Source: Cucumis sativus (lineage: Eukaryota; Streptophyta; Magnoliopsida; Cucurbitales; Cucurbitaceae). From it: 64,000 nt of DNA. Shown piece after piece: positions 1-64,000 of this stretch. Below the pieces are notes generated by a model. That model ran no database searches, was not told the origin of the DNA, and was given only the letters and a program-made list of their open reading frames with translations. The stretch's first letter is position 1, and the number at the start of each line of letters is the position of its first letter. A program made the position numbers and the translations under genes. The stretch spans positions 7,626,001 through 7,690,000 of the forward strand of contig NC_026657.2 in the NCBI RefSeq assembly GCF_000004075.3, in the 5' to 3' direction.

Positions 1-870
1 ACTTTTTCTTCAAGAAAAGAAATCAAGTCAAGCTTGATCTTCACACGCCCCAACCCACCCCAACTCGAACTGTTCTTTCTCAAATCAAAGAGTGAGAAAT
101 GAGATAAACCAGACCAGACCCAGAATTATTCCTCTGTTTGTAGTGACCTAGAAATGGTTTGAATATAAGTGATGGAGAGAAATGGCTTGATCTTGAAAAC
201 CTATTGCTGAAGGGAACTGACCCAACAAAAAATCTCACAGAATCAAGAAAACCCAGAAGCGAAATCGCTTCTTAATTGGTTCTCACTTCCTCAAACCAAA
301 GAGTGAGAAATGAGTCAAACCAAACCAGACCCAAAATTTTTCCTCTGTTTGTAGTGACCTAGAAATGGTTTGAACATCAGTGATTGAGAGAAAGGGCTTG
401 ATCTCGAAGACCCATTGCTCTAATTTGAAAAGGGGAACTGACCCAATAAACAATTTGACAGAATCAAGAAAACCCAGAAGCCAAATTGGTTACTAATTTG
501 GGGAAATGGGAAGAAAACGGTCGAAAAATCATTAGTCCAGAAGAAGACGAAGCTATGAACAGCAAAAAAAGGGAAAGGACACACTAAAAGAGGATCGAGA
601 AACCGAAGTTTGAAAAAAAATGGAAGAAGTACCCAGAGCTTTTTTTAACAGAAATAGACACATAAAAGGACAATCGCATTCAAAAATCAAATTTCTTCGA
701 AGCTCTCACAAGTCATAGCAAAAACATTTCTCTCTCTGGTAGGAGAAAAAATGTCAGCCCCCACTGTCGCGTCGCCTGAGATTCTGTCTGATAAACAAAT
801 AATTTACAATGGGATTGTTGAAGAAGAGGCCAAGATGGCTGTTTCAATGAACAAGAGCTTTAAGTAAATT
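1..870 (-). other. Possible 5' leader or first-intron region of a minus-strand gene lying left of the window
   Basis: This stretch is less AT-rich than the DNA to its right. Read on the minus strand it has the look of a plant 5' leader or first intron, with pyrimidine-rich runs and phrases like CTTCTGGGTTTTCTTGATTC. No splice-supported coding exon is visible. A plus-strand ORF of 38 codons starts at 752, but it has no recognisable similarity and is probably chance. The base composition changes sharply near 870, beyond which the sequence is plain AT-rich intergenic DNA. That is consistent with a promoter edge there. The body of the putative gene would be outside the window, so this is inference only. 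Confidence 0.3.
71..500. repeat. Tandem direct duplication, unit about 211 bp, two copies
   Basis: Copy 1 runs from about 71 to 280 and copy 2 from about 281 to 500. Both contain, in the same order, the words AGAGTGAGAAATGAG, CCTCTGTTTGTAGTGACCTA, GAAATGGTTTGAA, GGGAACTGACCCAA and GAATCAAGAAAACCCAGAAG. The copies differ by scattered substitutions and a small indel (copy 2 has extra bases before the GGGAACTGACC word), so the duplication is not recent. Confidence 0.9.
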
Positions 871-3060
871 TTCTCTTTGGATATTTTTGTCCTCTTCTTT
901 TCTAAGGCTGCAGATGAAACAAAATCACACACACAAGTTTTGTATTAATTTTAATTTTCTTTTCTTCAAAATATGTTTAAATATTCTTATTTATTTAAAT
1001 TTTAATCACGCGATGGTGAGTCAAATCCACGATTATTCCCGATAAGTCAACTTGTATAAAGTATAAACTATTGACTAAACGTTTTGAGTTTCGTATCTTT
1101 CGAACAGTAAATTGTTGAACTAAAAAGCTATTTTAAAAAAAATGCTTTTTACCTTTAACATCTAAATATATAAGTTTTCAAACTCATAATAGTGTAGCAG
1201 TCGATCAAACTCGAACCGTGCAAGTCGTTTGGTTGGTTTAATACTATAGTTTTCTTTATTTTCTTGGTTTTAACTTTTTTTCAAACCGATGTCGATTAAG
1301 CTCTTCTTCTTCGATCTATGTTCTTCAATTTTGTCGGTAAATTCAAAAAATGATTGATGTGTTAATGTAACTTAAAACCTATTTTAAATTCAAACTTGGG
1401 ATGGATTGAAATTTGGAGGGCTAAGGGTTGAAAAAAGAGAAAGGAAATCGATTCATGTTTTTAAAATTTTTAATCAAATCCCTTTTTCTATTCAAATCTT
1501 TTTTAATTTTGAATAAAGTCTTTCTTTCCCTCAAATTCAAATCTTTTTTAAACTTTATTTAACTATTTTATAAAATCAAATAAAATGTGCTACAAATTCT
1601 AAAAATTCAAATATTTTTTCACCTTTTTCTTTTTAAATAAAAAAAATGATTTTTTTTCAAATGAATGTCCTTTAAAATTACAATATTGAAATGAATAAAA
1701 GAAAAAGAAATCGATGATCGTCGGTTAAAATGACGAAAAGGGCATAATGGAACTTAAATTAAACTTCAAATATCAAAAGTGTATTTTTTTTTTCTCATTT
1801 ATAACAATTTAGTATATGGAGTTCACAAACACGTATAGTTTGTATAGGAGACTTTATTACACCTTTATAACTCTTCTACCGTAAAACCTAAATTTATTAC
1901 ATACGAACATTTTTAAAAAGGTTAACATTAAGTCAACTTAGAAGAAAACAAAAGGTATGGTGACAATATATACTAATAGATATTTGATATATTTTTATGA
2001 CATATTGAAGTCGTGTATTTAATATTAACTTAAATTGAATTTGCATATTTACTCATATTTTCTTACATCAAAATTTAAAGTCAAGTTAACATTTAACTCT
2101 AATAAGTGTTACTTTAACTAAAATTTAGGGGTTTTTTTTCTCTTTCGATAAACCGAGATGTAGATGATTGAACTATTATCCTTTAGAGTAATAATTGACA
2201 TTTTGTCTAACAAAATAGTCATGCTTGATTTGTGGAGTTTTTTTGCTAGTGATTTTATAAGCTAAGAGCATGGTTAATACTCATTATTATACAATATAGT
2301 TATGTTGAATAAATAGTATTGACCTATTGATTATGTTAAAATTAATATAGGAAAATATTGATGTTTATTTTATCACTCTTATAATACATATAGAGCATGT
2401 GAGAGGGAAAACATGATTACTACTTCATAATGTTTAACATTGACTTCTAATTTTTTATTACAAATATTTTAACTTTTTTACTTTAAAAAAACGGGATGCT
2501 CGAAAAAAATAGCAGAAAAAATTATGATTTTAGAACCCATGTTACTGTATTTTCTAAATATTGCACAAGTAACATATTTAAAAATTAATAACCTTCAGAA
2601 GTCCAATAATCACTTAATAGTCGTCTGATAGTCGATATCGTTAATTATTTATCATATTTGTCATATTCGCAATATGTAAAAAAAAAAATGTCATAATCTG
2701 ATTTTTTTTTCTAAATGTTATTGTCATCTGATGCTGTTTTTTTAAAAAAAAACCTATAAGTTTGGTTCGATCTAATTTTAAAATTAAATAAAAACCATAA
2801 ATTTTCAATTTTGTAACTATAGATTCGGTTTTTATTTATATCTAATATTTTTTATTAAAAAAAGTACTCATTCACATGACAAAAAATCATTTTTTCCTAA
2901 AATATCAATTTGAAAATTTTCCAAACTCAATACCCAACAACTTCTATTTGATCGAAAGATTTTTCCTAATAGATAATTTTAAAAGAATAGCAAAATATCG
3001 AAACTACTTATAAGATACAACATACAACAAACTTCATAATTAAATATACCAAACTCTAAA
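871..3060. other. AT-rich intergenic DNA, no gene seen
   Basis: Long A and T runs, no ORF with coding character, and no splice-compatible exon chain. I see no clear transposon termini. Short homopolymer runs, such as those near 1780 and 2690, are the only structure. Confidence 0.6.
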
Positions 3061-3064
3061 TCCA

Positions 3065-3355
3065 TAACAATAGACCCGCTTGCTCAGACTCCTTCAAGCT
3101 AAAGAGGAACCGCGGGACCTTATAGGGAGGGAATAGGGAAATGAATGAAATGCCCCCTAAGTCTCCTCTTTCTTCTCGAAATAATACAATATAAGTCATT
3201 TGCTATTCTTCTTCTTCGGTCCCCCTATCTCATATTGAGTATTCCAGTATATTTACTCGACTTTATTCTGCAAGGCTTTCTTCTTCTTCTTCGATCCCCT
3301 CTCTCGTTTAAGTTTCTTTTTCTTTGTTATATTTTGTTTACACACGACGATTTTC
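3065..3355. other. Compositionally distinct patch, possible organelle-derived (NUMT) insertion
   Basis: This block is markedly richer in G and C than its flanks and has the texture of plant mitochondrial intergenic DNA: GGAACCGCGGGACC, blocks of CCCCCTAAG and GGTCCCCC, and repeated CTTCTTCTTC. A 71-codon ORF covers part of it but resembles no protein I know. A mitochondrial origin is a guess from composition and style only. Confidence 0.3.
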
Positions 3356-5190
3356 CATAATTAAATTAAAATAAATAACATTCAAATGGCAATTTCCTTT
3401 ATTTACAAAAAAAATACATATATAAGTTGTGAACTTCTAAATTGTAAAATAGGGAAAGAGATGGAGCCTACGAGGGGTAGATTTAAATCTTCGTGGGGAA
3501 ACGGGTAAAGATTAGGAGCTCCATCATTATCAACCCCCTATGACGTGGCATCTTTCCCACGTGTGGACCCCTCTATTTCCATTAATGTTCCCTACCATTC
3601 ATTTTAACACACGTGTGAGAACAAAATATATAACTTTTTTATTAAATCAAATTTGTATCTAATACGATCTTCACTCAATCGACGTTCTTTATTTCTTCGA
3701 CGATAATTGTCATGACAGCTTAAAATATAATTATATAACGTAAGCATGATCATAAAACATAGTTAACAATAGATGTTTTTTAAAAAATTGATAATATTTA
3801 CATTTCATAGAACAAAATTACTGAAAAAGTAAAATTTATTACATTTGATTTTTAAATGAAGTGTAAATATTTTGGAAGTGTTATGTTTTCGATAATTTTT
3901 CTTAAAAATACATACATAAATTAAAATATTCAAAAGTATAATAAAGTAATTACCGTAACTTTATCTTTCAAAATTATGCATTTATATAAATCAATGATAA
4001 AAGTCTTATTAAGATTATTTTATTTAAAAAGATAGTTGAGAGATTATAAAAAATCGGATGGTGGATGTTTAATTTATATACTAAATTAAATTTATAGATA
4101 AATGAGAGACCCTTTGAAATTAATTTTTCATTATAAATATAAACCTTCTAGATTAAATTAACAATAATATATTCTTAGTGAGAAAAAACATGTGGATTTT
4201 ATCTTTTAAAATATCATCAATGTTTTTTTTTTCTTTCTATATTTTCTAAATATTTTAGTTTTGATTGTGCTAATGTACTTTTATATTTATAATTTCTTAT
4301 TATACATTGGTAATGCAGAATCAGAAAAAAGGTATAAAGTTGAAAAGCAATATAAATATAATGTTTTTTTTTTCTTCTTTCTTTTTGTTTACAATATTTA
4401 AAATCACATTTAGTGATAGTGTTAGTGTGGTAGGTAATGGCAGAAAATACGTATATGGAAATTCAATAAAAATGTATTCTTTTTGCAATGAGAATATTAA
4501 TTATGAGAAGATGAATATAAAAATATAATATTATATTACATTGCTTTCCAAAAGAGCAAAAATCCAAATAGAAAAAAAGGAGATAAAATTATAAAAAGAA
4601 AAAAAGAATATTTGACAAAAACATTTAAAAAAAATCTAAGTGTAATAAGTTTTGTTTTTAGTAATTTTACTTTGCATTAAATAATTTGTTTGTTTTTTAT
4701 TAAAACTTCCAATTAATAATGTAAATTATGGATTTAAAGCAAAAATAAAATTATAATTTTAGTCTCTTCAATTTCTATTTAGATTGTTCCATTCTTTAAT
4801 TTTAAAAAGTCTCAATTTTGTTTTCCTCTTATCTTTATTAATATAAATTTGTAGTCCATTAAACATAAAATTATATTTTCTTTTACCTAATATATCTATG
4901 ACAAAATTGACCTAACACTATAACACCTACAAAACCTAGATATAGGATTCAGTCCACGATTCTCGACATTGTATCGATCCTTGCATGTACTTAATATAAT
5001 GAAAGTCAAGTCTTTTCAGCATATTCCGTCCTCACTCACATGCACAATCACTATAAGTGGCAGAATTAAATGGCAACGAAGCATTATTTAATATATATTT
5101 TAATTTAACAATTTAAAATTAATATTAAAATACAAAAATCGAAAATGTAAGGCGTGCCGTTAGTCCCTTAATAAATTTGCCCCAGTTCAC
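3356..5190. other. AT-rich intergenic DNA with two ACGTG-core motifs
   Basis: No gene seen. CCCACGTGTGG near 3557 and ACACACGTGTGAG near 3608 are G-box-like palindromes only about 50 bases apart. No adjacent coding region uses them, so they may be chance or belong to a decayed promoter. A copy of a dispersed motif (TAATAAGTTTTGTTTTTAGT) lies near 4640. Confidence 0.5.
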
Positions 5191-5440
5191 ATGCATCATA
5201 GAAAAATTCTTAGGAGATCAACCAAACATAGAATTCCTCAAAACTAAGCACGCTTAACTTTAAAATTTTTATGATCGGGTCACCGAAAAAGAAGATACAT
5301 CTTGTTAGTATGGTAATAACTTTTAATTATTTAAAGTATTTATTAACATTATTTTCATATCATCATTTAATTATTTTGTCATTCATATGTGATATTGATT
5401 CATTCGTGTCTCTCTCATAAACTCAGGGTGTTATAAACAC
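5160..5440 (-). mobile_element. Degenerate Cassandra-like LTR (TRIM) containing a 5S rRNA-derived segment
   Basis: Read on the minus strand, 5280 down to 5193 aligns with the second half of plant 5S rRNA: the phrase AGTTAAGCGTGCTTAG is followed at the correct distance by TTGATCTCCTAAGAA, matching the 5S GTGACCTCCTGGGAA region, and then by GATGCATGTG. Further upstream on the same strand is TGTTTATAACACCC (5439-5426), which resembles the TGTAACACCC start of Cassandra LTRs. Cassandra elements are known to carry 5S-derived Pol III promoter sequence in their LTRs. The copy is strongly diverged and no partner LTR was found, so it is probably a solo or broken LTR. The outer limits are approximate. 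Confidence 0.55.
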
Positions 5441-8038
5441 ATTGGCATTTTGCTATTTACAATAACAAAATAAAAAAAAACATATAGATGACAAAATTGT
5501 TAGAAATAATTACAAAATATAATATCGTTTAAAAATGAAAATCAAACAAATGACCAAAATAGAATTAAAGTTTAAAATATATAATTTGAAAATAATATTG
5601 GTATTAAAATATGAGCTATGGGGACCCAAATATATGATGAATGAGCACATGAATGAATCAATAAACATAAAGTTATTATTATAAAAATACACCAAAAAAG
5701 ATTATTATAAAATTATGAAGAAAGCAATGAGATGTGGAAAATGCAATGTCATATATTTGTGGGGGCAGGCAGACAATCAATAGGCCTTATGATTATTAAT
5801 ACATTATAACATTACATGAATCCTCAAATTAAAGTCATAACCAAAAAAAAAAAAGAAAAAGTCAATGGAATTTTCTTTTTGGATCAAATTATTGTTAATT
5901 CATGTAATTAAAAAATATACGTGCGTTAGATTCGTTACAACATATCAAAATTTAACGGTATATTAATAATAGAGGTTGCATAATCTATCAGTGAAAGATG
6001 CGATCGGTCCAAATATGAATCAAATTTTGTTTAAAAATAATAGATAAATTTTAGTGTGTGTGATGAGTTTGACTCAAGGTTTAATCAAATACGTAGTTTT
6101 ATCGTAAATCTGTTTAAGTGAACGTAGTTTGATGATTTTATGCGTATTCAACTTTCGAACGTATTTCGTGTCGTACTAGAAACGTTTTACAATTTTTATA
6201 ATGTATAAATATTAGTTATTTAAATAAAATGAAGAATTAAACTAATTTCATTTAAATCAATTGAATCGAGATTGAGTTGCTATTTGTAGTTGTACTAAAA
6301 TAAATATTGATCAATTTTTTTAATTATAATTTAATGGATAAAAGACTAATTACTATATCAAAAGTCGATGATTCAATAAACATAAAACAAAAAGTAACGA
6401 AAACATATGATAAATCAATCGGTCTTTCTCAACACTTATCTCGTTCTTTTATACTTCCTATTGTCATTTGAGTAATTGGACGGTGGTCGTTAATATATTA
6501 AAGTTTAAACGGCATATATAATTTGGTCCCACTGGTTTGACGAAACTTCGTGAGTACTTTCCTCAACCATCGCAATCGTATTCTTATTTTTTAAAACCAA
6601 TACGAGTAGTACTATTTAATTAATTGTCGTCTATTCTTTAGATGTATAGTATAGTTTTGCTAGGCTACTATTTATTAATTACTTTGAGTTAAACTATATA
6701 GTTTACCGAGTCAAGTGATGTTACTTACTACTTATAGCCAAATTAGAAAATACAAGCAAAAGAAGTCAAATGACCTAAAGACCAAATCATGGATCCAAAC
6801 ATGAGATCAATGAGGACAAAGGAGGGAAGTTCATGAACAATAATATTAAAAGCATAGGATAAAATTAATATTAAAGCGAATGAAACATTATGCAATTTGT
6901 TTAATTAAGTTACATGTAGTAGTGGGGGCAGTCTTTCACAATAGACCATTATGGCATCATCATTACTTAAATAGGGTATGAAGAAGTCATTTGGAAATTT
7001 CAATGATTTCACTTTTTAAATATTTTAATTAATATTTATACAAAGTTGTTTTTTATTCTTATTAATTATATACGCTTAAAATGAGTTGAATTTTCAAAAA
7101 TAGTAATTTTTACAGAATATTTAAATTTTTTAAATTCTATCTCATATACTACAATGATAGAAGTTCATCGTGACTGTTATTAGTAAAACTCATAATTTGG
7201 TTATAACTTGTAAATATTTTAATTTATTTTAGTCTATCAACTTTATTTAGTACTCGGTAAACTGAAATTAGTATAATTTAATTTTTAGAAAAATTTGTAA
7301 AAATAGAACATTTTACCGAACATTTATAAACAATAAAGTAATTAAGTTTAATAATTTTTGTTTTTTAGTGATTTTATTTTACAAAAGGTAAATAGTTTGT
7401 CAATATTTTATATTTTTAAAAGACGCATAATTTAGTCGTTATCTTTTTTTATAAAAAAAATTACAATAATTTAGTTAAATTATTAAAAAAACAAATAAAT
7501 TAAGTGTAAAGTTTATTATAAAAGGGTTTAGTCTTTATCGATTTTTAAAAATAATTTTCGGACAGTTTATTGGCCTATACATGTACTTTTTTTTATTAAA
7601 TTTATTAAAAAATGATTACCAAGAATTGAATCGTTAGAAAAGGTAAGTATAGGGACTAAGTTATTTGTTAAATCTTAGTAATTAAATTACATTTTTATCA
7701 AATAATTTTTAAATTATATTACAAATTGATAGTTTTTGTCATGGAAAGATTAAGACTCATACTTATATTGAGCTTAGAATTATATTAATTAAGACCACCA
7801 AACATATAATTTGCAAATATTTCAATATTTCATTCAAATAATATACATATAGTTTCAACTTCCATCCCCTAATCCAATTCCAAACAATTAAACTAAATAT
7901 TTGGTGTAAACAACTTTAATAATTTTTTTAATCACTATCGACCCTCCAATTTAGGAATCGATATTAGTTTAGGTTATGCTAGTTGAGTTGTGTTCATCTT
8001 TGTTACTAGGAATTACAATTTAATTTGCTTAAGAAAAT
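5441..8038. other. AT-rich intergenic DNA, downstream of the ERF gene
   Basis: No gene seen on either strand. A copy of the dispersed GTAAATAGTTTGTCAATA-type motif lies near 7270-7430. No terminal inverted repeats were identified. Confidence 0.5.
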
Positions 8039-8770
8039 CTAGCATTCACCATAGGTAGGAGAGCCACTAAACGTTGGAGGAACAACCACCGAAGAAGAAA
8101 CCCTAAATCTCTTACTCATCAAACCTTCGTTGTAACAATCATCTTCCAATATTCGATCCACCCACCAATCTCCCGCCACCTCCGACCCATCGGAGCTGAA
8201 CCCCAGTGGCCGGATTCCCTCGCCATCGCTGCTATCCCACGAACCGGAACGATCGGTTTCTACATGGGGTACAATTATGCTCGGCTGTACAGCAGCCTTA
8301 TCAATGGCCGTCAAATCCGCCATTGTTGCCGACTGATAGCTTCTGAAATTGAAAATATTCCCAAAGGTGAACCGATCGCTCACTCTGTTCTTCAACGATT
8401 TGCTCTGTTCGCTCGTTCGCGCTATAATACTCTGCAGATTCTTGCTCAATTTCGCTTTCAACACGCCGATGTTCGAGACTTTCGAATCCGGTGACCAACC
8501 GGTCGCCGGAGACACGAAATTGGTCCTTGCGTTTTCGCCGCGAAGAGCAATGGCAGCCTCGTCGTAGGCTCGGGCGGCTTCCTCCGGCGTGTCGTAAGTG
8601 CCTAACCAAAGGCGGACTCTCTGAGAAGAGTCTTTTATTTCCGCCACCCACCGCCCGGACGGGCGCTGCCGTACTCCGACGAACCTCCGTGCGGGTGATT
8701 TGTTGGGTTGCGAATGTGAGATGCAGCGGGAAACTGTGGCGGATCTCTTGGTTTCTCTGCCGGCGGCCAT
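8039..8770 (-). CDS. AP2/ERF family transcription factor (ERN1/RAP2-11-like), intronless
   Basis: This is a 243-residue nuclear DNA-binding protein with one AP2/ERF domain at about residues 29-86. The domain shows the signature blocks [38 protein letters not shown] and [11 protein letters not shown]. One AP2 domain and no B3 domain place it in the ERF family. The [14 protein letters not shown] form, in place of RQRPWGKFAAEIRD, is typical of the RAP2-11/ERN-like branch, so the subgroup is inferred. A basic stretch precedes the domain. The C-terminal third is acidic (an SWDSSDGEG patch and a DRILEDD patch) and could be an activation region. The start is the first ATG of a single open frame. A TATA box sits 77 bases upstream, at the expected spacing. 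Members bind GCC-like elements. The target and inducing signal are unknown. Confidence 0.93.
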
Positions 8771-8846
8771 GGGGATTTTGTGGGATTGATTTTCTTTAAT
8801 TTGTTTGGTGTTTGAATTGAAGAAGAAGATGAAGAAATTTGAAGGG

Positions 8847-8853
8847 TTTTATA
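8847..8853 (-). promoter_or_regulatory. TATA box of the ERF gene
   Basis: TATAAAA on the minus strand, 77 bases upstream of the ERF start codon. This implies a short leader of roughly 45-50 bases. Confidence 0.65.
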
Positions 8854-8899
8854 TTGATGAAAAGTTGTGAATATTTTGAAGGGCATATACCCATCTTAA

Positions 8900-9978
8900 T
8901 CAAATTAGTGTTGGGTTTTGTTTGGTTTTTGGATCTTTGATATATTTTAATGGAGTTTCAAAATAGATTTAGTATTTGTATTCTTTATGATTTGTGGATT
9001 ATGAAATAAAACCGCTTCTTAAATACGACATGGTGTTATTTAAACCTCTAACGAGTGTCTGATGAGATGAGTTTGTAATGTAATATTAAATCATTATGTT
9101 TCAACCGATTTTAATACCAATTTTTTTTACTACTCTCATTTCGAGTAATTTTGATGATATTACGTCTCATCAAACAAATCCAAGAGAGTAAAATATAAGT
9201 TATTATTGGGTATGCTTGTATTGATAAAAATAAGTTGTTGGCATAGTAGGTTGAAATAAAATAGTTGTTTGTGGGATATATTCGTGTTGCCATTTAGTCT
9301 TTATGATCACGAACGTTGAGTTTGACTATCAAAGTGTTTAATTTGAAAAACAAGTCATTTGAAACAATTTTGGTCTTCGTATATTCTTTTCAATATAGTT
9401 AAAATAAAAGTTATTTATAAAAAAGCGTTTTTTTTTTTTACTCTCTAGTCAATCTATATCATCATGCCCTGAAAGCTCCAATAAATTTAAAGGTATATAT
9501 ATCATATGATGAACGAACGTAATTCAAGTGACATGAAATTTGAATCACGTCACTTCAAACTATATTTCACGAGTAATAGAAAATTGTTACTATAGCTAAA
9601 GTAATCTTGTACTATTACATTTTTAATGATAAAAATTGAACCATCGATTTTTAAGAAGATAACTGATAGTTAACCGTATCGATTTGAATTTGAAAATATA
9701 AGAATAAATAAACAAGTAAGTGCAACAACCACCAAGTTGCTCGAGGGAAGAAGACAATAAGCAACGAAAGGTGAAGATTGGATTTTTCCTAAACCTAACT
9801 TTAATTCTTATTGTATAATATTCATGTGGTTGCTAAATGGATATTGATTATTCCTTCAATAATTTGCCATTTTTCAATACAAATAATATGGTTTCTAAAT
9901 TAATTAATAGTAACAAATAATATTAAATAATTGATTCTAAAAACAACGGTTAGATGTTTGTTTAAGATTTTTCTTACC
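8900..9978. other. AT-rich intergenic DNA upstream of the ERF gene
   Basis: No gene seen. It presumably contains the distal ERF promoter, but no individual element stands out. Confidence 0.5.
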
Positions 9979-9986
9979 AAGTGATA

Positions 9987-10168
9987 AGGGTGAGTATAAT
10001 AAACTAAAAAATGAGGCGACAGATCAAATTGAAGTCAGTCGGTCAGAAAACGAGAGATGTCGATTTCGAAAAGTTTCAAATAAAAAATTTTCAATAATTA
10101 TTTACTGGTCGATTCGAGGTCGGATTTGTCAAAAATTACACTTCGACCGACTAATGATCACTCATACT
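9987..10168. mobile_element. hAT-like MITE, 182 bp, with 8-bp target site duplication
   Basis: The element starts AGGGTGAGTAT and ends with the inverted, imperfect ATCACTCATACT. It is flanked by a perfect 8-bp direct repeat, AAGTGATA, at 9979-9986 and 10169-10176. An 8-bp duplication is the hallmark of hAT transposition. The interior has no ORF but contains GGTCGATTCGAGGTCGG and CGACCGACT words that recur in two other places in this window (22725-22835 and 60929-61142). Confidence 0.7.
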
Positions 10169-10176
10169 AAGTGATA

Positions 10177-12600
10177 TACATTTTATATATTTAATCTAAC
10201 ATATGATTATGATAATGTTATATAATGTGTGTGATTTTTCTAGGGTTAAATTTATGACTATCTTGAATGGAGACCAAAACAATGGATGAAAATTGATCGA
10301 TTACGTCAACGAGTGATCGGGGTCGACAATACCACTATGAAGAAAATTGGCGGCCAACGGCCCAACACTAATTTTAGCCAAAAACCGATATGAACAAACC
10401 TGAAAAGGTAAATGCTAGCTAAATGAGTCATTTTGTAAATTAGCTAGGCTCGTGAGTTGTTAAAATTATAAGATTAAATATAAAAAACTAAGCATACTCT
10501 TAAATTAAAAAATATGTATGTCTTTAATTACTATTTTTTAGTTCAAATTACTATGTGAATATATAATTTTTAATAAAAATTGTAAAAAATTTAATAAAAT
10601 ATTTACGCTTTATAGAAAAATAAAGTCTAATAAATTTTGTCATTTTTAGTGATTTTGTTGCGGATAAGGTAAATAATTGGTGGAATTTTTATATTTTTGA
10701 AAAAATTCCTAAATAATATAATTAATTAAATGGGATATTAATTTAAAATTTAATTTTATAGAATATATAGTTTAAAAATGATCGAAATTTGACTTAAAAT
10801 GTTAGAAAATTTAAGAATATGAAAGCAAAGGTCTAAAGGAGAAAACGGACAGAAAACGGGCCGTTCGAATTTGTTGTGTTGTAGAAACGGAGCGTTAAAT
10901 TAGAAATATAAAAATCGGCAACATAAATTAATTGTAAAAATAAAAAAATAATTAGTGAAAAAGGACAAAAGTGTTAATATTTGGAATATAGCAATTGGAT
11001 GGAGAATTATACTTTTTGTGGGCTCCAGAACTGCGTCGTTTTGATTTGGATAGGAAAATCACTTTCTGGGAAACCACATCTCAACAACTTGGCTTTTGAG
11101 TCCAATTTAAGATAACTATTTCTAATCATTTATTAGCTTCAAATAATACGTTAGCCTCTTCCTATCAAATCTATTCAATTTTGTTTTATGAAATAAAATT
11201 AAATTAACCATTATTGGAGACTAAATTAATTAATTTTTTTAAGATATAAAACTAAAATTAGGTAATTGAAAATACTAACTTAATCTAATCGATTATTTTT
11301 CGTTGTTAATATAAGTATGAATGTTTACGTAGTTTGGTTAGATTTGATCGATTCATTTGTTTTTGAAGTTTTGATTAGTCTAATTGATTCAATTTTATTT
11401 TTAATGTTTGTTTGATAGATACGAAATTTACAAATTTAAAAGATTGGGGTCAATTTTTTACTTTTTATTATACTTTGCTTTGCAATATTTTTCCCGAACA
11501 AATTTTGTAAAATTTGAAACGATTATGTTTTTCCAATTTTAAGAAATTTGCTCGTATGATTACTGTTTTCTTTTGTTGTTTCTAATATTTTTTTTTTTTT
11601 AAGACGATGTCAAATTTGATTTTGTTCTGTTTTATAGAGTATTGATACCTTTACTTATCAAAACTTGTCTTTGGTTTGTTGGTAGTAATGAGTTTCTTTT
11701 ATGATAAATTCGTCCAAATTTTTATTCAAGGATGGATGATGTCCATACTAAACAGCCAACCGTATTTTCATTGATAAATCATACGCAATAATATAGTAGA
11801 AGACTATAGTCCTGTTGTCACCTTACCATTTTGTTTGTTCTAACAAAATATCAAGAAACAAAATGAAGAATTTAAAAGTAAACCAAAATCATCATTTTGT
11901 CTAACAAACGCATCGAATTTCTATCAATTTACGTGCACCGACCCTCACTTTAACCTTGGCCTCCTCAGTCCTCACCGAATCCCAACCCTAAAGGTCGATC
12001 TGACTTGATATAAGCTAAGTTCAAAACCAAGTTTGACCAACACAATCCAATTCGGCCCATTTACAACTATACCGTGTTTATATTGATGTTTAATCTATTG
12101 AATTGACGATTTAATGATGGATTGAAAATTTCATATTGATTGATATATGTTTATTAGACAACATTAAATTTGTTGTATAAACATTCCAAAATATCTTAAT
12201 ACAAATGAGTTTTTTAAGTGCGACATTGTGATTATCCATAGTAATCGAGGTTTAGTAAACTAATAACTTAAAAGACTTAGACTTTCACTTGTAATCAATT
12301 TCACTAACGAAGAAATCAATAGACAATTCCATTTTTATTTAATTAAATTACATATATTCACACTATCAAGTACGAACTCTTCACCACTGTTTATTTTAAC
12401 TATATAGAAAATATTGACTCATTATCATTTTAAAAGTTGACGGTTCGATTAAGTGTTTCCTTAAATTTATACTATTTAAATCAAAATTAAAATATTTTTA
12501 TTCATTTAAAATTTATTTTACTTTCCAAAATTAATAAAATTAGTTTGAAATATAATAAAAATGAATAAAAATATGTATAAATATAATAAAAATTTGTTAT
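10177..12600. other. AT-rich intergenic DNA, no gene seen
   Basis: No coding exon chain on either strand. A copy of the dispersed motif TAATAAATTTTGTCATTTTTAG lies near 10560-10710. Confidence 0.5.
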
Positions 12601-12702
12601 ATACAATTTTTTCATGGCATTAACCAAAACAACATTTTTGCTCAATTCGGAAATACTTTTATCCAAAGTTCGTTCGCATTGGGAGTTGCGGAGAGCAAGA
12701 AA

Positions 12703-15700
12703 ATGGCGGCATCTCCCCTTCCAAATCCTTTCCTCCCGCCATTTTCACCCACGAGCTCTACACAGAGCCCTAATTTCTATTTTCCACCTAGTACTTCCGT
12801 CGTCGGCTCACGGTGGGCTACTCCGTTTGTATCTTGTTCTGCTGCTTCCGTCAGAGTTGGAGAAGGAGTCAATCCAGATGATTATCATTCAACTATAAGA
12901 GCTCTCAATTCCAAAGGCCGCGTGCCTAGAAAATCTCTCGGCCAGGTTCGTTCCCCGACACCCTGTTTATATGATTATCTTCTAGTTGTTTAAGTAATGT
13001 ATGATGCTAATTTGTTATAGCTGCGTTTGAAATACGGGGAAAGTTTGGGGAAATTGTGAAGTGTTTATGATAATCAGTAATTTCCGTTTTGTAAATTCTA
13101 AATTGTGTGGAAGTCCCGATATGTACATGGAGAGGTAGAGAGAGATGATATATACAATATATTCTTCGATTATATGTTGGAATACGGGAGGTGGCCTTTC
13201 TTCTGGATAGCATTTGAGATTTGAGAATACACCATGTATCTGGATAATTTTGGGGAGATTTATTCTATGTGTATTTAACGTTTTTGTTCACATAAATCAT
13301 TAGGAAATGATTATTTTGATAATGGGTATTGAGGTTTATTTCTTGCATTATGGTCAGCTCACAGCCCATCTTACTAATGCCCATAGAAGCTTCGCCTACC
13401 CTAAACTAGGGAGACAATGAAGCTTTAAGTTAAGTTGTGAATATGGGGATTGAACATAGGACATTGGAGGGTATTATTAGGATTTAATTCAATGTATGAA
13501 AACTGTTAACGGCAAGTTTGATTTGATGATGATCCCTTCTCAAAGATGAGCATCGGTTGATTTGTTGGCATCTTATATGTTTGCAGCATTATATGTTGAA
13601 CTCTTCAATTAACGAGCAGTTGGCTGCTGCAGCTAATGTTAAAGAGGGTGACGTGGTACTGGAAATTGGGCCTGGAACTGGGTCGTTAACCAATGTCCTT
13701 ATTAACTCAGGAGCAACGGTACTTGCAGTTGAGAAGGTTAGTTTTCTCTCTCTCATGAATGATTTCTGTCAGATATCAATTATTGGATCCAGATGGGAAA
13801 ATGCGTTTTGAAATTTATTAGGCAAATAATGCTCATTCTAACCTAAAATGTTTGAATCTTTGTTCAAATGTTACATGATTGTTTAACCTGTCAAGTCTTT
13901 AAAGGATCCTTTACTCAATGAAAATAAGAACTTGAAATTTTGGTTCTCAGATGCAAGTTTATCTTTTACTTTGACTATGCACTCTGACATCTCATATCTT
14001 TCTTGTTTTGGATATACTGTTCAAGTATAGGACTCATATATGGCTGGTCTAGTAGATGAAAGATTCGCTAACACAAACAGATTGAAGGTAAGTTATATCT
14101 GACATCATCAGTATTATTATCTTTTTCCCCTTTCGTGATAATTTAGAAGGATTGCTGATCAAATTTCTTTGAGGACTAAAACATCTTAATTCTTATTTAA
14201 GAAGATCATTCCTATAAGGCGGTATTTCATTTTCTTCTTGTTAAGTTTTCTCACAATTAAGTCAATCGAGAAAGCTACTGGTGAGATGGGTCATGTAACT
14301 AGCCAATCTTTTATGCAACACTTGACGTTGCATCATTGAATATTCCCCATTCAACAAGCACCCTCTTCAGATTCATTTTTCATCATTAGGAAATGTTTCT
14401 TCAGAAAAAAAAAATCACTAAAAAATGCTTCTTGTGGGGTTGCTTAGCAGACATTAATAAGATTGGTGGTGCCAGGAATAATTATATTTGCCATGTTTAA
14501 GATTGGTGGTGCCAATAAATTTTGTGATCTATGTATATGACGAGCTTTTTTTTAAAAGTTTCTTGATGCATAGGTAGTTAATATAAAATTTGCCATGTTT
14601 AATCTTACAGTCTAGACAATGTTGTACTATTCCAACTGGAACATGCAGGTTTTGAATGAGGACTTTGTTAAATGCAATGTGAGCTCACATATGATGTCTT
14701 TGCTCAAAAGTATTGAGTTGTCTGAAGCAAGATCACAACCTGCTAAAGTGAGTACTTCTGCTAGATATGCTTCTTCACTTCTCACGTTTGCTTGTATTGT
14801 GTCAGATATACCCAGTACAGTAACCATTTTCTGTCGTTGTTGGTGTTGGTGTTTTTTTCTTTCTTATTTTTTATGCAGTGGTTCTCAAGTTCTTGCATTT
14901 TCTTAGATAATTTCAAGAACCAGTGCTTATGCAAGATTGATATCTTTCAATGGTTGCATGAAGTTTTTGTTTTGATCATAAAGCGTTTGTCATTTTTGTA
15001 TACATTGTTTGGGAAACTCAAGTATGTTGTATGTTTTAGTTTATTCTTCAAACAGTGTACCTATTTGAAGTGAACTATTTTATTCTAAATTAGCTTAATT
15101 GAATTTCTTGTCGGCAGGTAGTCTCCAACATACCTTTCAATATAAGTACAGATATAATTAAACAACTTCTTCCAATGGGAGACATTTTTTCAGAAGTTGT
15201 TCTTTTACTCCAGGTATATTCGACCGGCTCTAACCACTACATTATCTAGTTATTTCTTACCTCTGGAGAACAAGTTCGATTAGGACTTTCTTGTTGTGGT
15301 TAATTCTTTTTATCTGGTTAATTTTAAAATCTATTTTCGTTATACAAAGAAGAAAAGATACAAAACAAGAAAACAAGAGAGAGAGAGAGGGGGAAGAAAA
15401 GGAAAAAAAAGAAAAACAAATCTTCAAACTTTCAAGTTTCAATTTAGCTACGATATTGTCTATGTCTTTTCTATAGTGAAACTGATCTGTATTTAAACTA
15501 TCAGGAAGAGGCTGCTCTACGCTTGGTGGAAACATCTCTGAGGACATCTGAATATCGACCCATCAATGTATTTGTGAATTTTTATTCAGGTACCCTACTA
15601 GTTGTACTCTTTCCATATTGTTCACAATTTTGTGTTTCTTATCCAGACACGCTTCAAAATTTATGAATGCATTGAGATCTCTATCTCCTAAAAGGAACTG

Positions 15701-16991
15701 ATTTAATGATCGATTACTTGATTCAAATTACCAAACCTTAACAACCTATCTAAGCATTATCCTTCTAAAGTTGGAAATTATTTCACTCTTATTACTTTTT
15801 TGTCAGGTTTTAATGATTAACGTATACAAAATCTTAAACAAATAATTCAGATCTAACTAATGGAAACTATGGTTTAAATATTTCAAATTTGTTTAAGCAG
15901 AGTTAAACTATATTAGACTTGGATGAAAAATAAAATAAGTTGCTCCTATGTGCATCGATAAACAAATAACCAACTCCACGTATAACTTCAATACTTGCAA
16001 CTTTTTTATGAAATTATATATAAAATTTCTCTCTCATTTCCTTTGTAGATCCTGAATTGAAATTTAAAGTTCCGAGGACAAACTTTTTTCCTCAGCCTAA
16101 TGTAAGTGATCTGTAATTTGCTGAAGTATTCTAATTGCTTCTCTTCCTTTTCCTAGAAGTATCCGTCAAATAACCACCAAAGTCTTTACATATTTAATAG
16201 CCTCTTCTTCCTACATTTTCCGGCCACCTGAATGAGAATAATAAGGAGAAAAAGATAATGAAACTCCGATTTAGAGAACATTTGACATATGAAATTACTT
16301 CCAACTCTATCCGTAACTTTATTCTTCACTCACACAGAATTTGAAAACTAATTTTTTTTTGTTTACGATTTTATAGGTTGATGCAGCTGTTGTATCTTTC
16401 AAGCTGAAGCGAGCTGCAGACTATCCTGCAGTTTCATCCACCAAAAGTTTCTTCTCAATGGTTATATATTTTGCTCTGAATTCACACGTTTTCTTTCACT
16501 ATTGTGAAAATCTTGGCTCGACCAAAATATATCACTGCATTTGCATAGAAAGTGCCTACAGCCCGTGTTGCTATAGTATAATATGACTGTATACAAATTT
16601 CATGTTTTCAAATTTTACACTTTTAAACTTATATTAGTGAGCTACTAAATTCGCTACTGCGTCTTAATTTCTTCCTTGACGTATTTGCTACTGTCTTTTG
16701 ACACGCCTTGGATTGTTAATGTATTACAGGTTAACTCAGCATTCAATGGAAAGCGTAAAATGTTAAGAAAGTCTCTTCAACACATATGCACATCCCTAGA
16801 AATAGAAAAAGCTTTAGAAGATTCTAGCCTTCTCCCAACTGTAACGCATATCTATCTCTACTCTGCCTATTTTTTGTTTCCTCAGAATCTGTTAATTGAT
16901 TTCTTCATATTTGATTTGTTTGCAGTCAAGACCGGAGGAGCTAAGCTTAGACGATTTCGTTAAGTTGCACAATTTGATAGTGAAACACTAG
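12703..16991 (+). CDS. PFC1: Chloroplast 16S rRNA adenine dimethyltransferase (KsgA/Dim1 family, PALEFACE 1-like)
   Basis: Ten exons join in frame: 12703-12945, 13587-13736, 14031-14087, 14649-14747, 15118-15213, 15505-15589, 16049-16101, 16377-16460, 16730-16840 and 16926-16991. They give 347 residues, close to Arabidopsis PFC1. The enzyme N6-dimethylates two adjacent adenines near the 3' end of plastid small-subunit rRNA, using S-adenosylmethionine. The first ~60 residues are Ser/Pro/Thr-rich and poor in acids, as expected of a chloroplast transit peptide. SAM motif I is EIGPGTG at 107-113. The adenine-pocket motif is NIPF at 187-190 (NLPY in bacteria). PRTNFFPQPNVDAAVV follows, a family hallmark. 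All introns are GT-AG and all joins keep frame. In Arabidopsis, loss of PFC1 makes plants chilling-sensitive. The gene is convergent with the fructosamine kinase gene. Confidence 0.95.
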
Positions 16992-18772
16992 TTACTGTGG
17001 CATTAACTTGAAAAAATGATCAGTTCAAGTTCCTACAGGATGACTATTTCCTACTTTGGAAACCATCACTAGTTAAGAATCTAAGAAACACACTATTGGT
17101 TGCTCTGCGAAGAAGTTTGGAAGGAGGAGTATCAGTATAAGATCTCCTCATTCACCGTTTTTAACCTAAACATAAAAGAAGAAAGGAAGGAGAGTGAAGG
17201 GGATGGAGTATGTGAAGTCAACTGAGACGGAAAAGGCAGCGTCCACAACAGCTCTGAGAGAAGGATCACTCACTGGAAGCTACGTAAGCGAAAAAGCAGG
17301 TTCAATTCTTCTAATTTCTTGTTCTTTCCTTCTTTTACTTGTAATTTATATGAGCAACTTTGTTGTTACTGTTCATATTTAGCATGAAATGAACTCTTTT
17401 AGTTGTATTTGTATGTAGTTGAATTCTAGTGTTGGAAAGGATAGAAGTCCGTGAGTTGAAATTTAAAATCATGCATCCCTTCATTTTGTTGGGCAAATCC
17501 ATTTACAGTCTTCTTCATCTTCGAGTCTTGAAAATTGCGTACTTGATATGTGAACTATCGAGCACCCATTGAGAGGTCACTTTCAACTTCAAGGGCCTTG
17601 GTGATTCAGATTGTTTTTCATTGTCTTACTGAAAATGACCCCATTTTTAACTTAGGTTTGAGAAGTTGGGATTGTAATGAACGTATTATGAGCTGCTCCT
17701 TTGGATTGGAATGTTTAATACTTCAACTAATGGTTGAAGATCTCTAAGCATGCTAGATTATTTTTTTATTTTTATGTTTTAGACACCGTACATGCTAGAT
17801 ATGAGCGGTGGCAGATCCAAAAAAGTTCATGTAGGAGATATATTATATATTAGTATTAGGTGTCTAGGTGGTGTATTTTAATATTAAATTGGATCATAAG
17901 TACTCTTTGAATTTTCAAAATTGTGTTGAATAAATTTAACTTTAAAAAGTTTATACTCAGATTTTAAACTTTCAATTTATTGTTTAGCACTAAATTTTAA
18001 ATTATTAGATAACTTTTTATTGTGCAAGACAGGAAATCAAAACTAACAAACTTAAAAGTTTAGATTCCATTTATTAATCATCTAAACTTTTTATTTTAAT
18101 TTTTGAAAACTAAATCAAACACTCATTCCACTCTTGTTATGTAGTTCCCACTAACATTTTCTAAAACTTAAAACATTAAAGGAAAAACCAGGCTAAGAAT
18201 TGAGAATAAATAACCAAGTTAACTTACGCATGTTTTGACCATCTCGACCATCACTCTCAAACCTTCTAATATTTGATAACTAAAAAACTCGTAAGTTATT
18301 AAATGTTAAATCCTACGCAAATGAATAAACTCAGTTCTTATCTTTTATTACTAATTCAAAAAAATTCAAAATTTAAAAGTTCACGAGCTCTCCGAGTCAC
18401 CTGGATCTTTTTTTTTTTTTCCTTTTTCTGTTACTAGTTCCAATATCCACTATTGTCCCTACAAAAAAATAATTCACCAATTCTGATTTATTTGAATCCC
18501 TTGTCATTCATTAATCTCTTTAGAATTTTAACATATATTTCGCAATGCTTGGTGGTTTAAGAATTATGTACACCTTCTACATGAACTTAACTGTTAGATT
18601 GGAAGTAAATGCCTGAGAGAAATGACTTCTCTTTAAGCTTTCAGCTGCATGGCATAGAGAAATACAGAGAAGTTGAGAAATGGATACATATTCTATACAG
18701 CTCTAAGAAGCAGCAGCCAGCACCAAAATGGACTATGAACCACCAAACAAACCTCTCTTGGAAAAAGAATTT
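16992..18772. other. Convergent intergenic space between PFC1 and the fructosamine kinase gene
   Basis: The first several hundred bases are probably the PFC1 3' UTR. A short plus-strand ORF starts at 17202 (first residues MEYVKSTETEKAAST) but resembles no known protein and runs into a hydrophobic, intron-like tail. From 17800 to 18550 the sequence is AT-rich with no gene. Confidence 0.5.
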
Positions 18773-21440
18773 CTAAGCCTGTAATATCCGCAGATAGTCA
18801 TCAATTATAGACATGGCAGATGAACGGTACCCGGAACCGAAAAGATTATAATGATTTAGGTAATGATACAATAGATAAAGATCTCTCCTCTTCTCAAACC
18901 CAGGTTGCTTGGGCATAACCTGAAAAAGTTGACCAAAAATTTCAAAATGTAAAAACTAAATATCCAAGAGCTCTTAAAAGCAAAGAAATAGAGAGGAATG
19001 GCTACATCAGGAGTCCATTAACTTGGAATGATACCTTGAAATAAGCATCATAGAAAGAACCTCCAAATCCAGCACACCATGACATTCCAAATTCTGCTTC
19101 ATTGTGTCCATCTGAAAAATCTAGCCTTAGAAACCATACACTTGCTAAGATAAATGACTTTTCTTTGGACAGAAATTTGAAGACAAAAGGGCATTCCTAT
19201 GAACCCAATCAAATAGGAGGTATTAGCGTTCCGACCTTCATTCATAGATCTACTATCTCTGCTTCTACTTTTACTTTTATTTCAATCTATCTGTTCTTTT
19301 TGTAACCAAGCACAATTTTGCTTCGTTCCAAATTGATAAAGCACAAGGAAAGTTGAACTTACAATAACATGCTGGGTCGAGTATAACAGGCTCTCCATTC
19401 TTATCAGAGCTGATATTTCCACTCCACAGGTCCCCGTGAAGCAAACACGGTTCAATCACAACATTATCAAATAGAGGTCCAATACTTTTTGCCAGCCTTT
19501 GTCCTGTTAAATGCAAAAGCTACACTTGAAGCATTCTCGTAGCACCATAATTTTCAATCAGAAAGATAGCCAAGGGCAGCTGTCTATACAAAGAATAAAG
19601 CCACAATTCTTCATCACAACATGATGACAAGAATTTACTAAATCCTACAATACATATCTGAATACCTAATCTTCTAAAGCAATCTAAGGTTATATTAGTC
19701 CTTTTAGGGTCCATTACTAACTTTGAAGAAAGTGGTCAGAACATAACAGCCCTTTTATCATTCAAAACTGAAAACTGAAAAACACGTTCAACATCCAACT
19801 AAAATGTCATCTCATTTATCTTTATGAGACAGTTGAGAGAAGTGATTATACTTATATTGTTGAATGTCAACCAAACTAACACAAGTGTTATTCTCCAAAA
19901 ACAAAGTTCACCTTTTTCATAAATCGTACTGTCGCCATACTGGTCAACCGCTAGCCTCAGCTGAAATCCCAATCTTTCCTCCGCATAAAACCGTACCCAA
20001 TCCGATGACCACGTATTCATTTGTGGAGTACTAGGAGCATAAGTCACACAATTAGAATAAGAACTTACTGAGATTACTCTGCTTCAATTGCTAATAATGG
20101 TACTTATCTCCGACCTACGCTTCTACTTGAAACACTACCTGCCAATGGTGTTGTTGACATCAAAACCAAACCCCTTATCAGATTTTCCAGACTTGTGCAT
20201 TTCAGCAAGCTTTCTTCCCAGCTCAGACTGAGGCCAGTGTAAAAGGGTAGATTTATAAGTTATCATATCAATTCCCACGAAAAAGAGGATGCTCCATTTC
20301 TCACCTGGTTTCCTCTGGAGGAACCAAATTCAATGAATTCCATAATGATGTATGAACCACCAGAAGGCAATGGTCCGAACTGTAACAAGTAAAATAAGTT
20401 TAAGTTTAGTTCATACTTCTAGTGAAACGATGGGTGAATGAATAATGACTGGGCAATGAAGTATAACTTTTCCCAGAACTGAAAATCTTCGAACCTTGAA
20501 TGGTTTAGGAACACGGATAGTTTGGGTTTCGTACATTGCACTTAAACCAAGAGCCTCAGCTTCAAACATTGAGGGTCCAATGCTCCTGAGTAAGTTTCAT
20601 AACTGCTCACAATTTCTATTACTTCATTTTATCACCTGTCAACTATAAGAACCCAGAGTTTCTTACCTATTCCTTTTCACAAAGAAAGACCCTGCATCCG
20701 TGTCGTAACGATTTGCCTGGTTGATGCAACCACCACCAACTGGGCTAATTTTTGTTATCTGTGTTGCCTTTCCTTCAGAGAGAATCCATTCTTTTATAGG
20801 ATCATCACCCAGCGCTGCAACTGAAACAATTGAAAATCATAAACTCAATCGACTCAGGTCACCAAGAAAGTTCACTAATACCAAATATCTTTAGTGAAAG
20901 CATGCAGTTCAGAGAATAACCTCCAAAATTCCACCAGACACAAAGATCCCAGAAATTGAATAATTGAAATGAACAAAAATCTGTAACGAAACTTCCGCGG
21001 ACAGAAGGCTGAAATTTACTCTAATTAAAAGAAACCCAGATACAAACTGCTAATATCCTAAAAAAATTAAAAAAAAAAAAAAACAACAAAAGAGAATCAT
21101 CAATAACATAACACAATGGGAATGCACAAGTGAGAAGGCCACAACTACAAGGGCAGCCAAATGCCTCATATGACAAGAAAACAAGCCCCACCAACTCAAA
21201 TTTGGAATAGAAGAACACAAGATAAGAGGAACGGCTATTAAACACAAAAATTAAGTAAAGCTGGAAAATGGAGGAAACAATGAAGTAGATTTGCAGGTTA
21301 ATCAGTGTAAATTTATGTAGAGAATTGAACTCACCGGAAACTGGGTGGCGTTTGGCGTAGGATAGAGGAGGAGAGCGAAGCAGGGAAGGGGAAGAGGAAG
21401 AGGAGGAGGGAAAGTAGTTGAGAGACACGTGTGCCGCCAT
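18773..21440 (-). CDS. FN3K: Fructosamine-3-kinase / protein-ribulosamine 3-kinase, chloroplastic
   Basis: Nine exons on the minus strand join in frame: 21440-21335, 20820-20667, 20585-20495, 20379-20305, 20227-20139, 20030-19912, 19503-19363, 19111-19035 and 18919-18773. They give 332 residues; an in-frame ATG at 21461 would add seven. The enzyme phosphorylates sugar adducts on glycated lysines so that they detach, a protein-repair role. The Ser-rich N-terminus (SSSSSSPSLLRS) looks like a plastid transit peptide. The kinase core shows GGGCIN near the nucleotide loop, FFVK with the ATP-binding lysine, the catalytic loop HGDLWSGN at 234-241 and the metal-binding LDPA at 253-256. The last exon ends in a conserved Tyr-rich HYLNHYNLFGSGY segment. 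The length matches the Arabidopsis homologue. Nothing is missing. Confidence 0.95.
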
Positions 21441-21461
21441 TATCTTTTCGGAGGACGGCAC

Positions 21462-22724
21462 ACGAGGATGAGGAAGACGCTGTTGCGTTGTTCGAAGCTC
21501 TGTGTGGATGGGAATTGGGAAACTGTTGAAACGACGCCGTCTTCACTCTTACATCTGTGCCGTCTAAGTTTCTTTCGGTACAAAGCTATTTACAAAAATA
21601 TAGAAAAAAAAAAACATAAATAGGCTATAAAGATCGAGGTAAATAATAATAATTTGAAGTTTGTTAACTTTAATACATATATCTTTAATTAACAATTTAA
21701 GATGGTTACCAATGGCTGCGAAAAACTATTGTTTGAAATGGCGGTTAGTAAAAAACGGTGATTAGAGGTTGGCACAAATGGTCACTAAAGTTAGTAAAGG
21801 ATGATGGCTACCAAAACACAATCATCCATAAAATGAAATTTAATTAAATGATAACAATAAATCTCATGCAAAAGAAATTGTAATAGATAAACATGTTTCA
21901 AAATTGATGATAAAAATGGTATGGATACCAAATTAACTAATAATAGACCTTAACATGGAAAATGATGTAAGATTACAAAGTGTTATCAAATATAATAAAA
22001 TGATCAAAATATTTACAAAATAAAGTAAAGTTTTAGATTTTATCGGTCATGTAAATCTAAAAATTTAGGGACAAAAATATATTGTCCTATATGATTTCAT
22101 TGAATATTGCCTAATTATGTGTAAATCATTGCAACTATGGAATAATAATTGAAAGTGAGATTGTAAAATATGTCTAAATTTTGGGCCAAATCACACACCC
22201 CACGTTGCGAAATCATACATAATCTCTTATTCTCGTTTTCTCCTTGAGAAAAAAATAAACATGTACACATTTTCTTTTAATTTCTCATGTTGATTTAATG
22301 AGTAGAAAATGTTCTTTTTAATTAAAAGAAATATATTGGTTGTAAGACTAAAAATTAAATTTGAGAAGGGAAAGCTTGAATATATATATTGTTATATAGG
22401 TGTAATATAGATTTCCATGCTTAATGTTCTTTGAGTCTAAATGTTGTATTTTACCTATTATCGATGTATCTTATTAATATCACATCTTTGTTGTCAAATT
22501 GCTTATACACTAACATTTGGTAGATTTGGGTGAGATATAAATTGTGAGAAATCCAAAAAATTGGAGTGAATTTGAAAGAAAGAAAAAACTATCATTAAAA
22601 CGAATTTACGTCACAAAAATTTATCAATTTCAAACCAAATTAAGTTTAACAAATAAACCATAAACCGAGGACTCTCATGCTAGGTTGACCTCTACTGTCG
22701 TTTTTCTTTTCTTTTAAACTTGAG
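21462..22724. other. AT-rich intergenic DNA between two divergent genes
   Basis: No coding exon seen. The right part is upstream of the DUF4378-type gene and the left edge is the promoter side of the fructosamine kinase gene. The two starts are about 2 kb apart, too far for an obvious shared core promoter. Confidence 0.5.
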
Positions 22725-22835
22725 ATGAGCATGATAGACTGAAAAATCGAGTCGATTGGTCATTTACTAAGTCGACTATATAGTCATTTTTTTGAAAAAC
22801 CGACTCCAATTGACCCATGATCACCTATAGTTTTA
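22725..22835. repeat. Degenerate relative of the hAT-like MITE at 9987
   Basis: It begins with GAGATGAGCATGATAG, ends with GATCACCTATAG, and contains the words GAGTCGATTGGTC and AAACCGACT shared with the other two copies. No target duplication could be recognised, so the boundaries are approximate. Confidence 0.35.
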
Positions 22836-23345
22836 TCTTCTATTTAAACTATGCTCGATTGTCATGCATCATCTCTATTTCCAACATAGGTACATAGAAT
22901 CAACTCAACTAGTCCCCACTAGGTCTATAGTGATAATAATATGAAGCAAAAAAAAAGCATATGTTATGTGTGATTTTTGTATGTCCAAAACTACAAAACA
23001 AAACAACATATGCTTTTTTCATCATTCATTCAAGATCTCACTCAATCCCAAAGCTTTCTCCATTTTTCTCATATTACAAATAACTTTTCTTTGATGTAAA
23101 TATAATTTAATTTACCCAAAAAATAAATTAAAATAAAAAAGAAAAAGGAAGCATCCTTCTTAGTTTCTTCTCTAACTCAAATCTCTCTGCCCCCTCTTTT
23201 GTCCTTTTCCTTTCTCAACATTGCTTTCTTCACTCAGCCATGGCTGAAACTCACTGACACTCTTCACAATAACCCTTAATTAATTCTTCATAAACTTTCA
23301 ACTCCATCTTCGAAATTGCCTCTCACTTTCCCTCTTCCATCCATT

Positions 23346-23351
23346 TATAAA
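23346..23351 (+). promoter_or_regulatory. TATA box of the DUF4378-type gene
   Basis: TATAAA lies 77 bases upstream of the ATG at 23423, with a pyrimidine-rich leader between. The position is right for a core promoter. Confidence 0.55.
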
Positions 23352-23422
23352 CATCCCCATCACTCCCACTCAATTCACTCACTTCAATTCATTTCTCCTC
23401 TGTTCTTCTTCAAGCTGTTTCA

Positions 23423-24950
23423 ATGGCGGCGCCCACTCTCTCATTTCCCCCTTTTCCTCTTAATCGAGAAGCACCCACCAGAATGCTCAAGGATTTTCTT
23501 CACGAGACCAATCCAAATGGACTCGCATCTCCTAAACCAAAACCCACGTCGTTTAAAGCTCTCGCTTTCCACGCCGTCGTCGCCGCCGTTAAGAGGATCT
23601 CACTTCCGTCTGTGAAATCGCCCAGGATCTTCCCCAGAAGCCTCTCGCGGAGGCTCTTGAAGAAAACAGAGAGAGATGAGAGAGAAACCGGAGGCGATTT
23701 TGTTGTTAAGATTAAGGACATTATTCGATGGAAATCGTTTAGAGACTTGATCGACGAGACGACGGCGGCGGCTCCACCGCTTGATTTCGCCGAATCGCCG
23801 GATCGTTACACTTACACGGCAGCCGCGACGACTACGACTACGACGACGACGACGACGACGACGAGTAGTAGTAAGAGTTCGAGCTGGTGTGAGAGCGATT
23901 TCACGGCGGAGGATTTGGCGTCGCCGTCGTGGAGAGATTGGTCCGACGACGGTACAATGGGGAAAATGTACTTCCCATGTGTCGGTGAAGATTCGAACGA
24001 AACGACAGCCGCATACGCACAAAACGACGAAGAGGTGAGCAATAATTCAAAGTACTTCACACCTATAATGGAATTTGTCATCTTCTATATTTGGTCAATC
24101 TTTTCCTACCCTACGATCCGTTTTATTTTCGTTGAGATTTAGAACGAGCGATTGTGAACCGTTAGATTAAATCAATTTCTCTTATGACAATACTAGATTC
24201 GCCCGTGTAATAAGAAACGACACCGTATGTTTTAAAAAAAATTAGGGTTTAATTAAAATAATAATAATAATAATAATAAAGTAGATTTTAAACTAAACTT
24301 AGTAGTATATTTGACTTGTTTTCTAGATTTTTATCTTTTGATATCATCATCATTATTTTTTACATGTTATTGTTCATATTTTTCTATCTAAATCCTTAAA
24401 TTTTGTATTATTTATTATCCGTATTAAGTGAAATAAAAAAAATAATTGAAACTATTTACTAAATATAACAAAATATATTGAAATCTTTGCGGCTCATTTA
24501 AGTTTTTTACTTGTTTTACAGGTAAATGCATTATTGATACGAGAGGATAATGAAGAACAAGAGGTACTAGATGAAAGTACACGACGACTTTTAGAGCAAG
24601 TTAAAGGAGCAATTTCATTATCAAAAAGTTGTAGATTAGTAGAGCGTTGTGGGTTGGATTGGTTGATTCGAGAATTGTTTCGACGTGAACTTGCGGATGT
24701 TCAGGACGTTGACGAACGAGTGAGAAACGATGATCGAAGAATTAGGGTGAAGAATGGCAAAGATGATGAATATGTGTGTGATTGGTTTTTGTCTCACAAA
24801 GGGAAGGAAAGTTATGTGAGAGAAATGGAGAGGGAAGGGAAATGGGAGATTTTTGGTGTTGATGAGAAAATTGAATTAGGGTTAGAAATTGAAGGAGAGA
24901 TTTTGGGATGTTTGGTTGATGAAATTCTACTTGACATTTTTTCATTATGA
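23423..24950 (+). CDS. Plant-specific DUF4378-type protein of unknown function
   Basis: Two exons, 23423-24034 and 24522-24950, joined phase 0 at a GTGAGC donor and a TTTTACAG acceptor, give 346 residues. Near the N-terminus is MLKDFLHE (residues 21-28), a motif I associate with this family. The C-terminus reads GCLVDEILLDIFSL, matching the end of DUF4378 domains. The second exon also carries SCRLVERCGLDWLIRELFRREL, part of the same conserved region. Between them lie a basic Ser/Arg stretch, a poly-Thr run encoded by an ACG/ACT trinucleotide repeat, and an acidic region with DLASPSWRDW. Some DUF4378 proteins (TRM family) act at cortical microtubules, but this short form lacks a recognised TRM signature, so no function is claimed. 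Confidence 0.85.
23825..23868 (+). repeat. Coding trinucleotide microsatellite (ACG/ACT)n encoding poly-threonine
   Basis: An imperfect ACG/ACT run inside exon 1 of the DUF4378-type gene encodes about 12 consecutive threonines, followed by three AGT codons for serine. Length changes in such a run keep the frame. Confidence 0.9.
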
Positions 24951-27069
24951 ATAGAAAATATTTCTTTCGTTTTTTGTTAGATTAATTCAAACTTCAAACT
25001 TCAAATAACATTTTGTTAGAAAAGTTGCTTTATTAGTTTTATTTTTTCCTCTACAAATGTGTCGGGGTTGAGATCTCGTCTACAAGCGTTGTTGGTGCAA
25101 GCCACTCAAGGATTTGATCTTCGGTTTGGTCTCGTTTTCGAATTAACATGCCTAAGAAATCGTCACATTCGTACGTGTTGATCCTACCAAACATCGGCAT
25201 GTAAAATGTATAGATGGAAGATTTTATTCACTCTTCCCATAGTAGCCAAAATGGACCATTTATTAATTAAATTTTATTTTTAAACACCCTTGTGTAGTTA
25301 TGAAATTTAAACGTCAATCATTTTTTATACAAATGAATTTTGCCAATAATCCAATCTTTTTCGTACTACAATGAAAAATGGATGATCGGATCATCAACTT
25401 CACACTAAATGTCTCAAATTCAGATCCTTCATCCCAATTTGTAGTGAAAAAATTTATTGTTTTCAATCAAATTTGTCATAAACCTAACGACCAAATTGCG
25501 CAAAATTTGACAACTTGGGCTTGGGCCATTGACGAATAGAGATGAATGGATTGTTAAATTCTAAGAAAAGATCGCTCTCAAACATACCCTTAAATTCTTG
25601 TACACATATTACGAAGAACTTCTTTTAATATAACTTTTAATTACAAACTTAAAACAATCCTATTCAAAACCCAAATTCAACCTTAATATAATAATCTTGT
25701 TTCTTTTAATTGAAGAAATTTAGAATTTCATAGTGATAATAGAATTAATGTACAAAAAAAAAAAACAATAGAAAAGGCCACATTAATTAAAAAGGTGAGA
25801 TTGATTTAAGTCTAAGAAGTATAGTTGATAAATGTTATAATTAAAAGGCATGCTTGGCGATTGGGCAAAACCTTTTACTTTGACTTCACCCACATGTACA
25901 GAATTGTCTTATTTGCTCTCTTTATTTCTCCAAAACTCCATCGTTTTCTTCAATCAAACCCCCATTTTCATTCAACTAATTTTAATAAATTATTTCTTGC
26001 TTTCATAAATGTTAGAGACCAACTAGAAGACATGTTTTAATCTTTTTTTCATTAGCCAATGCTAATTGTTACGTGGAGTTAATAATAATAAAAAAGTTAC
26101 GATCACAGTCAAACAATAACATATTTGAATAGAGAAAAAAAAAAACCCCTAAAAGTCGAGCCGACCAAATAAGTATGCTCTCGTTATATCATTTGGTTGT
26201 CACAATCCCTTTAGCTTTTTGCACTTGTTCACTTTATAACTCAAGCATCTAATCGTGTGTGACATGCATTGTCGTATTGTGTATAAATGTTCTCATTTTG
26301 CAAGGTCATGTTATTTCCTCTGTTAAACAAGTTTAGCTTTTAGTATCAACACATTAATGGTAGATAAAAGAAAAACATAAAGTTAAAAGTCTTCTATACA
26401 CGAGTCAATTCTAAATAGTATATATATATATATATCAAATTTATAATTCTAACTCATAAGGGTAATTAAATACTTAATGCATAAATTATGCAAATTGTCT
26501 ATATATATATATATTATATTATTAATGTAACTTGTTGAGTCAATCACTCATGTAATCACTAAAATGATATTGTTTCAAATAATATCTCAATAGTTCACAA
26601 AAAGTTAATTAAAATATAATTTTTCAAGGCTTAGAGTGGAAGATTTTCTCCAATCTCCAAAAAAGTTATTTGACCTTTTTAAATATTTCCCATACATTTA
26701 TTTATTTATTTATTTATGCATGTTGATAATAAATAAAATATTAATAACTAGAAATATATAGACAAAAGGGATCTTTTATATATATATATATATATAATTA
26801 GAAAAATGAAAGAAGACAAAAGGGAAAAGTGGAAATTAGTAAAATGAGGTCATTGGGTAAAGTTAATGTTGGTAATTAAATAATCCTATTGCTTCTTCCT
26901 TTAATTAATAATCTCGTTTCTCAAAGTACATTTTATTTCTTCAATCCCTATGGTATATTTTTAAATGTTTGGTATTGCCTAATCCTAAACATATTTTGTG
27001 CCTTAAATTTCTAACAACTCAAAACAACAACTTCACAAAGTTACTTTTTTTTTAGAGAAGAACCCAATA
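24951..27069. other. Intergenic DNA with microsatellites, no gene seen
   Basis: It holds (TA)n runs near 26420, 26500 and 26780 and a TTTA run near 26700. An ORF of 71 codons at 25825 lacks any recognisable feature. Confidence 0.5.
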
Positions 27070-27330
27070 AATAAACCACCACTCATTGACTAATTAGGAA
27101 AAAACTTCGACTAAGAATGATAGATCATAGAGAAACCCTTGTTTGCTAGAGTGTGAGCTGTCGAATTACGCTCTCTATGGACAAAGCGAACACTAACAAC
27201 ACTAAAGGAAGATGCTAATTAAGCGATAAATCTCCTCATCTATCAATCTACTTTCAAGATGGAGATGAGTGATGTCGTTAAGAACTCGTAATCAAAATGC
27301 TCGTATATCGGCTTCCAAATGTTTATTTCA
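27070..27330 (-). pseudogene. Relic of a retroelement-type RNase H-like domain
   Basis: Read on the minus strand around 27200-27115, the DNA encodes SVRFVHRERNSTAHTLANKG and then FSM. This matches the C-terminal V-x-R-E-x-N-x-x-A-H-x-L-A signature of the RNase H-like domain in plant non-LTR elements and their relatives. Upstream (27200-27330) a weak match (a DEEIYRLI-like run) is in a different frame with stops. No reverse transcriptase remains nearby. It is a decayed fragment. Confidence 0.5.
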
Positions 27331-29170
27331 AAAAAAAAAAATCTAAAAGTTGACTTTTTTTTCATGTACAATTAATCATTATTAATCATAACTTTAATAT
27401 TGAAATAAATTCGAGTCCAACCCCTACAAAAAGTGTGTATTAACTTTTTGTTAGTTTTTTTTTTCTATTTACAAAAATTAGGTGTTATTAAGTAAACTCG
27501 TATAACATTACGTTAATTATTTTAGTTGGTTTTTGCAATATACAATAATTGGTTTCAAATTATAGATTTTTTAAATAGCAAAATAAATTATAGTAAAATT
27601 TTCACCGTCTATCAATACCAATATCACTGATGGAAACACATAAGTGACTATCAATATGTATTATTGATAGAATCGAAAACTTTTACTATATTTATAAATA
27701 TTTTTTAAAATTTTATTATTTTTGATAATTCTTCTTTTTATATTGTAGCTAAATTCCCAAAAGAAAACTAATAAAATACAAAAATAAACACACATATATA
27801 TATATATGTGCATAAAAGTTCAAAAAGATGTTATAATAATACTAATAAAACTAAAAGAAATCAAATAATATCAAAATTAAATTTAGACCAACACTGCTTT
27901 ATTCTTTTCTAATATTTAGGGAAATCCCCTTTTCCTTTTTACATATTATTTATTTTTATGCATAACATTTTTGGATATATTAAAGTGTAAACTGTTAAAT
28001 TACTTATATACCCCTGCCCCCCACCCGTGTGGAATTTCCCTTTTTTAATTAAACGACGTCGGAGTAGAGCTGCAATCTACTACACCCCAATCTAAACATT
28101 TGAGTGTCTATTGCCCGTTAGATCAAAACCTCATATGATCGCATGGACGACATTGACTATGACGCAAAAAAAGTCAATGATGGAGGCAGTCCCCTTTACC
28201 CTTTGTGTGTATAATTTCGAGCGGATATTAATATCTTATATTCTTTTGAATATATATTTAGATGCAAAAAAAAAAAAGTTTACAAAATATAATAAAATTT
28301 TATATCATCTATATTAAATATATTTATTAGGTATATAATTTGAAATTTTATTTATTATGTTATATTTGAAAACGTTGGTTTCAAAATTTAAATTCTTATT
28401 TCAAAGTATTTTGTTCTTAATCAATTTATTCTCTTTTGCTTAATTTTATTTTACACATTTTTTAGTTTAATTCTTCATTGTAAGTGGATGATTAGAAGTT
28501 AGATGTTGATAGATTTAAATAACACACTTGTTGAAGATAACTTATGCATTTTAATTTTATTAAATCGTTTGATTTTTCTTTTTTCTTTTTAGAATTTTAC
28601 ATCGTCTTGTTGACTTCCATAGATATTAAAAAGAAAAAAAAGACATTTAAAAAATAAAACTCAAATTTCTACCAAATTTATATTCTCGATTGGATAACTA
28701 AAATAGTTTAGTTTAACTTAAATTTTTATAAGTGAAACTAACCTGATTTTATTAGTTTAACAATATACAAATTAAACAACTAAAGCATATAATATATATA
28801 TACTTTATGCTAATCTAGTTGTGAAATCATCGTCTCTAAATCTAATTTTCAAAAACTAAATTGACATTAACCTATCAAACAAAATCTTAACATTTTATTC
28901 CTATAAATATTTAGTGATTCACTCGGATTGGTTGATCGGTTAAGTAAATATTCAAACTATTTGAGTGGTTTTTGTTTAATTTTGGCGTAAGAGGAGGAGT
29001 AAATTGAGAAGGAGGGGATGAGAAATAAGATTGCTAAGATGGAAAATGGAGTAAAAGAAAATGAGGATTACGAGAAAAGCCAGCACAGCACAGCAACTCG
29101 GTTGGAACGTAACGTGAACAATAGAGAGAGAGAGACTTTCACTTTCTCCCCTTCACCGTCTCCCCCGCGC
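27331..29170. other. AT-rich intergenic DNA with a Mutator-type repeat fragment
   Basis: The segment 27585-27735 contains short inverted CTATCAAT/ATTGATAG words and TTTTACTATATTTATAAATA, a style common in plant Mutator-derived MITEs. A (TA)n run is at 27790. No gene seen. Confidence 0.4.
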
Positions 29171-29187
29171 CTACGTTTCGTCACTTC

Positions 29188-29194
29188 TATAAAA
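29188..29194 (+). promoter_or_regulatory. TATA box of the UTR2-type transporter gene
   Basis: TATAAAA in the context CTTCTATAAAACCCC lies 140 bases before the ATG at 29328, followed by a CT-rich leader. Spacing and context fit a core promoter. Confidence 0.6.
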
Positions 29195-29327
29195 CCCCAT
29201 TTTTCAATCAATTTGTTCTCTCTCTTTCTCAAACATGCAACTTCCTTCAATGGACTCCGTCGGTTCATCTTCTTGATCCCTTCAATTCCCATTTTCTCTA
29301 CTGCCCATCATTCCATCAACATACATT

Positions 29328-32300
29328 ATGAAGAACGACGAGCAAGTCCGGACTCTCTTTGGGATTTCCCTTACTGATAGGCCTAAATGGCATCAGTTCC
29401 TCATTTGCTCTTCTGGGTTTTTCTTTGGTTACTTAGTCAATGGCATCTGTGAGGTATTTTTCTTTTTTTGTTTTTCTGTTTGGTTGCTGAGAAAATTTGT
29501 TTTATGGTTCAATGGATTTTCTGCTCTGTTTTTATTAGTTTCGGAAGGCTATTGCTAGTTTTCGGTTTGTTGTTGGAAGGATTTTGTGATTGTTTGGTTG
29601 CATGTTACTACTCTGTTTGTTTCTCGAGAAAATTAAGTCTGAGGGGAAAGAAAATCACTCGGAAAATTCATTACCCTTCGATTTTAGCAGTCAAGCTAGA
29701 GATTCTTCCCTGATATTCCATTTCTAAATCAAATCAAATTATTCAAAAACATGATAGTAGTCATGAACTTTGACCTTTGTGTCAGAAAATATCCCCACTT
29801 TCATTTTCTCTCATAAGCTGTAGTATTATATTTGATCATTAGTAAATGTTTCAAAACTATTGCTATACTGGAAATCCAACTACAATTGAGATTGGAAATT
29901 ATGTGGCGGTGATCTAAAATAAATTGGGATTCAAACACTAACCAATAACCATCATTTGTTCGCCTAGGCTAAGATTGAATGGGTTGTGCTCAATCATCGT
30001 AGGTTAAGTCGTACTAGTTTTCTTAACACCCAAACATAGTAGGATAAAGCGGGTTGTTAGGGAAGCATGGGTAACTCGTAAGTTGGTACTACCACCCATC
30101 AATATCAAGGAAGAAAAAAGAATTAAAAATGACCCAACATCACGACACTCGTTCATTGTCCTAAATTTTATTTATAATTTTAATGGATTTCTTCTCCATC
30201 AATGGTTTTCAAACATCTATGAAAGTCTATGAATGTCAAGGGTAGTTAAAAAACAAAAATGGGGTATGCACAAAGCAAGAACCACAACCTCTGATGTTCA
30301 GAACACGAGAAAGAAAGAGAGATGAACACCGAAACAAGAAATGATCAGAGAAGCTGAGAGCCTCTCAGTCTACAACTCTTGAGAGCCTCACTCTGATCCT
30401 TTTTATCTTATGAATTTTTTAAATAATTTAGCCAATTATTGGTGGGGTTGCTTCTTTCATTCAAGGATCCACAAATGGGCGTATTTTCTATTTAATCTTA
30501 TAACCTATGAGACGAATATGGGTTGCTGATATTTAGTTTTGACATTGATCTTCTTACTTGCAAACTCTCCAAAGATTAACTGAACTGAATCTCAATTTTT
30601 CTGTCTAATTTCTAGGAATATGTATATAACAAGCTACAATTCAGGTGAGCCTTTTGACAGAACAAAAAAGAAAAAGAAAAGAAATTATGGCCTTGAAATT
30701 TCATTTCATAACTCAAGTAATTGTGTTGTTATTATATGTTTGTTTGTTGGTGTAGCTATGGATGGTACTTCACATTTATTCAAGGATTTGTGTATCTGTT
30801 TCTGATTTATCTTCAAGGCTTCACTGCTAAACAAATGGTGAATCCTTGGAAAACTTATGTCAAGCTTTCTGCTGTGTTGATGGGTTCCCATGGCCTCACC
30901 AAAGGTTCTTTGGCCTTTCTTAACTATCCAGCTCAGCTTATGTTCAAATCTACAAAGGTAAAATTTTGCAGTTTTTGGCAAATTGAGCTTGTTCTATATG
31001 AAATGGAATTCTTTCTTTTTTGTTTGGGAATACAACATATTGGAAACTAACTTGTCTTTATGAGTTGGCGTTACGAATGTCGGTTGATAATCTCATTGAT
31101 AGCTTTTTCGATTGAGTTTCATTGATCCGACAAATAGAGCGAATGGAAGGATTTATTTTCCTCTCTTAGAATAGTTGAATTATGCATTTTCGGGGTTAGA
31201 AGTTGAATAATGATAAGTTGAGAGTTGTGAGCTTCACGGTGTACGAAATTGATAAAGTATAAAATTGATGTAAACTCGTTGTGCCAAACAACGAGCAAAG
31301 TTCATAACACCCTTAATTTGAATGTTTTTTTTTTAATTAAATTGAGTTGACTTTTTTTTTCAATTAAATTCTCGTAATTACGAAGGGGCCCTTAACAGTT
31401 TTTTCTTCTTCTTTTTTTAAAATGAAATTTTGTATGAATTTTTTGACTACTTAAAGAACCATTTGAATTCTCAGCTATTTTTTATATATATAAAAATCAG
31501 TTTTCAAAAACTTGTTCTTTCTGTTTTCAAAATTTTCAATGGTTTTTCATTTTCGAAAACATCAATTCCAAAATATAGAAACTTATGGGTGTGGATTATA
31601 AGATTAATTGAAAAAACAAACAAACAAACTGAGCCTAAATGTGAAAAGAGCTCTTCACTTTAAGCTATTATTACGTCGCAGGTCGTATGCAGTTGGTAGC
31701 TTTTGTATTTAATGGGCAGACAGGCTTAGTGCTTGCAATCTTTTTAATAAACTATATTGCCTAATTTACATACACACCCACAAATATATGAACTTTACCC
31801 TTATTTTTAAAAACTCACTCTTTTCTTTCTCGAACAAATGAAAAAACATAAATTCATTTTAATGTTGCAAAAGAATGTTAGAATGAAAATTGAGGCCTAT
31901 GATGTGACAATGACTTGAAATTTTGGGACTAACATGGAATTGCAAAGGGGTATAGAACATTTACTAAACTAAAAATTGAAAAAAAAAATGGCCAAATATT
32001 TAGTCCAATTTAGAGATTTAATCATTTGAATTCTATTGAATTGATCAAGATTTGATGTTGCAGGTTTTGCCAGTGATGATAATGGGTGCTTTCATACCCG
32101 GCCTCAGGCGAAAATATCCACCTCATGAATACATTTCGGCTGTACTTTTGGTGGTGGGTTTGATCATCTTCACTTTAGCAGATGCACAAACATCTCCAAA
32201 CTTTAGTATTCTTGGTGTGGTCATGATATCGGGCGCTCTAATCATGGACTCGTTTCTTGGTAATTTGCAAGAAGCTATCTTTACTATGAATCCTGAAACC

Positions 32301-33392
32301 ACACAGGTGATCCTCATTGTCCCAACCTTTCTCCTGTGGTTGGTTGACTTTAACATATGAAAAAGGGAAACCTAATTCCAAACTGATTGAACAGATGGAG
32401 ATGCTCTTTTGTTCAACCGTCGTTGGATTGCCTTTCTTGATCCCACCCATGCTTTTGACGGGTGAATTGTTTAAAGCATGGACTTCATGTTCTCAGGTAA
32501 GAGTAATCTCTCTCTCTTTCTACATTTGATAAAAAAAAACCTTTCTCCCTTGTTTCCTTCTTTTCATTCCCTAATTTGCTGGGTGAAATACACTTTCTTA
32601 GCAAATACCACATGTTGTATGCAGCACAAATACGTATACGGTGTGTTAGTTTTTGAAGCTATGGCAACATACATCGGCCAAGTCTCTGTTCTCTCACTCA
32701 TTGCCCTATTTGGGGCAGCTACTACAGCCATGGTACTATTCGCTTCTTAAACCACTTCACACTTTACTTGCCACTCCTCCATGTGCTAAGTTAGGGAGTT
32801 TTGAATGCATTTTCAAGCATGCCATAAATGTCAACAGCGTCACTATTGTCCTAGCCTTTTCTTTTAAACATTTTCAGAAATGATGCTCTCCTCTAGGTTT
32901 CAGCATTCTAAAGATGATATGGTCTGTGAATCAACATTGAATACATCTGTTACGTTAATCCTAGTTTGGTCATAAAACTTTCCTATTCATCTGTGTTGAT
33001 CTATAAATATCTAGAACTAAAAATGGATGGTAACATAAATGTTAAAGAATGAGAATATATGTGATGATTTAAACCTTGTACTATTTGTGATCATCCTAGT
33101 TGTAACAACTAATAACAATTGAATTCTGTCACAGATAACAACTGCTAGAAAGGCAGTGACATTATTGCTATCTTACTTGATATTCACGAAGCCATTAAGT
33201 GAACAACATGCGACGGGGCTGCTGCTCATAGGCATGGGGATTACGTTGAAGTTATTACCTGATTACAAGCCCAAGAACAAAGCTTCTTCAAATGTCAGGA
33301 CCTCAAAACCACCTGCTAACAATGGCAAAGACAATGAAATGGCTCATCAAATAGAAATTGAAAAGGATGAAGAGAGAAGGCCCTTGGTTTAA
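29328..33392 (+). CDS. UTR2: UDP-galactose/UDP-glucose transporter 2-type nucleotide-sugar transporter
   Basis: Seven exons join in frame: 29328-29453, 30616-30644 (only 29 nt), 30756-30957, 32064-32306, 32395-32496, 32625-32732 and 33135-33392. They give 355 residues, near the 345 of Arabidopsis UTr2. The protein is a multi-pass membrane antiporter of the SLC35B/UAA type that moves UDP-sugars into the ER/Golgi lumen. Hydrophobic helices alternate with short loops throughout: [16 protein letters not shown] near the start, [18 protein letters not shown] in the middle, and the [17 protein letters not shown] signature in exon 4. The tail from about residue 315 is polar and cytosolic in style (Lys/Asn-rich, ending EERRPLV). 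The substrate is inferred from family resemblance. The gene is convergent with the REB1-like gene. Confidence 0.93.
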
Positions 33393-33769
33393 ATTACTAG
33401 GATCCTGTTTTATTGTCATTTTTTTCTCTCAAATTTCATCTTACAAATGTAAGAAGGATGCACTCTCAACTATACAATTTCAATATATTGCTTCTCCACA
33501 TGAATTGGTTTCCAGATTTTCCAGTCTCAACTTCTAGATTGTCTTACCAAACAATGAAAAGATAAAGAAAAATTAATAGGGATTTGCTGCTTTGGAGGAT
33601 TTTTCCATACATTAAAAATGATGATCTACAAAAATAAGAGAAACTGAAGGACTAAAGACATAAGAAAAAGAAACTCCCAAAACTTTTTCACCTGGGTAGA
33701 GTACTTGGAAAATTACAAAAGTAGCAACTAATATAACCATTACATAACAATAACAACTGATAAGGACGC

Positions 33770-33848
33770 TATGTGTTTCTTTGTCGAAAAAGATCATAAA
33801 GAACTTGATATGTGTTTCTTTGTCGAAAAAGATCATAAAGAACTTGAT
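33770..33848. repeat. Perfect tandem duplication, 39-bp unit, two copies
   Basis: The unit starting ATGTGTTTCTTTGTCGAAAA is present at 33771-33809 and again at 33810-33848 with no visible difference, which suggests a recent event. It lies just beyond the stop of the REB1-like gene, probably in its 3' UTR. Confidence 0.9.
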
Positions 33849-33961
33849 ATTCCTAGCATGAAATCCTGGGCTGTGAGGAAGACAACTTACTGCAATTAGA
33901 CATCTTGATACTATACCTCCTGAATGAAAAGAAATTTGACGAGATTTGAACTATGCTTTGC

Positions 33962-35554
33962 CTAATCAACTACAGGCGCATTGTCATAGGCTTCTCTTGC
34001 ATCAAGTACATCAATGCTATATCGCTGGGAGAGGATTTCAACTTGTTCAGAAAATGACTTGTTCCCATTATCACCTATGTGTTTGACCATTTGAGACCAC
34101 CGCTTTCTACATACATCACCATCTCTGTGTTCAAGCAGTTGGTCCCATTCCACATCTTCAATGGAGCAGGCATCCAAGCTAGAGAGAGCATCAACAAGCC
34201 GGTAGTCGTCTACATCTGCCCATTCATTCTCAGCAACCATTGGCGATGTTAACTGGCGATACCATTTCTGGCAGCAAAGAGCAGTTGATCTTGTGGACAA
34301 CACGTCGCTGATTGCTCCCCAGCAGATATTGTCACGAAGCATCCCATGCTTGGATCTTTTTTCCTCATAAGCCTTGAGTCGCAGGTCTTTGTTAACTAAA
34401 TCAAATAATTTCTGGTACTCGTCTTGTGTCCATTGCCCTTTCTTCATATTGGGGAGTTTTATACGCCTCCATGTATCTTTCACATGAAACCTGTGTTTTC
34501 CAAGGACATCGGCTAATCCTTTCCAATCTGACCCATGTGTGTCATGAAACTTTCGAACAAGTTCATATTCCTCATGAGTCCATTTACGCTTCTCATCCCT
34601 TTCAAACAAGATGTGAGCTCTATAATATACACTCAAATAAGGCCTATAAGGTATGGCTTTTCCTATGTCCTTCCAACAACTTTTGATCTCTGGATACTCC
34701 CTGCAATGAAGAACCATTTTGAGACCTTCATCACCAAGAGCGTGTTTCTCAATGTATTCGAAGACAGCCTTTTTCACTATCTCGTCTTCTTCTTTGGAAA
34801 ACCGCTTCCCTCTAATTAAACCGTCATCTTCCTTAGTTTTCCCACTATTTTGGTCATCAACTAGTGGAAAGATCTCCACATCTTCTGAAAATCTTACTTT
34901 CTTGGATGATCCCTTGGGCGATTGTCTTTCAGGAGAACTACTAATTTCCTCGTTCTCCCTCAATCCTGCTCCTCCTTCCTGAACCTTTTCAACATACTTA
35001 GTTTTCTTCCTCTTCTTCTCCTTGGTAATAGGAGAAGAACTTTCTGTAGAATCCTCAGTTTTTTGCTTCTTTTTCTTCTTCTCCTTACCACTGTTTGGTT
35101 CTCTTTTATGATTATTTCCATCAATGCCTTCAGACAACTTAGCTTTTTTCTTCTTTGGCTTTTCATCATCTTTTTTCACATAAGTTTCCGTCTCAGATTC
35201 CCCAGGTTCTGCATCAGATTCTATTTCTTCTTTCTGCTCGTCCTTTTGAGCGTTATGTTCGTTCTGCTTCTTTTTATGCTTCTTCTTCTTTTCTCTGTCC
35301 TTTTTATCTGAACAATCTCGCCACCCAGTAGCAAATCCTATTTCTTCGTTCTTAACCCAAGGTTCTGTATCAGATTCTTTCTCTTCTTTCTGCTCGTCCT
35401 TTTGGGTTTTATGTTCCTTCTGCTTATTCTTCTTCTTCTTCTTCTTCTTCTTCTTTTTTTCGTCCTTTTTATCTAAACCATCTGGCCATTCAGTATTTTT
35501 CATTGTCTGCTGAGCCGCCTCTTCATCTTGAACAATCAACTCTGAAGTTTTCAT
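33962..35554 (-). CDS. REB1/TTF1-like Myb-domain DNA-binding protein with a lysine-rich N-terminus
   Basis: A single coding exon encodes 530 residues. Residues ~29-195 are a highly charged Lys/Glu region with many KKKK runs, likely nucleolar-targeting. Residues ~250-500 hold Myb/SANT-like repeats: RGKRFSKEEDEIV (248-), EKRKWTHEEYELVRKF (331-), KKGQWTQDEYQKLF (381-) and ENEWADVDDYRLVDAL (452-), with the later Trp of each helix (DTWRRIK, QKWYRQL, KRWSQMV). This order matches the eukaryotic Pol I termination/REB1 family, which binds rDNA terminators; plant members are poorly characterised, so the role is inferred. The ATG follows directly after an intron acceptor (CTATTAG). The splice donor of a non-coding first exon is at 36872. 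The N-terminal region contains an internal duplication of about 58 codons. Confidence 0.9.
   Translation of the reverse strand: MKTSELIVQDEEAAQQTMKNTEWPDGLDKKDEKKKKKKKKKKNKQKEHKTQKDEQKEEKESDTEPWVKNEEIGFATGWRDCSDKKDREKKKKHKKKQNEHNAQKDEQKEEIESDAEPGESETETYVKKDDEKPKKKKAKLSEGIDGNNHKREPNSGKEKKKKKQKTEDSTESSSPITKEKKRKKTKYVEKVQEGGAGLRENEEISSSPERQSPKGSSKKVRFSEDVEIFPLVDDQNSGKTKEDDGLIRGKRFSKEEDEIVKKAVFEYIEKHALGDEGLKMVLHCREYPEIKSCWKDIGKAIPYRPYLSVYYRAHILFERDEKRKWTHEEYELVRKFHDTHGSDWKGLADVLGKHRFHVKDTWRRIKLPNMKKGQWTQDEYQKLFDLVNKDLRLKAYEEKRSKHGMLRDNICWGAISDVLSTRSTALCCQKWYRQLTSPMVAENEWADVDDYRLVDALSSLDACSIEDVEWDQLLEHRDGDVCRKRWSQMVKHIGDNGNKSFSEQVEILSQRYSIDVLDAREAYDNAPVVD
35201..35482 (-). repeat. Intragenic tandem duplication in the REB1-like gene, unit about 174 bp
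   Basis: Residues ~25-62 and ~83-118 repeat the pattern KKD(E/R)-poly-K-NKQKEH-(K/N)-(T/A)-QKDEQKEE-(K/I)-ESD-(T/A)-EP. The matching DNA words are TTCTTCTTTCTGCTCGTCCT in both copies. The upstream copy also carries an uninterrupted CTT (AAG) run coding for ten lysines. Confidence 0.85.
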
Positions 35555-36872
35555 CTAATAGAGAGACACGAATGTGTTAGCAAGCAAAAAATAGTAGTAA
35601 GAATAACAATTATATGACTTGACCAACAGTTTTCCCCCATCAAATACTTGGTAAGATTTTAAGTAACTTTTCAATCAAGGAGAAATATGACAGAATTAGA
35701 TGGACAACCATAAAAAAGGAAAACACAACAAAAAAATATTGCTAAACTAATTTTTCTTGGAAACAATTTACAAGTCAGCAATCATAAACTAAAATTTATG
35801 TCCTTGAACCATCGCACAGTAGAATGTCATTTGATTAACCTGCTTCTTTATACTTTTTCTTCTTTTGAGGGAAACTTGAAACTAGAAAGCTTTCTTTGAA
35901 CCGAAGAGAGAAATTTGGAGGGATATCAATAAGTTGGGGCCTAACAAACTTGAATGGTTTAATCCTGATTTTAATAACACAAAAGATGATAAGCTTGAGA
36001 TGATATAGAACTTTCTTTCATAAAGTAGCGAATAGAGCACGATTCACGAACAACACTAACATTTGAGAATAGACCGAGCAAGTAAATACCTCTCGGTGTT
36101 AAATTTACACTTTTAAATCATGCCAAAACTCTTGTTCTAGTGAATAGACCCCACCTATAATTTATGGGTTTAAATCTGCATTGTGGGGATTTGCATGTTG
36201 TTGGTCATTCTACAAGGGCATTGAATTGGTGGAAGTTAACTAAAAAAACGCTATAATAACGTTGATTGGACTGGTATGGATACCTGTCTTCAAGTTATAG
36301 GCTTTCATAATAGCTTGCAGAAGCAGATTCACGGTTACGGGCCTGGTTCTAATTTCTCCATTCTCATTATCTGGAGGCATGAGCTTACGCTGAAGATTAT
36401 TGATTCTAATTTCCTTCCATACTTTTCTTTTGGTCTCGTTCTTTGTAAAATCATTGAATTAAAGGTTGGAGGGGGATATGAGAGTGAGAATAGAGTATTT
36501 AAGTTTATGAGCTAACTTATCTAAATCCTCTATCATTAGAATTTAACCGTGAAAAAAAAACTAATGAAGAGCATGTTTTAGGATTTATCAAGAATTATTT
36601 GTAAGATTCCAATCCAAAGCTTTCTATAACCCATCTACAAGCAAATGGCTAACGCGCAAGCTATCCAAGTGTGAAATTAACATCAATAACAGATAATTCC
36701 ATAACCCTAGTCTAGAATACAAAAGCTAATCCAAATAACCCCCACAGCTTCATGCCCTATTTTCAAAATTGCAGAATTACGCAACAAACGAATCCCAATA
36801 TAAACTGCTTTTAAAGATCGAAGAAATATCTTCAACTACGTGAAAGAAAGAGAGAGGAATTGAGAAAAGTAC
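35555..36872 (-). other. 5'-UTR intron of the REB1-like gene
   Basis: The donor CAG|GTACTT (minus strand, GT at 36872-36871) and the acceptor TATTAG just before the ATG bound an intron of about 1.3 kb. It contains no recognisable coding sequence. The tandem-duplication breakpoint (36645) lies inside it. Confidence 0.7.
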
Positions 36873-37015
36873 CTGAGATCGAGGTTCCGGCAAGAGAAGA
36901 AAATGGCGGGGAGAAAGACGTCGTTCGCGCGGGGGAGGAGGTGGTGGTGCGACTGCGAGTAACAAAACCTTCGACACAGCACTTGAAAAGAATCTTTCGT
37001 ATTTAACTGTGCGGT
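36873..37015 (-). other. Non-coding first exon and core promoter region of the REB1-like gene
   Basis: The exon contains no ATG on the minus strand, so it is untranslated. It is GC-rich next to its surroundings and ends with a good splice donor, CAG|GTACTT. The transcription start is probably near 37000. A nearly identical copy lies at 41224-41365. Confidence 0.6.
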
Positions 37016-38183
37016 TTTTTATTTTTATTATTTAACCTTTCCAAAAAGCAAAATATAATCCGATTTTTTTTTACATATATATTTTGTAAATATTTTCATT
37101 TTTAAATATTTTCATAACAATTTTTCTTTTTTATTTTTAACATTTTCTATATACTATTTTTCAATTTGCTTGTTAGGAAAAAAAATGCTTACCTAGTTTT
37201 TTAACAAAGTTTGGTTTTTATAAACTACTTTTTAACAATTTCTCGTCTCGTAAATTTATGATATATAATTTTTTATTTTATTTTAAAATATCATGAATTA
37301 AATAGACATGTTTATGGAGTGAAAACGCAATAAACCAGTAGATCTGAAGTGGTTTATATATATTATGCAATTGTATTGACACATGAAACTCATATTCAAA
37401 TCGGTAATAAAATAACTTAATTTATTTGATGAATGAAGAGTGTTCAATTCGATTATGCCTAAGGATTACATCGCATAGTTATTGTTAACACTAAATTCTA
37501 TGGATTTGAAGTATGTGATATCAAAGACAATCCAATTACACTTGCAATTCTAACTCACTACCATTAATACATCAAATAAAACTTCATTAAAATTACATCA
37601 ATTTTCATTATGATTTGATAAACTTGGCATACTATTTTCATCGATTCTTAGTCTCTATCATAAAAGTTAATAACAAACAAAGTCCATAAACGTATTAAAA
37701 TGTCATTTTGGTAATTATACAAGAAAGTATAGTCAATTTTAATCACTATACATTTTAAATAAAAACATATTAATGTAATCTTCGAAATCTATCAATTTAA
37801 TTCTTATACTTTAATATTTTCAACGATTATCCGTCTCTACAGTGAAAAATATGAATAATATTTAATAAAATTTCTTAGTAGGCAAGAATAATTTAAAGTG
37901 ATTGAGAGTAGGAAGATGCTCATAGAATATAATTTTAAAGTTTTTTGGTTAAGTTGATATTTTGCAAATATTCAAGTTATATTTGAAAATAGTTATATAT
38001 TATATTATATAGAGAAACTGAAATAATTCTATCCACAAACTACCAAGGAAAATTATCAAAAATAGGATAATTTTGGAGGGTATAAAGAGTTTTGGAATGG
38101 ATTTTTAAAAGACGACTTTTAGGACAAATTAACTAGGAAAGTCTATATTGCCTTAAGTTAAAAAAAACCTCTCATCGTATCTG

Positions 38184-38425
38184 TATTCCATTTTTCCCTA
38201 TCTTCACATAACATCTTATTTCCGAACAATGTGTGTGAAATGTTGTATTCCATTTTTCCCTATCTTCACATAACCTCTTATTTCCGAACAATGTGTGTGA
38301 AATGTTGTATTCCATTTTTCCCTATCTTCACATAACCTCTTATTTCCGAACAATGTGTGTGAAATGTTGTATTCCATTTTTCCCTATCTTCACATAACCT
38401 CTTATTTCCAAATACTGTGTGCGAC
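38184..38425. repeat. Minisatellite, 62-bp period, about four copies, inside the Mutator-like element
   Basis: Units begin at 38184, 38246, 38308 and 38370 with TATTCCATTTTTCCCTATCT. The first three are nearly identical and the fourth diverges after about 45 bases. Subterminal tandem repeats are common in Mutator-like elements. Confidence 0.92.
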
Positions 38426-39274
38426 ATGCGTGCGAGATAAAACATAAGGACCTAATAAACTTACTAAACATGCATAAAATCACTCTAAATGGCTTAGGAG
38501 TGAGGAGCGATAGCAATTTGATTGTGAAACTCATTGTAAAAGCTTGAAATGTGCGAGATGCTATGAGATAGGATCGAGAAGCGTGCAAGATAGGTATGAG
38601 ATAGCACAATGACCTAATAAACTTAGTAAACATGCATAGAATTACTCTATGTACCTAAAAAGACTTCCTAAACATGCGTAAAATGGATATATATGTTTGC
38701 AAAATTAGAAAAATAACTAAAACATAAAACAAAAATTCACTTAATTTTTTTCCATACTCCACTGTGTCATTGTTATACATCAAAAGACTCACATGCATCA
38801 TGATCCAACGTTATCCTTGAAAAAAAATTATACGCAACACATGAGTTTTTTTTTTCAAACTAAACTTCAAAATTCAGACGGTCATCAAATACCAAAATCT
38901 CTTGAACCAAAAAATGGATATATATTAACGAAATCTCACTACAAAGCAGGATGAAAAAACTGGCATTCAAGGATCTAAATTGTTCATTCATCTGGCAAGA
39001 TGCCCATTCAATCATACATTATTTGATTGTAAAATGGCAACAATACTCACCTATTGACTACAGAACTACTACAAAAGGGTAAAAGCAAACAAGTTTCAGT
39101 ATAAGATTTAATGAAAATGGTCATCATCTCTCAAGTCTATTTCCCTCCTATTGTCTAACAAGTGCTTGTACTTGAAATGCCAAAATTTTTCCACTTGAAT
39201 TGCATCTTAAAAACCATATAAGGGGAAAAAGTACCATCTTATCTTGATAATCAATTCCCCACAAATTAACATTA

Positions 39275-39429
39275 TTATTGAACTTCGTGGTAACCCCACT
39301 GAGGAAAGTTGTTGCCTCTCAACTGACTATAGTCGTTTCATTCCTGGCTGCTTCCTCGACCAAAACTATGAGAACCAAACCGCCCCCTAGGAGCATTTGA
39401 CTGGTAACTATCTCTCCCTCCTCCCCTTC
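39275..39429 (-). pseudogene. Captured last-exon fragment of an RGG-box RNA-binding (G3BP/NTF2-RRM-like) protein
   Basis: On the minus strand an acceptor-like TGAACAG is followed by sequence encoding RGGGRDSYQSNAPRGRFG, SHSFGRGSSQE, a TGA stop, then NDYSQLRGNNFPQ and GYHEVQ before tandem TAA stops. This looks like the glycine/arginine-rich C-terminus of a plant G3BP-like protein (NTF2 plus RRM). The TGA probably replaces a TGG tryptophan. Sequence to the left (38940-39270) may be its 3' UTR. Capture of an intron-exon boundary suggests that genomic DNA, not cDNA, was acquired. The family assignment rests on the tail only. Confidence 0.6.
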
Positions 39430-39599
39430 CTGTTCATGGCACCACCAATAAATGCATCAAAAACCATCCATGTGAGCCAATCCAAACAAATAATCAATAG
39501 CAAGGGCCTCCGAGACCTAATAAATACACACCATTAGGCAGAAATCTACCAAAATATTTAAATTCTTGCTCAATTTTAGCTACAGTAACAACGGGCTGC

Positions 39600-40085
39600 A
39601 AGTTTCTAAAATAGAGAGATTTTGAAAAATCAACAAACCATCTTCACCATCAGCTTCCACGATGTTAGTCGGCAACTGGGTCTTATGGAGCTAAACAGTA
39701 CCTTCTTTAAAATTCGGCAGAGAAAGTCGTGGGCAGTGACGGTCCAGTGAGGAAGGTTGAGCCAAAGAGAGACATAGCAAGCTAGGCCAAAACCTCTAAC
39801 GCCGCAAAATATTGCATGGTAGACGCCGAGTTGTTTAGCGACATTGGTAGTCCAACCAAGAAAGATATCGGAGATGATATAGAGTGGGGGACGGCCATGG
39901 CAGCGAGCTGTGATAGCTTGAATGTCTTCTTTGAAAGAGGATTTGAATTCGAGAGAGGAAGAAGCTTGAAAAAGGCGAAGGATGTGGTGATAAGGAACGA
40001 CAGCAAGTTTCCAAAGGCCGGTGGGAGGCTATGAGAGGAGCTTGAGAAAGGGATTTCAAGAAAACGAATCGAAGAATGGAAAATT
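39600..40085 (-). pseudogene. Captured, frameshifted fragment of a UGT92-like UDP-glycosyltransferase
   Basis: Minus-strand frames in succession encode IRFLEIPFSSSSHSLPP (near 40065), then SSFKEDIQAITARCHGRP and IISDIFLGWTTNVAKQLGVY followed by HAIFCG and GLACYVSLWLNLPHW (39947-39744), then LHKTQLPTNIVEADGEDG (39690-39637). These are consecutive parts of the N-terminal acceptor domain of plant UGTs, closest in style to UGT92A1. At least two frame changes and a stop separate them, and the donor-binding PSPG box is absent, so it cannot encode an enzyme. Confidence 0.75.
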
Positions 40086-40268
40086 TTGTGAAAATGGGGG
40101 GAAATGGAATACACTGAGGGAGAGATGAGAGAAAAATGAAATATTTTTTTGGGAAGTAGGAAAACGGAGGGAGAAGGAGAAAAGAAAGAATTCCATAAAT
40201 AGAATTTTAGAGTTTTTTTTTTTAACTTAGGGGTAATATAGGCTTTTTCTAGTTAATTGTCCTAACAA

Positions 40269-40504
40269 TGAGAAACGAACGTAGAAGGTTCTGATTGAAT
40301 ATGGATAGTCCTTCGGACTAAGAAATCCATATTAACCTTTGGACTGGATCCTTTTTAAATTGCGACTGAGGAGGGAGCACAATATATAAAGAGAGTAATA
40401 TTCTCTGCGCCATTAGCTTCACTTCGCTAGGCTCTCTTTCTTACTTTTGAGTTCCGTAGAAGGCGCAAAGAATATTAAGATGCTATTAGGTGCAAAGAAC
40501 TAAT
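40269..40504. repeat. About 235-bp insertion inside the right inverted repeat of the Mutator-like element
   Basis: The left inverted repeat is nearly continuous across this point (only a few bases at 38113-38118), while the right one is split by this segment. It contains a strong hairpin, AATATGGATAGTCC, then TTC, then GGACTAAGAAATCCATATT, at about 40300-40337. Both edges show TAA, which could be a 3-bp target duplication, but no terminal inverted repeat was found. Confidence 0.45.
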
Positions 40505-40639
40505 CTTTTTGAAAATTCATTCCAAAACTCTTTATACCCTTCCAAATTATCCTATTTTTGATAATATCCCAAACTACAAATGGCTTATGCAAGAAGAAGA
40601 AAAAGAACAAATTTGGGAAAATCCAAGTGAAGAAGAAGA

Positions 40640-40999
40640 ATGGGAGAAGAAACTGAAGGCCATAGCAATGGCAACGACCTTCATCAAGTTTTGGTGTTTG
40701 GTTCCCCATGGGTATTACCCGCTCTCCAATCTCAATTCTCAAACCGATTCCATTTCCTCCTACCATCACTTTCCGATCTCCCTCTCCTCCAATTCCTTTC
40801 TTCTTATGCCCAATCCACACAAGCCTTGCTCATCTCCAGCAGCTGCTCTCTGGTCACCTCCCCCGTCCTCGATTTCCTTCCGGCGCTCAAGCTCCTTGTC
40901 ACTACTAGCACCGGTGTTGACCACATCGACTTGCCGGAATTACGTCGCCGTCAGATCGCTATTGCCTACGTTCCGGACTTGTACTCTGAAGATGGCTAA
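40640..40999 (+). pseudogene. Truncated HPR3-like reductase copy (5' half only)
   Basis: It encodes 119 residues starting MGEETEGHSNGN, colinear with residues 1-118 of the intact gene at 41849. It is cut after LYSED, where GGC and TAA come from REB1-like intron DNA. It has only the N-terminal part of the catalytic domain: no NAD-binding GLGKIG and no Arg/Glu/His triad, so it cannot be an active reductase. By eye about 15 substitutions separate roughly 350 bp of the two copies, several changing residues (LISSSCSL against LIPGGCFL). Its promoter is interrupted by the Mutator-like element. The start codon and frame are still open. Confidence 0.9.
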
Positions 41000-42203
41000 C
41001 GCGCAAGCTATCCAAGTGTGAAATTAACATCAATAACAGATAATTCCATAACCCTAGTCTAGAATACAAAAGCTAATCCAAATAACCCCCACAGCTTCAT
41101 GCCCTATTTTCAAAATTGCAGAATTACGCAACAAACGAAATCCCAATATAAACTGCTTTTAAAGATCGAAGAAATATCTTTCAACTACGTGAAAGAAAGA
41201 GAGAGGAATTGAGAAAAGTACCTGAGATCGAGGTTCCGGCGAGAGAAGAAAACGGCGGGGAGAAAGACGTCGTTCGCGCGAGGGAGGCGGTGGTGGTGCG
41301 ACTGCGAGTGACAAAACCTTCGACACAGCACTTGAAAAGAATCTTTCGTATTTAACTGTGCGGTTTTTTATTTTTATTATTTAATATTTTCAAAAAGCAA
41401 AATATAATCAAATTAATTAATCACTATTCTATTTAAATGAAAACATATTAATTTAACCTCTAAAATGTATCGATTTAATTCTTATATTTTAATATTTTCA
41501 CTGAATCTTAATCTCTATCGTGCAAAAATATGATTTAATTATTTAAGTGATTGAGAGTTCATAAAATCTAAATACTAATAAAAAAATGTCTTTAAAATCT
41601 TTTAATTTTACTTTTAAATTCTTTTCTTTTTAGTTCGTGCGATATTATGTAAATTTTATTATTCTATTACGTTATATTAGAAAATAGTTATATATTATAT
41701 TATGAAATAATTGTGTCCACAAAACTACAATCTTTATAGGGAGTCTTATCCAAGCAAAAAAAGAACAAATTTGGGAAAATCCATTTCCATTTCCATTTGC
41801 ATTTTATGTACTTTGGTAGAAGCGGCCTTACCCAAGTGAAGAAGAAGAATGGGAGAAGAAACTGAAGGCGATAGCAATAGCAACGACCTTCATCAAGTTT
41901 TGGTTTTAGGTTCTCCGTGGGTATTACCCGCTCTCCAATCTCAATTCTCAAACCGATTCCATTTCCTCCTACCATCTCTTTCCGATCTCCCTCTCCTCCA
42001 ATTCCTTTCTTCTTATGCCCAATCCACACAAGCCTTGCTCATCCCCGGCGGCTGCTTTCTGGTCACCTCCCCCGTCCTCGATTGCCTTCCGGCGCTCAAG
42101 CTCCTTGTCACTACTAGCGCCGGTGTTGACCACCTCGACTTGCCGGAATTACGTCGCCGTCAGATTGCTATTGCCTACGTTCCGGACTTGTACTCTGAAG
42201 ATG
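40992..42203. repeat. Copy B of the tandem segmental duplication
   Basis: It starts inside REB1-like intron sequence (GCTAACGCGCAAGCTATCC, equal to 36648 onward), continues through the duplicated first exon and promoter, and passes directly into the intact HPR3 gene. At the novel joint near 40992-40994 the triplet ATG is shared by both parents (36645-36647 and 42201-42203), a microhomology. Confidence 0.9.
41224..41365 (-). other. Orphan copy of the REB1-like first exon and promoter
   Basis: It is nearly identical to 36873-37015 and keeps the splice donor CAG|GTACTT at 41221-41222. It has no REB1-like coding exons behind it; the next DNA on the minus strand is the antisense of the truncated HPR3 copy. 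If still active it would initiate non-coding antisense transcription. Confidence 0.7.
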
Positions 42204-43289
42204 TCGCTGATCTTGCGGTTGGGTTGTTGATTGATGTTCTCATGAAGGTTTCGGCGAGAGATCGGTGCTTTAGGCTACGGCTTCCGCCTACTACCAACCC
42301 GGAATTTCCGCCTCTCGGATTAAAGGTGCCATGGATTTTCCTATTTTAACTCAAAACTACTTTTTTCGAGGGAATTTGTCATTATTACCAAATATATATA
42401 TAAAGGGAATAGTAAAAAATGATAAATTTAACAGAAAAAAAATTAAGAGTAACCCTGATAAAAATGCTATATTTTAATTTATTTTACTATAGTTAAAATT
42501 GTTCTATATAAAAAAAATTAAGAAAACTATATACTGACCAATTTCTTTTGTTGTTTTCAGATATTACAAAAAAAAATTAAAAAGAAAAAAAAATACTTAT
42601 GCTAACTTGGGAGAAAAAACAAATATACTTTAAAATGAAAATTTGTCAAAAAAATAATCAAATATTTAAATGTAAAAAATTTGGTTTTGTCGATTGTAAA
42701 TAGTTTGTAAAAAACCCTTTTGATTAATGAATTTCATAATTGATTTTTTTTTTATCACTTTTTGCAGTTAAATGGGAAAAGAATTGGGATAGTTGGATTG
42801 GGGAAAATAGGGTCTAAAGTTGCCAAAAGGCTGGAGGGATTTGAGTGCAAAATCTCATATAACTCAAGGACCAAAAAGCCATTAGTTCCATACTCATACT
42901 ACTCCAATGTACATGAACTTGCAAGCAACTGTGATGGCCTCGTACTTTGTTGTGGGTTAACGAAAGAAACCCAACATATGATCAATAGGGAGGTGATGGC
43001 TGCATTAGGAAAAGATGGAGTGATAATCAACGTTGGTAGAGGGGCGATAATCGACGAGAAGGCTATGGTTGAATGTTTGATCAAGGGAGAGATTGGGGGA
43101 GTTGGGTTAGATGTGTTTGAGAATGAACCTGAAATTCCTGAAGAGCTCTTTAATTTCGATAATGTTGTATTATCACCACATGTTGCTGTTATGACACATG
43201 AAACTTTGGAGGGATTGTCTAGGTTGGTGGTGGACAACTTGGAGGCATTGTTCTCAAACAAGCCTTTGGTGTCTCCATTTCCTAATTAG
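41849..43289 (+). CDS. HPR3: Glyoxylate/hydroxypyruvate reductase HPR3-like (D-2-hydroxyacid dehydrogenase)
   Basis: Two exons, 41849-42325 and 42768-43289, joined phase 0, give 332 residues (Arabidopsis HPR3 is of similar size). The enzyme reduces hydroxypyruvate, glyoxylate or related hydroxyphenylpyruvate with NAD(P)H. The Rossmann motif is GLGKIG at 169-174. The catalytic triad is Arg250 (NVGRGA), Glu279 (ENEPE) and His297 (SPHVAV). The DVADLAVGLLIDVL block near residue 120 is typical of the family. No peroxisomal SKL-type tail is present, so cytosol or plastid is likely. The SYNSR run after the Rossmann beta strand suggests NADPH preference, which is inferred. The promoter side is copy B of the segmental duplication. 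The gene is convergent with ADP-glucose phosphorylase. Confidence 0.94.
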
Positions 43290-44820
43290 CATAGGCTTAA
43301 AATTATGTCCACGAAATTTGAAATATATTTCATTCTGATCCCACAATCAAAATCCGCACGATAGTTCATGTCTAAAAATTAGAAAGCATACATGACATCA
43401 GTTACAATAACACTTAAAAATGATGTCAACAATACCATGCTGATATTTTGGTAATAAATATCATCAACCTTTTTCTTCTTCTTAGAGAACTAGTGTTTGT
43501 GATATATCCTTACCCTTTGTTTTGCATTCAATAGCTCTAACAGTTTTTTCCATCAAAATTTCCCATCATCCCTCAAGTTTTGATGAGTAGAAAGCTCTCT
43601 AAAAGTGGTCATTGATCTCTCAGATATTTAGGACAATATGTGGAGTTGAGATATCAAAGCTTTGTCTTCAAGATGATTGAGATCGCATTTCCATTTCCTT
43701 TTAACCGTTAGGTCAACCCCACAATGGTTATAACTCTTTAAAATCTTTAAAATACACTTCAAAGCTATTTTAAATAGTTGCTAGAAACTATATTTTTTCC
43801 CTCAAATCGTCTATTTTTAAATTAAACACTTGAAAACGTATTCCAAACAAACCATACATTATCTTAAATTCAAATCTCCCTCCCAAACACAATCACACTA
43901 ATATCTAACGTCTCATTTAATCACTATTTATAAACTATTTGATAGAGAATTGTGTTTGTTTTCTTAGAACCGGTAACAAAATTAAGCTTTTAAAAAGTAC
44001 ATTTTTTAGTTTTCAAACCTTGGCTTGGATTTTTAAAACACGAACAAAAAGTGATTATATTAAGCTTGCTAATAAGTAGAAATAGTGTTTATGAGCTTTA
44101 AAAAAAAATGACAAACTAACTAAAAATCAAATGGTGATCAACGGGAAATTAATTATCTTTTGTTTTTTGAGTTTTTATTTTTTATAGTTGTTTTTATCCT
44201 CCAAAAAAACATTTGAATTTTTACTAGTTTTAAAAAAACAAAAACAAATTTTGGAAAAATACTTGACTAAATTTTTACAACTTTCCGTGATTTTATTTTT
44301 TTTTTTAAAAAAAACTTTCAACTAGAATGTGTTTATAAAAACCAAATAGTTATCAAACATACTATGGATCTCAAAATCTCATGTCTAATCCATGCTTAGA
44401 AAAGTCCAAGAAATCTATTAACTTGAAGGGAGGGAGTGCGTAATTCTATCAAATAAACTTTGCTTCTCTTATGATTTTTGCTCTTTCATTTTTCTTAGAA
44501 GAAGGATTGATGATATCGAAGAGAGTGAGTCAGTCCCTGTGTCCTATCAATCAACTAGTTTGCTCGTGGAGCTCCCATGGTGTACAGTAGCAGTTTAGAC
44601 TGCCCTGTCTCCTAAAGAAGGGAAGGCATCCTACCTATCCTCATAGCAACTTATCTAGTTGGCTTTGCTATCAAGAGACACCATTCTGTGCACTCTTTCA
44701 CAACCTCCATAAATGATACCTCATAACGTTGTCTGCTTAACTAATTGCCAAAGTATGATGATGATGGCCATTTACACCAACATTTCTCTATCGAATGATT
44801 ATGCTCTTGATTTCTACCAC
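43290..44820. other. Convergent intergenic space after HPR3
   Basis: The left part is probably the HPR3 3' UTR. AT-rich DNA follows. From about 44500 rightwards the sequence is less AT-rich and on the minus strand could be part of a long, spliced 3' UTR of the ADP-glucose phosphorylase gene. No ORF of note. Confidence 0.4.
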
Positions 44821-44849
44821 GAGATCTCAGATGGAGTTTCCATTATCAT

Positions 44850-45238
44850 AAAATAATTGACGAAATGTATCAGAAACATCAATAAATATGGACCTAATGG
44901 TAATATAAGGGTTATTTGAGCACCTGGATTGAAAGTGGGAATAATATCTACATTCTCTTATTCTTGGTGTCCTGGTCTCTTGCACCAACCATATAACACG
45001 TGCTCCCGGTCTCTTTATCCAGAGCAATACCCTGATTCAAATCAATTGATTAATTGCAAAGTTTTGAAACAAAATCAAAATTAAGATCCAGTTTTCATCA
45101 AAATGTATAAAAATGATATATGTTAAAGAGTGTGTTACCAGGTCCATGTCATGTTGTGTCCATCTCATTATTGTTCTTGTGCTATCTATGTAATATATAT
45201 CCTGTGCACAATAGATTTCAAAGTAAGAGATCTCGCTT
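44850..45238 (-). other. Two splice-bounded, open, protein-like segments downstream of ADP-glucose phosphorylase
   Basis: After the TAG stop of the phosphorylase (45526), the same frame continues ALA-GLN-ALA-GLN to a donor (CCCAG|GTATG). A segment bounded by TGTGCACAG and CTG|GTAACA (about 45201-45139) encodes DIYYIDSTRTIMRWTQHDMD-L. A second, after TTGAATCAG (about 45032), encodes GIALDKETGSTCYMVGARDQ and ends at TAG. All joins would be phase 0. I do not recognise the peptide. It may be spliced 3' UTR, or an exon pair of an unrecognised or dying gene. Confidence 0.4.
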
Positions 45239-45525
45239 TAAGGGCCAAATAGGAGAATCATCAACAGACAAGTAGCCATTACTCACGAACGACTTCCCAT
45301 AAACATCCCAAGTGAAGTTATGACAGATTTTTTACAGAAAAAAAAAAAAAAACTAGTGTTAACCTATTCAATACAACTATGTATAAATCTCAAATAATGT
45401 AAATATGTCAAATTGTAAGCTGAAATCCACACTTTTCTTAAGGAAAAAGGAAGGCCAGTTCTAATCTCGCACCAAAAAGAAAAGGGAGAGATTTCAATCA
45501 GAATAAAACATACCTGGGCCTGAGC

Positions 45526-47079
45526 CTATATAGAACTATTAACCTCCCTCATGACTTTAGCAGCATCCTCTGGAAAAACAGGATTGATGTAGCAACCAGT
45601 TCCAAGTTCAAACCCCCCTACACCAGAAAGCTGAGGAACAATCTGAAGAAACCAGTGGCTGTAAGCTAAGTCTGAATCCGAAGCTTGCAAGGGAGAAGTG
45701 TGAATCATGAAGTTGAATGGTGGTTTGTTCAGCTGCAGAGACATCTTTACGAGTGTCACTTTCAATAGCCCTCCAAGATCAACAGCCTGCACTGCACATG
45801 AATCACACCATATGTTGTTGTGCCCATCAAATGAGAGTCATGATTTGAATAAAGTTAGAATTACACGATTGATCCCTGAAGTTCTATAATTGTATCTATT
45901 TAGTTTATGTAGTTTAAATGTTTTTCACATCTTACCGAACTCGTAAGGGTGTGTATCTATCCACTCTGAATAAAGTTTAGATTACAGTTTGATTCTTGAA
46001 GTTTTAGAATTGTGTCTATATAGACCAAGTACAAATGTTGTTCACATCTTTCCGAACTCTTAAGGGTTTGTATCAATCTACTACTTCTTTTAAAATTTGT
46101 GTCTAGTAAGTCATACCATTAACTCAATTTAATGTAAGCATTAAAATAATGAAATTAACAAATGAATCTTATAAGACATAACATAATTCAGAGCCAAACT
46201 TATATGGTTTAACTTTTGATTTACCTTCTCATGGTCCAGCTCGTGAAAATGAGAAACATGGTCACGGGGAACGATCCAGAGCTCAAACGGAAACGAAGCT
46301 GCATAAGGAACAACAGAAATGAAATGGACTGATTCATCGACCAAAAGGTCCTTTGTAGGAACATGACAAAGGCTACATTTCCCCGTCTGATTGAAATACT
46401 GCTTCATACTATCGAGTCGAGTAGTAACAGAGGGGGGAATGACTGGAAGACCCACTATCTGACTGTGGGAGTGCGTCATTGATGCCCCAGCTGAGGCACC
46501 ATGGTTCTTAAACACCTATCGGAAATGAAAAGAGATAGCAATTCAAATCATCTCAAAACCCCCAATAACGAGCATTATCCAGAAGAGAATAAGAACCTGA
46601 ACATATTTGATGTTGTCATCGCTTGCGAGCTGCAGAATCCGCTTCTTATACGCAAGAAGAACCTGAGCGACATCCTCGGGGGTCAAATCAGAGAGATGAA
46701 CTGAGTGAACAGGAGACTCAATGATGACGTCGTGGAACCCATACCCGTCCAAAAGGCAACCCCATAAGAGTGAATCGGAGCTCAGGGAAGTTGAAGAATC
46801 GAGATCCTTGTCCCTACTGAGAGCAGGATAGAGATTTTGAATAACGCGAACTTTCCAATCGGGGTTCTGAGGAGGAAATCGAAAGATCTCGGGAGCGCAC
46901 TGGTGCTCTTGACCAATGCAGAAGGGGCATGTTTGAGGAGAGTCAGTAGAAGAAGGAGCTGGGGATTTGGATTTGAAATCGGAGGGTCGTTTAGCTCGAG
47001 CAGGTGAGAATATGACCCAACGATTCGTCACTGAGTCCTTCCGAAGTTCGGGACGATGAGACTCAACCGGAGACGCCAT
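45526..47079 (-). CDS. ADP-glucose phosphorylase (GalT-like, At5g18200 type)
   Basis: Three minus-strand exons, 47079-46597, 46515-46225 and 45786-45526, joined phase 0, give 344 residues (the Arabidopsis protein has 351). The family is related to galactose-1-phosphate uridylyltransferase, but the characterised plant member transfers AMP: ADP-glucose plus phosphate gives ADP and glucose-1-phosphate. The nucleophile motif is HSHSQ at 176-180, where His178 is expected to carry the AMP; true GalTs have HPHxQ. Zinc or structural cysteines are CPFC at 51-54 and CSLC at 208-211. The C-terminal YSHWFLQIVPQLSGVGGFE and TGCYINPVFPEDAAKVMREV blocks match the plant enzyme closely. No targeting peptide is evident, so it is probably cytosolic. 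Intron 2 carries an imperfect tandem repeat. Confidence 0.94.
45849..46090. repeat. Imperfect tandem duplication, unit about 120 bp, in intron 2 of ADP-glucose phosphorylase
   Basis: Both halves contain, in order, AATAAAGTT(T)AGA, TTGATxCxTGAAGTT, AATTGTxTCTAT, TTCACATCTT, CCGAACTC and TAAGGGTxTGTATC. Substantial divergence indicates an old event. Confidence 0.7.
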
Positions 47080-47089
47080 TTTGCACGGC

Positions 47090-48280
47090 GAAAGAGGCTG
47101 AGAGGAATTCGGAGTGGATAGTCTAAAACGTTGTTAGGTGAGTTTCGGCGGGAGATTGGTTTGTGAGCTTAGGGCTCTGCCCTTCCGTTTTCTAAACCGA
47201 AATTTTCCTCTTTCAATGATTCGTTTCCGATTACTTTTTCTTTTATAGTCCAAGAGAAAAACCGAGTGGATGGAACCGAAGAGATTGGTGAGTGTTTGTT
47301 AGGAAATTTTTCAAATATAAAAATTAGAAGAATATTTGGAATAGTTAAACGGACGAGCACATTCTCAAATCAAGTCGAACATTTACTAGATCGATTATTA
47401 TCGAATCAACTTTGACTTATCGATGATAAGGTGTTTTAAAAAATAGAATAGACAAAATATTTACAATAATTTTGAAAACATAAAAATACTATAGACCAAC
47501 GGTGAAGAATACAAAAAAAACTATGTTGGTCAACAGTGACAAATATAAAAAAATATTACTAACTCCGCGGTGAGAAATCCAAACAAATGCCCTAGTCAAC
47601 ATGTGTAATTTTCTTATAAACAATAATCATACGCGAATCGTGTAGCAGTATTAGTGGTTTTTTTTTTTTTAACGATGAGAAAAATGTTTCAAATATAAAC
47701 GATCACGTTGATAATGATAACGATCGTGTAGTTCTTTTATGTGAATAATGTTTCAAATATAAACGATCATGTTGACTAGACAAACGATTGTTAAAATGAG
47801 CGAGAAGAAGAAAAAAAAATTGAGCGAAATAAATCTATAATAGATGATTAATAAACTGCAAATAAAGAGAAGAGACAAATTGTCCGTACTATAAATATCA
47901 AATATGAAATTTATAAAAATATTTTATGTGATTTCTGTAAATAACAGTGTCTCATTATATTCGTGAAAATTGGCATAATTTTAACGTAGATCAATATTTT
48001 GTATAATTTGAAAAATAAAAAACTAACATTATTCGTACCTACTTTTGCAAGTAAATGTAAATACAAGGTTAACTAACAAATTTACTACTAAAATCTCAAA
48101 ATTCATGTGGTTTGTTATATGAACTTAATATTAGGTTTGGGAACTAAAAATTTCATATAGAAAACCAAAAGATTAATACATACACATCGTTCGAATTTCA
48201 ACGACTAAAAACCTAATTTAGTCGAGGGGGAAAATAGAAAGAAAAAACCGCCAATTTTATTCTCTTCGATTATTCGCCGA
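47090..48280. other. Divergent intergenic region between ADP-glucose phosphorylase and mCSF1
   Basis: No gene seen. Between 47690 and 47790 the phrase TTTCAAATATAAACGATCA occurs twice about 60 bases apart, a short direct repeat. The remainder is AT-rich. Confidence 0.5.
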
Positions 48281-48281
48281 T

Positions 48282-48295
48282 AAACCCTAAACCCT
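48282..48295 (+). promoter_or_regulatory. Telo-box (AAACCCTAAACCCT) upstream of mCSF1
   Basis: Two telomere-like AAACCCT units lie about 43 bases before the start codon. Telo-boxes near the transcription start are known in plant genes for ribosomal and RNA-processing proteins, which suits a splicing factor. Confidence 0.65.
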
Positions 48296-48337
48296 TTCCG
48301 GTGCTTTGTCAGTGTTCATCAATGCTCAATCTGCCTC

Positions 48338-50854
48338 ATGTTCGTCATCAGAACACTTTTCCGCCAAAAATCAATTTCTCATCCTTATACATCTTTCAAC
48401 CCATGTTTCTTCTACTCCAAACTCCGCGAACTCTACGCATTTGAAGCCCCACCTTCGGTTTCCCCATCGCCGGAGCCCAAACCCCGCTCAAACAAACCTC
48501 CGAAGCCGCGGTACAAGCCGCCGTCGTCGCTCGATCTTGGCGGCAAGAAGCCAAGGCGTTCAAATTTGCCGTTTGATTTCCAGTACAGTTACACAGAGAC
48601 TAGTCCCTCTGTGAGGCCTATTGGGCTTCGAGAACCGAAGTATTCGCCGTTTGGTCCTGGCCGACTTGATCGGGAATGGACTGGGGTGTGTGCCCCGGCG
48701 GCGAACCCGAAGGCGACCTCTGTAGAAGGCATGGAAGATCCAAGACTGGAAGGAAAGAGGAGGGTCATGAGAGAGGCTATTCAAGGGGAGCCATTGCCAG
48801 GAGCCGAGAGAAAGGCCTTGGTGGAGAAATGTCAAAAGAATAAAACAAAGAGGCAGATTAATTTGGGTATGTGATTTTATGGGGTCTGCTAGCTGCAAAG
48901 ATTGGAAATTTGATGATTTTGTTCCAAATTTTGTGGAATTGTGGTGAAAGTATTTGAAAATTTAGGCGATCGTGTGGTTGTTTCTTTCCATCCTTTTAAT
49001 GGGTTGTTCAATGTTTGTCTTGTAATCTGCAAGTTATTTTGTTACCTTGGTATTTTTGCTGTATTAGACTATTGTGTTTGATTTTCTCAAAATTAGAGTC
49101 TGTACTCTGGAGTAGTTCAAGAAAAAATAATATTTGAACTAACGAATGGGCATTGTTATACTTGTTTATTAGCATACATGTAAATGATATTATTTTTATA
49201 ATTTTTTGTTTTTCTTTTGTCATTTCAATGATAGATTACCATTCCAACTCCTCATTCCGATGTTTGAACCACGAGGTTTAGGGAAATATTGACATGTTGG
49301 TAGATATTTTATTATATCATGAACCCTTTATTTTGTGGCATTATCTCTGATAAGTTGATTTCGAATGTTGAAATCGAATAGCAAAGCATCTCAGATATTA
49401 TATGTATGTTGGGCATTCCTTTGCGGAAGCTTCATTAATCTATCGTTTGATTTAAAGTTGTAGGTCTTGAAATAGTTCGAGGAACTTTAGATACCTGGAA
49501 ATTGTTTATATTTCTGCATTATTTCACTATTTGGTTCTTACCCTCGATGAAAAAAATACTGAGGTGGATGATAAGATCGGTGGTCTGGTATAGAGGATGG
49601 TGTTTCCTCATCATCTTTAATTAACCGGTGCTACATGGATATTGAAAATATCTTATTTTCTGTGCCTATATTACTGAGAAATCTTATAATATGATCCCTA
49701 TAATGACTAGCTCTATAGTAGTAATGGCATTTTTTTTTCTATGTGGTTGTAGGAAGAGATGGTTTGACTCACAATATGTTGAATGATATTCATAATCACT
49801 GGAGACATGGTGAAGCAGTGAGGATCAAATGTCTAGGAGTTCCCACTGTAGATATGAAAAACGTGTGCACGCAACTTGAGGTATGGTTTTCGTTTCTTTG
49901 GCTGGAATCATCTTGCTTTAGATACAAGTTTTTAGTTTTTCATTTCTTAAGTTATATTGGCTTGCATTCCACAAATTATATCAACTAATTAAAAATATTT
50001 TTTGAGTCACTCACACCCTTTGGCACTTTTCTTAATGTCCGTTTACTTCAAGCTTTGTTCATGATTGCAGGACAAGACATTTGGAAAGATCATTCATAGG
50101 CATGGTGGTTTTCTTGTTCTATACAGAGGGAGGAACTATAATCCCAAGAAAAGGCCATTCATTCCTTTAATGTTATGGAGACCCCATGAACCTATATATC
50201 CCAGGCTGATTAAAACTACGATTGATGGACTAAGCATCGATGAAACAAAAGAAATGAGAAAGAAAGGACTAGCTGTTCCTGCTTTGACAAAGCTTGGTAT
50301 GTGTTTGAGAACCTTTTTTTGTAAAACTTCTTTCCACTAATTATCGTATTATCACGAGGTCATTAACTATCACATGATATCTGTGGATTTTAGCAAAGAA
50401 TGGTTACTATGGTAGTTTAGTACCCATGGTTCGAGATGCTTTTCTCTCCTGTGAGTTGGTTCGAATTGACTGTAAAGGCCTTGAGAGGAGTGATTACAAG
50501 AAAATTGGCTGCAAGCTTCGGGTAATGGCCATGCCCTTCATGCCTTTGCATAACTATTCTTCAATTCTTAAATCTTATAAAGCAAAGAGCCTTATAATAT
50601 GCCATGACATGAGTGTTGTTATCCGATCACCATTTTTCATGGCTAAATTATTTCCATTTTTGATCAACTTTATTTTCTTGAATCAGGACCTCGTGCCTTG
50701 TATCTTGGTGACATTTGATAAGGAGCAGATTGTAGTTTGGAGGGGCAAGGATTACCAGCCCTTAGACACTGGTTATCTTACAGTCAGAGAGACCTTTGAT
50801 GATGTTGATGGGAATACAGGTTGTGTTGACGATGAGGTCGTGATGGAGACATGA
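48338..50854 (+). CDS. mCSF1: Mitochondrial CRM-domain splicing factor (CRS2-associated factor type)
   Basis: Five exons, 48338-48866, 49753-49880, 50071-50296, 50394-50521 and 50687-50854, join in frame to 392 residues, close to Arabidopsis mCSF1. CAF-type proteins bind group II introns through CRM domains and help splice organellar transcripts; mCSF1 serves many mitochondrial introns. The N-terminus (MFVIRTLFRQKSISHPY) is basic and amphipathic like a mitochondrial presequence and is followed by a Pro-rich linker. The family block PFDFQYSYTE precedes the CRM domains. CRM1 covers about 178-285 (HRHGGFLVLYRGRNY is its GxxG-like core) and CRM2 about 290-375 (WRGKDYQPL at its end). The C-terminal acidic tail ends EVVMET. 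Intron positions fall at equivalent places in the two CRM domains. Confidence 0.92.
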
Positions 50855-53270
50855 ACATCGATTACTGTGATGCGGGCTTTCATTCTGGTAACAGTGACAG
50901 TGAGTAGTTTCTTGGTTGCTTCATATCACATCCAAATCATTTTGCCAAAATAATATTATGATCCTTTTCGCCTGAAGATTGACCCATATAACATATTCTT
51001 TTCCCATATCTTCTGTTTGCCTTATTCTCATGCTCTTCCAGGGAAGAAGTGAAAATCTTGTTCGGAGATTCAAATGTCTAATTTTTTGGTCAAAGGTACA
51101 TATCTTAACGAGTTAAACTATGTCGAAACTGAGTTGAGTTGTCTTATGTCCATATTAGCATATTAAAATGTATAATTGGATGATCATAGATTATTAACTG
51201 TAGTGTCTATTTAGATTGAATTTAGAAACAGTACAATTTCATGAGTTTCGTATTAGCTAGCATGTGTCTGGATTAACATGTACTTGGAAATGACATATTT
51301 TTTAAAGCTTTTTTTTAAAAAAATTAACTATCATGTGTTTCAAAAAGCCGAGCAATGATCAAATACATCATTTTCCCCCCTAAAAATTTTTTAAATTGAT
51401 GACTTAAAATTTTTAACCAAATATACTCTTAAGCAAATATTGATGACTTTGAGTTTTCTCATCAACTTCGTCAGTTTTGTTGCAAATGATTTAAAAAATC
51501 AATTTGCTTTTATCCTTATAACTACTTTTAAATAAATATTTGTTCATAGTAGTGTTTAACATGTATCAAAGTTTAAAAATATTTTACAAGCTTATGAATA
51601 TCTTAAATTTGTATAATAATTGTAATCATTTGAATTTTGAATTTTGAACATAGCAAAAGAGTATGTAACACTTTATTTTTAGTACAATTAAAATATTATC
51701 AACTTTTGATCTAACTCAAGAACATCTTTTTTAGATCTGTTAGATAACTTTTAAAGGTTCTTAATAGACACACGTCTGATTTAATTAATAATTTGGAGAA
51801 TTAAAATCAACTATCAATGTCTATAAATATTTGGTCTATTTTGACAGATTTTATAATAATTGATTTTAGAAAAGGTTGTTTTTATAACTAATTATAATAA
51901 AATGCGTAAATTAAGAAAGGTAAAGAGGTGTCCACTAAGATTAAATGTTTGATAATGAAAAATAGAAGACTCGTGGCCTCACGTTCCAATTTAATACATG
52001 GCCGCTGAATGCGTCCAAAAGGTCTCGCCTTTTCTCGTTTGCGTTTCTCTCCCACGTACTTGCCGTTCGTTTCTTCCTGCCGACTTCTTTTTTAATCCAT
52101 AAATCCTTTTTTGCTTAGAATTTTATGGACTTTATAAACTTAAATATTTATAAATCATTAAAAATCGGACATTTTTAAATATAATCAAATTTCACATTTT
52201 ATGAATTAGATAATATATATTAATAAAATTTATTAAGTTTTTTTATAAAAATGAAATTTAAATTTTATAAATATTGTTTAAAGTGAATACATACATTTTA
52301 GAATATAAAAATAAATTGGGCAGGCCACAAATATTGAACGAGTTATGTATATATATATATATATACCTGCACGTTTGTATATGTGTATACTTTATGTATG
52401 TATGTGTATAACTAGTTGAAGGACGAGGGCTATTGACAATTACATCCTGAACTACTTAGTGAGAATTTCATCTTCTAACAAAAACTTTCGATTTAGAAGT
52501 AACCAATAAAATAATAAGATTCAAGTAACTAGTGACACAACAAGCTTCTGAATAGGTCACAAAATTACAAACATGTGGACATTAAGGAAAATAAACCATT
52601 CCTAGTCATGCCTCATAGTAACAACAATTGCGTTATTCACCTCGCTGAAGTTTGACTAGTATTGTTTATCAAATTAACCAATGAGATGATATTAACTTGA
52701 ATAGAGGATCCATGCAAAAGACTATTAAGCACAACTCAAGCTTCCAACAACTTAATGCCTGCTCGTGCACAATCTTCCTTCAACCAACACAAATTGGAGA
52801 TTTTATGGAGTCACGAACAATCTAGCCCACACCTTCACAACGACACCCTGCACACATAAGAGACTCACGAGACATATAAACACAACTAAAATTTTAACAC
52901 ATGCCATATATGATCAAGAGTTTCTTACCCACCTTGTATTGATGGAATTCTAATAGTTCTAATAGAACCACGTAACAACTTCAAAACAATAAGAAATTCC
53001 GAACTGTCCAATCATTTTAATCGAAAAACAAACACAACCAATCACATACAAGTACGACACAAAAACCACATGTTAGGGGATAGAAGCAAAGTCAAACGCA
53101 TTTAGAGAACTCACATGACCAAATAATAACATGTGGTTTAGTAGACTTCAAAAAATGTTGTTTAAATATTCAAACTTAGATCTAAATTCATAATATATAT
53201 ACACACACATAAACACACAAATTCCCCTCACGTGCGTGCACGTGCTAGAATACTAGTTTTTCTTAATAAG
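50855..53270. other. Intergenic DNA between mCSF1 and LPEAT2
   Basis: The 3' UTR of mCSF1 is followed by AT-rich DNA. A less AT-rich patch at 51965-52090, with CTCCCACGTACTTGCC and TTCTTCCTGCCGAC, looks like an isolated leader but no coding exon follows. A (TA)n run lies at 52350. Nothing else stands out. Confidence 0.5.
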
Positions 53271-53383
53271 GTGGATTTATAATATAATAATAAATCACAA
53301 TTGAAGAAAAAAAAGGAAAAAAGAAATCCTGGGAAAGCTACAGATCGCAAATACATCGACGCCAATTTGGCACCATAAATCAC

Positions 53384-53440
53384 TCATCTCTCTCTCTTTT
53401 TTCTTCTCTCTCTCTTTCCCCTTTTCTTCTTCCCCCATCC
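53384..53440 (+). promoter_or_regulatory. Pyrimidine-rich leader of LPEAT2
   Basis: A long CT-rich run (CTCTCTCTC and TTCTTC units) directly precedes the start codon. Such CT-rich leaders are common near plant transcription starts. A weak TATA-like TTTATAATA is at 53277-53285. Confidence 0.45.
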
Positions 53441-53445
53441 CAACA

Positions 53446-56400
53446 ATGACGGACCACGACCTCACCTCCACGCTGCTCCCCGCCCAACAACCATCAGACC
53501 GTGCCGACGTAATCCTCAGAATCCAAGACGACGACGTTGACGACGGCGGCGCTACACCGGAGCAGATCAACAATCAAAACGGCAATCATCACGATCCTCG
53601 ACTCTGCTTTACCAATCCTTACGGGTTTATTGGTTCCAATGGATTCTCTGTTCCCGAGACGACTACGGTGGATCCATTTCGAAACAACACGCCCTGTGTT
53701 GATGGAATTTATGAGTGGGTTAAGATTGTGGTTTGCATACCTATTGCGCTTGCTCGTCTTGTGTTATTTGGGCTTTGTCTTTTGATTGGATATATTGCTA
53801 CCAAGACGGCGCTTCATGGGTGGAAGGATAAGGAGAACCCGATGCCTAAATGGAGATGTAGGCTTATGGGAGTTACGAGGCTTTGCGGACGGTGTATTCT
53901 ATTTTCTTTTGGGTAAGTAAGATGTGCTTCTGTTTGGTTGAACCGGGATATACTTGTATTTTATCTTTACCTATGCTTTGTTCGTGTTTTTTTTTTTTTT
54001 TTTGGATGTTTCGATCAATCGATATTTTCGAGTTAGACAATTTTGGTTTGCTGTATAGTTTTCAATTTTGGTGGAAATTAGATTTCCTGCTCTGTTTGAC
54101 TGCTTATCTTTTCTCTTGAGCTGATTTTGTTATATAATTTAATTGAGATTCAACTTTTTCTACTGTTATTTCTTGTTCAATCTAGTGATTTTTCCCGGTT
54201 TGTCTTTCTCTCTCAGATATCATTGGATAACAAGAAAAGGGAAGCCTGCTCCTAGGGAAATTGCACCAATTGTTGTATCAAATCATGTATCTTATATAGA
54301 ACCTATATTTTATTTTTACGAGTTATTTCCAACTATGGTCGCAGCTGAGTCCCATGATTCCATACCCTTTGTTGGGACCATCATCAGAGCCATGCAGGTT
54401 ATTTCTTGTCCTTTACTTCTCGATTAACTATTTCCAAGTAAAAGAAGGGAAATGCTGGGGGCGGGCCTAACGCCCTAGGGGCGCTTGGCTTTTTAAAACA
54501 TTTCATATTTAGTTAGCTATATGCTCTGACATGATATCTGTTTCTTGCGGGAAAAAAAGAGGAAGACTCAATTGTTGTTTACATTTCTCAGGTGATATAT
54601 GTAGATAGATTTTCACCTACATCCAAGAAGCATGCCATTAGTGAAATAAAGGTAAAAAGTTTCAGTAACTTTCACATGTACTTAAACGTCTCTTTGACAT
54701 ATTCACAGTGTTGATCATTGAAAAACATATAAGAAATCGTTACACCAAGCAAGAGCAGGTAGAGTTCAAAATATATTGTGTACTCGAGAAAATGTGTGAG
54801 ATCATTTCAAGCCACAAAAACCATAAAAGGGATAGTATGAAACTGAGCCAAAGAGTCTCCTTATCGCTCTTGAAGAGATGGCCAAGAAAGGTAATATCTG
54901 AAAGAGAGACCATAGATTTGTAGGCAAAGTCAACGGCCATCCAAAACTCTGGGAGATAAAAGCCCAAGAAGATCTAGAAAAGGAACATGAAATAAACAGA
55001 TGACTGTGTTTTGGGGTCGTTGCCAACCTTAAAATTGATATTCCTGTAAACATACTTCTTTATTCGATCGATATATTTCCATGGACCATTGGATGAATTG
55101 GGAGCTTTTGTAACACATTTTCTAAGAACTCAAAGGACTTAGTGGTACAACCTATGGAAAATTTTCCGTTCAAGAATGGTTGTTTTTTTAACACATATTC
55201 TCTTTTTTTTTCCGAAAATAATAAAAAACATTGTTTGGGCTGTTTGTGCATCAATCAGTTTTTAGCATTTAGGTCTCTTTTTGTCGTTCCAATTTATTGG
55301 ATGTCCTCAAAGGGACTATTAATAGTTTCAGTTAAACTGTTGTTTATTGTTTGTTTATTATATTTTATTTTAAACTAAGGTTAAAAATTATGGCAAGCTG
55401 TAGTACTAAGACAATGACGAATGAATGATATAATATCTCTCTTCTTGCATTTTCTTGTTTGATGATTGACTTGAATAGATGTGATAAGATCTTTGATAGA
55501 AAACTGTGCTTTCAAGGATGTGAAAACAGAGAAAGGCTTCTTGCAATAGATTTCCAAGAGTTCTGTTATTTCCGGAGGGAACCACTACAAATGGAAGGGC
55601 TCTTATTTCTTTTCAACTTGGTGCTTTCCTTCCTGGTTATTCAATCCAACCTGTTGTTGTCCGTTACCCTCACGTTCACTTTGACCAATCATGGTAGGTA
55701 TCTACTCCTCGTTTGATTGTTTATCTAGTGCCAACTCTGTCTTACTCTGATGTTTGTGATAATGCTATTTTGTATAGGGGCCTTGTTTCTTTACCAAAGC
55801 TCATGATTAGAATGTTTATGCAATTTCACAATTACATGGAGGTATTTTTTCCATTCATTTTCATATCCTTCACCTGTTTACAACCTTCCGATTTTATTTG
55901 ATTTAGGCAATGTTATTGCCACACTTTATTACCTGAACAGGTTGAGTATCTTCCTATTATTTCACCACGATATAATGGAAAAGAAAGCTCTTCTGATTTT
56001 GCTAAGAGGGTAAGGTTCTGCTTTTTCAAGTTTATAATCTGTACTAGTTAAAGTTTGAAGTATGCTGTGGGTGCTCCTTTCATAGCTAGTAGTCTAGTTT
56101 CCTTTTCTAATCATCATGTAAATTTCCTTAACTAAAACTGTCTGTCTGAAAAACTTTCAATCTGCGTATGGACACTATCTTCTAGATCACCAATTGCCTA
56201 CATTTCATTTTCATTGTTCCAAACTATTCTTTATCCTGCACCCCCAAGTTCCGTTTTGTTTTGGATGAATTTAAATATTAAGGTGTCTCTTGTTAAAAAA
56301 AAAAGATGGATAATTGATAAATTTCCAAACCTGAGAACAGTAAAACTCAGTTAATGTTTGTGGAATCAAGGTTGCTTGAACAGTGATTGAAAAGTATTCA

Positions 56401-59400
56401 TAGCTAGTGATTCTTTCCTAATTTGGTGGGAAACTACTTATGAACTGGACGGTGTGTGTATTGTGCCTTTTAAAGATTTTTTTAATTATTATTTATTTTT
56501 TTGTGTGGTTAAAATACCAATTTGGTCCTTGTACTTTGGGTTTCGTTTATGTTCTTTCACATGTTCAAAGAAAATTTAAAGATTTACTAAATGTGTTAAA
56601 TCTGAACATTTGGAAGTAGAGGGACTAAAATAGAACAAGTTTCAAAGTACCGGACAAAAGTGTATAATAATCTTTTCCCCCCTCAATCAAGTTATTTATG
56701 ACCTGAGAACTTGTGTGTTTGATCACTTGTTCTGTTTTGCGGACAGTTTAATATTTGTTCTTGTTAAAAATTGGAATTATTCATGCAGACTAGCCGTGCA
56801 ATGGCCACTGCACTGAATGTTGTCCAAACACCTCATTCATATGGAGATTTAATGCTACTGACCAAGGCTGCCCAGGCAAATCAAGTATGTACCTTTTTTT
56901 TCTTTTTAGTATTGCATTCAATATCTATATTCTGCCCAACTATTCATATTTTATCTCTATTGTTTCCTTTAAACCCTTTTCAACTTATATTTTCCGCTAA
57001 TTATTGATATATTATTTAAGCAAGTTTCAGTAGTGAGTAATGATGAATATTTTATTTGGTACATAGAGTTTAACCTTGAATGATGGATCTGGTTTATCAT
57101 GCACCACCTGCTTTACCGATCTCCACTTGACTTGTTTTATGGTTTTTAACACTATTTGTCTTGTCATTTTGTTCATGCACTGTCATGTTAAACTTCTCTT
57201 GATGTTCATGGTCTTAGTGCATTTGGTTTACTTTCTTGTATTAATGCTTGTATTTTATTTTATCCTTACCTGGTTGTTGTAACAATTTTGCAGGAGAGAC
57301 CCTCTGATTATATGATCGGAATGTCGCAGATGGAACAAGTAAGTCCCCGTAGACATAAAAGTTAATAATTTTTTTCATTCACTTTGGATGCAATTTTAAA
57401 GAGAGTTTCCCCCCTCTAATCTTCCATTAAATTTGGTGCAACGGTTTTCTTGTAAAATTTCAACTCTGACGAGCATTGTGCTGCCCAGGGTATGATCAAA
57501 TTTTTGTTCAGTATCTATGACAATTGTATTGTTTTAGACTTTTAGTTAATTACCTTCTGAATTAACACTCCTTATATTTCACACGCTTCTGTATCTATAT
57601 TACAAAGGTCAGTTTCTTCTTCCTATTTGTTCTAGGTGAGCAGCCTTGAAGCTGTTGATTTTCTTGATAAGTTTCTATCAATGGATCCTGACTCCAGGTA
57701 CTATTCTACTTTTTACTTCCACATGTACAGAATATTTATGGTCTTTCTATTTTTGTTGGTAGTGTTGATTGTGATAAAGTAAGGAATAGAATTATTCTGG
57801 GGGATACAGACTGAGAATTTGTTATAAGAAAATAGAATAAATACCTACCTTTTAAAAAACAGAATAAGTACCTAAACATTAGGGACCAAAATATATATTG
57901 CGTCCATGTGCCTATAATACGAAGATTCAATAAGCTAGAAAAATTCCCTAATGTTTTAAAGCTCTCACCTACCAAAGCTAATTTTTTCCACCAAAAAAAC
58001 TATTACTGCTATTATGTTAAATAATATGGCACGACATATAACTTCCTAAAACTAAATAAAAATCAACCAATCAAGGTTAATTTTTCCACCCAAAAAAAGC
58101 AATGATAATAAGCACTTGCCAACCTTTCTTCATACAAGACAGCACTCACATGCCTATAGCAAAAAGTTTCTGATATCGTTGTCTTGTCCCTCTTGTAGTG
58201 GCCGTGCTACATATGATGGATTTGTAAGAGCTCTAAGACTCAAGGCTTGTGCGGTTGCTGAAGATGTGAGTTGACTCTAGCTTCAATACCTTTACAAGCA
58301 GTTGTTTTTCTAATGGTTAATGTACGTTGCTTATGCTTAAACTTACAGTAAACACAATTAAAATTTTTGATCGTTGAAGTCTATTCTCTGGTGCAATTAG
58401 ATTCACCCTCCACAAAGAGTAGTGTTAACTTATTCTTATAACTTGAATAGCAGTTGTTTTGTCCTTAGATTATGTAACTTTGCTCGGTGGAAAGATATGA
58501 TCTCTCTCTATCTATTATGAAAATATCGGTGTTGATGTAATCATGTCGATGCTTTCATGTTTTTTGTTCTTACCAATTAGATCTCTCTCTATCTATTCCT
58601 ACTGCTATTTTTCATTTTCATTTGTTTATTTTCCTTGTTCTTTAAGATTTTTTTTTCAAGCTGAATTATTGAAAGTCCATTTTTACTGCTTATTTGCTGC
58701 AGATATTTTCTTTTATTGATATAGAGAAGATGGGAACAATAACATACAAGCAGGTATTTTCCTCTCTCGGCACTTCTTTTATGTTTCTATCCTTTATTCT
58801 CCCTTCCTGTTAGAGTGCAAACATTCTCGATTCGAAACCTTAGACCGTGTCATCAGCTTGATGTCGGAAACTAAAGTTTCAAACAATCACATTTTATCCA
58901 TATGCATACATAGATTTCTTTCTTGTTAATTTTCCTGAATCCACGTTGTTCATAATTAAAGTTGTTGGTTTCTTCCAGTACCTGTACGGTTCTTTGCATG
59001 TCATGAAGCTGCAAGGTTTTCAGCGATCATGCGAGCTGATCTATACTGAATGTAGCAACGAAGGAGATAAAATTTCAGAACAAAAGGTGAACTTGTCATT
59101 CCTTTATTGGTTTTTCAGATACCTTCGTAGATTTTGATGAATGCTGATTTCTCATTCTCTGGTTACTGACATCAGCTAGAAGAATTGATACGGCCAGCTA
59201 CACCCGATCTGAATGCCGAAGAGGTACTTGTCTTCATTGTGCCATTCCATTCTCATATAGAAAATGAACTGCATTTTAAAAACTAATCACTCAGTATATT
59301 TCAAGTATCAATCGTAACTCCATCTTTGTTATATACGAGTGATTGCAGGCTCATGAGCTCTTGAAACTATTCGATACCAACGGCGATGGAAAGATTAGCA

Positions 59401-59480
59401 AGAATGATTTATGTGGCTGCTTAAAAAGGAACCCACTGCTGATTGCGCTTTTTTCGCGGTGTTTGCTACCTAGCTTGTAA
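53446..59480 (+). CDS. LPEAT2: Lysophosphatidylethanolamine/lysophospholipid acyltransferase with EF-hands
   Basis: Thirteen coding exons join in frame: 53446-53912, 54217-54397, 54592-54651, 55530-55693, 55778-55841, 55941-56009, 56789-56884, 57294-57338, 57636-57697, 58199-58265, 58703-58753, 58979-59086 and 59176-59223, with a final exon at 59349-59480. They give 537 residues, next to 539 in Arabidopsis LPEAT2. The ER-membrane enzyme re-acylates lysophospholipids from acyl-CoA. A hydrophobic helix lies near residues 95-120. PlsC motif I is NHVSYIE (His179 and Glu184). Motif III is FPEGTTTNGRA at 250-260. The C-terminal EF-hand is canonical (DTNGDGKISKND, 503-514), and two earlier ones are degenerate (DPDSSGRATYDG and DIEKMGTITYKQ). 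Calcium control is therefore plausible. All introns are GT-AG. Confidence 0.95.
56511..56672. mobile_element. Small inverted-repeat MITE in an LPEAT2 intron
   Basis: The left arm contains TTTGGTCCTTGTACTTTGGG. The right arm, inverted, contains TTTTGTCCGGTACTTTGAAA, and the similarity continues through the TTGTTCT and ATGTTCA words. The element has almost no interior and no ORF. It lies well clear of splice sites. Confidence 0.6.
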
Positions 59481-60928
59481 CTGGAAATAACATAGTGTGT
59501 CTAACGTTGTTTTATGAATGAGTTTCCCTTGTCTTGTTTGGTCATTGTATTTGTTATCATCTCCCTGAATGTGTTTGATTATTAGGAGGAACCCAGATTA
59601 TAGGAGAGGGTTGGGGTTTTCCTTGAATATAATATATATAGGGTAGTGGGGCAACATAATTTTGCTACATTGCCCCCTGTGAAATTATCCACTCCTGAAA
59701 ACTACATCATTGTATTTTGATATGAGTTATTGTAGTGTCACTAAACTTTTACTGCCTTCTTGTTTACCATAATCTAAACAAGTTTGCTGTTTTGCTGATT
59801 GTAAAATTTGCTCTAACTTCTCCAGGCCATTGTCTTTGTGGATATTCACATTTTTCTTCATATCATTCCAAACTGGAGGTACTGTATCTCACTCATAAAT
59901 CTCTTATGAATTTGTCTGCATATCGATATTGGACTTGATCATCTTTCATTTTGAGAGCTATCACAAGTTTGCTTCTTAAAATCAATACGTAGACCATTAA
60001 GGATTCAAGCTGACTTTATGTCTGGATGTATTCTTCTCATTAAACATGAGATACTAAGACTTACGTAAACTCAAGTGGTTTGAGTTTTTAAACTGTGACT
60101 CAAAACTTAAGATGGTCATTCACTTACAAGCTTGAAACAAGAAAACAATCTAGTGGAAATCAATATTCATGTGAGAAAAAACAACACTATAAGAGTTTGA
60201 ATCGGATCTCTTTAACCAATTTACTCTTATATCATCTTAAATCAATTGACCAAAAAAACTTAAATTTAAGTTGATAGTTGATGGTAAGTTTAGTTATATC
60301 ATTACCTAAAACGACAAACAAACTTGCGCTGATCAGTAGATTTATCGTTCTTAAGCATAACATATTACTATGTTATATCTTAATTATACTTCCATCAAAT
60401 TCAAATGATTAAATTCAGGACAGAGTGTTATTTGTAGTGTTATACATAGTTGAAATGAACAGAGGGAAGCAAATGTGATTGACTTGGCATTATTAGATGT
60501 TTTTGCCTTTTCACTTGTATATATATATACATATATTGATTGCATTCCATCCATCCATTCGTGGTGATTGTCTTAGAGTCTTTCTTTTTTCCAAACAAGT
60601 CAAGTTTGAGATAAGAATGTAAACAACTTATCTTTCTTCCCTTAAATTGCAATTATCTGTCTGATCCTTTCTCTGTTCATCTATCACTTGTCAGTGTACG
60701 GTTCTTCCTCCACTTCTCACTCATTGTACCTTCCTTCAATCAAAACCAATCCTTAGTTGTATATATTTAACTCTATGTGCAAAAATATGTCATTTTCCAA
60801 CCAATCCTTTCCTTTCCTCTTTTCCTTTATTTCCAATTTTGACTTTTATAATTTGTAAATGGCTGTTTGGCTCACCCTAATCTTATCTTTTCTGTAGTCT
60901 TTCCTATAAAAAATTTACACATTTATAA
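59481..60928. other. LPEAT2 3' UTR and intergenic DNA, no gene seen
   Basis: The first few hundred bases are probably 3' UTR. No coding exon is visible afterwards on either strand. Confidence 0.5.
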
Positions 60929-61142
60929 TAGGGGTGAACATCCACGTCCGAAAAGCCGATCTAATTGACCTAATCGATATCCTATGATTGGTTTAATTAA
61001 AAGGTTTCGAAAAGCCGATCGAAATTGACCATAACCGATCTGTCTAAACATCATTGTCGGTTTTCCTTAGTATAAATCGACTAAGTTGGTTTTCGATACT
61101 GATCTTTGTACAAAACTGACTTCGTCCGATCGATCACTCCTA
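60929..61142. repeat. Relative of the hAT-like MITE, about 214 bp
   Basis: It starts TAGGGGTGAACATC and ends ATCGATCACTCCTA, a short imperfect inverted terminus matching the element at 9987. Internal words GAAAAGCCGATC (twice) and AAATCGACTAAG are of the same style. No 8-bp target duplication was recognised. Confidence 0.5.
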
Positions 61143-64000
61143 CGTCTATTTTGAAGGAACTTCATGTTTTTATTGGAAACTTTATTTTGTAAGTTTCGTC
61201 TTCATCTCTGTTGTTAAAATTAATAAATAGAGTCAATGGTTAGGTGTAGTTCATTCCATCCTTTTAAAAGAATTACAAAAGTTCCACAAGCACTTATCAT
61301 TGGCATTTTATGGTGGAATTATACCTAACCTTCTGTCTAATGTTAATTATTATTTTTTTAGTTATGATGGAAATATTTGTGGAATATTGGTTACATTATA
61401 AGTTATTTTTACTCTTTAAATTTTGAATTCTTAACATGAAAAACTCGTGCAATAAATAAAAGCACTTTTTCCACTCATTCCTATAGTTCAAACAGGTTGT
61501 TAAAACTAATTGAAGTAAAAAGTAGATAGACTTAGCTAAGTCATTTTCATGCGTGACTTAGCTCAATAAAAAATCTATCGAAGTTAAACATAGAAAGAAT
61601 TATGATATGTTGTAATGTCAATAGTTTCATAATAAATTAGATGGGTGTGTTGCTTAACGTTGTAGAGTGTAAGTGGCGAGTTTGGCTCTACTTTAAGACA
61701 TGCACGTAGCCTATGTGTTTTCCTCGGACTTCATCCCATTCATGAGGTATAGATTAAAAAAACACATAATAAAATCTAAATATTATGTATACGTACAATT
61801 ACTTTTATTTTTCTTTTCTTGTTATCCAACCCTTTCAATCTCTACCTATATTAGTATAACAAGTCCTCCTTGTAGGACAAAGCTCAATAACATATATATA
61901 AAAAACTAACCTATTAAATATATAAATTCACGTTATAGGAATTAAACCAATGAAAAACAAAGGGACTATAATGCAAAATTACAAAGTTAGAAAGAACAAA
62001 AATGAGGTTTTTCACAAATAAATTTTTTGATAAAATATTTAGATTTCAGGTAACAAAGCCACTGAAAGTTAAAATTTATTATATTTTTTTATAAAGTTTA
62101 AATACGGTCAAATTGAAATATTTTTAAAAATAACAAAATAAATTAAAATATTTTCAACAAAAATTTAAATTCTATCATTATAGTATATCAATAACTATCA
62201 TGATAAAATTTTCTATAAATTGTAAATATTTTGTAAATCTTACTTAAAAAATTATGGTATATTCTTTTTTCTTTTTCTTTTTTCTTTTTTTTGACAATTT
62301 TCCAATAGAAGTAGTTGTTGAACAAAAAATTGGATGTGATAGAAAGGAGAAGAAGAGCAAAGCCACATTAAAAGGTGGACAAAATGAAACGATGACACAT
62401 GGCATTGACATGGTAATCTCCCCCAACAATATTGGCAAATCTAAACCAATTACATTTCGACAAAGAAACTCCTTACCCTTTCACATCACACCTCCCCTTC
62501 TTCTCCTACTACTACACTTTCACACCCTTTTATTATTATCATTTTGACCATTCCTAATATCTATTTTTGTTTTTCTATTATACATCGATGAACTTTTCCT
62601 TTTTTAAAAATATTTTATAACATTTTCTCATTTATAATAACTTTTTTCAAAAAAGAAAAAAAAAATGGCAAGAATCGTTAGGCATGTGATTTGCTTCAAT
62701 GTCACTCTCACTCCTCACCACTTCAACATCTCCCACTACAATCGTTGCTATTCTAATCTCTTCCCCTTTAACTCTCCCTCTCTCTTGTCTGTTGCTATCG
62801 TTTCCTTTTCATATTTATTTCCAATTTTGTGAATGTTTCCTTCCCTTAAACATTTTTTAAAATAATAAAATAGATTAAAATATTATTTATGATAATCACA
62901 TATAAACTTCTATCATTGTTTATCAATATCACTCATAGGAGAATATCAAATTTTAAAATATTTTTTTATGTTGTAAGTGTTATGCCAATTTGATACAATT
63001 CTCTTTTTCTTTTCCTTTGTTTATTTGTTGAATTATATTAGTTGTTCTAAAAATGAAAATCATATCTTCACTTCTTATTCTACATTTTTTGTCCTTTTAA
63101 ATTAAATATATCCTTTTTTTTTCCTTTTTCTCCTCTTTCTAGTGCGAAGTTAAGAGTATAATAATTGAATTTAGTTTTTTAACGGATAATTTGTAGAGGA
63201 ATATAATATTTGATAAAAAAAAATTACTCTTCATAGAAAAATCAAGTGTAATGAGTTTTGTATTTTATTGGTTTTGTTTTGTGAAGTGTAATGAATTTTC
63301 TAGTCTTGAAAAATAAATAGTTGCAAGTATAATAATTATATTCAAAATAATAAGATGTATAGTAACATTTTAAAATTTTTGATAAAATATATACCGTTCA
63401 TAGAAAAATCATGTGTAATAAGTTTTACGTTTTGTTCTATGGAGTATAAATAGTTTGTCGGTTTTTTCTAATTTATAAAAAACTTCATTTTAATATGATA
63501 ATTTTTAGAACAATTTTCTACGAGAAATCCAAACTTGAATAAAGTTGTCTCTCATTCTTAGATTTTAAAATGTTATATAACTAATTATTATGTTGTGAGT
63601 TTTATTTTAATTTAATCGTGTTTCAATGTGGTCTTTCAAAATCTACACGGTTAGCCTCGTTTTCTTTGTATCAAATACTGACGTTTGTATTTACAACGAT
63701 AGTGCTTATTAATCAATTTAAATTACTTATTAAGTAAAATTTTAAAAATTAAGATCATAATTAATAATTATTATTTTAATTTAAAATTTATCAATCCAAT
63801 TTGAACCTAAATACTAAAAAATATTGAAAATTCATGTCAGTTTTTCTATTTTTGATTACTTTTCTTAAATACAATCATTTAAACCAAATCATTTTTTTTT
63901 AAATTAAAACTTTGTGATCGTCATGTTATTTTTTTATTATTTTAAAAATATATCAAACATGGGGACTATTAAAAAGTGAAGAATCGATAAACTACAAGCC
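61143..64000. other. AT-rich intergenic DNA with repeat fragments, no gene seen
   Basis: Segments 62110-62240 and 62865-62990 share TCTATCATT, TATCAAT and AAAATATTTT words with 27585-27735, typical of Mutator-derived MITEs. Copies of the dispersed GTGTAATGAGTTTTG/GTGTAATAAGTTTT motif lie near 63245 and 63415. A CT-rich stretch at 62460-62540 resembles a leader but has no gene after it. Confidence 0.45.

What the first reader, a model, noticed from the sequence alone, without database searches (positions are those of the whole stretch)
38047..40570. Pack-MULE with fragments of two unrelated host genes
A 2.5-kb element with Mutator-type inverted repeats and a 10-bp target duplication carries a UGT92-like fragment and an RGG-protein last exon, both in the same orientation. 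An empty site for comparison exists 3.2 kb away in copy B, which confirms the insertion. Two-gene chimeric capture is uncommon outside grasses.
Basis: partly seen in the sequence, partly recalled or inferred. Interest (0 to 1): 0.8.

Follow-up and report, generated by a model that had tools for sequence, protein, structure and literature searches.

The report
Cucumber jumping gene carrying gene scraps
This is a non-self-sufficient jumping DNA element, very probably from cucumber, whose ancestor picked up pieces of three ordinary plant genes and was copied to about ten other places; it is a clear example of a known kind of element rather than a new kind.

Summary
The 2524-bp element (38047-40570) has Mutator-type inverted repeats, a 10-bp target duplication (9/10), and an empty site in the neighbouring gene copy. 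Its cargo is three host-gene fragments, not two, all on the minus strand: an internal UDP-glycosyltransferase (UGT) piece, three collinear pieces of an NTF2-RRM-RGG (G3BP-like) gene, and an RPL32 3' end. Likely parents of all three lie elsewhere in the genome, without the repeats. A kept intron end favours DNA-level capture. Fifteen loci, about 11 independent sites, share the cargo or part of it; the window copy branches first. A 233-bp piece of mitochondrial DNA sits in its right repeat. A related element with a mudrA transposase ORF and Ulp1 exists; whether it mobilises this one is unproven. New member of a known kind; nothing shows that the chimera is expressed.

The parts
38037..38046 (.). 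left target-site duplication AAACTACCAA
   Evidence: 9 of 10 identical to the right copy; single copy at the empty site
38047..38167 (+). left terminal inverted repeat (aligned part)
   Evidence: terminus GGAAAATTATC resembles L014 GGAAAATTACC
38182..38428 (+). 62-bp tandem repeat array inside the left end
   Evidence: families D1/D2, spacing 62
38416..38649 (+). subterminal repeat sequence, also found at many other loci
   Evidence: many matches to query 1-234
38869..38993 (-). captured RPL32 3' end (last codons and 3' flank), 96% to C1:19866152-19866277
   Evidence: a 197-bp version in L014 and L023
39076..39273 (-). captured 3' flank of the NTF2-RRM-RGG (G3BP-like) gene, 91% to L025:4808-5005
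39273..39505 (-). captured last coding exon plus about 70 bp upstream read as intron end of the G3BP-like gene, 87% to L025:5191-5423
   Evidence: the parental frame is closed by a stop just upstream of 5351
39511..39624 (-). captured inner part of an RRM-coding exon of the G3BP-like gene, 89% to L025:6364-6475
39623..40076 (-). captured internal part of a UDP-glycosyltransferase gene, 87% to C4:14003564-14004019 (507-aa open frame)
40084..40269 (-). right terminal inverted repeat, inner part
   Evidence: query 2038-2219 matches the left ends of siblings in inverted orientation
40270..40502 (-). 233-bp insert of mitochondrial DNA inside the right repeat
   Evidence: absent from the four siblings shown at that site; only other listed match is contig C85, 91%; C85 bears COX1
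40503..40570 (-). right terminal inverted repeat, outer part
40571..40580 (.). right target-site duplication AAACTACAAA
41722..41730 (+). empty site in gene copy B (single target copy AAACTACAA)

Best explanation
The element is a non-autonomous Mutator-like transposon (Pack-MULE). An ancestor captured, most likely at the DNA level, one UGT fragment, three collinear pieces of a G3BP-like gene and an RPL32 3' end. Transposase supplied in trans then moved it; this copy landed upstream of a truncated duplicate of a 2-hydroxyacid dehydrogenase (HPR-like) gene. Shown: inverted repeats, target duplication, empty site, likely parents in the same genome, junctions shared by siblings, no transposase domain in its inner ORFs. 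Inferred: mobilisation in trans by a mudrA/Ulp1 MULE like the one at C5:12775500-12784500, and a single capture history before the copies spread. A later lineage seems to have exchanged cargo: the Ulp1-bearing family shares the right end and the end of the UGT piece. This copy carries a mitochondrial insert in its right repeat and is probably no longer mobile (inference). Its cargo is probably non-functional (inference).
For: Inverted repeats and target duplication; empty site. Of 15 loci examined, UGT is found in 14, G3BP in 14 and RPL32 in 14, with parental breakpoints within a few bases of each other in most. Flanking DNA matched only among L011, L012, L015, L016 and L018, giving 11 apparently independent sites. 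Sibling target duplications, read by eye and allowing the right boundary to shift by one base: L010 9/9, L009 8/9, L017 8/9, L014 in an A/T run. Likely parents: 507-aa UGT frame, G3BP-like gene in several ORFs (NTF2 and RRM), RPL32; none shows an end-repeat match in the stretch read. Kept intron end at about L025:5352-5423. The 4 ORFs of >=90 aa wholly inside the element have no Pfam match. Tree rooted on joined parental pieces: window copy first (98).
Against: The target duplication has a mismatch and the two ends align over only about 120 bp in this copy. No element with mudrA and near-identical repeats was found: the candidate's one located end is 70-76% similar over 84-147 bp and its other end was not found. 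L013 lacks the outermost 24 bp or so of its left end; for L011, L012, L015, L016, L018, L019, L020, L021 and L023 at least one end was not recognised as a matching partner in the stretches read. Exon limits of the G3BP-like parent were read from ORFs, not modelled. No orthologous locus could be examined.
Confidence: 0.95

Rival explanations
1. The chimera is an expressed or domesticated gene: transcription starts in the right repeat, reads UGT, then G3BP exons, and ends in the RPL32 3' region.
For: All three fragments point the same way; the RPL32 piece could supply a 3' end; a 132-aa UGT frame is open in this copy.
Against: The UGT piece lacks its start and its C-terminal half, and a shift splits its frame in this copy. 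Of 13 sibling loci with a protein-level UGT match, 12 have at least one stop in a matched piece; the exception, C6:13703932, matches only residues 29-100 of 100. Third-position excess against the parent (31 against 18 and 17) is what the parent's own constraint would give. Same orientation of three pieces has a chance of 1 in 4. No RNA data were examined.
Confidence: 0.05
2. RNA-level capture: the fragments came from processed transcripts.
For: Intron and exon sequence between the two G3BP coding pieces is missing; the captured part of the UGT parent has no intron.
Against: About 70 bp read as intron end is kept, and the missing stretch includes two exons, so the gap is not a splice.
Confidence: 0.04
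3. Direction of cargo change reversed: the Ulp1-bearing family is older and the Pack-MULE arose from it, or the two ends were exchanged by recombination.
For: Ulp1 ends are more numerous among the scored right ends (24 of 40). The right-end tree has no outgroup and its inner branches are weak (23-33).
Against: In that tree the four Ulp1 ends used form a group (98) inside the clade of L017 and the main Pack-MULE copies (97) when rooted on the window copy, as the parent-rooted core tree suggests. The UGT piece of Ulp1 elements is 64-83 bp in the three compared with the parent, against 468 bp in full copies.
Confidence: 0.2

Closest known systems
Pack-MULEs of rice, tomato, Arabidopsis and maize (PMC3310237, passages; Jiang et al. 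2004 seen only in reference lists)
   Same: Non-autonomous, long inverted repeats, 9-11 bp target duplication, host-gene fragments, several copies. That one Pack-MULE can hold fragments of several genes is stated in PMC9168764 (passages).
   Different: Three genes in one element, a capture shared by 15 loci, a mitochondrial insert in one repeat.
PM-ZIBP Pack-MULE family of tomato (PMC3310237, passages)
   Same: A captured fragment amplified to 14 copies in a dicot, parent in the same genome.
   Different: One gene fragment; 13 of 14 copies have tandem repeats at the ends.
CsMULE in cucumber CsMYB60 (PMC6305189, passages)
   Same: Mutator-like, cucumber, 9-bp target duplication.
   Different: 6994 bp with mudrA; no captured host gene in the passages seen; sequence not compared here.
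CUMULE / Kaonashi-type MULEs with mudrA and Ulp1 (names recalled, from no call)
   Same: The C5 relative has mudrA-type and Ulp1 ORFs.
   Different: The window element has neither; the Ulp1 sibling family carries a Ulp1 fragment, and the one read in full (C6:6982950-6986616) shows no mudrA ORF.

Membership tests
Mutator-like element (MULE) | long terminal inverted repeats | tested here: met
   103 of 119 aligned in this copy; about 288 bp at 83% in sibling L010
Mutator-like element (MULE) | target-site duplication of 8-11 bp | tested here: met
   10 bp with 9 identical; 9 of 9 in L010; empty site
Mutator-like element (MULE) | relation to an element with a mudrA-type transposase | tested here: inconclusive
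   L055: 810-aa ORF with PF10551 and PF03108; one end 70-76% similar over 84-147 bp; other end not found
Pack-MULE | no transposase of its own | tested here: met
   4 inner ORFs of >=90 aa without Pfam match; no PF10551 match listed at this place (150 of 251 candidates scored, list cut)
Pack-MULE | carries fragments of host genes that also exist elsewhere in the genome | tested here: met
   three likely parents
Pack-MULE | same cargo and termini at several sites | tested here: met
   11 apparently independent sites with cargo; both ends and a target duplication in 5 copies including the window (L014's is an A/T run)
Pack-MULE | able to transpose now | not testable with these tools
   needs resequenced lines or an assay

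The most novel reading that the evidence does not exclude
The right end plus the UGT junction behaves as a stable module to which different cargo is attached: first host-gene pieces (G3BP, RPL32), later a Ulp1 piece taken from a mudrA/Ulp1 MULE (99.2% identical over 637 bp in the copy compared), after which the new form came to sit at 24 or more places. That would be step-by-step cargo replacement, directly readable within one MULE lineage.
Probability: 0.6. Interest if true: 0.5.

Novelty: new member of a known kind. Interest (0 to 1): 0.35.

Why it matters
One genome holds a readable series of states (likely parents, an early copy, amplified copies, copies with other cargo), which bears on the open question of how MULEs gain and lose sequence. 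The Ulp1 family, whose captured piece is almost identical to its likely source, looks like the most recent and so the most informative capture. The window element itself is an ordinary, old member.

Tried and rejected
UGT parent by DNA search: of the 40 matches scored, 1 is the window, 13 are siblings, 25 are right ends and 1 is C4:14003564-14004019; I first took that one for an element copy and recognised it as the likely parent only from the protein search.

Short right-end matches (C48:162977 and others) as MITEs: rejected; the one read in full is a 3.67-kb Ulp1 element with a target duplication of 9 of 9 read by eye.

L021 (UGT only, breaking at the UGT/G3BP junction) as a stage before G3BP capture: not favoured, because it nests inside the clade (463 sites). 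Why it breaks just there stays open.

A further captured gene in the left part of siblings (L009:1750-2090): the matches include other element ends and repeats; I recognised no gene among them.

Rfam: 0 matches over 38000-40700. The copies L011, L012, L015, L016, L018 as separate transpositions: rejected, they share flanks.

mudrA matches near C5:8021128, C5:8774495 and C48:162977: they lie 11-13 kb outside the ends, so I do not count them as part of those elements.

Literature: five searches with Pack-MULE and two with Mutator-like showed no paper on a multi-gene Pack-MULE in cucumber among the rows listed; the library holds open-licence papers only. PMC8903248: 0 occurrences of cucumber or Cucumis.

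Full report
Where it lies. The window is G000:C3:7626001-7690000 of a 226.6-Mb genome in 88 contigs. Contig C85 is 1,555,935 bp and bears COX1. PMC9240471 (passages) gives the large cucumber mitochondrial chromosome as 1556 kb. I therefore take the genome to be cucumber; this is an inference.

The element. Inverted repeats of 64 nt, 91% complementary, bound 38047-40570. With the private insert left out, the ends align over 119 columns with 103 identical; score 148, the best of 200 shuffles 30. The flanks are AAACTACCAA and AAACTACAAA; 20 of 61,420 positions in the window give as good a pair at that spacing. The joined flanks align to 41399-42199, with a single AAACTACAA at 41722-41730, so the insertion is real. 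It lies upstream of a first-exon fragment of a 2-hydroxyacid dehydrogenase gene (40631-40999); the neighbouring copy goes on to a second ORF with the NAD-binding domain. No second copy of the element is in the rest of the window.

The cargo, on the minus strand from the right end inward. (1) UGT: element 1577-2030, 87% to C4:14003564-14004019, part of a 507-aa frame with a UDPGT domain. (2) A G3BP-like gene in L025: an RRM-exon piece (6364-6475, 89%), the last coding exon with about 70 bp upstream (5191-5423, 87%), and 3' flank (4808-5005, 91%). NTF2 and RRM domains of that gene score in Pfam. A stop closes the last exon's frame just upstream of 5351, so I read 5352-5423 as intron end; exon limits come from ORFs and were not modelled. 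Two exons between the first two pieces are absent, as are 185 bp between the last two. (3) An RPL32 3' end, 96% over 126 bp to L026:2153-2278, from the last codons on; that locus is spread over several ORFs and I did not test whether it is intact. A second locus, C1:914407-914529, matches at 87%. The kept intron end points to capture of DNA.

Siblings. The genome search scored 40 of 189 candidates, so counts are lower bounds. I examined 15 loci including the window: UGT, G3BP and RPL32 are each found in 14 of 15 (L023 lacks UGT; L021 lacks the other two). Right flanks match among L011, L012, L015, L016 and L018 only, which leaves 11 apparently independent sites; L019, L020, L021, L023 and the five-copy group were tested on one side only. 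Core identity is 94-99% among L009-L013 and L015-L020, 89-93% from these to L014 and L023, 88-92% to L021, and 86-90% from the window copy to the rest. A tree rooted on joined parental pieces separates the window copy from all others (98). The window copy is also closest to the parental pieces (87.8%; others 84.7-86.8%).

Siblings with other cargo. The 265-bp right end of sibling L010 gave 40 scored matches of 212 candidates. Of the 40, 11 are Pack-MULE copies, 24 have a Peptidase_C48 (Ulp1) match 0.64-0.78 kb inside the end, and 5 have neither. The script counted 25 Ulp1; I dropped C1:11427, whose match lies outside the end. All 24 also match the UGT-end stretch, window 40007-40084. In the three compared with the UGT parent itself, 64-83 bp match. 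The frame is 160 aa in 15 of the 24; the rest differ in length, one with a stop. Whether the 24 are separate insertions was checked for three only: L027, L052 and L053 share sequence from the end inward and not outward. One, C6:6982950-6986616, is 3.67 kb with ends 74% alike over 113 bp and a target duplication of 9 of 9 (by eye). Its Ulp1 piece is 99.2% identical over 637 bp to L055, which has a 199-aa Ulp1 ORF and an 810-aa ORF with MULE and MuDR transposase domains. In the right-end tree the four Ulp1 ends used form one group (98) inside the clade of L017 and the main Pack-MULE copies (97); the inner branching is weak (23-33) and the tree was rooted on the window copy, following. I read this as cargo replacement, with the reverse direction or end exchange as a rival.

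The mitochondrial insert. Element 2224-2456 is absent from the four siblings shown at that site; its only other listed match is C85 at 91%. It splits the right repeat of this copy.

Function. The four inner ORFs have no Pfam match, Rfam gives nothing, the UGT frame is shifted in this copy, and 12 of 13 sibling loci have a stop in a matched UGT piece. No RNA data could be examined. I consider the cargo non-functional until transcripts are shown.

Known work. PMC3310237 (passages) describes Pack-MULEs as non-autonomous elements with gene fragments and 9-11 bp target duplications, and lists 46 in Arabidopsis, 220 in tomato, 2853 in rice, 276 in maize. PMC9168764 (passages) says that a Pack-MULE can hold fragments of several genes. 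PMC6305189 (passages) describes CsMULE in cucumber. The element fits these descriptions: a new member of a known kind.

Noticed in passing
window 40270-40502: 233 bp of mitochondrial DNA (91% to contig C85) inserted in the right repeat of this copy.
   Followed up: yes
window 36645-37065 and 40992-41414; 40631-40999 and 41840-43289: Tandem partial duplication of a 2-hydroxyacid dehydrogenase (HPR-like) gene: a first-exon fragment beside a copy with both domains.
   Followed up: partly
window 38182-38428: 62-bp tandem repeat, four copies, in the left end.
   Followed up: no
C6:6982950-6986616 and 23 further right ends: A 3.67-kb MULE family with a Ulp1 protease fragment (160-aa frame in 15 of 24) and the end of the UGT piece beside its right repeat.
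   Followed up: partly
L029-L033 (C7:8446 kb, C3:22.1-22.3 Mb, C73): A larger repeat unit, 96-98% identical, that carries the Pack-MULE together with further ends of the same kind.
   Followed up: partly
L021:1500-1520 (C3:31831308): A copy that breaks at the UGT/G3BP junction and abuts sequence that looked to me like another DNA transposon (recalled motif, no search).
   Followed up: partly
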